Below, piece after piece: positions 1-50,625 of a DNA stretch of 50,625 nucleotides. The stretch is taken from positions 43,766-94,390 of the forward strand of contig NZ_AZDG01000008.1 of NCBI RefSeq assembly GCF_001434665.1, written 5' to 3'. Source of the stretch: Companilactobacillus tucceti DSM 20183. GTDB lineage: Bacteria > Bacillota > Bacilli > Lactobacillales > Lactobacillaceae. The position numbers were made by a program, and so were the translations under genes. The notes beneath the pieces were generated by a model that searched no databases, was not told the DNA's origin, and worked only from the letters and a program-made list of their open reading frames with translations. Positions within the stretch are counted from its first letter, which is position 1; each line of letters opens with the position of its first letter.

Positions 1-140
1 TAACAAATGAAGATAAGAATCCAACAGGTTATACATATGCATCTGATAATTCTGCAGATCAAACAATTACTAAAGATGGTAAGACAGTAATAACGGTTAA
101 AGTAAAGCCATCAACTGACGAATCAACAACTACAGAATAA
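1..140 (+). CDS. C-terminal end of a probable surface protein (partial)
   Basis: An open frame enters from the left edge (first full codon at base 3) and stops at 138-140, giving 45 visible residues. They are rich in Thr, Asp, Lys and Ser and end in a Thr/Glu-rich stretch. No LPXTG motif or membrane anchor follows. The composition resembles the end of a secreted or surface-repeat protein (Ig-like or MucBP-like), but the fragment is too short to name a family. A rho-independent terminator follows directly, so this is the last gene of its transcript. Confidence 0.55.
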   Translation, partial: TNEDKNPTGYTYASDNSADQTITKDGKTVITVKVKPSTDESTTTE

Positions 141-154
141 TCAATAACCACCAA

Positions 155-190
155 AAGTACTTAAACTTATCAAGGTTTAAGTGCTTTTTT
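155..190 (+). terminator. rho-independent terminator after the surface-protein tail
   Basis: A 12-bp stem (AAGTACTTAAAC with GTTTAAGTGCTT, one G-U pair) and an 8-nt loop run into a T tract. It lies 15 bp after the stop codon. Confidence 0.85.
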
Positions 191-305
191 CTAACTACTC
201 GAATATAATTCAAATAATATCTACAAATTACTTCAAAACTGTTTTATACTCTATCTTAGAGGAAGATATACTTTAAAATCTCAATTTCGAAAGGAAATGT
301 TAATT

Positions 306-491
306 ATGCCATTAGTACATATTGAACTAATTGAAGGACGCAGCCAAGAACAATTAAAATCAATGGTTGAGGACGTTACAGAAGCTATTTCTAAGAATGT
401 TGGTGCACCAAAAGAAAACATTCATGTTGTTTTGAATGAGATGAAGAAAGATCGCTATGCAGTTGGTGGCGTTCTTAAGAGCGACGAATAG
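306..491 (+). CDS. 4-oxalocrotonate tautomerase family protein
   Basis: A 61-residue protein of the 4-oxalocrotonate tautomerase superfamily, small enzymes that use an N-terminal proline as general base and act as oligomers. The start is placed at 306, not at the ATG at 297, because this puts Pro directly after Met ([13 protein letters not shown]), as catalysis requires. AAGGAAA at 291-297 is then well spaced. The length, the ..EGRS..Q motif and the C-terminal AVGG are typical. The substrate cannot be told from sequence; many Firmicute members are uncharacterised. It is a single-gene transcript with a terminator just downstream. Confidence 0.9.
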
Positions 492-503
492 ATATTAATA
501 ATG

Positions 504-535
504 TCCGTGTCGATTTTATCGATGCGGATTTTTTT
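504..535 (+). terminator. rho-independent terminator after the tautomerase gene
   Basis: An 11-bp stem (504-514 with 518-528, two G-U pairs) and a 3-nt loop are followed by a T tract. It separates the tautomerase gene from the DUF2075 gene. This also argues against the ATG at 501 being that gene's start. Confidence 0.8.
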
Positions 536-554
536 ATTTGAGGAGTTTTTTAAT

Positions 555-1751
555 ATGTTAGATTCTGTTTTACCAAATAAACATCTTACCGATGAGCAAC
601 AAGATGTTTTAAATGAAGTCTTAGATTTCTGCCAAAACACTATAAATACTAGTAAAAAAGGATTATTTCAATTAAATGGTGACGCTGGTACGGGAAAGAG
701 CGTTATTTTAACCCAACTATTTTTAAAACTTGAACAAGATGCTAAAAAGTCAGATACCGATAATTACTTTTTAGTTAATCATCCAGAGTTATTAAAGGTC
801 TATCAGGATAATGCTGGCGAGTTTTCTGAGTTACGTAAGAATAGATTTCTTCGTTCAACAACATTTATTAATCGAATGAACAAGACAAATAAACAAGCAG
901 ATGTTGTAGTTATCGATGAAGCACACTTACTACTTAGTGAGGCGGATCGCTACAATAACTTCTCACACAATAACCAATTAGAAGAAATTATTAAACTAAG
1001 CAAAGTAGTAGTTATCGTTTATGATGAGCGACAAGTTTTAAAGATGAAGAGTTATTGGTCTCAAAAGATCATTGATCAATTTGTTCATCAATATAATTTA
1101 AAATATCATCTAAGTACACTTCATACTCAAATGAGAATGAAAGCTCCACGTCAGATAATTCAATGGATCGACGATTTAACTGATAATTTATGTTTAGATA
1201 AGGTTACTAAGAAATCTGATAACTATTTGGGCGGAACTTATCAAGGTTATGATTTTAAAGTATTTAAAGACGCAGAAAAAATGTATCAACAATTAAAGCT
1301 TGATAATCAAACTGTCAAAAAATCACGAATTGTTGCGACTGCGGACTATCCGTCCACTTTGGATGGTAAGAAACATTACATCAATGAAGGAGATTTTCAT
1401 TTACCGTGGGATCAGTACAACTATTCTAGTGTCACCTGGGCCGAAAAGGAGTCTACGATAGGCGAAGTAGGGTCGATCTACACGATTCAAGGATTTGACT
1501 TAAATTATGTAGCAGTGATCATTGGACCGTCTGTTATTTATGATGGTAATGGCAAAGTTAAAATTGATATTACTAAATACGAAGACCATGAGGCCTTTAA
1601 GAAGCGTCATTTGAATGATATTAGTAATATTGATGAAGCTAAGAAACAAATTATCTTGAATTCGATGAATGTTTTACTCAAAAGAGGAGTAAATGGAGTT
1701 TATGTTTATTTTCACGATAAACGTATATATGAATTTTTGGAAGAAGAATAA
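555..1751 (+). CDS. DUF2075 family P-loop ATPase/helicase-like protein
   Basis: A 398-residue protein with a Walker A motif (GDAGTGKS, about residues 42-49) and a Walker B motif (VVVIDEAHLL, about residues 118-127), followed by later superfamily 1-like segments. This pattern matches the DUF2075 family of helicase-like NTPases, whose biological role is not established. The start at 555 is chosen because GAGGAG at 540-545 is correctly spaced. The longer frame from 501 would begin inside the upstream terminator hairpin. It stands alone between two terminators. A role in nucleic-acid remodelling is inferred from the fold only. Confidence 0.8.
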   Translation: MLDSVLPNKHLTDEQQDVLNEVLDFCQNTINTSKKGLFQLNGDAGTGKSVILTQLFLKLEQDAKKSDTDNYFLVNHPELLKVYQDNAGEFSELRKNRFLRSTTFINRMNKTNKQADVVVIDEAHLLLSEADRYNNFSHNNQLEEIIKLSKVVVIVYDERQVLKMKSYWSQKIIDQFVHQYNLKYHLSTLHTQMRMKAPRQIIQWIDDLTDNLCLDKVTKKSDNYLGGTYQGYDFKVFKDAEKMYQQLKLDNQTVKKSRIVATADYPSTLDGKKHYINEGDFHLPWDQYNYSSVTWAEKESTIGEVGSIYTIQGFDLNYVAVIIGPSVIYDGNGKVKIDITKYEDHEAFKKRHLNDISNIDEAKKQIILNSMNVLLKRGVNGVYVYFHDKRIYEFLEEE

Positions 1752-2147
1752 GGTTACATAACAAAAAATATTAGAAGTAAAAAAGTGCGGGCACATGTCA
1801 AGTTCAAGTGCAACATCATTCAAATTCATAATTTGCAATCATAGCAGTGCTTAAATTAGCACTGCTTTTTTAGACCTTAATATTTTTTAAAGTATTGAGA
1901 TTATTTAATGCTTGAATGTTTGATTAAAGGATAATAGTAAATAAAGTAATTCCTTCTATTAAGTTTAGGCAGATCTATTTAGGTAGGGCAAGGTGCATAA
2001 TTGTCTATTCAGACTTTATTTAGCGTTTAAGCGTGATACAATTTACTTATATAGACATTGTGTTGGTTTAGATGAAGCTTGAAGTAATAAAAGCATAACT
2101 GGTGAGTTAACTAATCATACACTATGTTGAAATAGCGGGGCGAAATT
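1752..2147. other. intergenic region: terminator and TetR promoter region
   Basis: 396 bp without a supported gene. It holds the terminator at 1843-1871. Upstream of the next gene is a possible -10 (TACAAT, 2037-2042) flanked by a 7-bp inverted pair, TGTCTAT (2002-2008) and ATAGACA (2051-2057). The pair could be an operator but is short enough to occur by chance. I see no degraded coding sequence. Confidence 0.5.
1843..1871 (+). terminator. rho-independent terminator downstream of the DUF2075 gene
   Basis: A perfect 8-bp stem (AGCAGTGC with GCACTGCT) and an 8-nt loop are followed by TTTTT. Confidence 0.85.
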
Positions 2148-2759
2148 ATGCAAAGAAACACAAAGACAGAAGACAAAATAAAAAAAGCCTTCATCCAATT
2201 GATGAAAGCTGGTTTTGATAATTTAACTGTTAGAGATATTACTGATGTAGCTAAAATAAATCGCAGTACTTTTTATGCTCATTATACTGATAAATATGAG
2301 CTGCTAAATCATTATGAAACTTCAGTTTTGAAATCTTTAAGTGAAACTTTAAATAACAATCTCAATTCGTTAATGAAATACCAAGATGTAAAAGAAGATA
2401 TCGAAGCTTATCCGGTGATTGATCTGATAATGGGATACATTGAATCAGAATCAGATTTAATAAGAGTCTTAATAGTTATTCCTTCATTTGAGAGTAAAAT
2501 TAAGAATATTTTGCGACAAGTAATTGATAAGGGGTTATATCTAAATAAAGGGAATGATAAAACAGTAGGTTTGATTCCTAACGATTACGCTTATGAGATC
2601 ATAATTTCTGGATTACTAAATACAGTCGAATATTGGCTTTCTAAAGATAAACCTGAAACTAAAGATGAGATTGTAGATATAATTATGAAAACACGTTATT
2701 TGAGTCCGTATGATCTTTTGGGAGTTGATAGACAGTTTGGAAATACTATCAGGGTTTGA
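2148..2759 (+). CDS. TetR/AcrR family transcriptional regulator
   Basis: A 203-residue TetR-type repressor. The N-terminal DNA-binding domain (about residues 8-55) carries the usual pattern: a helix before FDNLTVRDI, then an HTH with INRSTFYAHYTDKYEL. The remainder is a helical ligand/dimer domain like that of small TetR regulators in lactobacilli. It resembles the second TetR gene at 3763-4332 in layout and C-terminal motif (both have a LSP..LL segment), so the two may be old paralogues. Its 3' end overlaps the convergent Rgg-like gene by 11 bp. The target and ligand are unknown. Confidence 0.88.
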   Translation: MQRNTKTEDKIKKAFIQLMKAGFDNLTVRDITDVAKINRSTFYAHYTDKYELLNHYETSVLKSLSETLNNNLNSLMKYQDVKEDIEAYPVIDLIMGYIESESDLIRVLIVIPSFESKIKNILRQVIDKGLYLNKGNDKTVGLIPNDYAYEIIISGLLNTVEYWLSKDKPETKDEIVDIIMKTRYLSPYDLLGVDRQFGNTIRV

Positions 2760-3630
2760 TTTTTAATTCGTTGATATTGTGAGAACTCATTAGCTGCTTT
2801 ATTTTGTCCATTAATTCATCATTGTCGTTATAATCAGCAAATGCTATTGCTGTGGTTAATGCATGACTAAGTTTGTTGTAGTCAATTGGTTCTCTTCCTA
2901 AAGCGTTCATAGCTGATATGTAATATAATTCGTCAGTAAATTGAGCTGTAAAGTATTTATCAAAACTGTGTAGACCTCGATCAATCAATAAATCACTTTT
3001 ATTGTAATCTCCTTTATCTGTATACCACTTTGCTAGTCTAATGATACTTGATCGATAATAGTAATATTCACTATTTGAATTAACAACTATATCGATATTG
3101 GAATAGGCTTGGTCAAAGTAGTATTTAGCTTTATCGTTTTGTGACTTTTCTAAATATATTTGCCCAAGTTCAGAGTAAATCATTGTACCCCAAAAACTAT
3201 TACGATTAGTTAATAGTTCTAAAGAATAATTTAGTTGGAATATAACATCATCAAAGTCATTTTTAGATTTTGACAAAAGACTATATAGAAAATGTAAGTG
3301 TGCTTTCTCCAAAGAGGGGAGGGCACTCTTTTTTATTGTAGGCAAAACTGACTCTAATATTTGGAAATTATTATCTTGAACTGCAGTATCCAATTGATCA
3401 AATTTATCTTGAATAAGGTTGCTCGAAGGTAATGAAGAGAATTCAGAAAATACTTGATCCAGAGTTAGATTTAACCTCTGACAAATAGAAATCAAAATGT
3501 TTATCGAAGGAGCAATATTTTGATTTTCTATTTTACTGATAATCGCTTGGGTACATATTCCATCAGCCAACTCAGTTTGATTTATATTAAGTGACTTTCT
3601 CTTAGATTGAATAACATTTCCTAAAAGCAT
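2749..3630 (-). CDS. Rgg-like XRE-family regulator with helical repeat domain
   Basis: A 293-residue regulator. Residues about 5-58 form an XRE helix-turn-helix (IQSKRKSLNINQTELADG, then ISKIENQN). The rest is an all-helical, TPR-like domain rich in Tyr and Asp. This architecture and length fit the Rgg/MutR/PlcR class (RRNPP), members of which often respond to short peptides. No candidate peptide gene was found beside it. GGAGG lies just before ATG at 3630. Upstream is a 16-bp perfect inverted repeat that brackets the likely -10, which suggests autoregulation (inference). Assignment to Rgg rather than another XRE-TPR family is likely, not certain. Confidence 0.8.
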   Translation of the reverse strand: MLLGNVIQSKRKSLNINQTELADGICTQAIISKIENQNIAPSINILISICQRLNLTLDQVFSEFSSLPSSNLIQDKFDQLDTAVQDNNFQILESVLPTIKKSALPSLEKAHLHFLYSLLSKSKNDFDDVIFQLNYSLELLTNRNSFWGTMIYSELGQIYLEKSQNDKAKYYFDQAYSNIDIVVNSNSEYYYYRSSIIRLAKWYTDKGDYNKSDLLIDRGLHSFDKYFTAQFTDELYYISAMNALGREPIDYNKLSHALTTAIAFADYNDNDELMDKIKQLMSSHNINELKIKP

Positions 3631-3641
3631 ATTTTTCCTCC

Positions 3642-3709
3642 AATAATATTACTATATATTATATTTAACTCTATTTAAGTGGGTTCACATTACATATAGT
3701 AATATTATT
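3642..3709. promoter_or_regulatory. candidate operator: 16-bp perfect inverted repeat around the Rgg-like promoter
   Basis: AATAATATTACTATAT (3642-3657) and its exact reverse complement (3694-3709) are separated by 36 bp. On the minus strand a TATAAT (-10) sits at 3663-3658, directly beside the gene-proximal arm, so that arm covers the expected transcription start. The position suits a regulator-binding site for the Rgg-like protein or the neighbouring TetR protein. Confidence 0.6.
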
Positions 3710-3762
3710 TTGGGTTTATGGCAAAGTATATAAATTTTAGTGGTGTTAGACGAGTTTGATAT

Positions 3763-4332
3763 TTAATCTTGAGAAAGCAATTCAGGACTAAGTGATCTTG
3801 AATTTAAGAAAATATTATATGCATCTTTAGGGTTTCTAACGGGATTTTGACTTAACCAATAGAGGATAAAATCAATGATTCCTTGTGACAAAATTTCATT
3901 GGCAAAATCAGTTGGAACTTTGTCTTCAAACATAGCTCCACTATGCACGATTTGTAATATTAATGGTTTTGCTTTACGGATGATAACGGAATCAGGGCTC
4001 TTCATCAAAACGATAGCAAGTTCTTTTTGACTATATAAGTACCTAAATAATTGGAAAAAGGCGTTATCATACTTATCACTTTTTATGTCAGTTGACGAGG
4101 CTTTAGGATATTTATCAAATATATCTTCAATTTGAAGTAAAACTTCATTTTCATATTTTTCAATTAGATCGTATTTATCTAGATAATGTAAGTAAAAAGT
4201 CCCACGATTTATTTGAGCTTCGGTTACTAGGCTCTTGACTGTTAACTTATCGAAGCCATTTAAATTAACTAGTTTTATAAATGCTTTTTGGATTTTTATT
4301 TCTGTTTGAATATTTTTGATATTGGTTTCCAT
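3763..4332 (-). CDS. TetR/AcrR family regulator, divergent from yhgE
   Basis: A 189-residue TetR-type repressor. The HTH region is at about residues 10-58 (FDKLTVKSL, then INRGTFYLHYLDKYDL). The C-terminal domain is helical and of unknown ligand specificity. It is divergent from the YhgE/Pip-CDF gene pair across about 240 bp. That arrangement usually means it represses the transporter-like genes and itself (inference). The intergenic region holds two copies of AATCAACAC (4404-4412, 4479-4487) and an inverted GTTGAT between them, which are candidate half-sites. Confidence 0.88.
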   Translation of the reverse strand: METNIKNIQTEIKIQKAFIKLVNLNGFDKLTVKSLVTEAQINRGTFYLHYLDKYDLIEKYENEVLLQIEDIFDKYPKASSTDIKSDKYDNAFFQLFRYLYSQKELAIVLMKSPDSVIIRKAKPLILQIVHSGAMFEDKVPTDFANEILSQGIIDFILYWLSQNPVRNPKDAYNIFLNSRSLSPELLSQD

Positions 4333-4403
4333 AATTTACACCTATTGAACCCTTAGTTGATTTATTTAAGCTAATAATAATAAAAAAAGATATAAATTCA
4401 AGT

Positions 4404-4487
4404 AATCAACACTTTGTTGAATATGTTGAGTGTGTAAGGTTGATACAGCCAATTTTTATATTTAAATGGACGAATACAAATCAACAC
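4404..4487. promoter_or_regulatory. candidate TetR operator half-sites
   Basis: A 9-bp direct repeat, AATCAACAC, lies at 4404-4412 and 4479-4487. An inverted GTTGAT sits near 4439-4444, in the divergent promoter region between the TetR gene and yhgE. The pattern is suggestive but modest in length. Confidence 0.35.
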
Positions 4488-4570
4488 ATATCGAAATATT
4501 GAATATTGTTTAAATTGGAAAACTTTCTATTATATGCAATATACAAGACATTGAATGGATGGTGATTAAA

Positions 4571-5887
4571 ATGCTAAAAGCTGAATGGGCTTATTTAATT
4601 AAGAATAAGAAGTTTATTGTAGTACTGATAGCAATTGCTTTGATTCCAGCAATTTATTGTTATTTTTATCTATCCTCTATGTGGAATACTTATGGGAAAA
4701 CTGACAATATTCCTGTAGCAGTAGTAAATCAAGATCGTCAAGTTGAATATAATGGCAAGAATATCGCTATTGGAAGTAATTTAGCGAAGAATCTTGAAAA
4801 GAGTGATTCACTTAATTTTAAGATAATGGGTTATAACAAAGCTGAAAAAGATTTAAAGAATGGCAAAGTTTATATGACTGTTATTATTCCAAAGGATTTT
4901 TCAAAGAGTGCGACAACTATTTTGACAAAAGATCCTAATCAAATGACAATCAAATATCGAATGAATTCAGGCCAGAATTTCATTGTCTCTAAAATAACTA
5001 ACGGTGCAGCCACTTCAATCAAACAAAATGTTTCTAAACAAGTGACACAATTGTATTCAAAAATTGTGTTGAGCGCACTAAATGGAGCTACTGTTGGTAT
5101 GGATAAAGCTGCATCTGGAAACTATCAATTAGCGGGAATTCCCAATACAAATGCCACTGCAAAGGCAGGTAATCAGAAAATTTCCAATTCATTGGCAACT
5201 GGAGCTCAAAGATTAGCTCAGATTAGTACTGATACTAAGAATGCTCAAATATTATCAAATCCCATCAAAGAGGGTGTGACAGATATTGCTAAAGTTCCTA
5301 ATAATGGTACCGGTATGGCTCCGTTTGCGATTGCAATAGGTCTGTATGTTGGAGGAATTGCGCTGGGAACAATGTATGATGGTTATGATCCTCGTAAGTA
5401 TCCGAGAAGTGCTTTTAGTTGGTGGTTTTCAAAAGCTAGTGTTATTAGTATTGTGGCGCTAATTCAATCGGTTGTTTTATGGTTTACACTAATAAGATTC
5501 AATGATTTAGTCGTTAAATCACAATCGGCTTTATTCTTGGAATTGTTATTAGGTTCCAGTTTATTTCTATCATTGATTTTCTGCTTGAGAAATCTCTTAG
5601 GCGGTTTTGGAACTTGGCTAGTATCAATCGTTTTAGTACTACAATTAGCATCTTCAGGTGGATTATATCCAACTCAATTATTAAGTCCATTTGCTAAAGT
5701 AATGAATCAATGGTTACCAATGACCTACCTAATTAATGCCTTACGTGCAACTATTTCAACGGGTGTTCCAATTCAAAATAATTTATGGACAGTGCTCGCA
5801 ATTACGATTGGACTTAATTTATTGATTATTGCTAGATTTAAATTAGCGATGGTTAAAAATCCAATAGTAGTCGGTGGTGATGAGTAG
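4571..5887 (+). CDS. YhgE/Pip family membrane protein (short form)
   Basis: A 438-residue membrane protein with the YhgE/Pip N-terminal signature (MLKAEWAYLIKNKKF, then a transmembrane helix with IALIPAIY). A mainly extracellular region of about 200 residues follows, then about five C-terminal transmembrane helices like those of ABC-2 permeases. Full-length YhgE/Pip proteins are about 700-900 residues with a long coiled-coil insert, and that insert is missing here. The start at 4571 (not 4559) gives the family N-terminus, with GGTGAT as Shine-Dalgarno. It overlaps the CDF gene by 8 bp, so the two are probably co-translated. Export or phage-receptor functions known for relatives cannot be assumed. 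Confidence 0.82.
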   Translation: MLKAEWAYLIKNKKFIVVLIAIALIPAIYCYFYLSSMWNTYGKTDNIPVAVVNQDRQVEYNGKNIAIGSNLAKNLEKSDSLNFKIMGYNKAEKDLKNGKVYMTVIIPKDFSKSATTILTKDPNQMTIKYRMNSGQNFIVSKITNGAATSIKQNVSKQVTQLYSKIVLSALNGATVGMDKAASGNYQLAGIPNTNATAKAGNQKISNSLATGAQRLAQISTDTKNAQILSNPIKEGVTDIAKVPNNGTGMAPFAIAIGLYVGGIALGTMYDGYDPRKYPRSAFSWWFSKASVISIVALIQSVVLWFTLIRFNDLVVKSQSALFLELLLGSSLFLSLIFCLRNLLGGFGTWLVSIVLVLQLASSGGLYPTQLLSPFAKVMNQWLPMTYLINALRATISTGVPIQNNLWTVLAITIGLNLLIIARFKLAMVKNPIVVGGDE

Positions 5888-6773
5888 TTTGGACTACAAA
5901 AATTTTGAAAAGAATAATATTCATGTTTTACGACAAGCACAATTTATTGCTTCAATGAATGTTACATTTTACTTGGTCATTTCTATATCAAAAATAATTA
6001 TTGGAAGTGTTGCTAAATCGACCGCTCTAAAAGCAGACGGCTATAATGGTGCAACTGATACATTGGCATATTTGATTATTATTATGGGGATTGCCTTTGC
6101 AAAACGACCGAAAAATCAAGAACATCGATTTGGATATGCTAAAGCAGAAACAATATCAACTTTGATAACGTCTATCTTGATAATTGAGACTAGCTTTTGG
6201 GTGATTTGGAAAGGGATTATTGACTGGATTAATAATAGTTCAGAAAAGCCCGATTCATTAGCAGCAGTGATAGGAATTGGCAGTGGTATACTGACGTTCA
6301 CAATTTTTTTACTGAACAATTATTTTGCTAAAAAGATTCAGAGTAAACCTTTATTAGCATCATCAGAAGATCAGAAATGGGATAGTATAACTGCGGTATT
6401 AACCGGTTTGGCAATTTTAATTTCAGAATTAGGATTTCCTTGGATCGATAAATTGACAGCCATAGTTATTGGACTATTGATGTTTAGAACCGGACTTTTT
6501 ATTTTAAATAGCAGTGCGTTTAAATTAATTGATGGATTTAGTAATGAATTACTGAATCAAGTTAAGTTGGAATTGGAGAAATTTAATCAAATCGAAAAAA
6601 TTGTCAAAATTAACGGAAGAGAGTACGAAAATGATATTTATATCTCAGCGATTGTGAAGGTAGATTATCATCTGACAGTCAATGACACGATGGATCTAAC
6701 GAAGAATATGAAAAATTATTTACAACGAAAATATGGGATCTTTGAATTAGATGTTCAGTATGTTTCTGAGTAA
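5880..6773 (+). CDS. cation diffusion facilitator (CDF) transporter
   Basis: A 297-residue divalent-metal/proton antiporter of the CDF family, with about six transmembrane helices and a C-terminal cytoplasmic domain. The metal-site helices are visible. TM2 has ADGYNGATD (NxxxD pattern) and TM5 has DQKWD (DxxxD). A DxxxD site in TM5 is typical of Mn2+ rather than Zn2+ exporters, so manganese is the best guess. The start could be ATG 5880 or GTG 5874/5877; any of them overlaps the end of yhgE. Co-regulation by the divergent TetR protein is likely. Confidence 0.87.
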   Translation: MSSLDYKNFEKNNIHVLRQAQFIASMNVTFYLVISISKIIIGSVAKSTALKADGYNGATDTLAYLIIIMGIAFAKRPKNQEHRFGYAKAETISTLITSILIIETSFWVIWKGIIDWINNSSEKPDSLAAVIGIGSGILTFTIFLLNNYFAKKIQSKPLLASSEDQKWDSITAVLTGLAILISELGFPWIDKLTAIVIGLLMFRTGLFILNSSAFKLIDGFSNELLNQVKLELEKFNQIEKIVKINGREYENDIYISAIVKVDYHLTVNDTMDLTKNMKNYLQRKYGIFELDVQYVSE

Positions 6774-6797
6774 GCTTTTTAATGAAGGTGTGCAAGA

Positions 6798-6846
6798 ATC
6801 CCCATAAAAGTTAGATAGAATATCCGACCTTTATGGAGATTTTTTA
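6798..6846 (+). terminator. rho-independent terminator after the CDF gene
   Basis: An 11-bp stem with one mismatch (6798-6808 with 6830-6840) encloses a 21-nt loop and is followed by T6. The loop is long for a terminator. The element could also be a relic of a mobile-element end. Confidence 0.65.
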
Positions 6847-6900
6847 TGTCTAGATCCAGACCTTTTAAGAGTAGGGGAATAAAATTAAAATTCACTATAC

Positions 6901-6929
6901 AAAAAAAGAGTGAACCAAAAGGTCCACTC
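6901..6929 (-). terminator. rho-independent terminator of the small HTH gene
   Basis: A 9-bp stem with one mismatch (6908-6916 with 6921-6929) is followed, on the minus strand, by a T7 run. It lies directly after the 61-residue gene. Confidence 0.75.
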
Positions 6930-6939
6930 CAACATTCAA

Positions 6940-7125
6940 CTATGAATGTAATTTAATATATTCTAGAATAGTTTTTTCTTCTTCAGCTGTGGGTTCATAA
7001 TCACCAGATTTGAGATTATGAATTCTTTCAACTGAAAGGTGACTTTCAAAAGCAAATTGTGTATCATTCATGTTTTTATCACGTTCAAAGTGAATAATTG
7101 TTTCAGCAATATTTGGTTTATCCAT
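6940..7125 (-). CDS. small HTH-like protein, function unknown
   Basis: A 61-residue acidic protein. The central part (NDTQFAFESHLSVERIHNLK) follows the spacing of an XRE-type helix-turn-helix, with an AFESHLSV helix and a following HNLKSG. The protein is little more than that motif. GGAGGTAGTGAT precedes the ATG at good spacing, and a terminator follows, so it is a genuine single-gene unit. Similar tiny conserved proteins occur in lactobacilli, but I know of no established function. DNA binding is inferred from the motif only. Confidence 0.75.
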   Translation of the reverse strand: MDKPNIAETIIHFERDKNMNDTQFAFESHLSVERIHNLKSGDYEPTAEEEKTILEYIKLHS

Positions 7126-7171
7126 ATCACTACCTCCATTAATTAAATCATAGCATTAAGATGAGATTAAT

Positions 7172-7200
7172 TAAAACGTTGACCATTTATTTAATGGTCA
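7172..7200 (-). terminator. terminator overlapping the lepB stop codon
   Basis: A perfect 8-bp stem (TGACCATT with AATGGTCA; 7180-7187 and 7193-7200) begins in the lepB stop codon. On the minus strand it is followed by CGTTTTAATT, a weak U tract. Confidence 0.6.
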
Positions 7201-7836
7201 GTAGCGCCATTTGACTTCACCAACAATACTCTTTTTATTGATAAAACCTATAATACGGCTATCTTTAGATACTGTTCTGTGGTCTCCCATTACAAAGTAA
7301 GAGCCTGCGGGAACTTTGTTGGTTTTTTCAACTTTTTTAAGATAGCTGCTACTGTATCTTTGCTTATATTCGGATGACTCTTTAGCAAGTTCACTCAATG
7401 TAAAGTCGTAAGTATAACTATATGGTTTATTAGCATAAATACTTGTTTCTGGTTCTTTAAGTTTGGAGCCTGCATCTAAGAAAGATTCGTTTAACTTCTT
7501 TCCATTAACATAAATCTTGTTGTTCTTTGAAACAACTGTATCACCAGGTAATCCGATGATACGTTTAATATAAAATGATCCAGGTTCGTCAGGAGCCTTC
7601 AAAACGATGACATCGCCTCTAGATAGTTTTGTATGTCTAAAAGCAATTACCTTATCTCCGTTTTCAAAAGTCGGTTGCATCGAGGGCCCTGAAACCTTGT
7701 CATTTGAAAAAACGAATTGCATAAGTAAGAAGAGAACTGCGTATATGGCTACGGTCAATGCAATTGTCTGCAGCCAGAATTTCCATCCGCCTTCTTCTTC
7801 TTTCTTAGGCTTTCGTCTTATTCTTTTGTCTGCCAT
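7198..7836 (-). CDS. lepB: signal peptidase I
   Basis: A 212-residue type I signal peptidase (S26 family) that removes Sec and Tat signal peptides on the outer face of the membrane. The N-terminus is basic, with one membrane anchor at about residues 22-44. Box B has the catalytic Ser in SGPSMQPT (S52). Box D has the catalytic Lys in YIKRIIGLPGD (K91). Box E is MGDHR..SKDSR near the C-terminus. Length and single anchor match Gram-positive SipS-type enzymes. GAGGTGA precedes the ATG. It is a single gene whose terminator hairpin overlaps its stop codon. Confidence 0.95.
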   Translation of the reverse strand: MADKRIRRKPKKEEEGGWKFWLQTIALTVAIYAVLFLLMQFVFSNDKVSGPSMQPTFENGDKVIAFRHTKLSRGDVIVLKAPDEPGSFYIKRIIGLPGDTVVSKNNKIYVNGKKLNESFLDAGSKLKEPETSIYANKPYSYTYDFTLSELAKESSEYKQRYSSSYLKKVEKTNKVPAGSYFVMGDHRTVSKDSRIIGFINKKSIVGEVKWRY

Positions 7837-8005
7837 AATTCACCTCGTATGTATACTAACTAGAATATTACACTTTTTGGAGGTTATTGGAAATAATTGT
7901 ATTGTTTTTAAATCTTTTTTAATTAACGAATTAACAGACTAATTATTGTATAATGTTTAAGAATTTCATTTAAAGGGGATTGTTATTATTAATTCATCAA
8001 AGAGA

Positions 8006-9028
8006 TTGATTTATATTGACTTTATTAGAGTTGTGGCAATGCTTGGAGTTGTTATGGCTCATTCAAGCGCCGATATATTGATCACAAAATCGTTTTCCAA
8101 TTATTGGAATTTAGCCAATGCAATTATAGTTATTGTTACGCCAGCGGTACCGCTATTCTTTATGATAAGTGGTGCTACTATCTTAAATAGCAAAAAGACC
8201 TATAGCGTCGGTTATTTATTCAAACATAGATTAACCAGAGTGTTGATACCGTTTGTTTTCTGGTCATTTGTTTCAACAGCATTCTTTCAGCATATTGATC
8301 CAAATACTGGCTTTTCCTGGAGCTTAACGCTTAAGAATATGTCACTTATTTATCACCAGCCAGTATTAGAAGCATATTGGTTTATCTACCCGTTAATTGC
8401 CTTTTATTTAATTTCACCTTTAATTAAGGCTTTGGTAGATAATATGAATGATCAATTATTAAATTATGCCTTAATTTTGTGGTTCATTACTAATATGATA
8501 TTGCCATTTCTAGTTGTCACTATGCCAAGTCAATGGGCTAATATTTTCAAAGTAGATAGTTTTGGTAATCTATTCTTTATTTCTAAGTCATTAGGTTATT
8601 TCATTTTAGGGTACAAACTGTCGAAAGTGGATACAAAAAAGCTTCATTTGTCACTCAATTTAATTTTAAGTATTGTCTTGATTGCTGTAATGATAGGTAT
8701 AAACTATTGGACATATCATGATAGTAGTGTTCATATACCTGTTACGGGCTATGAGCCATCTGTCTTTGTTCCAGTTATATCGAGCTTGATTTTCCTATCG
8801 TTTAAGATTATTGATCCAAAGATACCTTTATTTATGGGAAAAGTTATTGAATTTATTGCTCCTTTAACTTATGGAGTCTATTTGGTTCATGGAATTGGAA
8901 TACGTTTGGCACAGTATTATGTAAGCAATTTAAACTTTTTAGGTGTTTTTGCATTAGCAACTGTAATTTCTCTAGTGATAGTTTGGATTATTAGTTTAAT
9001 TCCGATTGCCAAAAAATATCTAATTTAG
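8006..9028 (+). CDS. acyltransferase family 3 membrane protein (probable AUU start upstream)
   Basis: An integral-membrane O-acyltransferase of the acyltransferase-3 type with about ten transmembrane helices. These proteins acylate cell-surface sugars or polymers. The N-terminal YIDFIRVVAMLGVVMAHSS carries the family's D..R and helix-1 His. The only usual start in frame is TTG at 8006, which has no good Shine-Dalgarno. An excellent one (AAAGGGG, 7972-7978) lies 6-9 nt before ATT codons at 7985 and 7988. Starting there adds IINSSKR, a basic lead-in seen in relatives. The true start is therefore probably an AUU codon. The next gene begins 10 bp downstream, so the two form an operon. Confidence 0.85.
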   Translation: MIYIDFIRVVAMLGVVMAHSSADILITKSFSNYWNLANAIIVIVTPAVPLFFMISGATILNSKKTYSVGYLFKHRLTRVLIPFVFWSFVSTAFFQHIDPNTGFSWSLTLKNMSLIYHQPVLEAYWFIYPLIAFYLISPLIKALVDNMNDQLLNYALILWFITNMILPFLVVTMPSQWANIFKVDSFGNLFFISKSLGYFILGYKLSKVDTKKLHLSLNLILSIVLIAVMIGINYWTYHDSSVHIPVTGYEPSVFVPVISSLIFLSFKIIDPKIPLFMGKVIEFIAPLTYGVYLVHGIGIRLAQYYVSNLNFLGVFALATVISLVIVWIISLIPIAKKYLI

Positions 9029-9038
9029 AGGTGTTAGT

Positions 9039-9806
9039 ATGAGTTCAAGTTATATCAGTGGGTTGAGAGATGACGTAGGTGATTTGCCAAATGGGCGACG
9101 TTTTAAAGCCAGAATCGATTTTATGGATCATGTATGTCAAGCTTTGTCTAATAAAGAATTACCTAAACATCGTTTCCCATATTTCCAACTATCAGAAAAA
9201 GAATTGGCTAGTTATCTAAACTCTTTAACAGATTTAGACCAAGCACAGTTTGAAGAAGTAGTTTCTAAATTACAAAAATTTGATCATGATTTACGTGAGT
9301 TTAGAACCTACTTACAAGTTAGATTTGGATATTGGGCTACTATAACTAGTGATCTGATGAAAACTTGGAGTGATCTTTATCCTGACAAGAAGTATTTGGA
9401 ATTAATGGCTGGTAATGGCTATATTTCTCGGGGGTTTAAAGATAATGGGATAAGTTCGATCTGTACTGATGATTTGAGTTGGGCTAAACAAAGTCAAACT
9501 GGACTCAGCACTTTAGTAAATGTTGAAAATTTAGACGCTTTAGCAGCTTTAAAAAAGTATTCACGATCAGTCGATGCAGTTATTTTAGCGTGGAGTCCGG
9601 ATCGAGAAGAAATAGATTATGATATATTGCAACTGGTTAGAGAAGCTGATTTAGAGTTATTCGTGATCGGTGAAAAAAATGGAGCAACTAATAGCCATAA
9701 GTTTTGGGAAAATGCTGAAGTTATCAATAATGACAAAATCGAAATGTTAAATAAAGTTTATAAGCAATACGATCTAGTTAAAGATAAAATATATTTGATT
9801 AAATAA
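9039..9806 (+). CDS. SAM-dependent methyltransferase-like protein
   Basis: A 255-residue soluble protein. A helical N-terminal region of about 115 residues precedes a Rossmann-like part. That part has a motif I-like glycine-rich loop (LELMAGNGYISRGF, about residues 121-134), an acidic residue after the next strand (CTDDLSW) and a motif IV-like AVILAWSP. This suggests SAM binding, but the substrate is unknown and no catalytic residue can be assigned. AGAGGTG precedes the ATG. It is co-transcribed with the acyltransferase. I do not recognise a named family. Confidence 0.7.
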   Translation: MSSSYISGLRDDVGDLPNGRRFKARIDFMDHVCQALSNKELPKHRFPYFQLSEKELASYLNSLTDLDQAQFEEVVSKLQKFDHDLREFRTYLQVRFGYWATITSDLMKTWSDLYPDKKYLELMAGNGYISRGFKDNGISSICTDDLSWAKQSQTGLSTLVNVENLDALAALKKYSRSVDAVILAWSPDREEIDYDILQLVREADLELFVIGEKNGATNSHKFWENAEVINNDKIEMLNKVYKQYDLVKDKIYLIK

Positions 9807-9810
9807 AAGA

Positions 9811-9900
9811 GGGGGCCGTGACATAAGTCACAACTCCTATTTTCTTATAGACTAAACGTGCGACAAAAGGCTGCAACCTCCACATAGCCTTTTGTCCCAC
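9811..9900. repeat. intergenic double hairpin, candidate dispersed repeat
   Basis: Two hairpins lie in the 140-bp gap. The first is GTGAC-ATAA-GTCAC within 9818-9845, followed by TATTTTC, and may terminate the upstream operon. The second is a perfect 10-bp stem, ACAAAAGGCT (9863-9872) with AGCCTTTTGT (9886-9895), extended by GTG (9858-9860) and CAC (9898-9900). Two adjacent G/C-rich stems in AT-rich DNA look like a small repeat element. Only one copy is in this window. Confidence 0.5.
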
Positions 9901-9956
9901 TCTTCTATTAGTGTAAAATGAGTTATCGTACAAGTAAGTAAGACTAGGTGGATTTA

Positions 9957-10928
9957 ATGAAAAAAATAATTTCTAGCATTGTAATATTTATTATTGTTCT
10001 CTTAGCTGGAACGGCAATATCGAAAAGTGATTCTGTAAAGTACAGTAATACAATGAATCGCTTGGGTATGAGCGAGAATGCGACTGTATTGGAAACCAAT
10101 TCAAAAAAGAATTTGGTTACAGTTATTAAGGATCTGAATAAAAAAAAGCTTACTAGTTATCAGTTGATCTTCTTTGATAAGAGTAATAGTGATATAGGTT
10201 ATATATATAACTATAAGAAAAATGACCGCTTACCAATAACTTCGGGGCGATATTTTTCAAAAAGTGACTTTTCATCCCAAATACCATTTGCTGTACAAGG
10301 TAAGACATCGGAAATAGAAGTGTATAAGCCTCAAAGTCAGTCCTATATAAAGGTAGGCCAAAGATACATTTCAGTAATTGGTAACATGGGTTTTGGTAAC
10401 TCTGAATTATTGAATGATCAGACCTTGATTTCTTTATCGCCTAATCAACCTAAGAGTTCTAAAACTCTAAGAAACGTTGTGACGGTTTTAGATGGTAAGG
10501 CAATTGGTTCAAAAGAAAGTTATAGCGCTATTAAAAGGACTTTGCATGTTAGAAGTACTCATAAGTATAGTCCGCAAACGGATGATTTTAGTGCGGTCAA
10601 AGTTGAGAACAATGGAGAATTATACAAAGTGGGAATGGTATTGCTATTTATCTTAGCGATTGCTGTAGAATCCTATATTTTAGTCCCATTGAAGTATGAT
10701 CTGCAGAGATCTAATTTAACTGGTGATTTAAAAAACAATTATCGAAATGGATTGCTTTTAAGATATTTACTCTACACATTGATCCCTTATTTATTAGGTT
10801 ATGTAGTAGTCAATTGGAGAATAGTCATCATCAGCCACACGACATTTAATATGTTTATGATTGGTTCAGTAGTGTTGACGATTATTATAGGGTTACATCA
10901 AATATTTTTTGTGAAACGAACGGAGTGA
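9957..10928 (+). CDS. uncharacterised membrane protein with large external domain
   Basis: A 323-residue protein with an N-terminal transmembrane helix (residues about 3-21). An extracytoplasmic segment of about 190 residues follows, then three C-terminal transmembrane helices. The topology of one helix, an external domain and three helices resembles a single FtsX/MacB-type ABC permease module. No ATPase partner is nearby and no clear motif is present, so this is weak inference. The start is ATG 9957, with AGGTGG 6 nt upstream; GTG 9948 is less likely. The stop codon lies just before the rsmF-like gene, whose Shine-Dalgarno overlaps this gene's end, so translation is probably coupled. Confidence 0.7.
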   Translation: MKKIISSIVIFIIVLLAGTAISKSDSVKYSNTMNRLGMSENATVLETNSKKNLVTVIKDLNKKKLTSYQLIFFDKSNSDIGYIYNYKKNDRLPITSGRYFSKSDFSSQIPFAVQGKTSEIEVYKPQSQSYIKVGQRYISVIGNMGFGNSELLNDQTLISLSPNQPKSSKTLRNVVTVLDGKAIGSKESYSAIKRTLHVRSTHKYSPQTDDFSAVKVENNGELYKVGMVLLFILAIAVESYILVPLKYDLQRSNLTGDLKNNYRNGLLLRYLLYTLIPYLLGYVVVNWRIVIISHTTFNMFMIGSVVLTIIIGLHQIFFVKRTE

Positions 10929-10936
10929 AAGATTTA

Positions 10937-12283
10937 ATGAGAGTTAATTTGAGTGAAGAATTTAAGGCTAAATATACTAAACTACTAGGTGATAGGGCAG
11001 ACAATCTTTTTAAAGCAATAGAGACAGAGAGTCAAAATTCCTTTCGTCTTAATCCTTTAAAAAACAATTATCAAAATGTTCAATACAGTTTAGATAAGCC
11101 AATTGATTATAGTAAAATTGGATATTTTGGTGATATTGACGGTAATTCTATTGATCATATTTCAGGATATGTTTATAGCCAAGAGCCTAGTGCAATGTAT
11201 GTTGCTGAAGTTGTAAATCCTAAAGCGGATGAAAAAATTTTGGATCTTTGTGCAGCCCCTGGTAGCAAAACTACTTATTTAGCCTCAATAATGGACTCTC
11301 AAGGACTTTTAGTAAGTAATGAGATAAATAATAAACGTGCACGAGTACTCTCCTCAAATGTCGAAAGAATGGGTATTAAAAATGCAGTAGTGATAAATAA
11401 CTCTCCAAAAGACTTAGAAGACGGCTTTGAGGGATACTTTGATCGAATACTAGTTGATGCACCTTGTTCTGGTGAAGGGATGTTTAGAAAAGATCCAGAT
11501 TCTGTTCAATATTGGTCACCAGAGTACGTTGAACAATGTGCTAATCGTCAAAAGCATATTTTGGATTCGGCTTTTAAGATGCTTAAGGATGGTGGAACTT
11601 TAGTTTATTCAACATGTACTTTTTCACCTGAAGAAAATGAAGAAAATATTGCTGAATTTGTAAAACGCCATCAAGAGATGGAGATCGTACCAATCAAAAA
11701 GTATCCTGGTATGGAAGACGGACGTCCTGAGTGGGGATACGATAACCAAGATTTAAAAAAGGCTTTACGAATGTTTCCTGACCAGTTTGAAGGTGAGGGG
11801 CACTTTATTTGTAAGATGATAAAGTCAGGCATTGCCGGTACTACTAAAGTTAGAACATTTAGGAACCAACCTACTAAAGTTGAAATGTCTTATTTAGACA
11901 AATTTATTAAACAAAATCTGTCAGAAATAGATTTAACTGCGATCTTTAAAGTTAAAGAAGATTTATATCAAGCTGCAACCTTTGATACTAGATTCAAAAA
12001 ACTTCATGTCTTGAGAAACGGTCTCAAATTAGGTGAACTCAAAAAAAATAGGTTCGAGCCTAGCATCTCGTGGATGTTAGAACTCAAACCTAATGATTTG
12101 AAATCAGTATATGAACTTGATGATGATCAGTTTGCCAAGTATTTGCATGGTGAATCTGTCATGATAGATCAAGATTTTTCAAATAAATGGATCGGCCTTA
12201 GTTATCAAGGAAAATTATTTAGTTGGGGTCGTTATAGTAATAAACAGATTAAAAATGTCTATCCTAAAGGACTAAGAAAATAA
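10937..12283 (+). CDS. rsmF: RsmB/NOP family rRNA m5C methyltransferase (RsmF-like)
   Basis: A 448-residue SAM-dependent RNA cytosine-C5 methyltransferase. The SAM motif I DLCAAPGSKT is at about residues 103-112. The catalytic-loop DAPCSGEGM (174-182) and the second Cys in YSTCTFSPEEN give the two-cysteine mechanism of this family. The C-terminal part (about 300-448) is the PUA/RNA-binding extension seen in RsmF-like proteins of Firmicutes. The ATG at 10937 is chosen because GGAGTGA (10922-10928) is well placed; the GTG at 10925 overlaps that site. Its 3' end overlaps the convergent fni gene by 12 bp. The exact target base is not readable from sequence. Confidence 0.88.
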   Translation: MRVNLSEEFKAKYTKLLGDRADNLFKAIETESQNSFRLNPLKNNYQNVQYSLDKPIDYSKIGYFGDIDGNSIDHISGYVYSQEPSAMYVAEVVNPKADEKILDLCAAPGSKTTYLASIMDSQGLLVSNEINNKRARVLSSNVERMGIKNAVVINNSPKDLEDGFEGYFDRILVDAPCSGEGMFRKDPDSVQYWSPEYVEQCANRQKHILDSAFKMLKDGGTLVYSTCTFSPEENEENIAEFVKRHQEMEIVPIKKYPGMEDGRPEWGYDNQDLKKALRMFPDQFEGEGHFICKMIKSGIAGTTKVRTFRNQPTKVEMSYLDKFIKQNLSEIDLTAIFKVKEDLYQAATFDTRFKKLHVLRNGLKLGELKKNRFEPSISWMLELKPNDLKSVYELDDDQFAKYLHGESVMIDQDFSNKWIGLSYQGKLFSWGRYSNKQIKNVYPKGLRK

Positions 12284-13321
12284 TTTAATTTGACGCTGTT
12301 TAGCGTAGTTTACCAAGCTTTCATCATAAATGATGGGAGCTTTTTTTATTTCTGTCATATTTGTAGCACCAATATTTGCCATGATGACTTTCAATTGAGC
12401 AATGAAACTTTCAAAAAATAAATGTGTTTCCTCATAGGAATATTTTTGTAGGTGATGTAGAACAAGACCAGACATTCCTACAGATGTAGCACCTAATCTA
12501 ATAGCTTTTATGACATCCATTGGAGTACGAATACCTCCTGAAGCAAAGAAATTCAATTCATTTTGGAATGGTTTTGTTTCAATTAAAGATTCAACTGTTG
12601 AAAGTGAGAACTGATCTAAATACGTTAAATCTAACTCGTGATTTCTAGCGCTTTCGATTTGAGCAAAGTCAGTACCACCAAAACCAGATATATCGATGTT
12701 TTGAACGCCGATATTTTTAAGTTGTTCAATGGTATCTTTAGACATCCCAAAACCAACTTCTTTAACAATAACTGGGACATTAACATTTTTAACGATCGAT
12801 TCAATATTTTTTAAACAAACAAATTCACGATCACCTTCAGGCATTGCTAATTCTTGTGTGACGTTTAGATGTATTTGTAAGGCATTTGCTGAAACTAAGT
12901 CTATGGCTTTTTTTGCTAATTCTGGAGTAGCTTTGGCAGAAGTATTAGCCATTACAAAGCCATCGGGATTATTTTCTCTTAAAACTTTAAAACTATCAGC
13001 TGTTTCTGGGATACGGAAATAGACACCCATTGAACCACTTGAAACGGGGATATTTAATTCCTTAGCCATTTTTGCTAATTCACTGTTAAATCTATTAGAT
13101 TGCCTAGAACCACCTGTAATGGCATTAAAATAAATCGGTAGACTGGCATTAAAGCCTAAGAAGTCTACCGATAGATCGATATCTTTATAATTTAATTCTG
13201 GTAAAGCAGCATGAAGTAATCTGACATTATCAAAGTCAGCAAAAGCTTCATCAGTATAATATTTTTCAGCTAAAAAAAGATGTTCAACTTTGCGCTGAAT
13301 TTGTTTATCTTGTTTAGGCAT
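12272..13321 (-). CDS. fni: type 2 isopentenyl-diphosphate isomerase
   Basis: A 349-residue FMN-dependent IDI-2 that interconverts isopentenyl and dimethylallyl diphosphate, completing the lower mevalonate pathway. Family motifs are visible: AITGGSRQS (FMN/substrate loop, about 68-75), ANTSAK, the QIHLNVTQE segment with MPEGDREF, KEVGFGMS, and the phosphate-binding SGFGGTDF and ASGGIRTPMD loops of the TIM barrel. The ATG overlaps the mvaK2 stop by 8 bp, as expected in this operon. Its last codons contain a terminator that reads on the other strand for the rsmF-like gene. Confidence 0.96.
   Translation of the reverse strand: MPKQDKQIQRKVEHLFLAEKYYTDEAFADFDNVRLLHAALPELNYKDIDLSVDFLGFNASLPIYFNAITGGSRQSNRFNSELAKMAKELNIPVSSGSMGVYFRIPETADSFKVLRENNPDGFVMANTSAKATPELAKKAIDLVSANALQIHLNVTQELAMPEGDREFVCLKNIESIVKNVNVPVIVKEVGFGMSKDTIEQLKNIGVQNIDISGFGGTDFAQIESARNHELDLTYLDQFSLSTVESLIETKPFQNELNFFASGGIRTPMDVIKAIRLGATSVGMSGLVLHHLQKYSYEETHLFFESFIAQLKVIMANIGATNMTEIKKAPIIYDESLVNYAKQRQIKLFS
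12315..12348 (+). terminator. plus-strand terminator embedded in the fni coding end
   Basis: A 13-bp stem (12315-12327 with 12330-12342, two G-U pairs on the plus-strand RNA) is followed by T7. It lies 32 bp past the rsmF stop, inside fni codons, so one sequence serves as protein code and terminator. Confidence 0.75.
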
Positions 13322-14402
13322 TAGCGATTATTTCTCCGATTTTTAATGATAGGGGAGTGATACCAACGTTTCTCCACTTTTCCTCTAGTAAATTGAGATT
13401 TAAATCACGGTCACTGATAACAATTCCGCAATCTCCACCACCGGCACCTGATGTTTTAGCTGATCCGCCTAGTTCTTGAGCGATGTTGCAAAGATCAGTT
13501 AGTAATTCGGTTTCAATGTGGACATTACTAAATTCTGCTAGGTCTGATAAAAGAGTACGATACTGATTTATCATCTCTTTTATCAACTCAGAGTTACATG
13601 TTCTAAATCCGTGGATCAATTCTTCAACACTCTTACGACTAGATTTTAAGAAGTTTTGATATTTATCAACCTTTTGAGCTTTTGTTAAGGCTATACGATC
13701 GACCAAAATAGAAGTTGAAGCGGGAGAACCAGTCCATCCAACGGTGAGTTCTAGGTCACTAGGTAAAATCAAAGTTTCTATCTCTAAGTCAGGCCAGTTT
13801 AATTTAAGTACGGTTGACAGACTGTGGTTTCTAATAATATTGAAGACCCAGTTACGGTCTGGTGACTTGTAAGCGACGATTCCACCAAAGGCACTAGCGG
13901 CAATATCACCGAGACTTCCGTTACCTTGAACGGAAAGATGTGCGATAGAAGCCAATTTGTATATGTCCATTGGCGTTAATTTTAATTTATAAAAGTCTCC
14001 GAGTGCTTTAACAACAGCAACAGTTACCGCTGCAGAAGAACCGAGGCCATATTTTTTACCATCTTCTGAATCTAATTCACTTGTAACTAGTAGATCATAA
14101 TATGCTAATTCTTTATTTTTTTCTAAAGCATATTTTTCTACAAAATTTATGGCCGCCAAGATGTACTGTAATTGACTTTCAGTATCGTCAAAAACTAATT
14201 CTGTACCTTGTCGGTCCCAATGAATAAGTTCTTTATTAAGATTTTTAGATTGAATGGTACCGCCATCCTCAGATTTATTAATGGTAGCAGTAACATATTG
14301 GTTAACTGAAGCTATAACAGCGGGGAAACCAGTTTCAACAACAGCGTATTCTCCTGCTAAATATAACTTCCCAGGTGCTTTTCCTGTAGACAAAAATATC
14401 AT
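13314..14402 (-). CDS. mvaK2: phosphomevalonate kinase
   Basis: A GHMP-family kinase that phosphorylates mevalonate 5-phosphate. Evidence includes the N-terminal GKAPGKLYLAGEYAVVE, the ATP loop YGLGSSAAVTVA and the C-terminal AKTSGAGGGDCGIV glycine motif. It lies between mvaD and fni. The start is uncertain. ATG 14402 gives 362 residues but has its Shine-Dalgarno (GAAAGG, 14405-14410) only 2 nt away. TTG 14393 (359 residues, beginning at STGKAPGK) is spaced better and matches family N-termini. The last 8 bp overlap fni. Confidence 0.95.
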   Translation of the reverse strand: MIFLSTGKAPGKLYLAGEYAVVETGFPAVIASVNQYVTATINKSEDGGTIQSKNLNKELIHWDRQGTELVFDDTESQLQYILAAINFVEKYALEKNKELAYYDLLVTSELDSEDGKKYGLGSSAAVTVAVVKALGDFYKLKLTPMDIYKLASIAHLSVQGNGSLGDIAASAFGGIVAYKSPDRNWVFNIIRNHSLSTVLKLNWPDLEIETLILPSDLELTVGWTGSPASTSILVDRIALTKAQKVDKYQNFLKSSRKSVEELIHGFRTCNSELIKEMINQYRTLLSDLAEFSNVHIETELLTDLCNIAQELGGSAKTSGAGGGDCGIVISDRDLNLNLLEEKWRNVGITPLSLKIGEIIANA

Positions 14403-14419
14403 ACCTTTCAATATCTGTA

Positions 14420-15382
14420 TCAGAAGTATTGTATACCATGACCAATATTCGCAACAACTGTAGTAACATCAGATAAATTATTTAAATAAGTTTTAACTTG
14501 TTCAATTGATTTATGAGTTCCAAGTATTTTTACATTTGGACCAGCATCTATAGTAACATACGCCATAATACCTTTTTGTCGCAGTTCTTGAATTAAATGA
14601 ATAATTTCGACAGTTTTTGGCTCAAAATATGTAAAAGCTGGGTTGGCGGATAATGTCAATGCATGCATACTCATTGCATTGTGTTCAGCAATCTCACCAA
14701 TTTTTTGGATATCTTTTTGCTTGATTGCTTCTTTAATTTCGATTGTTTCTGAAGACACTAGTTTAACCCAATTTGGATAAAAAGGGGAGGTTTCTACACT
14801 TTTTTCCATACCAATGGTTGAAGAGATCTTCTTTGCCTTTTGATTTACGACAACTGATAAAACTTCTAAATCAATGTCTGGATTTTCATCAATGGGAACC
14901 GCATAAGAGTTTTCATTGTTATCTCCTGCAATCCATTCAACAAAACCACCATAAATGGACCGACTTGCGGATCCAGAGCCATTACGGGCTAAAATGGATA
15001 ATTGAGTTTTAGTAAGTTTGAGATCCATTGTTTGATCTATTGAAGCTGCTAGTGCAGCAAAACCTGATGCTGATGAAGCAAATCCAGCAGAGGTCGGTAC
15101 GTGATTGATCGAATTGATTTTAAAGTGTTCCGTAAATCCAAATTGTTTTCTTGTGTTATTTAAATAATTTACGATTCGTTTACTTTTTTGTTCATCTAAA
15201 AGTGATTCATTTAAGTAAATAACATCTTTATCAGAGTCGATTATTTCACTTGTCGTATCTGTATAAAAACGATCTAAGGTCAATGAAAGACTATTAGTCC
15301 AAGGTAATTTTAATTGTTGATTTTTCTTGCCCCAATATTTTATAAGAGCAATATTAGTAAAGGCCCGAGCTGTCTTAGTCAA
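14420..15382 (-). CDS. mvaD: diphosphomevalonate decarboxylase
   Basis: A 320-residue GHMP-fold enzyme that converts mevalonate diphosphate to isopentenyl diphosphate with ATP. The signature N-terminus TKTARAFTNIALIKYWGKK, the phosphate loop TSAGFASSASGFAAL, and TIDAGPNVK with the catalytic Asp are all present. The longest frame runs to 15439, but the family N-terminus starts at TTG 15382. GGAGG lies about 9 nt upstream of it, inside the end of mvaK1. That start overlaps mvaK1 by 8 bp, so translational coupling is likely. Confidence 0.96.
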   Translation of the reverse strand: MTKTARAFTNIALIKYWGKKNQQLKLPWTNSLSLTLDRFYTDTTSEIIDSDKDVIYLNESLLDEQKSKRIVNYLNNTRKQFGFTEHFKINSINHVPTSAGFASSASGFAALAASIDQTMDLKLTKTQLSILARNGSGSASRSIYGGFVEWIAGDNNENSYAVPIDENPDIDLEVLSVVVNQKAKKISSTIGMEKSVETSPFYPNWVKLVSSETIEIKEAIKQKDIQKIGEIAEHNAMSMHALTLSANPAFTYFEPKTVEIIHLIQELRQKGIMAYVTIDAGPNVKILGTHKSIEQVKTYLNNLSDVTTVVANIGHGIQYF

Positions 15383-16322
15383 CGTCAGTTTCCTCCGCAT
15401 AAATAGATAGTGGTTGGATCCAAGTTTGTTCAGCACCATTTTTGATAAGTGCTTTTTGTACCATTGTAGCGTTATTGATATTTCTTGTTAGAGATATCAT
15501 GCAACCACCACGACCACCGCCAGTTATCTTACTTCCTAGTGAGCCAGAATTTTTGGCAGCAGTTATAAGTTGATTTGTTTTAGGGATGGCCAAATTTAGC
15601 TTAGATAATATCTCATTAGCCTTATCAAAAGTTTGGCCGAGAAGTTTTAGTTGGTTATTTATCAAGCAATCTTTAGTTGTTAGAGTACAATTTCCTAAAT
15701 CTTCTAGGTACTGTCCGATTTTTGATTTGTTTTCTTGATACATTTGGTGAACATCAGCAACTGTTTCTTTAGTTTTTCCCTTAACACCAGAGTCTCCGAT
15801 GACGATAAACCCATCGGATGAAAAGCTGAAGTGCTCAATCGTATCTTTACTATATAATACGGGGGTATTAGATATCACTGTTAAAGCATCTAATCCACTA
15901 GCTTTACCGTGTGTTACTGTTTCTGATTTGTTAACATATGCTAGTAGTGTTTTTGTATCCAGATTTTTGTCGAACAAATCAAAAAATGCTCTAGTTAAAG
16001 CAGCAGCAATTGCTGCAGATGATCCTAAACCGCGCTCAATAGGTAAATTACTATCAATACTTATTGCGTAATTTATCTTTTCTGTGTTTAAGTGTTCATC
16101 TAATAAATTAATTAAGTATTTGACACCTGAGAGTGTATCAGGTATTTGGGATATTTTACCAACATAATATTTTGAAGATAAAATATTTTCTTTATTTTGC
16201 CTTATTTTAACGATAACGGGGATGCTTACTAAAGGTACCGCAATAGCAGGGTAGCCATAAACTACCGCATGTTCTCCCATAATAATCGTTTTTCCGTGAC
16301 TCTTTCCAATTCCTTTAAGCAC
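15375..16322 (-). CDS. mvaK1: mevalonate kinase
   Basis: A 315-residue GHMP kinase, the first gene of the lower mevalonate operon; it makes mevalonate 5-phosphate. Motifs: GKSHGKTIIMGEHAVVYG at the N-terminus, the ATP loop ERGLGSSAAIAAAL, HGKASGLDA and the C-terminal SKITGGGRGGCMI. The start is set at GTG 16322, six nt after GAGGTGA; the longer frame from TTG 16346 would place that Shine-Dalgarno inside the coding region. The genes for acetoacetyl-CoA to mevalonate (mvaA, mvaS) are not in the window. Confidence 0.96.
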   Translation of the reverse strand: MLKGIGKSHGKTIIMGEHAVVYGYPAIAVPLVSIPVIVKIRQNKENILSSKYYVGKISQIPDTLSGVKYLINLLDEHLNTEKINYAISIDSNLPIERGLGSSAAIAAALTRAFFDLFDKNLDTKTLLAYVNKSETVTHGKASGLDALTVISNTPVLYSKDTIEHFSFSSDGFIVIGDSGVKGKTKETVADVHQMYQENKSKIGQYLEDLGNCTLTTKDCLINNQLKLLGQTFDKANEILSKLNLAIPKTNQLITAAKNSGSLGSKITGGGRGGCMISLTRNINNATMVQKALIKNGAEQTWIQPLSIYAEETDVD

Positions 16323-16432
16323 ACGCTCACCTCTCAATTTCTTCAAGTACTTATTTTATACATCTATTGTCCGGATTTCCACTTTCTATATAATTATAAT
16401 GAATAGGATAAAATTTTTTAGGGAGAAATATT

Positions 16433-19400
16433 ATGACATTAAATTTTGTATTGGGAAAAAATCAATTGGACCATCATCAAAAAATGATGGAACTTTTTAA
16501 AAAAGATCATACGAAGAATCCCAATGGACAGTTTTTCTTTCTAGTTCCTAATCATATTAAGTTTGAGTCTGAAATTAATATGTTAAAAGAGCTTGGTAGT
16601 GATCAAGATAAAGATTCATTGATTGCTACAAGTAATGTTCAGAGTTTTTCTTTTTCTAGATTAGCTTGGTACTTTCTTAGAGGTGATTCCACCTTTAATG
16701 CGGAGAGTTTAACTGAGACTAAATCGGCTATGATTTTAAGAAATATTATTGATAAAAACAAAAAATCACTTCACATTTTCTCAGGGATGTCTGAAAAAAG
16801 TGGCTTTTTTGAACAATTGTCAAAGCAATTTAATGAATTTCAAAATGGACAAGTTCAGCCAGCTGATATAGAGAAAACTTTAAAAGTTGATGATGAAGTG
16901 TTCTTTAAAGATAAAGTTGAAGAACTTAATCTGATTTACAGTGATTACTTAAAAGCAACTGAAAAATATGAAACTAGTGATTACCAACTTAATGCGCTAG
17001 CTAATTACATGAATCAAGATTTAAAGTCTAAGAATTATTACTTTTATGTTGAAAGCTTTTCATCTTTTACGGCAGCTGAATTAAATCTAGTTAGTTCTTT
17101 ACTCGTAAATGGAGCAAGTTTTAATATTTCTCTTATTATGGAGCAACCGGTACTAGGAGATTTAGACAACACAAGTTTTTATTACCGTCCTGAGCATACT
17201 TATCAGCAGTTATATCAGTTAGCCAGAAACAATGATATTCCGGTTTATAATAATTTTGCTAAAACGGTTAGAGTCGGTACAGATATTAAGAAACTAGAAG
17301 ATTATTGGATCCAGTCTAGTGGATCTGGAATAATTCAAGGTGATGAGAAACTAGATAGTCCTAATTCAGTACAAATTTGGAAATGTACTAATAAACAGAC
17401 TGAGGTTTCTGCTGTTAGTACTTATATTAGACAACTAGTAGCAACGCAAAATAATCGTTATCGTGATTTTTTGATTGTTGCAAGAGATTTAGGACAGTAT
17501 CGTTCATTTATTGAATCATTCATGGAAATTAACGATATTCCTTACTTTATTGATCTTGAAAAGAAAATGACTGATCATCCGTTTAAGAAGTTGATTGATC
17601 TATTATTTAAGGTTTTAAATCGTGGGATGCAAAGTGAAGACGTCATTGCTTTACTTAGAACTGAATTGATGGTTCCAGAAAAGTTTGAATCTATTGCTAC
17701 TTATCGAGATGCAGTTGATTTGACGGAAAATTATATCTTGGCAGCTGGTATAACTAAGAAAAATTGGCTCGGGGATGATTTTGAACCTGAGGCAGACTTA
17801 GATGAGGCAATCGATGCTTCTGTAATTGATAAATACCGTTTGATAAATATTATTAAGAATTTTGTTAAAGAATTTTTTAATGAATTGTATGACTTCTTTG
17901 AAAAAGAGCATTCATCAGTTGAAGGAGCAACATTCTTATACAACTTTCTTGATAAATATGGTGTATATAAACAATTATTAAATTGGCAAAAGCAAGCGAC
18001 AGAACAAAATGACTTATCCTTGGCCAATCAACCTGAACAAGTTATTAATAAATTCAACGAGATCTTGGATGAATATGTCAGTGTATTTGATGATGAAAAA
18101 TTTGATGCTAAGAACTTTATCGATATTTTAGATGCTGCTTTTGAAACCGCCCAATATTCTCAAATACCTTCTACCTTGGATGCGGTCAATATTTCTGAAA
18201 TAGGGATGGTTCAACCCAATAATCGTAAGATAACTTTGATTTTGGGATCCACAACTGAAAATATGCCGGCAGCATCAGTTTCAAATAATATTATTACTGA
18301 CGATGAGCGTAAGCTTATTTCTGATTCTTTAAGTGAAGACAAATTTTTAAAAGATTCAGACGAAGTAGTTAATAATTCGGAACCATTTTTACACGATTTA
18401 GTTTTCACGACTCCAAGTAATCGATTGATTTTCACATATCCAGGATTTACCGATGACAACAAGCAAAAAGATCTATCTAGTTATGTGGTCAGAATTAAAA
18501 ACCATTTTGGACTGGATGAGCAGGATATATTATTTAATCCAGAGGCTGATGAGGATGATGATCAAGTTATACGTTACGTAGGTTCTAAGTCGTCTAGTTT
18601 GAACTATTTGATACGTGTATCACGTATGGCAGTCGATAACAAAATGGATATTTCTAATCAATGGAAATATGTAAGAAATAGGCTTTATAATGAGGAACCC
18701 GATAAGACTGAATTTGTTTTAGATTCTTTGAATTATAAAAACATACCTCATGATTTGAATGAAAAGACTGTTTCTGAATTGTATGGAGATAATGTTAACG
18801 TTTCGATTTCTCGATTAGAAACATTTTATAAAAATGAATACGAGTATTTCTTGAAGTACGGATTACGCTTAGCACCTCGTCAAATATTTGAAGTTACACC
18901 AGCACAGACTGGTTCTCTTTTTCATGCCGTATTAGATAGTTTAGTTAAGCATTTGAATAACGACAGTACAAACTTGAGATTTTTATCTGATGAGCAGATT
19001 CAAAAATTAGTTCACCAGATATTCAGTGACCAAATAGTTTATCCCGAGAATCGAATCTTTAGAATAAATGATCGTATGGATTTCATTTCGACCAAATTAG
19101 AAGCAACTGTACTGCAATTGATCATGTCGATGAAAGAACAGTTAACTCACAATGAGTTTGTTCCTCGTGCGTCTGAGGTTACTTTTGGTCGTATAAGAAA
19201 CCAACAAAATTTACCAGGGTTATCGTTTGATTTAGCGAATAATCACAAAATAAATGTAAGAGGAAAGATAGATAGAATTGATGAACTGACGATTGATGAT
19301 ATGAATTATTTAGCGGTCATTGATTATAAGTCTAGTCAACATGATTTCTCTTTTGCTGAATTTTTAGAGGGTCTTTCTATGCAGATGCCGACGTATCTAC

Positions 19401-19936
19401 AAAGTTTAGTGGCTAATTTAGATATTTTGGCAGAAGGAAAAGCTACACAAATAGCAGGGGCGTTTTATTCGCATATTCAAAATCCTAAAATTACTTTGAA
19501 TAAAAAAGTAAAACCGGATATAGAGTTGCTTAAGAAATTCAAACTATCTGGATTGATAGTAGATGACGAAGAACTGCTTGAGAATTTGGATACTCGATTG
19601 ATCTCTGGCCAATCTACAGTGGTGCCATTACGTAAAAAGGTCGATGGAACTATTACAGTTAAAGAAAATAGCTTAATTACTAAGGATGATCTGTTTAGAA
19701 TACTTAATTACAATAAGCATTTGATAACTAAGGCAGGGGATGACATCTATTCAGGCCGTTTAAGACTTAACCCATACAGGGATAGGAATTTGAACACTGG
19801 ATTACAATACAGCGATTACAAGTCTATTTTTGAGTTTGATGCTATGCTTCCAGAAAACGATTATCACGAAATAATTAACTACAATAAGAAAGATGTTTTA
19901 GTAAAAATTCAAAGTATTTTGGAGGATGGGTATTAA
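16433..19936 (+). CDS. rexB: ATP-dependent nuclease subunit RexB (AddB-type)
   Basis: An 1167-residue subunit of the RexAB/AddAB helicase-nuclease that resects double-strand breaks. The C-terminal RecB-type nuclease motif is intact (GKIDRIDE, then AVIDYKSS, then QMPTYLQSL, about residues 945-990). The N-terminus (NFVLGKNQLDHHQK) lacks the GxxGxGKT Walker A loop of B. subtilis AddB. The four cysteines that hold the AddB [4Fe-4S] cluster are also absent: the segment before YFLKYGL has no Cys, and I see only one Cys in the whole protein. This fits RexB of lactic acid bacteria. The stop TAA shares its last A with the rexA ATG. Confidence 0.94.
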   Translation: MTLNFVLGKNQLDHHQKMMELFKKDHTKNPNGQFFFLVPNHIKFESEINMLKELGSDQDKDSLIATSNVQSFSFSRLAWYFLRGDSTFNAESLTETKSAMILRNIIDKNKKSLHIFSGMSEKSGFFEQLSKQFNEFQNGQVQPADIEKTLKVDDEVFFKDKVEELNLIYSDYLKATEKYETSDYQLNALANYMNQDLKSKNYYFYVESFSSFTAAELNLVSSLLVNGASFNISLIMEQPVLGDLDNTSFYYRPEHTYQQLYQLARNNDIPVYNNFAKTVRVGTDIKKLEDYWIQSSGSGIIQGDEKLDSPNSVQIWKCTNKQTEVSAVSTYIRQLVATQNNRYRDFLIVARDLGQYRSFIESFMEINDIPYFIDLEKKMTDHPFKKLIDLLFKVLNRGMQSEDVIALLRTELMVPEKFESIATYRDAVDLTENYILAAGITKKNWLGDDFEPEADLDEAIDASVIDKYRLINIIKNFVKEFFNELYDFFEKEHSSVEGATFLYNFLDKYGVYKQLLNWQKQATEQNDLSLANQPEQVINKFNEILDEYVSVFDDEKFDAKNFIDILDAAFETAQYSQIPSTLDAVNISEIGMVQPNNRKITLILGSTTENMPAASVSNNIITDDERKLISDSLSEDKFLKDSDEVVNNSEPFLHDLVFTTPSNRLIFTYPGFTDDNKQKDLSSYVVRIKNHFGLDEQDILFNPEADEDDDQVIRYVGSKSSSLNYLIRVSRMAVDNKMDISNQWKYVRNRLYNEEPDKTEFVLDSLNYKNIPHDLNEKTVSELYGDNVNVSISRLETFYKNEYEYFLKYGLRLAPRQIFEVTPAQTGSLFHAVLDSLVKHLNNDSTNLRFLSDEQIQKLVHQIFSDQIVYPENRIFRINDRMDFISTKLEATVLQLIMSMKEQLTHNEFVPRASEVTFGRIRNQQNLPGLSFDLANNHKINVRGKIDRIDELTIDDMNYLAVIDYKSSQHDFSFAEFLEGLSMQMPTYLQSLVANLDILAEGKATQIAGAFYSHIQNPKITLNKKVKPDIELLKKFKLSGLIVDDEELLENLDTRLISGQSTVVPLRKKVDGTITVKENSLITKDDLFRILNYNKHLITKAGDDIYSGRLRLNPYRDRNLNTGLQYSDYKSIFEFDAMLPENDYHEIINYNKKDVLVKIQSILEDGY

Positions 19937-22900
19937 TGCCTGAGTGGACTAAAGAACAAGAAAAAGCAATAAATCATCATGGGCACGATATATTAGTTTC
20001 AGCATCTGCCGGATCTGGAAAAACGACAATTCTAATTGAACGAATTATTGAAATGATAAAACATGGTGAAAATGTTGATAACTTATTAGTCGCAACTTTT
20101 ACCGAAGCAGCTGCGGCCGAAATGAAAGATAGATTAATTAATAGATTAAAAGATTTATCTAATGACCATTTAATAAAAAATGTTTTACGAAAACATATAC
20201 AGAAGCAAATCTTCAAAGTACCAATCGCAAATATCAGCACTTTGCACGCCTTTTGTCTCAGCATTATAAAAAAATTCTATTACATTATAGATTTAGATCC
20301 AAATTTCAGACTTTTAAGCGATGATACCGAAAAATCAATTATTCAAGATCAAGCACTAGATAATGTCAGAAATAAATACTATGAAAAACACGATAAAGAT
20401 TTTTTAACACTAGTAGATAATTTTTCTAATGATCGTAGTGATGACGGATTGACTGATATTATTTACAAACTTTACAATTTTGCGATCACTAATGATAAAA
20501 CTGATAAATGGCTTGATCAATTAACGAATATTTACACGATTGAAGGCAAGCTGAACGAATCAAACTTTTATAAACTACTATATGCTCCAGAAATAATGAG
20601 AAAGCTTGATCAGATCAAAGATCTTTTAGACAGTGGTTTAGATCTTGCCGCGGGCGACGAAGCAAGTAATACGTATACCCCCGTATTTCAGGATATGATC
20701 AAAAAGATTGAAAAGGTAAATGAAGATATTAAATTAGACGTTAGTTACGACGAAATACGTAATGAAGTGTTCGATTTGAGCTTTACTACAAAGAAGAGAG
20801 CTCCTAAAGATGCAGAAAGTGACCCTGTACGTTTAGAAATCGTAAAAAGCATCCGTAAGGTTTTAGGAGACAAAGTCACAAAAGATTTAGTAAATAATTT
20901 CTTCTTACTTGATGAGAAAGATACTTTAAAAGAGATTTCAAAAGCTAAAGACTTGATAATCAAGCTGACAGAAGTAGAACGAAACTTCATGAAAGAATTT
21001 GCGAAACTTAAGAATAGACAACAAGTTCTAGACTTTAATGACTTAGAACATATGGCCATGAAAATTCTTACTACAGAAGTTGATGGTAATAAAGTGGCTC
21101 TGCAATTTTATCAAAATAAGTTCCACGAAATTATGTTAGACGAATACCAAGATATAAATGCAATGCAAGAAGGTATAATTCAGCTTTTAAAAACAAAAGA
21201 TAATAATATTTTCATGGTCGGCGATATCAAACAATCTATATATGGCTTTAGGCAAGCCGCCCCCTATATTTTCGCAGGAAAGTATGAAGACTATCAAAAA
21301 GATGAAAATCCTAATGAATTAATTCAACTATCAAAAAACTTTAGATCATCTAAACAAGTTGATGATTTAGTAAATACTATTTTTACTAGAATATTCGACA
21401 AAAACATCGGTGAGATAGACTACGATAGACAATCAGAACTTGTAGTAGGGACAAATTTTCCGGATGAGGTCGATACTGACAGTGAAATGTATGTTTTGTC
21501 CAATGAAGACGATACAAATAAAGTTGAAAAACGCCAATTACAGATAAGATTTACTGCCAAAAGAATTCAAAAATTGATCAATGATGAATTTAAAATTTTT
21601 GATGCCAAAAAAGGGGAAGTACGTACCATAAAGTACTCTGATATTGCGATTTTAGTAAGAAATCGTAATAACAATACAGATTTAATTTCTTATTTCTCTA
21701 AAGAAGAAATACCACTAATGGTTACTGATGCACAAAATTACTTTCAAACGACTGAACTGCAAATTATGATGTCTATGTTGGAGATCGTTGATAACCCTAG
21801 ACAAGATATACCTTTAGTTGCCGTACTTCGCTCTCCAATAGTTGGACTAAATGAAGAGGAATTAGCTCAAATTCGATTAGTTAACAAAAATGAGGATTAC
21901 TACACCGCGGTTCTTGATTATATATCGGATGAAAATTCTCAGGCTGATCTGGTAAGAAAATTAAAGTCATTTTTACTACAGCTAGAAACTTATAGAGACT
22001 TTTCTAATAAGAACACAATTGCTCGTTTAATATGGAAAATCTATCAAGAGACCGCTATTTTGGAATATGTTTCTGGTATGCCTGGTGGAAAGCAAAGATC
22101 TGCAAACCTACATGCTTTATATCAACGCGCTAGTGACTATGAGAATAACAATTTAAAGGGATTGCATGCATTTATCGATTTTATTCAACGAATGGAAAAA
22201 ATGGATAAAGATTTATCACAACCAAATAGTATTGAAGCAACAGATGATACTGTAAAGGTTATGACTATTCATGCTAGTAAAGGACTAGAATTTCCAGTTG
22301 TTATTTTATTAGATGCTGGTGGTTCTTTTAACATGCGTGACGTTAATAGCGAAACGTTATTCGATTCAGAATTAGGGCTCGGCTTGACTGTATTAAATAA
22401 TACAACCAGAGTTGCAATTAGGACCCCACAACATTCATTGATCAGCGAAAAAAGAAATGTATCAACTGTGTCAGAAGAAATGCGTCTTTTATATGTTGCT
22501 TTAACAAGAGCAAAGCAAAAAATTATTGTTGTTGGCTATGAAAAAGATACGACTAAAATGCTAAATAAATGGGATCAAATCAAAATATCATCTAATGGAG
22601 TCATTGATGATGGATCCAGACTTTCAGCTAAAAGTTATCAGAATTTAATTGGTATTGGAGCATTGAATAGTGATCAAAGAATAAAATCACATTCACATTA
22701 TGCTAAAAATAAAGATTGCCGTTTGAATTTTGATGTAGTAACTGATGACTTACTCGATAAAAATAGTGATGGCAACTTGTTAAAAGTTGTTGATGTGAGA
22801 GAACCAACTGATTTATTTAAACAAACGGTAAACACTATTTTGGATTTTGAGTATCCATATCAAGAAGCGGTAGAAACAACTGCATATCAATCAGTTTCTG

Positions 22901-23559
22901 AAATCAAAGGATTGTTTGCGGATCCAGATGATGAAAAAATGGCTCAATCTAACTTATTGAGTGACCGTGGAAGATATAACATGGAAAGTTTTGCTAAACC
23001 AAAATTTTTAGCTCAATCTAAAGTATCTTCCGCTGATGTAGGTAGTGCCACTCATTTGCTACTTCAACGAGTTTCAATTGATAAGCAACCAGAATTGATT
23101 GATTTTCAGAATTTAGTAGACGATTTAGTAAATAATCGAATACTAGAACCAGAAGTAGCAAAGAAAATCGATCTTGTCAGTCTAGCTAATTTTTATCAAA
23201 GTGAATTGGGTCAAGAAATTGTCGCTAATAATGAATCGGTTTCTAGAGAAGTTCCGTTTTCATCCCTTATGCCAGCAAAAAAACTTTTCAAAAAGAAAAT
23301 CGATAATGAATCTTTCAATGATAAAATACTGGTTCATGGTATTATTGATGGTGTGATTGAATTAGAAGATGGAATAAAGATTTTTGATTATAAAACAGAT
23401 AACGTTACTAGTCAGAATTTGAACGAAAAAATTAATGACTACTCTGGTCAGTTAAATCTTTATGCTCAAGCTATTTCAACAATTAAAAATAAACCAATTC
23501 TTGGTAAATATCTTTATTTCTTAAAGATCAATGAAATGGTTGATTTGAATAAAAATTAA
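19936..23559 (+). CDS. addA: ATP-dependent helicase/nuclease subunit RexA (AddA)
   Basis: A 1207-residue UvrD-type helicase fused to a C-terminal RecB-like nuclease. Walker A is SASAGSGKT (residues 22-30), Walker B is LDEYQDIN, and motif III is GDIKQSIYGFR. Motif V is TIHASKGLEFP, and motif VI is RLLYVALTRAK. The nuclease motif is at the end (HGIIDGVIE, IFDYKTDN, then QLNLYAQAI). It overlaps rexB by 1 bp, giving a coupled 1:1 complex. Length and motifs are complete, so the enzyme should have one working helicase motor and two nuclease sites. Confidence 0.96.
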   Translation: MPEWTKEQEKAINHHGHDILVSASAGSGKTTILIERIIEMIKHGENVDNLLVATFTEAAAAEMKDRLINRLKDLSNDHLIKNVLRKHIQKQIFKVPIANISTLHAFCLSIIKKFYYIIDLDPNFRLLSDDTEKSIIQDQALDNVRNKYYEKHDKDFLTLVDNFSNDRSDDGLTDIIYKLYNFAITNDKTDKWLDQLTNIYTIEGKLNESNFYKLLYAPEIMRKLDQIKDLLDSGLDLAAGDEASNTYTPVFQDMIKKIEKVNEDIKLDVSYDEIRNEVFDLSFTTKKRAPKDAESDPVRLEIVKSIRKVLGDKVTKDLVNNFFLLDEKDTLKEISKAKDLIIKLTEVERNFMKEFAKLKNRQQVLDFNDLEHMAMKILTTEVDGNKVALQFYQNKFHEIMLDEYQDINAMQEGIIQLLKTKDNNIFMVGDIKQSIYGFRQAAPYIFAGKYEDYQKDENPNELIQLSKNFRSSKQVDDLVNTIFTRIFDKNIGEIDYDRQSELVVGTNFPDEVDTDSEMYVLSNEDDTNKVEKRQLQIRFTAKRIQKLINDEFKIFDAKKGEVRTIKYSDIAILVRNRNNNTDLISYFSKEEIPLMVTDAQNYFQTTELQIMMSMLEIVDNPRQDIPLVAVLRSPIVGLNEEELAQIRLVNKNEDYYTAVLDYISDENSQADLVRKLKSFLLQLETYRDFSNKNTIARLIWKIYQETAILEYVSGMPGGKQRSANLHALYQRASDYENNNLKGLHAFIDFIQRMEKMDKDLSQPNSIEATDDTVKVMTIHASKGLEFPVVILLDAGGSFNMRDVNSETLFDSELGLGLTVLNNTTRVAIRTPQHSLISEKRNVSTVSEEMRLLYVALTRAKQKIIVVGYEKDTTKMLNKWDQIKISSNGVIDDGSRLSAKSYQNLIGIGALNSDQRIKSHSHYAKNKDCRLNFDVVTDDLLDKNSDGNLLKVVDVREPTDLFKQTVNTILDFEYPYQEAVETTAYQSVSEIKGLFADPDDEKMAQSNLLSDRGRYNMESFAKPKFLAQSKVSSADVGSATHLLLQRVSIDKQPELIDFQNLVDDLVNNRILEPEVAKKIDLVSLANFYQSELGQEIVANNESVSREVPFSSLMPAKKLFKKKIDNESFNDKILVHGIIDGVIELEDGIKIFDYKTDNVTSQNLNEKINDYSGQLNLYAQAISTIKNKPILGKYLYFLKINEMVDLNKN

Positions 23560-23581
23560 ACTAGATGAGTGGTGAATTAAT

Positions 23582-26386
23582 TTGAAAAATTCCTACGCTG
23601 TTGTTGATTTAGAAACAACAAATGCTAATTGGCATGACAACGGGCGTATTATTCAATTTGGTTGTGCAGTTATTGAAAATGGAAAAATAACTAAGGTCTA
23701 CAATCAAAAAATCAATCCTCAAGTTCCAATACCAGGTAGAATTACAGCTTTAACTCATCTAAGTGATGAGGATGTTGCTGATTCACCAATTTTCGAAGAT
23801 GTTGCTCCAGATATTTTTAAAATTCTTAAGAATAGAGTTTTTATTGCTCATAATGTAAATTTTGATTTGACATTTCTTAATAGAGAATTAAAACGTATTG
23901 GAATGAACGAGCTTAACGTCAAGGCGATAGATACTGTGGAATTATCACAGATTCTATTTCCAACTATCAGTAGTTACAAATTGCAGGACTTGACTCATTA
24001 TTTAAGCATAGAACATGACAATCCTCATCGTGCTGATAGTGATGCCTTAGTAACTGCTAAACTCTTTTTGGTTATCAATAAATGTTTACAACAATTACCA
24101 TTGCAAACTTTGGAATTGTTAGCAAAATTAGGTAAGTCAACTCTTAGGGAAACTAATCTGGTATTTAAAAACGTTTTACGAAAAGTTGAAAATAAAAATA
24201 ATATTTTGCCTGATTACTTATATGAAAAACATGGATTGGTATTACGTAAAAAGGATTTTCACATAACTGAAAGATTAGATACAGGAAGAAAGTATCCAAA
24301 TACTAAGGATAAGAAAAAGAAACTTCTTAAGGGTATTTTGGAATACCGTAAAAATCAATCTCAGTTGATGGATAATATTTACCAAACAAGTCAACATCGT
24401 AATAAGCAGAAGAAATGGAACTTGATTGAAGCTCCAACTGGCGCCGGTAAAACTTTAGGTTACTTATTACCTCTATCGTATTTAATAAACGGTAAACAAA
24501 AGCTGGTCGTAGCAACTACAACTAAGGTTTTACAACAACAAATTGCAGATCAGGCCATCCCGTTACTTAACCAAGTGACCGGGAATAGTCATCATGCAGA
24601 AATTGTAAAAAGTAGTTACAATTTTATTGATTTGGATCGCTTTTACGAATCAATCGATAACTATAAGCTACATAGCCATACAGCTATTTTAAAGATGAAA
24701 ATTATTGTTTGGTTAACTATGACTACAACAGGTGATCTTAGTGAACTTCATTTGACTAATTATAATAGTCCGTTATTTACGATCATTCGTCATCGTGGAT
24801 CACTTAAAACTAAGACACTATTTAGTGACGATGATTTTTGGCTTTATCAGCAAAATCGTTATCAAGAATCTCTTATTTTAGTAACCAACCAATCTTATTT
24901 ATCTCGTAATATCGAAAGTCCTATTTGGGGTGAAAATTCATATCTCGTTGTTGATGAGGCAAATCATTTAGCGGATAGTTTTCGAAATGTAGCATCGCCA
25001 ACGATTGACTTTCTAAGATTGAATGAATACGTTAAAAAAATCAGTGACATCCTTTATCAAAATAGAGTCACACTTAGATATGCTTTTACTGAAGTGACGA
25101 CTCAACTATGGAATTATCAAGATTTACAAGATATGGAAGCACATTTCCAAGTAATTGATGAGTTGATGCAAAGAATTGAATATAATATATTTGATAATTA
25201 TGTTAAAAATGAAGTTAGTTTTAAGGATAGGGAACAGTTTGTTTCTATAATTGACAGCGAACAGAAATTTGGTCAGGATAATGACAAATTAGTGGAATTG
25301 ATCTCCGATTTGATAGTTGAACTGACTTTAGTAGTTAATAGAATCAATACACTTTTTGATCAATATAATTTTCAAAAGAACTTCATTTCAGTTGAACTTT
25401 CAAAGGTCATTTCAAACCTAATTATTGAAAATAGTAAGTTACATGGAGAACTAGGCAATTTGGACAAGCTGTTGCAATCATTACATACTCCAAGTAATGA
25501 GTTTGGTGTTCAAATTGAAATGCGTGATTACTATGAGCCAAATAGTCTTAAGTTAAGTTGGCGTCAATTTGATATTAAAGACCAGGTTGAGGCTACTAAT
25601 GAACGCTTTAGTCAAATTTTTGCTGTTGGAGCAGCTATCACTGTTCAAAAAGATTTCTCCTATTTTATTATGAATCTGCAATTAAATCAGAATCAGATCA
25701 ATCAAATGATTATTTTGCCCGATATGAATAATATGTCTAAAAATAGTAAAATTTATTTGCCAGATCAAATATCTGATATTCAATCTTTAAACAGTGAAGA
25801 GTATTATGAAATGGTAACTCATTATATTGTTGAGATATTGAATGATATGGATCATCAAACAATGATTTTATTCAATTCACTAAATACTTTAAGTCATGTC
25901 TACGATAAATTAATGTCTACTACTATCAAGGAAAAGTGGGAAATTTTAGCTCAAGGCGTTAGTGGATCAAATGAAAAAATTAAAAAACGTTTTGCAATTG
26001 GTCAAAGATCGGTCTTACTAGGAGCTAATTCATTTTGGGAAGGTGTCGATTTTCCAAAGAAATCTCTAGAAATACTGATCGTTACCAGAATTCCATTTGA
26101 ATCACCTGAACAATCAGATGTAAAAATAAGACAAGATATTTTACATGACCAAAATTTGGATGTGTTTAAAGTTGATACCTTACCAAAGGCTATATTGCAG
26201 CTTCGACAAGGACTTGGTCGTTTAGTACGTAGTCCTGAAGATAAGGGTGTTATCTTATTGTTAGATAATAGGATTTTGACTAAAAATTATGGTAAAGATA
26301 TCCTTGATTCATTACCAAAAGGACTTCCACTTATCAATGAAAGTATGGATTTAATTAAAAAAGATATAAATGAGTTTTTGAATTAG
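23582..26386 (+). CDS. dinG: DinG family exonuclease-helicase
   Basis: A 934-residue fusion of an N-terminal DnaQ-like 3'-5' exonuclease with an XPD/DinG-type helicase. The exonuclease has intact DEDDh residues (D9 and E11 in VVDLETT, D95 in HNVNFDL, H149 and D154 in HRADSDA). Walker A is EAPTGAGKT (about 283-291). The DEAH box reads VVDEANHLA, DEAN instead of DEAH. The cysteines that bind [4Fe-4S] in E. coli DinG are absent, as in other Gram-positive members. The start is TTG at 23582, seven nt after GTGGTGA. It is followed by ypmB, as in B. subtilis. Confidence 0.94.
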   Translation: MKNSYAVVDLETTNANWHDNGRIIQFGCAVIENGKITKVYNQKINPQVPIPGRITALTHLSDEDVADSPIFEDVAPDIFKILKNRVFIAHNVNFDLTFLNRELKRIGMNELNVKAIDTVELSQILFPTISSYKLQDLTHYLSIEHDNPHRADSDALVTAKLFLVINKCLQQLPLQTLELLAKLGKSTLRETNLVFKNVLRKVENKNNILPDYLYEKHGLVLRKKDFHITERLDTGRKYPNTKDKKKKLLKGILEYRKNQSQLMDNIYQTSQHRNKQKKWNLIEAPTGAGKTLGYLLPLSYLINGKQKLVVATTTKVLQQQIADQAIPLLNQVTGNSHHAEIVKSSYNFIDLDRFYESIDNYKLHSHTAILKMKIIVWLTMTTTGDLSELHLTNYNSPLFTIIRHRGSLKTKTLFSDDDFWLYQQNRYQESLILVTNQSYLSRNIESPIWGENSYLVVDEANHLADSFRNVASPTIDFLRLNEYVKKISDILYQNRVTLRYAFTEVTTQLWNYQDLQDMEAHFQVIDELMQRIEYNIFDNYVKNEVSFKDREQFVSIIDSEQKFGQDNDKLVELISDLIVELTLVVNRINTLFDQYNFQKNFISVELSKVISNLIIENSKLHGELGNLDKLLQSLHTPSNEFGVQIEMRDYYEPNSLKLSWRQFDIKDQVEATNERFSQIFAVGAAITVQKDFSYFIMNLQLNQNQINQMIILPDMNNMSKNSKIYLPDQISDIQSLNSEEYYEMVTHYIVEILNDMDHQTMILFNSLNTLSHVYDKLMSTTIKEKWEILAQGVSGSNEKIKKRFAIGQRSVLLGANSFWEGVDFPKKSLEILIVTRIPFESPEQSDVKIRQDILHDQNLDVFKVDTLPKAILQLRQGLGRLVRSPEDKGVILLLDNRILTKNYGKDILDSLPKGLPLINESMDLIKKDINEFLN

Positions 26387-26433
26387 GTAAAAAGTTGCTA
26401 TACTATTTCTGTTAACTAAGTAAAGGAAGAATT

Positions 26434-26913
26434 ATGACTAGAGTCACAAAAATCTTATTAAGTATATCGTTAGTAGTATTAGCTATAGTATCGGTACTTA
26501 CATACATCAATATTTCTTTTGCACCGTATTCTAGTGCGAAATCACAAGCCAATAAAATTGCTGAACAAAAAGCTGAAATCGTTCAACCGGATTATTTTGG
26601 TAATTATACTCGGACTAAACAATATTATTCCGTTGGCGGTCTGACAAGCAAAGAAAAGTATCGTTATATTATAATTAATGCAAAAACAGGTAAAACTGAA
26701 GTTATTAATAAAAATGATGCACCACTTCGTAAAGAAATTGTTCAAGGTGTAGTCGATAGATATGATCCTAAAAAGGTTCTACACATAAATTTGGGTATCT
26801 ATAAAAACAAACCAACTTGGGAAGTTGCCTTTAAAAATAAAAAGGGAACTATCGGCTATAATTTAGTAGATTTTAAGACGGGTAAAAGTGTACAAATTAT
26901 AAATAATATTTAA
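26434..26913 (+). CDS. ypmB: YpmB-like DUF5590 membrane-anchored protein
   Basis: A 159-residue protein with an N-terminal transmembrane segment (about residues 6-28) and a basic external part of two PepSY-like halves (one ending TGKTEVINK, one ending TGKSVQIINN). Size, topology and place right after dinG and before dnaD match B. subtilis YpmB/DUF5590. In B. subtilis the aspartate aminotransferase gene aspB lies between ypmB and dnaD; here it is missing and a terminator occupies the gap. The function is unknown. The role of PepSY-type modules in cell-envelope regulation is only suggestive. Confidence 0.85.
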   Translation: MTRVTKILLSISLVVLAIVSVLTYINISFAPYSSAKSQANKIAEQKAEIVQPDYFGNYTRTKQYYSVGGLTSKEKYRYIIINAKTGKTEVINKNDAPLRKEIVQGVVDRYDPKKVLHINLGIYKNKPTWEVAFKNKKGTIGYNLVDFKTGKSVQIINNI

Positions 26914-26952
26914 CAATAAAGGAGGAGGGAATTTTTCTCGGCCTCCTTTTTG
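26912..26952 (+). terminator. rho-independent terminator between ypmB and dnaD
   Basis: A stem of about 12-13 bp, AACAATAAAGGAGG with CCTCCTTTTTGTT (small mismatches), ends in a T tract. The GGAGG within the stem is not usable as a Shine-Dalgarno for dnaD because of distance. Confidence 0.7.
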
Positions 26953-26976
26953 TTATCTTTTGAAGGGAATAAAAAA

Positions 26977-27600
26977 ATGAATGAGGATTTTCTAAAACAA
27001 GTAATAAACAGTGGTGCAACTAATCTAAATAATTTGATTTTAAAAAATTACAGCAAATTAGGTATGACTGAAAAAGATCTAGTAATTTATCTTGTATTGT
27101 CAATGTATGCACAAAAGGGAGTGCAGTTCCCTATGGCAAAAGACATAGCTAGTGATACAGGAATGGATGAAGCTAGTATTTATACAATTATCCAGGGATT
27201 AATAAAATTAGGTATAATTGAATTAAAAACTGTTATTGAGAATCATCAACAAAAGGATATTTATTCTTTAACTCCTATATATCAGCGATTAAATAACCTT
27301 TTAGAACAAGAAAATAAAAGTCAAAAGAAACAAAAATTGATGAGTGACACCGAAGAACTATTCAAAAAAATCGAAGTTGAATTTGGTAGACCAATTTCAC
27401 CAATTGAACAAGAACAAGTTCATCAATGGATCGATGGCGATCACTATAGTATTGAATTAATTGATTTGGCTCTAAAGGAAGCTGTTTTAAATCAGGCCTA
27501 TTCATTAAAATATATGGACAGAATTTTAATCAGCTGGGAGAAAAGTAATATTAAGACTGCTGAGCAACTACAAGATAGACGAAAGAAGTTGGGTTACTAA
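26977..27600 (+). CDS. dnaD: DnaD family replication initiation protein
   Basis: A 207-residue primosomal protein that helps load the replicative helicase in Firmicutes. It has an N-terminal winged-helix domain (about residues 1-95) with DASIYTIIQGLIKLGIIEL. A charged linker and a C-terminal DnaB2 domain (about 115-190) follow, with the YxxxLIDLALKEA..YSLKYMDRIL pattern typical of the family. The start at 26977 (GAAGGGA upstream) is preferred to 26950, which lies within the terminator region. Its stop overlaps the nth start by 1 bp, keeping the dnaD-nth pair of B. subtilis. Confidence 0.93.
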   Translation: MNEDFLKQVINSGATNLNNLILKNYSKLGMTEKDLVIYLVLSMYAQKGVQFPMAKDIASDTGMDEASIYTIIQGLIKLGIIELKTVIENHQQKDIYSLTPIYQRLNNLLEQENKSQKKQKLMSDTEELFKKIEVEFGRPISPIEQEQVHQWIDGDHYSIELIDLALKEAVLNQAYSLKYMDRILISWEKSNIKTAEQLQDRRKKLGY

Positions 27601-28256
27601 TGTTAAAAGACGAACAAATACTATGGGCTATAAAAGAAATGGAAAAGGAGATGGGTCCAGTTGGCCCCTCACTAGATTCAAGAACACCTTTTCAATATTT
27701 GATTTCTGTCATTTTAAGTGCTCAGGCTACGGATGTATCAGTAAATAAAGTAACTCCAATTTTATTTTCAAAATATCCTGAACCAAAGGATCTTATGAAC
27801 GCCGATTTGGAAGATGTTGAGACAATTATTAAAAGTGTAGGTCTATTCCATAACAAAGCTAAAAATATCATTAAAACGGCCCGTATCGTGCATGAAGAAT
27901 TAAATGACGTGGTACCTACAACTAGGTCAGGTATTATGGCATTACCAGGTGCGGGTAGAAAAACAGCAAATGTAGTTTTGAGTGACGTTTTTGATCAACC
28001 AACATTCGCAGTTGATACCCATGTTTCGGCAATTTCAAAAAGAATGCATTTTGTTGATCAAAAAGCTACACCGATACAAGTGGAGAAAAAAATCGTCAGT
28101 GTTATGCAGCCTGAAGAGCTCCATAGGGCTCATCATACAATGATTGAATATGGTAGAAAATATTCAATGAAATTAGCACCTGAACAAGAAACTAATGCAT
28201 TGATCAAAGAATGTGATCGCTTAAATGAGCAAAATTATTTGCTAGATAACAAATAA
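27600..28256 (+). CDS. nth: endonuclease III lacking the iron-sulfur cluster motif
   Basis: A 218-residue base-excision repair glycosylase/AP lyase for oxidised pyrimidines. The helix-hairpin-helix LPGAGRKTA (115-123) carries the catalytic Lys (K121), and VDTHV gives the catalytic Asp (D139). The fold core is complete. The C-terminal loop that normally has C-x6-C-x2-C-x5-C for [4Fe-4S] is replaced by YGRKYSMKLAPEQETNALIKECDR, with a single Cys (C205). The enzyme must therefore be cluster-free. Catalytic residues are intact, so activity is still likely. It is co-transcribed with dnaD. Confidence 0.93.
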   Translation: MLKDEQILWAIKEMEKEMGPVGPSLDSRTPFQYLISVILSAQATDVSVNKVTPILFSKYPEPKDLMNADLEDVETIIKSVGLFHNKAKNIIKTARIVHEELNDVVPTTRSGIMALPGAGRKTANVVLSDVFDQPTFAVDTHVSAISKRMHFVDQKATPIQVEKKIVSVMQPEELHRAHHTMIEYGRKYSMKLAPEQETNALIKECDRLNEQNYLLDNK

Positions 28257-28273
28257 AATTATCGGAATAGGGC

Positions 28274-28320
28274 ATAAAAAAAGTTCTAAGTAGAAGTTTA
28301 TTCTACCTAGAACTTTTTTA
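28274..28320. terminator. bidirectional terminator between nth and pbp1A
   Basis: A 15-bp stem with one mismatch (28281-28295 with 28301-28315) is flanked by an A run and a T run. It can serve both convergent operons. Confidence 0.88.
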
Positions 28321-30753
28321 ATTATTTAACGAACTACTTTGAGTCGTTGATCCTTGAGAGGAACCACCTTGAGTGGAACTATTGCCACCGTTCCCACCGG
28401 TATTGCCAGTGTTACCAGTATCTGTTCCTCCGTTGTTATTACCACCAGTCGTACCGCCGTTATTATTGCCGGTATTACCAGTATTGTTATTGTTGTTATT
28501 ATTTCCACCATTATTGGTTGAACCAGTATTTGAATTAGATTCATTATCTGAATTTGTAGAGCCATCACCGGTCTCTGTATTGCCATTTTCAGTATTATTA
28601 GTTGTTGTGTCAGAATCTGACTCCTCATTATCAGTTGTTCTTCTATTTGTAGTTACATCATTAGAACTTGATTCTGAGGTACTGTTTGATGAAGATGAAT
28701 AACTTTCACCTTTGTAAGGATTATTAGGAGCATGTCCTTTAACGAACAATTCTTTAGTATAAGAACTGCTTGAAGAACTAGGGGAGGCAACTATAGGTGT
28801 TGCTGATCCACTGTTCTTGATCATTAATGAGACAACACTACTTGGTTTCTTCCAATCAGAATTAGTCTGCTTAGATTTTAAGTATGCCATTTCTGCTTTG
28901 TATACTTTACCGGCGACATTTTGATAAGCGTCAGTTATACCTTCTGAGTTGGGAGAGTCGTATCCAGTCCAAACACTCATAGCATAATTTTTTGTATATC
29001 CAGCATACCAAGCATCTTTAGCTTTACCACTAAGGGCAGAATTACTTGCAATAGCATTATCACCATAGTTGGTTGTACCTGTTTTTCCTGCTTGGTAAAG
29101 TCCAGGTATATTTGCATATTCTGCATATGTCTTTGGAACACCCTTTAAAACATCCGTAATCATGTAAGCAGTTGAGTCTTTCATAACTCGTTTGCCTTTA
29201 GGATGATATGAGTGTGTTATTCCATCGGCTGTTTCAATCTTAGAAACATATGATGGTTTGTAATATTTACCACCGTTAGCAAATGCTGCATATGCTGATG
29301 CGTTTTGTAAACTAGATACATCACTACCAATACCAGCAGATAGTCCTTGATCAGATCCAATTTTAATACCTAAACCTGACGCAAATTTCTTGGCTTTTGA
29401 AAAGCCAACTGCTGATAAAGTCTTTATAGCAGGTACATTTCTTGAATTAACTAAAGCTTCACGAAGACTCATTTGACCTTCGTATTTTTCATCCCAGTCC
29501 TTTAAAACAATATCTGTTCCAGGATAAGTATATTCTGTATCTTCAACTTGATGATAGGTTGACCAGTTAAGATATTCAAAAGCAGGTCCGTAATCCAGAA
29601 TAGGCTTCATAGTTGAACCATTACTACGTGTTGTTTGAACGGCACGGTTTAATCCAAATTGAATGTTTTCAAGATTTCTACCACCGATCATAGCAACCAC
29701 TTTACCGTTATTTGGATCAACTATAGATGCACCAACTTGCATTTTAGAATCCTGGAATTGAACATAACTTGATGAATTAACGATATTATATAATTTCTTT
29801 TGAGCATCATAATCCATGTTGACCGTGATCTTTAGATTATCTCGATATGGGTCAAATCCTTTTTTCTTAACTTCAGTAATAGCTTCTTTAATATAAGGAT
29901 CTGCAATTGTACGACGTTCATCATTACTATTTGAAACTTTTCTATATGGCTTTAGTCCATCGGTTATAGGGGTATTAATAGCCTCTGTAGCCTCTGATTT
30001 AGTTATCTTATTGTTATTGTACATAGCATATATAACAGAATCACGACGGTCTTTGGCAGCCTCTGGATGAGTATATGGATCATAATTGCTTGGTGCATTT
30101 GGCAAACCGGCTAGTAAGGCCATCTGCGGCAAACTAAGATGTTTTAGGGTTGTTCCATAATAATATTTGGCACCTGTTTCAGCACCGTATATACCATTAT
30201 TTAGATAAACCTTATTAATATAGAACTCTAAGATTTGTTGTTTTGAAAATTTCTGACTTACTTTCATTGCTAACCAAGCTTCTTGCATTTTACGCTTAAA
30301 AGTTTGGTCTTTAGTATCAGTAGAAAATACTGTTAATTTTATCAATTGTTGAGTTAAAGTACTTCCACCTTGTAAAGTTCCTCTAGTCAAATTTGTATAT
30401 GCAGATTTAACAATACGAACAGGGTCAATTCCCAATGGCTCATTGTAAAAGTTCTTATCTTCAATTGAAACAACAGCATCTTGCATCTGTTGTGGGACTT
30501 TATCGATTGTTACGTAATTTCTTTTATTGTCTCCAAGAGAAGCAATCGTTTTGCCGGTGGTATCGACAATAGTAGACGAACCACCGCTTTGAAGATTCTC
30601 CTGACTGACTACAGGAGCACGTAATGCATAGTAGATAAATATAACTAAAAATATACCGATCAATATTCCTAAGATAGCTCCAAGCCATTTCATTATATTA
30701 CGAAAGGTTGAGGGGGCCTTAGGGTTTCTCCTATCTTTAGATGTATTGCTCAT
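28318..30753 (-). CDS. pbp1A: class A penicillin-binding protein 1A with long low-complexity tail
   Basis: An 811-residue bifunctional peptidoglycan synthase (transglycosylase plus transpeptidase). It has an N-terminal cytoplasmic tail and a membrane anchor at about 21-43. The GT51 domain has the catalytic Glu in SIEDKNFY (E98) and the GGSTLTQQ motif (129-136). The transpeptidase has STMK (S380-K383), SRN (437-439) and KTGT (557-560). The last 130 residues or so (about 680-811) are a Ser/Asn/Thr/Gly-rich low-complexity tail, longer than usual. It overlaps recU by 1 bp. The recU-ponA order is conserved in Firmicutes. Confidence 0.96.
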   Translation of the reverse strand: MSNTSKDRRNPKAPSTFRNIMKWLGAILGILIGIFLVIFIYYALRAPVVSQENLQSGGSSTIVDTTGKTIASLGDNKRNYVTIDKVPQQMQDAVVSIEDKNFYNEPLGIDPVRIVKSAYTNLTRGTLQGGSTLTQQLIKLTVFSTDTKDQTFKRKMQEAWLAMKVSQKFSKQQILEFYINKVYLNNGIYGAETGAKYYYGTTLKHLSLPQMALLAGLPNAPSNYDPYTHPEAAKDRRDSVIYAMYNNNKITKSEATEAINTPITDGLKPYRKVSNSNDERRTIADPYIKEAITEVKKKGFDPYRDNLKITVNMDYDAQKKLYNIVNSSSYVQFQDSKMQVGASIVDPNNGKVVAMIGGRNLENIQFGLNRAVQTTRSNGSTMKPILDYGPAFEYLNWSTYHQVEDTEYTYPGTDIVLKDWDEKYEGQMSLREALVNSRNVPAIKTLSAVGFSKAKKFASGLGIKIGSDQGLSAGIGSDVSSLQNASAYAAFANGGKYYKPSYVSKIETADGITHSYHPKGKRVMKDSTAYMITDVLKGVPKTYAEYANIPGLYQAGKTGTTNYGDNAIASNSALSGKAKDAWYAGYTKNYAMSVWTGYDSPNSEGITDAYQNVAGKVYKAEMAYLKSKQTNSDWKKPSSVVSLMIKNSGSATPIVASPSSSSSSYTKELFVKGHAPNNPYKGESYSSSSNSTSESSSNDVTTNRRTTDNEESDSDTTTNNTENGNTETGDGSTNSDNESNSNTGSTNNGGNNNNNNNTGNTGNNNGGTTGGNNNGGTDTGNTGNTGGNGGNSSTQGGSSQGSTTQSSSLNN

Positions 30754-31376
30754 TATTTCTCCTTCTCACTATCAATTAATTGTTGTACAGCCTTAATATA
30801 AGGCAGAGTAGGGTTATACGACGAATTGATCTCGATGGAACAATCAGTAATTTGTTTAAATTGAATTGATTTTGCTCCATCGTGTTTTTGATTATCCCAA
30901 TATGTTATCAGATTTTGAGCCGGCATGATAAAATATCTTTTCAATAGAACGTATTTTATTATTACAAAGCAAATTCCGCCTTGTTTTTGGCAAGCTTTCA
31001 AGTGATCAATTTGATGTTGATGAAAGTTTTTTAATGGAAAAGTATTTTTGTGCTTTGTCTCTTTTGCCTCAAAGTCTATATAGTATCCATTGTAAATTCC
31101 GTTATAATCAGTAGTAGATGCTTGTCTAAAATAAGCCTCTTTTATAACAGCACGACTTCTTTTAGGGTAGTCTACTTTTACTATTTGAATAGGTGTAGGT
31201 TTTTTATAGATAACAGCAATGTCATGGCTACGGTAATATTTATTACTTTCATTGATTTCTTCTTCAAGAGTCATACCTCTGTCACCAAAAAGAATTTTCT
31301 TTTTAGCAGAGGTTGATAGTGTTGGTTTGTTTGATGGTCGATTGAATTTTCGTCCATCAGGATAGTTTAAATTCAA
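30753..31376 (-). CDS. recU: Holliday junction resolvase RecU
   Basis: A 207-residue Holliday-junction endonuclease of Firmicutes. The N-terminal NYPDGRKFNRPS matches the family, as do the nuclease core YYIDFEAKETKHKNTFPLKN and the QIDHL segment with the catalytic acidic and basic residues. The longest frame starts at 31412. There it overlaps a TATAAT box (minus strand, 31403-31398), so I place the start at TTG 31376, seven nt after AGGAGTTG; this gives MNLNYPDGRKF like other RecU proteins. It is followed by pbp1A with a 1-bp overlap. Confidence 0.94.
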   Translation of the reverse strand: MNLNYPDGRKFNRPSNKPTLSTSAKKKILFGDRGMTLEEEINESNKYYRSHDIAVIYKKPTPIQIVKVDYPKRSRAVIKEAYFRQASTTDYNGIYNGYYIDFEAKETKHKNTFPLKNFHQHQIDHLKACQKQGGICFVIIKYVLLKRYFIMPAQNLITYWDNQKHDGAKSIQFKQITDCSIEINSSYNPTLPYIKAVQQLIDSEKEK

Positions 31377-31397
31377 AATATCAACTCCTATCTGTGA

Positions 31398-31406
31398 ATT
31401 ATACCA
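31398..31406 (-). promoter_or_regulatory. extended -10 promoter of recU-pbp1A
   Basis: On the minus strand the sequence reads TGGTATAAT, an extended -10 with a perfect TATAAT, about 22-28 nt upstream of the chosen recU start. The -35 is weak. This supports the shorter recU frame. Confidence 0.65.
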
Positions 31407-31443
31407 TGGCAATGAAAATATTAATTAATGGAGGAACGCTCAA

Positions 31444-31995
31444 ATGCTCAAAAATTTATGGATCACTGGGTATCGTTCCTATGAAATAGGTATGTTTAAA
31501 GATGATGATCCAAAAGCTTCTGTTATTCAAAAATTTTTTGAAGAATGTTTGATAAACTATATTGAAGATGGTACTGAGTGGGTGTTAACTGGAGCACAGT
31601 TAGGAACTGAACAAATAATTGGCAAAGCAGTAACTTCTTTAAAAGATAAAGGTTATAATATAAAGCATGCAGTAATGTTACCGTTTGCTGAATTTGGGGA
31701 CAAATGGAATGACAATAACAAACGATTACTAAATATTTTTTTAAGAAATGCGGACTATGTCAATAAATTAACAAATATGCGGTATCATTCAGGTAAACAA
31801 TTAAAGATATGGCAAAACTTTATGTTAGAACATAGTGATGGCTCTATTATTTTTTATGATCCAGAGAGTGGCGGCAAGCCCCAATATGATTATGATGCGA
31901 TGAAGAATTATGTGGATCATGGAAAAGATTACCAAATAGAGCTTGTTGATTTTGATACTATGCAAGATTTTGCTAATATTATGTATGACAACTAG
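31444..31995 (+). CDS. ypsA: YpsA-like DUF1273 (SLOG-type) protein
   Basis: A 183-residue soluble protein. The N-terminal NLWITGYRSYEIG, the central LTGAQLGTEQI and the later MLPFAEFGDKW and YDPESGGKPQYDY are features of the YpsA/DUF1273 group in the nucleotide-binding SLOG superfamily. In B. subtilis ypsA sits next to ypsB (gpsB), as here. Its role is not settled: links to cell division have been reported for YpsA of Gram-positives. It is divergent from recU across a 67-bp gap. Confidence 0.88.
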   Translation: MLKNLWITGYRSYEIGMFKDDDPKASVIQKFFEECLINYIEDGTEWVLTGAQLGTEQIIGKAVTSLKDKGYNIKHAVMLPFAEFGDKWNDNNKRLLNIFLRNADYVNKLTNMRYHSGKQLKIWQNFMLEHSDGSIIFYDPESGGKPQYDYDAMKNYVDHGKDYQIELVDFDTMQDFANIMYDN

Positions 31996-32042
31996 TTCAA
32001 TTTATTTTTTTGCTATTAAAATAATGCAATGGGGTGTTTTTA

Positions 32043-32750
32043 ATGAACAATATGAATCAGATGAATGGTTATAATCAACAAAATCCATCTCCAGAAAGTA
32101 ATGATGGTAGCAAGTTTGCTTTAAATTATCAACCAAATGATATTCTACAAAAAGAATTTAAAAATAAAATGCGTGGATATGATCCAGTTGAAGTTGACCA
32201 ATTTTTAGATGGTGTCATTAAAGATTATGAAACATTCTCCAATGAACTTAACCGTTTAAAAGACGAAAACGACGGTCTAAAACAACAATTAAGTGCTGGT
32301 GGAAATAAGCCAAACACTGAGCAACCAAGAGGATTGAAAAATAATATGCGTTCTACTATGCAACCAGCTCGTCCTGTTGCAAGTGCGAAAGCTGAAAATC
32401 CATCAACAAATTATGATATTTTAAGAAGAATATCGAATCTTGAAAGACGTGTATTTGGACATGATTTTTCTAAAGGTGTTCCAAATGAAGAAGAACATGC
32501 AGGGGTAAAACAATTTGCTTCAGCAGCCGTTCCTAACAACAATATGAATCATGATAATATGGAAAATGGCCACAATAAAATCAATCCCAATCCGATGAAT
32601 AACATGGGACAAGGCCAAATGAATAACCAAAATGGTTTCAACGGCTCACCAGACCATTTCCAAGCAAATCGTCCTAACCCCAATCAAGGACAAAATATGA
32701 ATGGTTTTAATAAAAATATGAATAATAGTGGAAATTATAATCAATTTTAG
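32043..32750 (+). CDS. gpsB: cell-division regulator GpsB with N/M/Q-rich extension
   Basis: A 235-residue DivIVA-like protein that coordinates PBP1 and division. The N-terminal coiled-coil domain is at about residues 25-85 (NDILQKEFKNKMRGYDPVEV). The conserved C-terminal helix is at about 123-138 (NYDILRRISNLERRVFG). GpsB is usually about 100-115 residues and ends there. This one continues for 97 more residues rich in Asn, Met, Gln and Gly, and also has a disordered N-terminal extension of 24 residues. ATG 32043 is chosen over GTG 32034, which lies in the Shine-Dalgarno GGGGTG. rnpB follows, as in many lactobacilli. Confidence 0.92.
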   Translation: MNNMNQMNGYNQQNPSPESNDGSKFALNYQPNDILQKEFKNKMRGYDPVEVDQFLDGVIKDYETFSNELNRLKDENDGLKQQLSAGGNKPNTEQPRGLKNNMRSTMQPARPVASAKAENPSTNYDILRRISNLERRVFGHDFSKGVPNEEEHAGVKQFASAAVPNNNMNHDNMENGHNKINPNPMNNMGQGQMNNQNGFNGSPDHFQANRPNPNQGQNMNGFNKNMNNSGNYNQF

Positions 32751-32762
32751 TTATAATAGTCC

Positions 32763-33140
32763 CATTGGTAAATTTTGAGTAATCGCGGCCTAGTTGTCTA
32801 GGCTGAGGAAAGTCCACGCCCGCACGGGCTGAGATGCTGGTAGTGTTCGTGCTTGGCCCAATAAGCCAAGGTACCTTTTGGTAACGGCAACGAAAGCACT
32901 AAGGTTTTTGACTATGTGTTAATAGTTTGAAAGTGCCACAGAGACGTAGTGTTGAGGGAAATCTCAGCAGTGGAACGAGGTAAACCCCACGAGCGGGCAA
33001 CCCAAACTTTGGTAGGGGCGCTTCATAACGAGAAATGAATCTACTGTGAAGGCTTAATTGTAGATAGATGATTACTAACTGTATCGGATCGCCTAATCGA
33101 TACATGAACAGAACGTGGCTTATAGAAATTTGCCCAAGGC
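32763..33140 (+). ncRNA. rnpB: RNase P RNA, type B
   Basis: The catalytic RNA of RNase P, about 378 nt. Core motifs match B. subtilis-type rnpB: GTAATCGC near the 5' end, GAGGAAAGTCC, GCACGGGCTGAGATGC, GAAAGTGCCACAGAGACG, GGAACGAGGTAAACCCC, CGAGCGGGCAACCC and ACGTGGCTTATAG near the 3' end. The P1 helix pairs GGTAAATTT (32767-32775) with AAATTTGCC (33126-33134). The ends are approximate. A strong terminator follows. An antisense open frame over this region is spurious. Confidence 0.95.
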
Positions 33141-33142
33141 AG

Positions 33143-33168
33143 AGGACGACTTTGTTCGTCCTTTTTTT
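33143..33168 (+). terminator. rho-independent terminator of rnpB
   Basis: A perfect 7-bp stem (AGGACGA with TCGTCCT, 33143-33149 and 33156-33162) is followed by T6. Confidence 0.9.
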
Positions 33169-33198
33169 GTATAAAAAATAAAGTTTAAGAGGAATAAC

Positions 33199-34317
33199 AT
33201 GAAATTAATTGCAACCATGTCTAGTGGTTTTGAATCTATTACAGCAAGAGAACTTCAAGATCTCGGCTATGAAACACAAACTGAGAATGGCAAAGTTTAC
33301 TTTGAAGGTGAACAAGAAGATATTGCTAAAGCCAACTTATGGCTAAGAAGTGCAGACCGTATTAAGATTCTCATTGGAACTTTTAAAGCAACTACTTTTG
33401 ATGAGTTATTTGAAAAGGTTTATGCCATTGATTGGGATAACTGGTTGCCATTAAATGCTGCATTTCCAATTAAAGCAAGAACTGTAAAATCAGCTTTACA
33501 TTCAGAACGTGATATTCAAGCAATAACTAAAAAAGCCATTGTAAATAAAATGGCAGATATTTATATGAGACGTGGTAGACTCCCAGAATCAGGCGCTACA
33601 TTTCAGATTGAAACTAGAATCCACAAAGATGAGGTCGAAGTTACATTAGACACAACAGGGGCTTCTCTTTATAAACGTGGATATCGTCAAGAACACGGTG
33701 CTGCACCACTAAAAGAAAACTTTGCTGCAGCAATGATTCTTTTAACAGTTTGGCATCCAGATATGCCATTTGTTGATCCAACAACAGGTTCTGGTACTAT
33801 TGCAATCGAAGCTGCGCGCTTGGCTAGAAATATTGCACCTGGTATTCAAAGGCATTTCTTATTTGAGGATTTTGATTGGTTTGATCCTAAACTTTTAGCT
33901 AATCTCAAAGAAGAAGCAAAAGCAGGCGAGACTAATCCTGAATTAAATATTTTTGCAAGTGATATTGATGGTTCAATGATCGATATTGCAAAATTGAATG
34001 CCCATGATGCAGGTGTGTTACACGATATTCAATTCAAGCAAATTGCTTTAAAAGATTTAAAAATAGAAGGTGACGATGGAGTTGTCATCGCTAATCCACC
34101 TTATGGTCAACGTATGAGTGAAATTTCAAAAGTTAGAGAACTATACAAAGAAATGGGAACAGTTTTTTCAACCATCCCCACTTGGAGTAAGTATATTTTG
34201 ACTAGTGATTTGGAATTTGAAAAGTATTATGGCGAAAAAGCCACTAAAAAGCGAAAATTATATAATGGATCTATCAGAACTGATTACTATCAATACTGGG
34301 CTACAAGACGACACTAA
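33199..34317 (+). CDS. THUMP-domain class I RNA methyltransferase (YpsC/RlmL-type)
   Basis: A 372-residue SAM-dependent RNA methyltransferase. The N-terminal part (about 1-160) is an RlmL-type ferredoxin-like plus THUMP region (IATMSSGFESITARELQDLGY), followed by a Rossmann methyltransferase. That domain has VDPTTGSGTIAIEAA (motif I) and the NPPYGQR motif, typical of base N2-guanine or N6-adenine methylation. It corresponds to B. subtilis YpsC by position after gpsB and rnpB. A 23S rRNA m2G target is likely by family but not proven here. The 3' end overlaps corA by 4 bp, convergently. Confidence 0.92.
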   Translation: MKLIATMSSGFESITARELQDLGYETQTENGKVYFEGEQEDIAKANLWLRSADRIKILIGTFKATTFDELFEKVYAIDWDNWLPLNAAFPIKARTVKSALHSERDIQAITKKAIVNKMADIYMRRGRLPESGATFQIETRIHKDEVEVTLDTTGASLYKRGYRQEHGAAPLKENFAAAMILLTVWHPDMPFVDPTTGSGTIAIEAARLARNIAPGIQRHFLFEDFDWFDPKLLANLKEEAKAGETNPELNIFASDIDGSMIDIAKLNAHDAGVLHDIQFKQIALKDLKIEGDDGVVIANPPYGQRMSEISKVRELYKEMGTVFSTIPTWSKYILTSDLEFEKYYGEKATKKRKLYNGSIRTDYYQYWATRRH

Positions 34318-35258
34318 GATCTATCTCGTCTATTAAGGTCCCAAAGTATCAGTCCTATCATTAAAATAGTTAGAATAATGGAGAATATCCAAGACCATTT
34401 CTTATCTGAAACCGGTAATGGCATATTCATTCCATAAAAACCAGATACGATCGTGGGAATACTTAAAACAATAGTATATATTGTTAGTATTTTCATGGTC
34501 ATATTTGTTTGGTTATTCAAGATATTATTATAGGTATTAGCAACACGATCAATAATATCTGAAGTTAAACTTGCTTGTTCTCTTATTTGTTCGATTTCTA
34601 CGATAGAATCGTGTAAATGTTCGTGAGAACTCTTAGTTAAATTAATGCTGTGAAGTTTGCCACTAGAAATAATTTCCATTTGTTTAACAACATTAAAGTT
34701 TCCATTTATAGATGTACTAATATAAGTTATTAAATCTTGTAGATTTGAAAGCTCAAATATTTGTGAATTACCTGATCTCTTTTTCTTGATATGATCTTGA
34801 ATACGGTTTCTATTATGGTTAATTTCGTTTATCATGTCGTTATAGTCATTAGTTATTTGATCGAAAGCATTAAATATCAATGACCAAATCCTATCATCTG
34901 AATCGTTCTCCAACATTTTGTTAGCTTTAATAATATAGTCTTTAACATAATGGGTCTGATTGTTAGTGAATAAAAATATATTGTTTTCTTTAATGGCAAA
35001 CGAAATAGGTAAAGTGATTTCTGAAGCTTCACCTAGTATGCTTTGTTCATTTTGAGCATTAAAAACAATTAAAAATACATCACTTGGTTCATCATATTCA
35101 AGACGAGCACGTTCATTTGTATCATCGGCATAATCTAAAATTTCATTAGTTATTCGATAATTTTCGATTAAATTGGTTCTATCATCATCGTTAAGTTCCT
35201 TTATTGAATGAATATCAATTAAGTTAATATTGTTAGTTATTTTTTCTTGGGTAATCAT
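34314..35258 (-). CDS. corA: CorA-family divalent cation transporter
   Basis: A 314-residue CorA-type magnesium/cobalt channel. A large cytoplasmic domain (about 1-245) with an acidic N-terminus and long stalk helices precedes two C-terminal transmembrane helices. The pore signature YGMN is present (about residues 275-278), followed by MPLP. The length and two-helix end are normal. It is convergent with the preceding methyltransferase gene. It is probably its own transcription unit; no metal riboswitch is visible in the 180 bp upstream. Confidence 0.92.
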   Translation of the reverse strand: MITQEKITNNINLIDIHSIKELNDDDRTNLIENYRITNEILDYADDTNERARLEYDEPSDVFLIVFNAQNEQSILGEASEITLPISFAIKENNIFLFTNNQTHYVKDYIIKANKMLENDSDDRIWSLIFNAFDQITNDYNDMINEINHNRNRIQDHIKKKRSGNSQIFELSNLQDLITYISTSINGNFNVVKQMEIISSGKLHSINLTKSSHEHLHDSIVEIEQIREQASLTSDIIDRVANTYNNILNNQTNMTMKILTIYTIVLSIPTIVSGFYGMNMPLPVSDKKWSWIFSIILTILMIGLILWDLNRRDRS

Positions 35259-35401
35259 AATTGAACTCCTTGTCGAAAATAATCATAGCATAAATGCCAT
35301 ATAACCGAAGTAGAATAATATGTCAAATTCTACTTTTTCTTTTCGTGACAAAATGTCCAATGACAAAACAAGAGTAGGGTACATGTAAATTATATTTAAA
35401 T

Positions 35402-35431
35402 AAAAAAGGGTCGCAATATGCGACCCTTTTT
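35402..35431. terminator. bidirectional terminator near lplA
   Basis: A perfect 7-bp GC-rich stem (GGGTCGC, 35408-35414, with GCGACCC, 35420-35426) is flanked by an A run and a T run. On the minus strand it terminates lplA. Confidence 0.9.
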
Positions 35432-35439
35432 CCAATACT

Positions 35440-36453
35440 TTATGGAGTAAATAAAGTTACCAAGTCATCCTTAGGGATTCCTTTAAAGTAATCATCCAAA
35501 TTGAATTTATCTAAAATTGCTAAAATATCATCACGATCAAATTTAACATTTAAAAGTTCTTTCTTAAGATCAGTTGTATCTTTCATACCGAAATAATCAC
35601 CGTAAATTTGAACATCAGAAATTTTACCATCGGCAATATTATAACGAATATCAACTGTTCCCATGTCGAAATGTTTTCTCTTCTTTGAAGTGAAAGCAGG
35701 TGATTTTCCATAAACCCAATCCCAATTGTAATAGTACTTTTCTTTGAGTTTATCGATTTCTTTTTGATCCTCTGGTGTAATTACATATTCGTGTGACTTA
35801 ATATCATCAAGATTTTTGGCATGGAATAATTCTAGTAATAGCTTATCTCTAAATTCTTCAGTACTTAGGTTTTGATACTCTTTTGCTAAGTATGGACGAA
35901 GATTAGTTACACGACTTCTAATTGATTTGATACCTTTTGATGCAATCTTATCTTTTTGAACGTGTAATGCATCTGTTAAGACATCTAAATCCACATCAAG
36001 TGATAATGTACCATGTGAGAATGTTTTACCATTTTTAGAATACATTGCGTTTCCAGAGAATTTCTTGCCATCAACAAGCAAATCATTTCTACCTGAAACT
36101 TCTGCGGTTGTTGCTCCCATTTGATGTAGCGCATCGATGATTGGTTGTGTGAATGACTTAAAGTCACCAAAATTACTATCATCTGAATCTACCATGAAAC
36201 TGAAGCAAAGATTTCCAAGGTCTTGGTATACAGCACCACCACCAGATAGACGGCGAGTAACTGTAATATTATGATCTTTAATGTAATCAGCGTTGATTTC
36301 TTCCATTGTATTTTGGTTTCTACCAACAATGATACATGGTCCTTCAATGTAAAACATAACAAGTGGTTCGTTAAATTCAACATTGTTCATCAAATACTGT
36401 TCAGTTGCTAAATTATCACGAATATCGCGATCTTTCATTACAACGTAGTACAT
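35440..36453 (-). CDS. lplA: lipoate-protein ligase
   Basis: A 337-residue ATP-dependent ligase that attaches free lipoate to 2-oxoacid dehydrogenase or GcvH subunits. The lipoate-binding loop RRLSGGGAVYQD (about 67-78) and the catalytic-Lys region KKFSGNAM, with SHGTLSLD after it, are present. So is a C-terminal accessory domain (about 245-337). Length and domains match Gram-positive LplA. No lipoylated enzyme gene is near. It is transcribed alone. Confidence 0.95.
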   Translation of the reverse strand: MYYVVMKDRDIRDNLATEQYLMNNVEFNEPLVMFYIEGPCIIVGRNQNTMEEINADYIKDHNITVTRRLSGGGAVYQDLGNLCFSFMVDSDDSNFGDFKSFTQPIIDALHQMGATTAEVSGRNDLLVDGKKFSGNAMYSKNGKTFSHGTLSLDVDLDVLTDALHVQKDKIASKGIKSIRSRVTNLRPYLAKEYQNLSTEEFRDKLLLELFHAKNLDDIKSHEYVITPEDQKEIDKLKEKYYYNWDWVYGKSPAFTSKKRKHFDMGTVDIRYNIADGKISDVQIYGDYFGMKDTTDLKKELLNVKFDRDDILAILDKFNLDDYFKGIPKDDLVTLFTP

Positions 36454-36533
36454 ACAAAGTGCCCCCTCGGCTATTAATTGAAAACGTTTTTATCATACCA
36501 TATAATTTAAGAATTATATAATGAAAACAATTG

Positions 36534-36926
36534 TTATAAACGTCTAATCTTAAGTAATTCCTGATGAACTAAAGCATGCGCCTGTCTATTGTCCTTGTCA
36601 GCAATATGTTTTACAAAATAGCTAGGGAAGTACTGAAGTTTCTTTAATATTTGGTCTAATATGTCTTGATAACTTTTAGAGTATTTTTTTCCTATACTAT
36701 CGGTTAAAATCTTACTATCGGAATGAATAAAGAGAATATCTAACATTTTCATTTCAATAATTTTATCTAAAGCTTTGTCTAAAGCTAAGAATTCCAAGTA
36801 ATGATTATCGACTGCTTTTGTCTGTTGGACAAGTGTTGTCGTTTCGTCATTATTTTTTATTACGTATGCAATGGCGGCAATATTTAAATTAGTATTTAAA
36901 CCAGCGTCGGTGTACAATTTAATCAT
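36534..36926 (-). CDS. RNase HI-like protein (EbsB-like)
   Basis: A 130-residue RNase H-fold protein. The active-site pattern is recognisable: Asp in YTDAG, Glu in HYLEFLAL, Asp in HSDSK, and the fourth position in DNRQAHALV, where His stands in the usual Asp place, as in many RNase HI-like relatives. It is divergent from the EbsA-like gene by only 27 bp. In enterococci, EbsA and an RNase HI-like EbsB are neighbours, which supports the name. Whether it cleaves RNA-DNA hybrids is not decided by sequence. Confidence 0.78.
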   Translation of the reverse strand: MIKLYTDAGLNTNLNIAAIAYVIKNNDETTTLVQQTKAVDNHYLEFLALDKALDKIIEMKMLDILFIHSDSKILTDSIGKKYSKSYQDILDQILKKLQYFPSYFVKHIADKDNRQAHALVHQELLKIRRL

Positions 36927-36953
36927 ATTATCAAAAGCCTTTCAGGAGAAATT

Positions 36954-37352
36954 ATGAAGAAGTATTACGTACAACCCACAGGATCATGGGGCATTATTAT
37001 ATGGTCTTTAGCATTAAGTATCATCTTTTTTGGGATAATTATGCAATTAGAGATTTTTGAATTAAGTATTGTGCCCTTCATTATTTGGTTTGTAGGAATC
37101 ATTTATATTTTTTATGTAATATCTAATTCTTGGATTAAAGTATCCAAAGATCAGATCATTGTCAAAGAACCTAACTACTACAAGGCAAGAATTTTTGATC
37201 GTGACGATGTTTGCTTAAAATATATAAACGATTACTTAGTTATGATTAGTTTTAAAAATCATGATTACTTTCCAATGAAGGTTGTTTCAACAAAGAAGAT
37301 TTTATCATCAATTAAAAGAAAAGCGGGTGGAACAAATGTCATTTCCAAGTGA
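36954..37352 (+). CDS. EbsA-like small membrane protein
   Basis: A 132-residue protein with two transmembrane helices (about residues 13-33 and 38-58) and a basic C-terminal PH-like part. AGGAG precedes the ATG. Size, topology and place next to an RNase HI-like gene match EbsA-type proteins of lactic acid bacteria (linked to pheromone response in E. faecalis; function unclear elsewhere). Its end overlaps the fhs start by 17 bp, so the two genes are probably cotranscribed. Confidence 0.7.
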
Positions 37353-39018
37353 TATTGAAATAGCTCAAATAAATGAACACGATAATATGAAAAATATCGA
37401 AAGAATATCTGGATTATTAGGTTTAGATACTGAAGATATTGAACCTTATGGTCACTATAAAGCTAAAATTTCTAGTAATGGAATTAGAAAAGCAATGAAA
37501 CAGGAGAATGGTAAATTAATTTTAGTTACATCTATTAATCCTACTCCTGCCGGTGAAGGTAAATCCACAGTAGCGATTGGTCTTGCTGATTCTATGCAGG
37601 CTATTGGTGAAAAAACGGTTTTGGCTTTACGTGAGCCTTCTTTAGGCCCTGTTATGGGTATGAAGGGTGGAGCTACTGGTGGAGGATATGCTCAAGTAGT
37701 TCCAATGGAAGATATTAATCTGCATTTTACTGGTGATATGCATGCATTAACAAGTGCAACTAATACTTTAGCAGCCTTGATCGACAACCATTTACATCAA
37801 GGCAACAAATTAAACATTGATCCAAGAAGAATCGTTTGGAAGAGAGTTCTAGATATAAATGATAGAGCTCTAAGAAATTCCGTAATAGGAATAGGTGGGC
37901 CAACAAGCTCTATTCCACGTGAAGAACATTTTGAGATCACTGTTGCCAGTGAATTGATGGCAATTCTTTGTTTATCACAAGACTTAGATGATCTTAAAGA
38001 ACGTATCTCTAAAATTTTAATTGCTTACACCTATGATAAAAAGCCTATTTTTGTTAGGGATTTGGGTGTTGAAGGCGCAATAACAGTATTGCTTAAGGAT
38101 GCCTTGAAACCAAACTTAGTACAAACTTTGGAAAATACTCCAGCCATTGTTCATGGTGGTCCTTTTGCTAACATTGCTCATGGATGCAATAGTATCTTAG
38201 CAACAAAGTTAGCTATGAAATTAGGAGATTATGCAGTCACAGAAGCTGGATTTGGTGCTGATCTTGGTGGTGAGAAATTCTTAGATATAGTAACGCCTAA
38301 ATTAGGTCATACTCCTGATGCAATTGTTATTGTAGCAACTGTTAGAGCTCTTAAATATAATGGTGGACAAAAACTTGCTGAATTAAAAGAAGAAGATTTA
38401 AACGCTTTGACAGTCGGCTTTAAGAACTTAAAACGTCATGTTCAAAATATGCGTTACTATCATATTCCAGTTGTTGTTGCTATAAACAAATTTGAAACGG
38501 ATACCGATAATGAGCTTAAATTATTGAGAACTCTTTGTGAAGGTATTGGAGTAGACGTAGAAATAGCTGATATTCATCATAAAGGTAGTGATGGTGGTAA
38601 GGATTTAGCTCGTATGGTCGTACGTGCTACTGATAAAGAATCAAATTACACTAGATTATATGATGATGCTCAACCAACCGTTGAAAAAATTGCTACAGTT
38701 GCATCAGAAATTTACGGTGCAAATAATGTTGAATATAGCAAGAAAGCTGAGAATCAGCTAAAAGTATTAAAAGAAAATGTTTGGGACGAAATGCCTATTT
38801 GTATCGCTAAAACACAATACTCATTAAGTGACGATCCTAAGCTACTAGGAAGTCCCAGAGATTTCACTCTACATGTAAAGGAAATTGTTCCAAAGCTTGG
38901 TGCAGGATTCATCGTAGTTTTGACCGGAAGTATTTTGACAATGCCTGGTTTACCAAAGAAACCCGCAGCATTGAATATGAATATTGATAATGATGGAACA
39001 ATTAGCGGATTATTCTAA
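37336..39018 (+). CDS. fhs: formate--tetrahydrofolate ligase
   Basis: A 560-residue ATP-dependent enzyme that makes 10-formyltetrahydrofolate for purine and formyl-Met-tRNA synthesis. The P-loop-type TPAGEGKST is at about residues 70-78. [20 protein letters not shown] and the monovalent-cation and folate regions ([19 protein letters not shown]) are diagnostic. The start at 37336 gives the family N-terminus SDIEIAQ; the longer frame from 37282 lies inside the EbsA-like gene. The stop overlaps the lspA ATG by 1 bp. Confidence 0.97.
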
Positions 39019-39482
39019 TGCCGGCAATTTATGCTATTGTTTTAATTTTACTAGTGGTAGGTGACCAGACTCTTAAGTTATATGTGGTAAATAATATCGC
39101 CACTTTACACTTTCAAGAAGTTATACCTGGAATCTTATCTTTAACACATATTACAAATACAGGTGCAGCTTGGAGTATGTTGGAAGGAAAAATGATTTTC
39201 TTCTATATTGTAACGATTATTGCTATTATTATTTTGAGTTACTTATTTATCAAAGCTCCCAAAAATAGTTACACTTATCGATTTTCTTTGATTTTTCTTT
39301 TAGCGGGAGCGATAGGTAATGCAATCGATCGATTTACTCAGCATTATGTAATTGATATGTTTAGTTTTGATTTTATTAACTTCCCAATTTTTAATTTGGC
39401 CGATACTTATATAACCGTAGGAGTCATTTTAATAATTATCTCTTTAATTTTTACGTCAGCAGGTGATCAATATAAGCACTAA
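39018..39482 (+). CDS. lspA: lipoprotein signal peptidase
   Basis: A 154-residue aspartic signal peptidase II with four transmembrane helices. It cleaves prolipoproteins after diacylglyceryl transfer and is the target of globomycin. Motifs: GDQTLK at the first helix, ITNTGAAWS, GAIGNAIDR, and catalytic Asp in YVIDMFSF (D113) and FNLADTYI (D129). It overlaps fhs by 1 bp and rluD by 20 bp, so the three genes are coupled. The lspA-rluD-pyrR order is the same as in B. subtilis. Confidence 0.96.
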   Translation: MPAIYAIVLILLVVGDQTLKLYVVNNIATLHFQEVIPGILSLTHITNTGAAWSMLEGKMIFFYIVTIIAIIILSYLFIKAPKNSYTYRFSLIFLLAGAIGNAIDRFTQHYVIDMFSFDFINFPIFNLADTYITVGVILIIISLIFTSAGDQYKH

Positions 39483-40374
39483 AGTACAATTAACTTTTAA
39501 CGAACCAACAAAATCTCGTTTGGACAATTTTGTTAGCGAAAATTTAAATGATCAGACAAGATCACAAATTCAAAAATATATTAAAGAAGGAAACATCTTA
39601 GTAAATAGTAATATTGTTGAAAAAACCGGTGCTAAATTAACTTCCGGCGATGTAATTGATATAACTATTCCTGATGAAAAGCCCATTGAGGCAGTTCCGC
39701 AAGATATTCCACTTGATGTTATATATGAAGATAGTGATGTATTAGTAGTTAATAAACCACAAGGAATGGTAGTCCACCCGGCTGCCGGACATCCTGACCA
39801 TACGCTAGTCAATGCAATTTTATATCATAGTAAAATCAATGATAACGATATCTTACGTCCAGGTATTGTTCATAGGATCGATAAAGACACTTCTGGTTTA
39901 TTGATGGTTGCAAAAAATGATTTGGCAAAACAATCTTTAATGAAGCAATTGAAAGATAAAACCAATTTAAGAGAATATCTAGCAATTGTTCATGGTAACT
40001 TCAAGGAGACGAATGGTAAAATCAATGCTCCAATTGGACGTTCTAAAAAGGATCGTAAAAAACAAGCAGTCGTTGACGATGGACGTTCAGCTGTTACTCA
40101 TTTTACTGTTTTAGAACAGTTTGACGAATATTCTTTATTAAGATTAAAATTAGAAACTGGAAGAACTCATCAAATAAGAGTTCACATGAAATATATTGGA
40201 CATCCAGTTGCAGGTGATCCTCTTTATGGACCTAAGAATACTTTACAGGGAAATGGACAGTTTCTACATGCCCAAAAATTAGGGTTTGAACACCCAAGAA
40301 CTCATAAATGGCTAGAATTTTCAATCGACCCGCCAGAAATTTTTCAAGAAACTTTGAATAAACTGCGCAGTTGA
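39463..40374 (+). CDS. rluD: RluD-type 23S rRNA pseudouridine synthase
   Basis: A 303-residue RluA/RluD-family enzyme. The S4 RNA-binding domain is at about residues 15-65 and the catalytic Asp in VHRIDKDTSGLL (D140). Other family motifs are VVNKPQGMVVHP and GRTHQIRVHM. The listed GTG start at 39463 overlaps lspA and has a poor Shine-Dalgarno. No ATG, GTG or TTG occurs downstream before the S4 domain, so the start may be this GTG or an unusual codon just after AGGTGATC. Its stop codon overlaps the -35 of the pyrR promoter. Confidence 0.93.
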   Translation: MINISTKVQLTFNEPTKSRLDNFVSENLNDQTRSQIQKYIKEGNILVNSNIVEKTGAKLTSGDVIDITIPDEKPIEAVPQDIPLDVIYEDSDVLVVNKPQGMVVHPAAGHPDHTLVNAILYHSKINDNDILRPGIVHRIDKDTSGLLMVAKNDLAKQSLMKQLKDKTNLREYLAIVHGNFKETNGKINAPIGRSKKDRKKQAVVDDGRSAVTHFTVLEQFDEYSLLRLKLETGRTHQIRVHMKYIGHPVAGDPLYGPKNTLQGNGQFLHAQKLGFEHPRTHKWLEFSIDPPEIFQETLNKLRS

Positions 40375-40397
40375 CAGTCGTAGCTTAGTGCTATAAT
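40371..40397 (+). promoter_or_regulatory. promoter of pyrR-carA-carB
   Basis: A TTGACA (40371-40376) and TATAAT (40392-40397) are 15 bp apart. A TGC before the -10 makes an extended -10 that may offset the short spacer. The -35 overlaps the rluD stop codon. Transcription would start near 40404, giving a leader of about 72 nt. Confidence 0.8.
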
Positions 40398-40412
40398 CTG
40401 AAAATAAGTTTA

Positions 40413-40997
<585 letters not shown>

Positions 40998-41018
40998 TTT
41001 GAAGGAGTTCCTTTCAAT

Positions 41019-42107
41019 ATGAAACGATATCTAATTTTGGAAGATGGAACAGTATTTCCTGGTGTTGGATTTGGATCTTCAATAATTACTACTGGACAGT
41101 TAGTTGTTTCAAACAATAGAACTGGTATTGAGCAATCAGTAACTGATCCTGATTCTGAAGGTCAAATTATAGCATTTACCGTTCCTGCAATAGGATTATC
41201 TGGAATAAATAGAGACTTCTATGAATCAATTAATTCACAATGTAAGGGTGTAGTTATAGGTTCATCTAGTTCAGCAACCGTTGATGGATCAATTCCTTTT
41301 GGTGATTGGATTGAAACACTTGGAATCCCTGGAATTAAAAATGTTGATGTAAGAGCTTTGTCAAAACATATATCTGAACACGGCGAAATGAAAGCTAGTA
41401 TTATGGATACTCATGATGAGCATGCAATTGATCAGATCAAGGCCTTAGTATTGCCACCTGATCTTGTAAAGCGTGTATCTACCAAACAATCTTATCCCAA
41501 TCCAAATATGGGATTAAAAATGGTAGTAGTTGATTTGGGATTGAAATACTCAATCTTACGACAACTTTCATATAGGGACTGTAATTCGGTTATTGTGAAT
41601 TATAATGCTTCACCTGAGGAAATTGAAAGTTTACATCCGGACGGAATCATTTATTCAAATGGACCCGGTGATCCAACTGACCTTCCAAATACAATTGAAA
41701 ATATTAAGGTACTGCAAAAAAAATATCCTATTCTAGGAATTGGATTAGGTAATTTATTAATTGCATTAGCAAACGACTGTAAAATCGAACCATTAGACCA
41801 ACCTCATCACGAATCATCCTTAGCTGTAAAAGAAGTGGCCAGTGGGAAAATTGATTTTGTTAATCATAACCATTCATATACAATTGATCCTAAATATATT
41901 AGCGCTTCTGATTTTATCGTAACTAATATCTGTGTTGCTGACGGTAGTATCGAAGGTATGCGTCATGAATATTTGCCAATTATGTGTGTCTTATTTGAAC
42001 CTGAGGCAGCTCCTGGCCCAACCGATGGTTATTATGTTTTTGATGAATTTATTGATTTAATTGGTTCAACTAAGAACCAGTATGGAGGTGTTGATCGGTG
42101 GCAATAA
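41019..42107 (+). CDS. carA: CarA-like carbamoyl-phosphate synthetase small subunit, catalytic residues lost
   Basis: A 362-residue protein that aligns by eye over its whole length with CarA/PyrAA. The N-terminal CPSase small-subunit domain has YLILEDGTVF, GQIIAFTVP and GIPGIKNVDVRAL. The C-terminal class I glutaminase domain keeps YSNGPGDP. The glutaminase site is dead by sequence. The nucleophile position reads PILGIGLGNLL, with Gly242 for Cys and Asn for the following His. The catalytic His position reads VLFEPEA, with Glu327 for His; Glu329 is retained. The frame is intact with a good Shine-Dalgarno (GGAG), so it is not a decayed pseudogene. It cannot supply ammonia from glutamine. Its role is unknown. 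Confidence 0.85.
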   Translation: MKRYLILEDGTVFPGVGFGSSIITTGQLVVSNNRTGIEQSVTDPDSEGQIIAFTVPAIGLSGINRDFYESINSQCKGVVIGSSSSATVDGSIPFGDWIETLGIPGIKNVDVRALSKHISEHGEMKASIMDTHDEHAIDQIKALVLPPDLVKRVSTKQSYPNPNMGLKMVVVDLGLKYSILRQLSYRDCNSVIVNYNASPEEIESLHPDGIIYSNGPGDPTDLPNTIENIKVLQKKYPILGIGLGNLLIALANDCKIEPLDQPHHESSLAVKEVASGKIDFVNHNHSYTIDPKYISASDFIVTNICVADGSIEGMRHEYLPIMCVLFEPEAAPGPTDGYYVFDEFIDLIGSTKNQYGGVDRWQ

Positions 42108-44497
42108 GTGATGTACACAACATTTTAATTATTGGCCCAACGTCAAGTGATAAAAATGTAGATTTATCAACGGCTCTTTACGATACGGTAGAAATACTTC
42201 ATAAGTTAGGATACAAAACATCCATTATTGTTGAAGACCCAACGTCGTTACTATCATCAGGAGAATTTTTGGATCGAATTATCGTAGAAAAAGTAACTGG
42301 AGATAATATTTTAAAATATTTAAATGACTATCATCCAGATGCAATTTTACCAACCATTGGCGATAAAAATGCTCTTGGAATCGTAGCAAGTTTAAACGGG
42401 AAAATAAGTAATATAAGAATTCTAGGAACCAATTATTTGGCCTCATTAGCGACATTTAAACGTGAACTATTCATTAAACGATTGAGTCAAAATGATTTGC
42501 CAGTTATTAATTTTGTTTCTTCCGATGATGAAACAGAAATCTATAGCTTTATTAGAAAAATCGGTTTTCCCATAATTGCTAGACGAAAATATTCTAATCG
42601 TCATTTTAGTGGTTGGACAAATATTAATAATCTGTTTGAATTAGATAACTTTATGGCACTAGAGGAACTAGAAGATACTAAAATTGAAATTGAAAGAAGC
42701 ATTCGTGGTTTTAGTGAATATTCATTTACTGTCATGCGCGATCGTTATGAAAATGCGGCTTTAGTCGGAACTATCGAAGATATTGAACCTATTGGTATTC
42801 ACCATTTGGACTCTAATTTAATATCCCCAGCGGTTTCTTTGAATGACTCTAAATTACAAAAATTACGTAACTATTCTATCAAGTTGGCTCAAGCTTTCAA
42901 TGTAGTTGGCGCTTGTACAGTTCACTTTGCATATAATCATAAAACAAATGAATGCTATATTACTGAATTTATCCCACGCTTGAGTGAGGAAACTAAATTC
43001 TTAGAATATGCAACTAGTTATCCATTAGCAACTGTTGTAGTCGAATTGAGTCTTGGATATCACCTTGATAAGGTCCAACTAGATTCAGGTAGTAATTTTA
43101 ATGGAGCAACCGAACCATTTGTAGATCATATAACCTCAAGATTCCCACTTTGGACTGATCCTAAACAAAAGTATTTGGGTCCAAGTAAAACTTCAAATTC
43201 TAGTATTGTCGTCAATGGATTCAGTATTGAAGAGGTCCTCAATAGAGGTGCTTTGAATGACAAAATAAATGATAATCTTGAGCGATATAACAAATTGCGT
43301 CAATTAAATGATGATGAACTTTTTGAAAAAATTATTCATCCAACTAATTGGATGCTTGATGTATTATTAGAAGCTTTAAGAAGAAAGTTCGAAATACCTG
43401 TTTTATCTGAAGTAACTAGTATTAATGTACCTTATTTAGTGGCACTACAAAATGTAATGGATAATAGTGCGGTTATTCGAGATGACGAAGTTGACGAAAA
43501 CAATATTGAAAGACTTGTTGAATATGGAATTAAGGGTGTCGGCAATAGTAAATTATTGATGAACTCGGATGATATTGTTACTAAAACAGTCGTAAAGAGC
43601 AAACGCTCGATTGGAGCATCTGGACCTGGATTCATGAATCATAACTACTTTGTTACAAGTGGAATATCGAATGATATAGAATTTAATGATAGAAATAAAA
43701 TAATAGTTAGATCTCCTATAATTACTTCCAAAAGAGATATTATGGTTCGCCAATTTGTTTTATTACAACTTGTTAAATCTATCGAACAAAATGGATTAGA
43801 ACCAGTCGTAATAGGGCGTGAACCTTGGACTGCTCCTTTGTCAGTTCGATACAATGTTTTAGAAATAGATGATCCTCATCGTGAAATGAGTGAATTGAAT
43901 TTAATTCCAGAGAACAAAATCTTTAAGATTATCGATTTTTCTAAATTTTGGAACTTGGATACAAGCGACAGTGATAATAAAAATATTTTTCAAATAAATG
44001 CTAGAGAACTAAAAAATGTAAATATTGCCGGCGATACAACTATAAAGGTTATGGTTGTTACTGATGGTAAAAATTACCTAGCACCATCAATTATTTACAG
44101 AACAAAGAAAAATTCTCAAACATACGAAATAAGTGACTTTAACAACTTTTTGAGTGTTGAAAATAAAGATGAAATTTTGACAATTATCAAGCATGAATTG
44201 GATCTATATAAAGAGATAAATATATTTAATTTAGAAATTGTAAAGAGAAATGATCACTGGGTCGTAACTAAAGTTTATGAGGGTATGACTGAAGATATAA
44301 TTAGACATGAATTAGCTAGTTCAGTTCATGTTATTGATACATTAGTAAAATTAATCTTAGGTAATAAGATTGATGAAGGATTAAATCTAGATGAAATTTT
44401 TAAAAACTATGATAGTGATTATCTAGTTACTGTTAATGAGAAGAAATTTAGGTTTATGGATTATGATGAAGTTAATAAACTAATTCAGAGTATATAA
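42098..44497 (+). CDS. carB: CarB-like carbamoyl-phosphate synthetase large subunit, shortened and degenerate
   Basis: A 799-residue protein related to CarB/PyrAB (normally about 1060). Residues 1-380 follow the carboxyphosphate domain (DAILPTIG, SIRGFSEYSFTVMRD, ENxDPxGxH as EDIEPIGIH). The glycine-rich start is altered (IIGPTSSDK), and the ATP loop RPxxxxGGxG is replaced around residues 161-172. The metal-site Q and N become H276 and I292. The oligomerisation region (about 380-500) is recognisable (LLEALRRKFEI). The second ATP-grasp half is reduced to a remnant, and the C-terminal allosteric domain is missing. GTG start after GGAGGTG; 10-bp overlap with carA. Normal catalysis is very unlikely. 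Confidence 0.8.
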   Translation: MAISDVHNILIIGPTSSDKNVDLSTALYDTVEILHKLGYKTSIIVEDPTSLLSSGEFLDRIIVEKVTGDNILKYLNDYHPDAILPTIGDKNALGIVASLNGKISNIRILGTNYLASLATFKRELFIKRLSQNDLPVINFVSSDDETEIYSFIRKIGFPIIARRKYSNRHFSGWTNINNLFELDNFMALEELEDTKIEIERSIRGFSEYSFTVMRDRYENAALVGTIEDIEPIGIHHLDSNLISPAVSLNDSKLQKLRNYSIKLAQAFNVVGACTVHFAYNHKTNECYITEFIPRLSEETKFLEYATSYPLATVVVELSLGYHLDKVQLDSGSNFNGATEPFVDHITSRFPLWTDPKQKYLGPSKTSNSSIVVNGFSIEEVLNRGALNDKINDNLERYNKLRQLNDDELFEKIIHPTNWMLDVLLEALRRKFEIPVLSEVTSINVPYLVALQNVMDNSAVIRDDEVDENNIERLVEYGIKGVGNSKLLMNSDDIVTKTVVKSKRSIGASGPGFMNHNYFVTSGISNDIEFNDRNKIIVRSPIITSKRDIMVRQFVLLQLVKSIEQNGLEPVVIGREPWTAPLSVRYNVLEIDDPHREMSELNLIPENKIFKIIDFSKFWNLDTSDSDNKNIFQINARELKNVNIAGDTTIKVMVVTDGKNYLAPSIIYRTKKNSQTYEISDFNNFLSVENKDEILTIIKHELDLYKEINIFNLEIVKRNDHWVVTKVYEGMTEDIIRHELASSVHVIDTLVKLILGNKIDEGLNLDEIFKNYDSDYLVTVNEKKFRFMDYDEVNKLIQSI

Positions 44498-44538
44498 AAA
44501 ACGTCGAATTTACACTTCAAATGTAAATTCGACGTTTT
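44498..44538. terminator. strong bidirectional terminator between carB and rqcH
   Basis: A perfect stem of about 17 bp (AAACGTCGAATTTACA with its complement) has a short loop and A/T flanks. It serves both convergent genes. Confidence 0.92.
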
Positions 44539-44539
44539 C

Positions 44540-46192
44540 TTATTCTTTTAATTTAGCTACTAAATCTCTATCTGGATCAACAAGAATTGTTTTTTGACCT
44601 TCAAAAATTACAAATCCAGGCTTAGCACCATTGGGTTTTCTTATATTACGAACTTGAACATAGTCAACCGGTACCTTATCTGAATCCCTTGCTTTTGAGT
44701 AATACGCCGCAATTTTAGCTGCTTCAACAATAGATTCTTCATCAGGGTCGCTATCTTTTAAAATAACATGTGATCCTGGAATATCTTTAACATGAAGCCA
44801 GTAATGATTCTTTTGGGCTAGTTTCATTGTTAATTTATCGTTTTCGATATTGTTTTTACCGACAACCATTTCTATTCCGTTAGTAGTAACAAATTTTTCA
44901 CCGACAGTCTTTTTGCGCTTCTTACGACCATTTTTACGCTTCTTCTTAATGTAACCAGATTCTATAAGCTCTTCAATAATACCGTCAACATCCTCTATAT
45001 CAACATATTCCAATGATGCTAAAACAGATTCCAAATAATTTATTTCATTATTTGTTATTTCAAGTTGCTCTTTAATATGAGGGATAGAATTTTGTAATTT
45101 ACGATATTTCTTATAGTAACTTTGAGCATTATCTGACGGTGAATACTCAGGGTTCAACTTGATTTCTACTTCTTCATTATTGTAGTAGTTAGTCAACTTA
45201 ATAGATTTAGAACCACGTTGAATCTTAGACATATAAGTCGTCAATAATTCGCCGTAAAGGTTATATTTATCCATTATCTCAGTTTGCTTAAGTTGTTTAT
45301 TGAGCTTCTTAACCTTAGACTTATCCTTTTTAAGGATAATACTCAATCTGTGAGTAATACTCTTTGTTTGCTGCTCAATACGATCAACCCTAGCACGATC
45401 CAAATAATAATTATCCAGCAATTCACTTAGACTACTATAATTTTTAGAATCTTTGGTAGTTTTACTAAACGGAATAGGGAAGAAACCCAGTTTTCCATTC
45501 TTAATCAGATGTGCTGCATTAGGAGTAGGTGAGTCATAACTCAAAATAATATTATGGGCTTCATCTAAACGAGCAAATAATTCATCTGAAGTATCAATGC
45601 CGATACCTTCAAATTTTTGACGAATATCACCTGCAGACTCCAATCCATCAAATTCTTTTTGACTAGCCTCAAACGGATTCATTTTGTCTTGCTTTGGAGG
45701 CAATTTATAATCATCGTTAGGTAGTAGGCCACGAAAGCTATTGTTTTCCGGAGAAACACGTTTAATTAAATCGATAATTTTACCTGTTTCCTTGTTAATT
45801 AAGAAAATGTTGCTGTGACGACTCATAATTTCTATTATAAGTGTATATTCATGAATATCACCTAATTCATTTTTTGCACTTAATTCAATCATTACGATAC
45901 GATCGTTATTAAGCTGATGAAATCCTTGAACAATAGCACTAGTGATATATTTTCTAAGTGACATAACAAAAGTGGCCGGTTTTGCAGGATTTTCAAAAGG
46001 CTGTTTAGTTATTTGCACTCTGGCATAACTAGGATGAGCAGACAGTAGTAATTGTTGGTTTTTTCTATTACTTCTAATTGTCAAAATCAACTCATTTGCA
46101 AAGGGTTGTTGTATCTTGGCAATTCTGCCACCCGTTAAATTTTGGTTCAATTCGTTTACCATAGCATGCGTAAACATTCCGTCAAATGACAT
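44540..46192 (-). CDS. rqcH: RqcH/FbpA (NFACT family ribosome quality-control protein)
   Basis: A 550-residue NFACT protein, bacterial Rqc2/RqcH, formerly called fibronectin-binding protein FbpA. It binds stalled 50S subunits and adds C-terminal alanine tails. The N-terminal NFACT-N domain has MSFDGMFTHAMVNEL and GGRIAKIQQP, plus the DR and EIM motifs (NNDRIVMIE, IIEIMSRHSN) important for tailing. A central coiled coil is at about 270-400, and a C-terminal NFACT-R domain has HYWLHVKDIPGSHVIL. Length is normal. It is a single gene, convergent with carB. Confidence 0.95.
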   Translation of the reverse strand: MSFDGMFTHAMVNELNQNLTGGRIAKIQQPFANELILTIRSNRKNQQLLLSAHPSYARVQITKQPFENPAKPATFVMSLRKYITSAIVQGFHQLNNDRIVMIELSAKNELGDIHEYTLIIEIMSRHSNIFLINKETGKIIDLIKRVSPENNSFRGLLPNDDYKLPPKQDKMNPFEASQKEFDGLESAGDIRQKFEGIGIDTSDELFARLDEAHNIILSYDSPTPNAAHLIKNGKLGFFPIPFSKTTKDSKNYSSLSELLDNYYLDRARVDRIEQQTKSITHRLSIILKKDKSKVKKLNKQLKQTEIMDKYNLYGELLTTYMSKIQRGSKSIKLTNYYNNEEVEIKLNPEYSPSDNAQSYYKKYRKLQNSIPHIKEQLEITNNEINYLESVLASLEYVDIEDVDGIIEELIESGYIKKKRKNGRKKRKKTVGEKFVTTNGIEMVVGKNNIENDKLTMKLAQKNHYWLHVKDIPGSHVILKDSDPDEESIVEAAKIAAYYSKARDSDKVPVDYVQVRNIRKPNGAKPGFVIFEGQKTILVDPDRDLVAKLKE

Positions 46193-46235
46193 ATTTAAAG
46201 TAATCCTCTCTTATAAAAAATAATTAAAAAACAAA

Positions 46236-46286
46236 TTTTGCTTTTTACCAAGTGGCAAAAAAATAGCAAAAGTAATATGATATAAT
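46236..46286 (+). promoter_or_regulatory. promoter region of degV with small inverted repeat
   Basis: An extended -10, TGATATAAT (46278-46286), is clear. A 7-bp inverted pair, TTTTGCT (46236-46242) and AGCAAAA (46265-46271), covers the -35 region and may be a regulator site; it is short, so this is tentative. Confidence 0.5.
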
Positions 46287-46338
46287 CTAATGGTCATACA
46301 ATCATTATACGTAAGTAAAACAAGGAATTGATAATTTT

Positions 46339-47205
46339 ATGAAAATAGCCATCGTTACAGATAGTACATCATACCTACCGCGAGATATCGTCGATAAATA
46401 TCATATAACTGTTGTTCCAATAGAGGTAGTTTTTGATAATAAGACATATCGCGAAGATATTGATATCACAACAGCGGAGTTCTATGAACTCTTGAATAAA
46501 TCAAAGGAATTGCCATCTACAGCGCAACCTTCAATCGGTGAAATGATGAATATCTACGATAAATTGGCCAAAGAAGGCTATGATACCGTAATTTCCATCC
46601 ATTTAGCAAGTACAATCTCAGGATTTGTTAATAATTTAAAAAGTGCAGCTGCATCAATTAAAAATATTAAAGTTATACCATACGATTCATGGATCACAGT
46701 TAGATTAATGGGGTATATGGTTCAAGAAGCCGCAAAAATGGCACAAGAGAACAAGTCACTTGATCAAATTATTGAAAGACTTAATACTCTCAGAGATTCA
46801 ATGGGAGAAGCATTCGTAGTAAATGATCTTAAGAATTTAGTTAAAGGTGGACGTTTGTCAAACACTTCTGCAGTAATTGGAACAATGTTAAACATTAAAC
46901 CTTTACTAGAATTTGACGATAAGAGTCATAAAATTGTCGCATACGATAAAGTACGTTCAATTAAAAAGGCTAAACTAAAAGCTGAAGAAAAGCTAGAGAA
47001 AGCCATCGGAAATTCTCAATATCCTTTAAGATTATTAGTTATTGATGCTGACGATAAAGAATCTGGAGATATCTGGGCAAAACACTTAAAAGAACGTCAT
47101 CCTGAATTAACTTTAGATAGATCATATTTTGGACCAGTAATTGGTGCACATTTAGGTAAAGACGCATTAGCAATTGCTTGGATAAGAGATTTCGAAAAAT
47201 CTTAA
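46339..47205 (+). CDS. degV: DegV family fatty-acid-binding protein
   Basis: A 288-residue DegV/FakB-type protein that binds a fatty acid and presents it to the kinase FakA for phospholipid synthesis. It has N-terminal VTDSTSYLPRD, LPSTAQPSIGEM (the loop that contacts the carboxylate), HLASTISGF, YDSW, and KGGRLSNTSAVIGTMLNIKPLL near the hydrophobic pocket. No fakA is in the window. It is a single gene with its own promoter and terminator. Confidence 0.94.
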   Translation: MKIAIVTDSTSYLPRDIVDKYHITVVPIEVVFDNKTYREDIDITTAEFYELLNKSKELPSTAQPSIGEMMNIYDKLAKEGYDTVISIHLASTISGFVNNLKSAAASIKNIKVIPYDSWITVRLMGYMVQEAAKMAQENKSLDQIIERLNTLRDSMGEAFVVNDLKNLVKGGRLSNTSAVIGTMLNIKPLLEFDDKSHKIVAYDKVRSIKKAKLKAEEKLEKAIGNSQYPLRLLVIDADDKESGDIWAKHLKERHPELTLDRSYFGPVIGAHLGKDALAIAWIRDFEKS

Positions 47206-47218
47206 CGAATTTATTTTT

Positions 47219-47241
47219 AAAGAGCCATAAGGCTTTTTTAT
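47219..47241 (+). terminator. rho-independent terminator of degV
   Basis: A short stem (AAGAGCC with GGCTTTT, loop ATAA) is followed by T6, directly downstream of degV. Confidence 0.65.
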
Positions 47242-47322
47242 TTTGCCCTTTTACTTTAAAATATAGTTTATAGATATTTATTTTTATATCGTTTATTTTC
47301 CTATAAGAAAAGGGGATTTATT

Positions 47323-48543
47323 ATGTTTTCAAAAACAAAAAAAATAGCTGTTCTTTTAGCTTCAGGAGTACTATTATCAACATCATTTAGTACAACTGCA
47401 TTTGCTGATACAACAGCTAATTCAGATACAGCGGTTTCTACGGCTACCAACAATACCGACAACGGTAATAGCCAAGTTAATACGACAGATTCTAATGCTA
47501 ACAATAGCAGTAATACAAACACAGCGTCTACTCAAAATAATAAGCAAACTGCTATAACTCAATCTAAGGCTTCAGATATTGATGTAAATGCTGTTAAAGA
47601 AGCAATGCTAACGGAAATAAACCGTTTGCGTTCTCAAAATGGACTAAATCCCTTGACCTCAGTAGATGTACTAAATACATATGCACAATCAAGAACTGAT
47701 AGCTTTACTAATACTGGTGTAGATGATCACGCCGGTTGGGATTCAGCAAACATGTACCCATATAATCAAAGCGCAGAGGAAAATATTGCTCAAACCCCTT
47801 TGTCAATTATGGGAACTAATGATCCTACAACAATTGCACAAAAAATTACTACAGAATTTTATGTAGAAAAATATGATCCTGAACCAAATTATGGTCATCG
47901 TAAAAATATGTTGAATCCATATGTAAACTACATTGGAATTGGTGTTACAGTTGCAAATGGCATGATCTACTTCTCACAAGAGATCGGTAATGACCAGGCA
48001 GCTAATGACAAAAATGATGCAAATGATATGTACAATTACTATTTAACTAATAACAATGATTTTGCTAATGTCTCCAATTACGATCTAGCTGATTCAGCTC
48101 GTGAAAGTACAAATCCGGACTACGTTTCAAGGGATAACTACACAACCTTAGATCTTCGTGGTGGTGTAACAACTAAGGGCAACTATGTCAGCGTTTATGA
48201 TAGAAATGGTAACAAGTATGACAGCATTGCATTACAACCTCATACTGATTGGGCTTCAGATTTAATTTCTATCATTAATAATAATATTTATTTCCACGTG
48301 TCTACTAATGGTTTTGTTTTAGCCGATGATGTTTTACCATGGGCAACATTCTTAGCGGGTACAATCGTAAGAACTAACACTAATGCTCAAATATATGATG
48401 ATTATGGAAATCCTACAGGACAATATTTAGCCTCAGGTTCCGATTGGATCACTGATCGTCGTTCAACAAACTTAACTACTGGTTCAAAAATGTATCGAGT
48501 AGGAACAAATGCTTGGTTAAGAGCTGCTGATTTATCATATTAA
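47323..48543 (+). CDS. secreted CAP-domain protein with C-terminal SLAP-like modules
   Basis: A 406-residue secreted protein. Its Sec signal peptide (about residues 1-28) ends TTAFA. A Thr/Asn/Ser-rich linker (about 30-85) and a CAP/SCP domain (about 88-222) follow. The CAP domain has LTEINRLRSQNGLNPL, DDHAGWD, EENIAQ and YGHRKNMLNP. Two C-terminal repeats of about 65 residues, one with VSVYDRNGNKYD and one with AQIYDDYGNPTGQ, resemble the surface-layer (SLAP) modules that bind lactobacillus cell walls. The enzymatic role of bacterial CAP proteins is unknown. It is a single gene ended by a strong terminator. Confidence 0.87.
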   Translation: MFSKTKKIAVLLASGVLLSTSFSTTAFADTTANSDTAVSTATNNTDNGNSQVNTTDSNANNSSNTNTASTQNNKQTAITQSKASDIDVNAVKEAMLTEINRLRSQNGLNPLTSVDVLNTYAQSRTDSFTNTGVDDHAGWDSANMYPYNQSAEENIAQTPLSIMGTNDPTTIAQKITTEFYVEKYDPEPNYGHRKNMLNPYVNYIGIGVTVANGMIYFSQEIGNDQAANDKNDANDMYNYYLTNNNDFANVSNYDLADSARESTNPDYVSRDNYTTLDLRGGVTTKGNYVSVYDRNGNKYDSIALQPHTDWASDLISIINNNIYFHVSTNGFVLADDVLPWATFLAGTIVRTNTNAQIYDDYGNPTGQYLASGSDWITDRRSTNLTTGSKMYRVGTNAWLRAADLSY

Positions 48544-48551
48544 ACATTTTT

Positions 48552-48583
48552 AAGATATTTGCTTTTAGCAAGTATCTTTTTTT
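48552..48583 (+). terminator. rho-independent terminator of the CAP-domain gene
   Basis: An 11-bp stem (48552-48562 with 48568-48578, one G-U pair) is followed by a T tract. Confidence 0.85.
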
Positions 48584-48611
48584 ATTGATTTAGTTGTGTC
48601 ATAGTACATGT

Positions 48612-48662
48612 AAAAAGCAGTCTGATCTCTTTAGTTAATAAAGAGACCAAACTGCTTTTTTT
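48612..48662. terminator. terminator hairpin downstream of xerS
   Basis: A long interrupted stem (AAAAAGCAGT..TCTCTTTA with its complement, loop GTTAA) is flanked by A and T runs. On the minus strand it terminates xerS, and it could also back up the CAP-gene terminator. Confidence 0.85.
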
Positions 48663-48694
48663 AGCCGTTATTTATACATAAAACTCATTTTAAA

Positions 48695-49759
48695 CTACAT
48701 CTTATCCAATCCTTGACGCTGCTCTTCATCAATAATATGAGTATATAAACCTGTAGCACTGGTAGAATTTTGACCTAACTGAGTGGCCACTAATTGTTCA
48801 TTCTTTGTGGCCAAATATAACTTGGATGCTAACGTATGTCGCAATTTATGAGGTGTTATGCGCACTTTAAATACGGATGAATATTTAGCAACCATTTTTT
48901 CTATTGAATTAGCTTGCATACGTGATGCTTTCCCTCGATAAACGCTCAGAAAAAGGGCACGATCAGCATTAGTAGCGTGATATATTTCTTTACGATCATT
49001 AATATAATTTTGGATATATGGTAAAGTCCATGGTGCAATTGGGACAGTATCACGTTGACCACCTTTACGAACGACTCCAATTGTCCCAGTCTTTAGGTTT
49101 ATGTTACGAAGATCAGCATTTGCGGCTTCGGATACACGAAGGCCGCTTCCCAATAACAACGCATTAATTGCTAGATCCCGCTTTTTATCACGATAAAAGT
49201 AACGTTTCTGAACAGGGGAAAGACTAGATTCATATTTATTATCAATAAAATCAAGATAATCATGATCAGTATTACCTAGCATCAATTTCGTTTTTAAATT
49301 GGCAGCCCTTGTCGCATAAGTCTCACTAGTTCTAACCAAGGAGATTTTATGCATAACGTTTCGGTAAAAGTAGGCTTCACCATTCTCGTCTTCAGTATCT
49401 TCGGTTAAATATTTAAATAACGATGAGAGGGCATTTAAGGAACGATTAATTGTTGGATGTGTACGACTGCCTGTCGCACCCGTCAGCTTTGTTTGATTGA
49501 GTAGGGCAGACTTGTACAATTCAACTGTTTCTTTTTTTAATTTTGCTAATACTTGAATATTAATATCAGCAGGTTGGGTTACGGGTACGATGTTCTCACT
49601 GATCAACCAGTTAAAGAATCGTCTAAATTCTGTAAGGTATTGATACAATGTAGCGGGTGACAGGGGGATAGTTGATTTTGCTTGATAATATTCTTTAACG
49701 TACCAAGGTGAACTGGAAAGTTCTTCTTCGATTAATTTTAAATAATGTTGTTTTTCCAT
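48695..49759 (-). CDS. xerS: tyrosine recombinase XerS (atypical box II residue)
   Basis: A 354-residue tyrosine recombinase close to streptococcal XerS, the single-protein system that resolves chromosome dimers at dif-SL. Shared segments are PWYVKEYYQ, INRSLNALSSLFKYLTE, YFYRNVM and VEKMVAKYS-like sequence. Catalytic residues are R208 (GLRVSEA), K232 (RKGGQRD), H304 and R307 (TPHKLRH) and nucleophile Y339 (LYTHI). The usual His of the LGH motif is Gln here (Q330, LGQNS). The start is ATG 49759, nine nt after GGAG; TTG 49774 is less likely. It is probably a housekeeping XerS and not a phage integrase: no attachment site or phage genes are seen. Confidence 0.9.
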   Translation of the reverse strand: MEKQHYLKLIEEELSSSPWYVKEYYQAKSTIPLSPATLYQYLTEFRRFFNWLISENIVPVTQPADINIQVLAKLKKETVELYKSALLNQTKLTGATGSRTHPTINRSLNALSSLFKYLTEDTEDENGEAYFYRNVMHKISLVRTSETYATRAANLKTKLMLGNTDHDYLDFIDNKYESSLSPVQKRYFYRDKKRDLAINALLLGSGLRVSEAANADLRNINLKTGTIGVVRKGGQRDTVPIAPWTLPYIQNYINDRKEIYHATNADRALFLSVYRGKASRMQANSIEKMVAKYSSVFKVRITPHKLRHTLASKLYLATKNEQLVATQLGQNSTSATGLYTHIIDEEQRQGLDKM

Positions 49760-50625
49760 AGGAGTATTCTCCAAACGTATGTTCTAATAGTATTTATGAT
49801 ACTGATGAATGTAAAAATAAGCAAGTCCCCTAGCAAATTTTTACTTACCACTGTCTTTAAAATATTTGTTTTAATGAAAGTACACAATTAAGAACACACA
49901 AGATACTCAATGGATCATTAAGTCTAATAAATACTATAGTTATTGAAAAACCACTCATATCAAGGTTTTTGAGTAATTATATAAATATTTCAACAATTAC
50001 TCACAACCGTTGAAGTAACTAATTAAATGGCTACAAATGGCTTCACAACAACTTTCGTGGAGGTTTTGAACTGTAATTATACATACATATTTGGATTCTA
50101 TCGATTATATTATCGAATTAAAATGACAATAATCAATCAAATACTGTTTAAGTTTTTTTAGTATCTGATGATGCACAATAATATTTAATATCAGCATTTA
50201 AATAGTAATTATGACTTATGTTTTAGACGGACCCTGAGACGTCGAGTTCATTTAACAGCTATAAGGTTATGGTTTGTCTGTTAAAATCAATACAGCTTAG
50301 ATATATAAATTACCAATGTGTAAGATTTAATTGGTAGCAAAGCAATAATTACGTAAGTGAATTCTAAGCACAAGTTCATACTTTAGTTGGTGTGGTCATC
50401 GTTAAAATGTCTTAGAATGATCCTAGAAGGATACTTAAATGTTGGATTTACAAAATCAAGTCTTTAAGTATGTTTGACTGGTGTTAGATAATTATATTAT
50501 TATCCTAAGCATTTTACTTAATCAATTTGCTGACGAACAATCAATTGAATAAAGACAATAAGTTGATTGTGTAAAAGGCACCCGTAAAATGTAGGAAAAC
50601 GGCAGGTTAGAACTGTTGGTTTTCC
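49760..50625. other. gene-free region upstream of xerS, running off the window
   Basis: About 865 bp with no supported gene on either strand. It contains a possible dif-like site near 49922-49952. It also has scattered perfect inverted repeats of 7-9 bp (49946-49970, 50251-50285, 50311-50336, 50431-50471), about as many as chance would give in AT-rich DNA. A stronger hairpin lies at the right edge. Short frames are random-looking. Confidence 0.6.
50594..50625. repeat. imperfect hairpin at the right edge of the window
   Basis: GGAAAAC (50594-50600) pairs with GTTTTCC (50619-50625). One bulged G and five inner pairs (GGCAG with CTGTT, two G-U) follow. Sequence ends exactly at the base of the stem, so its flanks and purpose cannot be judged. 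It could be a terminator, a leader or a repeat end. Confidence 0.4.

Follow-up and report, generated by a model that had tools for sequence, protein, structure and literature searches.

Within the window, the 50,625-nucleotide stretch of a Companilactobacillus-group genome that we analysed, pyrR lies behind lspA and rluD and is followed by two genes related to the small and large chains of carbamoyl-phosphate synthetase (CPSase), here called pseudo-carA and pseudo-carB:

40371..40397, + strand, promoter-like site, read from the sequence
40429..40460, + strand, terminator-like hairpin with T run between promoter and pyrR, from leader comparison
40476..40997, + strand, pyrR, ATG start (NCBIfam NF003548, 277 bits against a cut-off of 218)
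41019..42107, + strand, pseudo-CarA, CPSase small chain with C269G and H353E (Pfam, NCBIfam, E. coli alignment, AlphaFold2)
42098..44497, + strand, pseudo-CarB, GTG start, 799 amino acids (Pfam, E. coli alignment, AlphaFold2, PDB match)
44498..44537, no strand assigned, inverted repeat, terminator-like on both strands, read from the sequence

This layout agrees with the preliminary description in its genes, promoter-like site, 3′ hairpin, 10-bp overlap between pseudo-carA and pseudo-carB, and Shine-Dalgarno-like sites upstream of both; pyrR too has such a site. The promoter-like site consists of TTGACA at 40371–40376 and an extended −10 element, TGC-TATAAT, ending at 40397, with a spacer of 15 bases; TTGAC-N-TANNNT is present in 28 of the 36 leaders from genomes of the genus. 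The hairpin proper before pyrR, which that description did not mention, spans 40429–40456, and the hairpin with its T run is placed 17–26 nt upstream of pyrR in 32 of the 36 genus leaders, being weaker in L038 and absent in L068 and falling beyond the segment read for L049 and L052. It is a possible attenuator. An Rfam search (E ≤ 5) found no PyrR RNA element (RF00515) at this locus. Downstream, the inverted repeat separates pseudo-carB from a convergent rqcH-like gene. The pyrR gene of the locus is the sole PyrR gene found in this genome, and PyrR is single-copy in all 36 genomes of the genus.

Both proteins retain the homology and fold of CPSase chains, as indicated by Pfam, NCBIfam and structural models. 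Pfam matched CPSase_sm_chain and GATase in pseudo-CarA and CPSase_L_D1 and D2 in pseudo-CarB, with D3 under the cut-off and no MGS domain in the same search. AlphaFold2 modelled pseudo-CarA with a pLDDT of 87.4 and a pTM of 0.88, and pseudo-CarB with a pLDDT of 79.8 and a pTM of 0.82; among PDB entries the latter model matches the large chain of E. coli best, with a TM of 0.78 normalized to the query length.

Whereas common descent, two-gene order and modelled folds tie the pair to CarA/CarB (PyrAA/PyrAB), its catalytic equipment differs. We used E. coli K-12 CarA and CarB, with the known roles of their residues, as the reference. Pseudo-CarA carries C269G, H272N, G313S and H353E, the glutaminase Cys being replaced by Gly and the His by Glu; the Cys–His of a class I glutaminase is therefore missing, and C269G and H353E occur in 36/36 genomes of the genus. 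In pseudo-CarB the first ATP-grasp (carboxyphosphate) site is not intact (G175R, Q285H and N301I in all 36 genomes), with R129, R169, E215, H243, E299 and R303 retained, again in all 36. The second ATP-grasp domain (carbamate phosphorylation) is damaged by a deletion from R715 to about D757 together with E841K and N843Y, and the C-terminal allosteric domain is lost. The earlier claim that both partners lack catalytic residues is thus borne out, and by its sequence the pair is predicted to be a non-catalytic CPSase. An ammonia-dependent CPSase in which the glutaminase alone has died was rejected, since the second ATP-grasp has gone too, here through deletion and in full-length copies through loss of residues.

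We then searched for the second, normal carAB that the preliminary description had proposed looking for, and it is present on another contig of this genome. Of the 36 genus genomes, 32 carry normal carAB alongside the dead pair; normal CarA was not found in the other four, where the dead pair is retained. Its frames are uninterrupted in all 36 genomes, with the same key losses. Nei–Gojobori estimates, restricted to sequence pairs with 0.05 < dS < 1.5 (excluding 524 of 630 pairs for CarA and 619 of 630 for CarB), gave a median dN/dS of 0.042 for pseudo-CarA (106 usable pairs) and 0.020 for pseudo-CarB (11 usable pairs), as expected of purifying selection. The eight closest pseudo-CarA pairs fall at 0.009–0.031, and the C-terminal part of pseudo-CarB is more loosely constrained (median 0.22). 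Normal CarA and CarB gave medians of 0.106 (6 of 15 pairs usable) and 0.208 (5 of 15), and PyrR had one usable pair of 15; with so few comparison pairs, the dead pair is not placed above normal CarA, CarB or PyrR in constraint. The combination by which a pseudoenzyme is recognized, loss of catalytic residues in a gene under purifying selection, is therefore found here. Open frames, shared losses and low dN/dS across the genus led us to reject recent decay.

To follow the pair beyond the genus, we surveyed 40 Lactobacillaceae genera, one genome each, some incomplete (G043, G051 and others); genus codes denote GTDB-like groups, and g35 includes a strain named Companilactobacillus by NCBI. A CarA with Gly in place of the glutaminase Cys (Gly269) is present in 33 of the 40, which together with the genus data upholds the earlier view that this is not random decay. 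It lies behind rluD in 32 of these 33 genera (rluD was not seen at the g28 locus, and the g33 locus is interrupted by a contig end). Linkage to pyrR, whose conservation the preliminary description had proposed checking along with that of the lost residues, holds in 28/33 genera, the exceptions being g3, g5, g17, g27 and g37; pyrR or a uracil-type permease gene adjoins the pair in 29/33, and g10, g14, g21, g22 and g40 retain the order pyrR–permease–carA–carB. Pseudo-CarB is about 1060 amino acids long in 7 genera and 643–901 in 26. All ten checked residues of the first ATP-grasp site are intact in g21, and the other genera mostly show losses there, E299 being replaced by Lys in six of eight tabulated short forms. 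H135, A136, D138, Q139, A142 and V144 of pseudo-CarA are identical in 33/33 genera. We considered residues 133–144 as a motif newly gained by pseudo-CarA and rejected this, because intact CarA encoded in the pyr operons of g11, g12 and g25 has the motif too and Enterococcus has part of it, so that it is inherited. Normal CarA was not found in nine other sampled genera that retain the pair, and in seven sampled genera retaining it neither normal CarA nor an ATCase above the cut-off was found, sub-cut-off ATCase matches (109–140 bits, 6 of 8 genomes) being assumed to be ornithine-type enzymes. Intact copies only, with no dead pair, occur in g29, so the pair is dispensable. In a separate scan, overlapping partly with the census genomes, Gly269 was seen in at least 22 of at least 79 aligned CarA among the matches listed, 19 of these being from Lactobacillaceae.

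The Bacillus subtilis pyr operon runs pyrR-pyrP-pyrB-pyrC-carA-carB and onwards. The locus described here shares with this PyrR-regulated operon its site behind lspA–rluD and the same pyrR, and the dead pair descends from the pyr-operon type of CPSase; in contrast to that operon, the biosynthetic genes are missing from the site, the CPSase is dead and the PyrR RNA element was not found here. We favour, with only slightly better than even confidence, a joint reading in which the pair is a remnant of an ancestral Bacillus-type pyr operon at the lspA–rluD site and now serves the PyrR circuit as a regulator or sensor without catalysis. The biosynthetic genes would have been relocated or lost, leaving pyrR, carA and carB, and the remaining CPSase would then have lost its chemistry. 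The preliminary description had singled the pair out as its best candidate for an undescribed system; dead and conserved it is, but instead of being peculiar to this genome it is a family-wide remnant. Linkage to pyrR could also be mere inheritance from the old operon. As to how often catalysis was lost, 45 pseudo rows, with several from each genus, came together in a quick tree (SH-aLRT 92), and in a wider tree of all genera the pseudo rows were scattered over several groups. Once eight rows had been removed (E. coli, g9, Bacillus HF117, two pseudo rows from Streptococcus and a further three outgroup rows), the best tree had two changes of state, and the data did not reject a single clade for the 32 Gly rows (p-AU 0.27).

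A PyrR RNA element lies ahead of the dead-pair operon at five of six less reduced loci, three of the five scoring over the gathering score; it was not found at six reduced loci, and g35 has a weak element upstream of pyrR (34.6 bits). In all 21 Lactiplantibacillus genomes one of two PyrR genes lies 36–48 bp upstream of the CarA match; residue loss was examined in G072 of these and in the named genomes L146 and L151. By elimination, this gene directly upstream of the pair is PyrR2. The two PyrR proteins of g38 are 64% identical by our measurement, and PyrR1 and PyrR2 are about 62% identical. PyrR2 is described as an inorganic-carbon regulator in L. plantarum, in accounts that, in the portions available, concern PyrR2 alone and give the downstream genes no part. 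Literature searches on the lp_1780–1784 tags returned nothing except for lp_1782, and those on a pseudo-CPSase returned no description.

Because catalytic residues are lost and conservation is nevertheless strong, the pair probably has a new, non-catalytic job. Under the regulator reading, pseudo-CarA and pseudo-CarB would still assemble and hold a small molecule, without turnover, in the former glutamine site or the first ATP/bicarbonate site, and the ligand-bound pair would modulate PyrR or PyrR-dependent pyrimidine uptake, salvage or synthesis. The preliminary description's idea of a nucleotide or arginine sensor, or of a PyrR partner, stays a hypothesis. HisZ, the regulatory pseudoenzyme of short ATP phosphoribosyltransferase, likewise has lost catalytic residues while keeping fold and selection; it serves an active partner enzyme, whereas the dead pair is maintained even in genomes in which normal CPSase was not detected. 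Since the locus PyrR in Lactiplantibacillus is PyrR2 by elimination, inorganic carbon would be the best single candidate ligand. More tentatively, and with clearly less than even confidence, we propose that the dead CPSase is a new type of metabolite sensor, a CarA–CarB shell that binds bicarbonate and ATP (or glutamine or a nucleotide) non-catalytically and reports to PyrR, being the inorganic-carbon sensor so far missing from the PyrR2 response. If so, the reported pyrR2-deletion phenotype could be partly due to an effect on the downstream dead pair. In favour of the regulator reading are the shared losses, open frames and low dN/dS, the pyrR linkage, the six invariant CarA residues, the seven genera without detected normal CarA or ATCase, the PyrR elements at less reduced loci, the Lactiplantibacillus gene order and the modelled folds. 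Unlinked pyrR in 5/33 genera, the g29 genome without the pair, the lack of a detected PyrR element at this and the reduced loci (with only a weak one in g35), the looser constraint on the C-terminal part of pseudo-CarB and the chance that linkage is inherited speak against it.

The unlinked genera, which all retain the pair, would also suit a structural or moonlighting role independent of PyrR, which we consider unlikely given a pyrR or permease neighbour in 29/33 genera. It is improbable that pseudo-CarA or pseudo-CarB joins and tunes normal CPSase or another nucleotide enzyme as an accessory subunit: the modelled folds and the frequent co-occurrence with normal carAB within the genus are compatible with this, but the pair is kept in the four genus genomes and nine other genera where normal CarA was not found. 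We therefore rejected service to normal CPSase as a general role, although another enzyme could be the partner; supply of carbamoyl phosphate is likewise not a general role, as the pair persists in the seven genera without detected normal CarA or ATCase. The first-site residues kept throughout the genus, and the complete set in g21, would fit a different enzyme with new chemistry at the remaining site, such as bicarbonate-dependent ATP hydrolysis, yet the loss of residues there in most other genera, including the E299 replacements, leaves no evident chemistry common to all copies and makes this quite improbable. Slow decay of a functionless, fading remnant, to which derivation from the old operon, the shrinking of CarB, its loose C-terminal part and the g29 genome might point, is very unlikely and largely refuted by the open frames, the low dN/dS of the eight closest CarA pairs and the six invariant CarA residues.

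A CPSase pair that has lost catalysis in both partners and is kept in most sampled genera, even in some that show no trace of a pyrimidine pathway, suggests that widely used bacteria have an unrecognized regulator, and the regulator reading gives a testable answer to CO2/bicarbonate sensing through PyrR2 in lactobacilli. The NF009475 family model scores pseudo-CarA over its CPSase cut-off, so metabolic models derived from annotation may assign CPSase where the dead pair is all that an organism has.

The preliminary description of the locus holds in both gene layout and residue losses: lspA, rluD and pyrR are followed by a CarA-like and a CarB-like gene (pseudo-carA and pseudo-carB, together the dead pair) and then by a convergent rqcH-like gene. 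The source genome spans 2.17 Mb in 51 contigs and is 99% complete. The features are:

40371-40397, + strand, promoter-like site ahead of pyrR
40429-40456, + strand, terminator-like hairpin between the promoter-like site and pyrR
40476-40997, + strand, pyrR
41019-42107, + strand, pseudo-carA
42098-44497, + strand, pseudo-carB, overlapping pseudo-carA by 10 bp

Against the E. coli subunits, Cys269 is replaced by Gly and His353 by Glu in pseudo-CarA. The first ATP-grasp site of pseudo-CarB retains R129, R169, E215, H243, E299 and R303, with G175 changed to Arg, Q285 to His and N301 to Ile; in the second, the stretch from R715 to D757 is gone, and the C-terminal allosteric domain is absent. AlphaFold2 models of pseudo-CarA (pLDDT 87.4, pTM 0.88) and pseudo-CarB (pLDDT 79.8, pTM 0.82; the E. 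coli large chain was its top match in the PDB, with a TM-score of 0.78 by query length) indicate that the folds of both subunits are retained.

The dead pair is real, widespread and under selection. Both genes are open in all 36 genomes of the genus, which includes Companilactobacillus versmoldensis and C. nantensis, and C269G, H353E, G175R, Q285H and N301I are identical in 36 of 36. The other 35 genomes match the window at 76-98% identity in CarA and 61-93% in CarB. By the Nei-Gojobori method, median dN/dS was 0.042 for pseudo-CarA (maximum 0.080; 106 of 630 pairs usable) and 0.020 for pseudo-CarB (maximum 0.231; 11 of 630), the N-terminal half of the latter having a median of 0.015 (14 pairs) and the C-terminal part a looser 0.22 (26 pairs). 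Normal carA and carB gave 0.106 (6 of 15 pairs) and 0.208 (5 of 15), from pairs more distant than those of the dead pair. In 32 of the 36 leaders a hairpin is present 17-26 nt upstream of pyrR; its position in the pyrR leader (40371-40476 in the window) is kept in the genus, and its sequence differs in the versmoldensis group.

A second, normal carAB, for which the preliminary description had proposed a search, is present on contig 49 of the window's genome. Such normal pairs retain Cys269, His353, G175, Q285 and N301 (6 aligned, from the 32 genus genomes that have one). No normal carAB was found in the other 4 of the 36 (G014, G020, G023 and G025), all of which keep the dead pair. In G025, pyrB is in two pieces (locus L193, contig 46, 37452-38332), with pyrR and the dead pair kept.

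We then took a census of the Lactobacillaceae beyond this genus, with one genome for every other genus of the family in the collection (39 genera, coded g) and considering all CarA matches at E <= 1e-40. CarA with Gly269 occurs in 33 of 40 genera, the window's included; named bearers among the matches listed include Lactiplantibacillus pingfangensis, Pediococcus acidilactici, Leuconostoc litchii, Weissella viridescens, Furfurilactobacillus siliginis, Secundilactobacillus malefermentans, Limosilactobacillus rudii and Ligilactobacillus salivarius. Upstream lies rluD in 32 of the 33 (none was seen in g28), and 28 have pyrR within the same stretch, five of them with a permease gene in between; pyrR is unlinked in g3, g5, g17, g27 and g37. 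CarB is shortened to 643-901 aa in 26 of these genera and full-length (1054-1067 aa) in seven, which have residue losses as well. Among the remaining genera, g33 (Loigolactobacillus) retains the CarA Cys, with the His and residues of CarB lost, g11, g12, g25, g30 and g31 have the order rluD-pyrR-pyrB-carA-carB with CarA intact, and all CarA copies of g29 are intact. The full-length CarB of g21 (locus L231) has an intact first ATP-grasp site at 10 of 10 checked residues, with its second half and the CarA glutaminase dead; it is a possible bicarbonate-dependent ATPase.

Does the dead pair serve pyrimidine synthesis directly? We searched for ATCase (TIGR00670) in the 11 genomes from other genera for which the census showed no intact normal CarA, and in 14 controls. 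All 14 controls matched, and nothing above the cut-off was found in 8 of the 11 (g9, g13, g15, g17, g20, g24, g27 and g34). All eight have the dead pair; no second CarA was found in seven of them, with fragments in g20. Because the pair is kept without a detectable ATCase or normal CarA, both a general role in tuning the normal CPSase and one as a supplier of carbamoyl phosphate are ruled out. PyrR is present in seven of the eight, none being found in g17 (87% complete). A PyrR element precedes a nucleobase permease gene in genomes G047, G049, G058 and G061, partly under the gathering score.

The most likely role, and one to which we give somewhat more credence than doubt, is to regulate the PyrR circuit without catalysis. 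PyrR is single-copy in all 36 genomes of the genus, where the PyrR element sits upstream of pyrB and on a different contig from the dead pair (of 7 pyrB loci scanned, 5 exceed the gathering score and the other two fall slightly short of it); the normal carAB of the window's genome yielded no match above that score. One relative has a strong element (63.6 bits) ahead of normal carA (locus L253, G005 contig 1, 303483). Two PyrR genes are present in each of the 21 Lactiplantibacillus genomes searched, and one of the two lies 36-48 bp upstream of the pseudo-CarA match; the pseudo-CarA proteins of g38 (Lactiplantibacillus) and L. pingfangensis share 94% identity. For L. plantarum, a transcriptome table gives lp_1782 as pyrR2 and lp_2704 as pyrR1 (PMC7911632), and two other papers place pyrR1 in the pyr operon, lp_2697 to lp_2704 (PMC3014895), and describe control of that operon by pyrimidines through PyrR1 and by inorganic carbon through PyrR2 (PMC3582564). 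The PyrR beside the Lactiplantibacillus dead pair would, by elimination, be PyrR2. The dead pair, a leftover of the enzyme that uses bicarbonate in this pathway and a neighbour of the PyrR that answers to inorganic carbon, might then act as a sensor, a model that the PyrR2 linkage makes testable; this boldest reading, a sensor of bicarbonate/ATP type, we consider rather unlikely. No description of such a dead CPSase pair was found in the searchable literature.

The dead pair looks like a remnant of an old pyr operon, controlled by PyrR at first and released later, because of the permease-bearing gene orders and the distribution of the PyrR element (RF00515). The order is pyrR, permease (PF00860), pseudo-carA, pseudo-carB in g10, g14, g21, g22 and g40; in g27 the permease precedes the dead pair without pyrR, and in g33, at the end of a contig, a permease precedes the damaged pair. 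Of the 6 permease-bearing dead-pair loci, 5 have RF00515 upstream of pyrR or of the permease (above the gathering score in g10, g27 and g40, under it in g14 and g22; none found in g21), and none was found at six reduced, permease-less loci (g2, g13, g15, g24, g34 and g38); a g35 match is weak (34.6 bits). A single origin of the Gly pairs was not rejected (p-AU 0.27), with two changes of state in the best tree, and wider trees left the deep branching order undecided. In g14, a reverse-oriented endonuclease/exonuclease/phosphatase-family gene lies between rluD and pyrR (locus L233, 7462-8532).

Outside Lactobacillaceae, Streptococcus australis and Streptococcus sp. CF8 (loci L133, 5998-8816, and L154, 6001-8825) have a separately placed pair behind pyrR-pyrB, with Gly for the CarA Cys and CarB proteins of 577 and 579 aa that lack the second half and are only 53% identical to each other. 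A Robertmurraya MAG (locus L147, 5999-7085) has Asp for the CarA Cys and all else intact, a change that could be genuine or an error of sequencing. In Bacillus sp. HF117_J1_D (locus L140, 6001-10282), CarA has the Cys-to-Gly and His-to-Glu changes within an otherwise ordinary pyr operon and all CarB residues checked are kept, so that this CPSase is perhaps ammonia-dependent.
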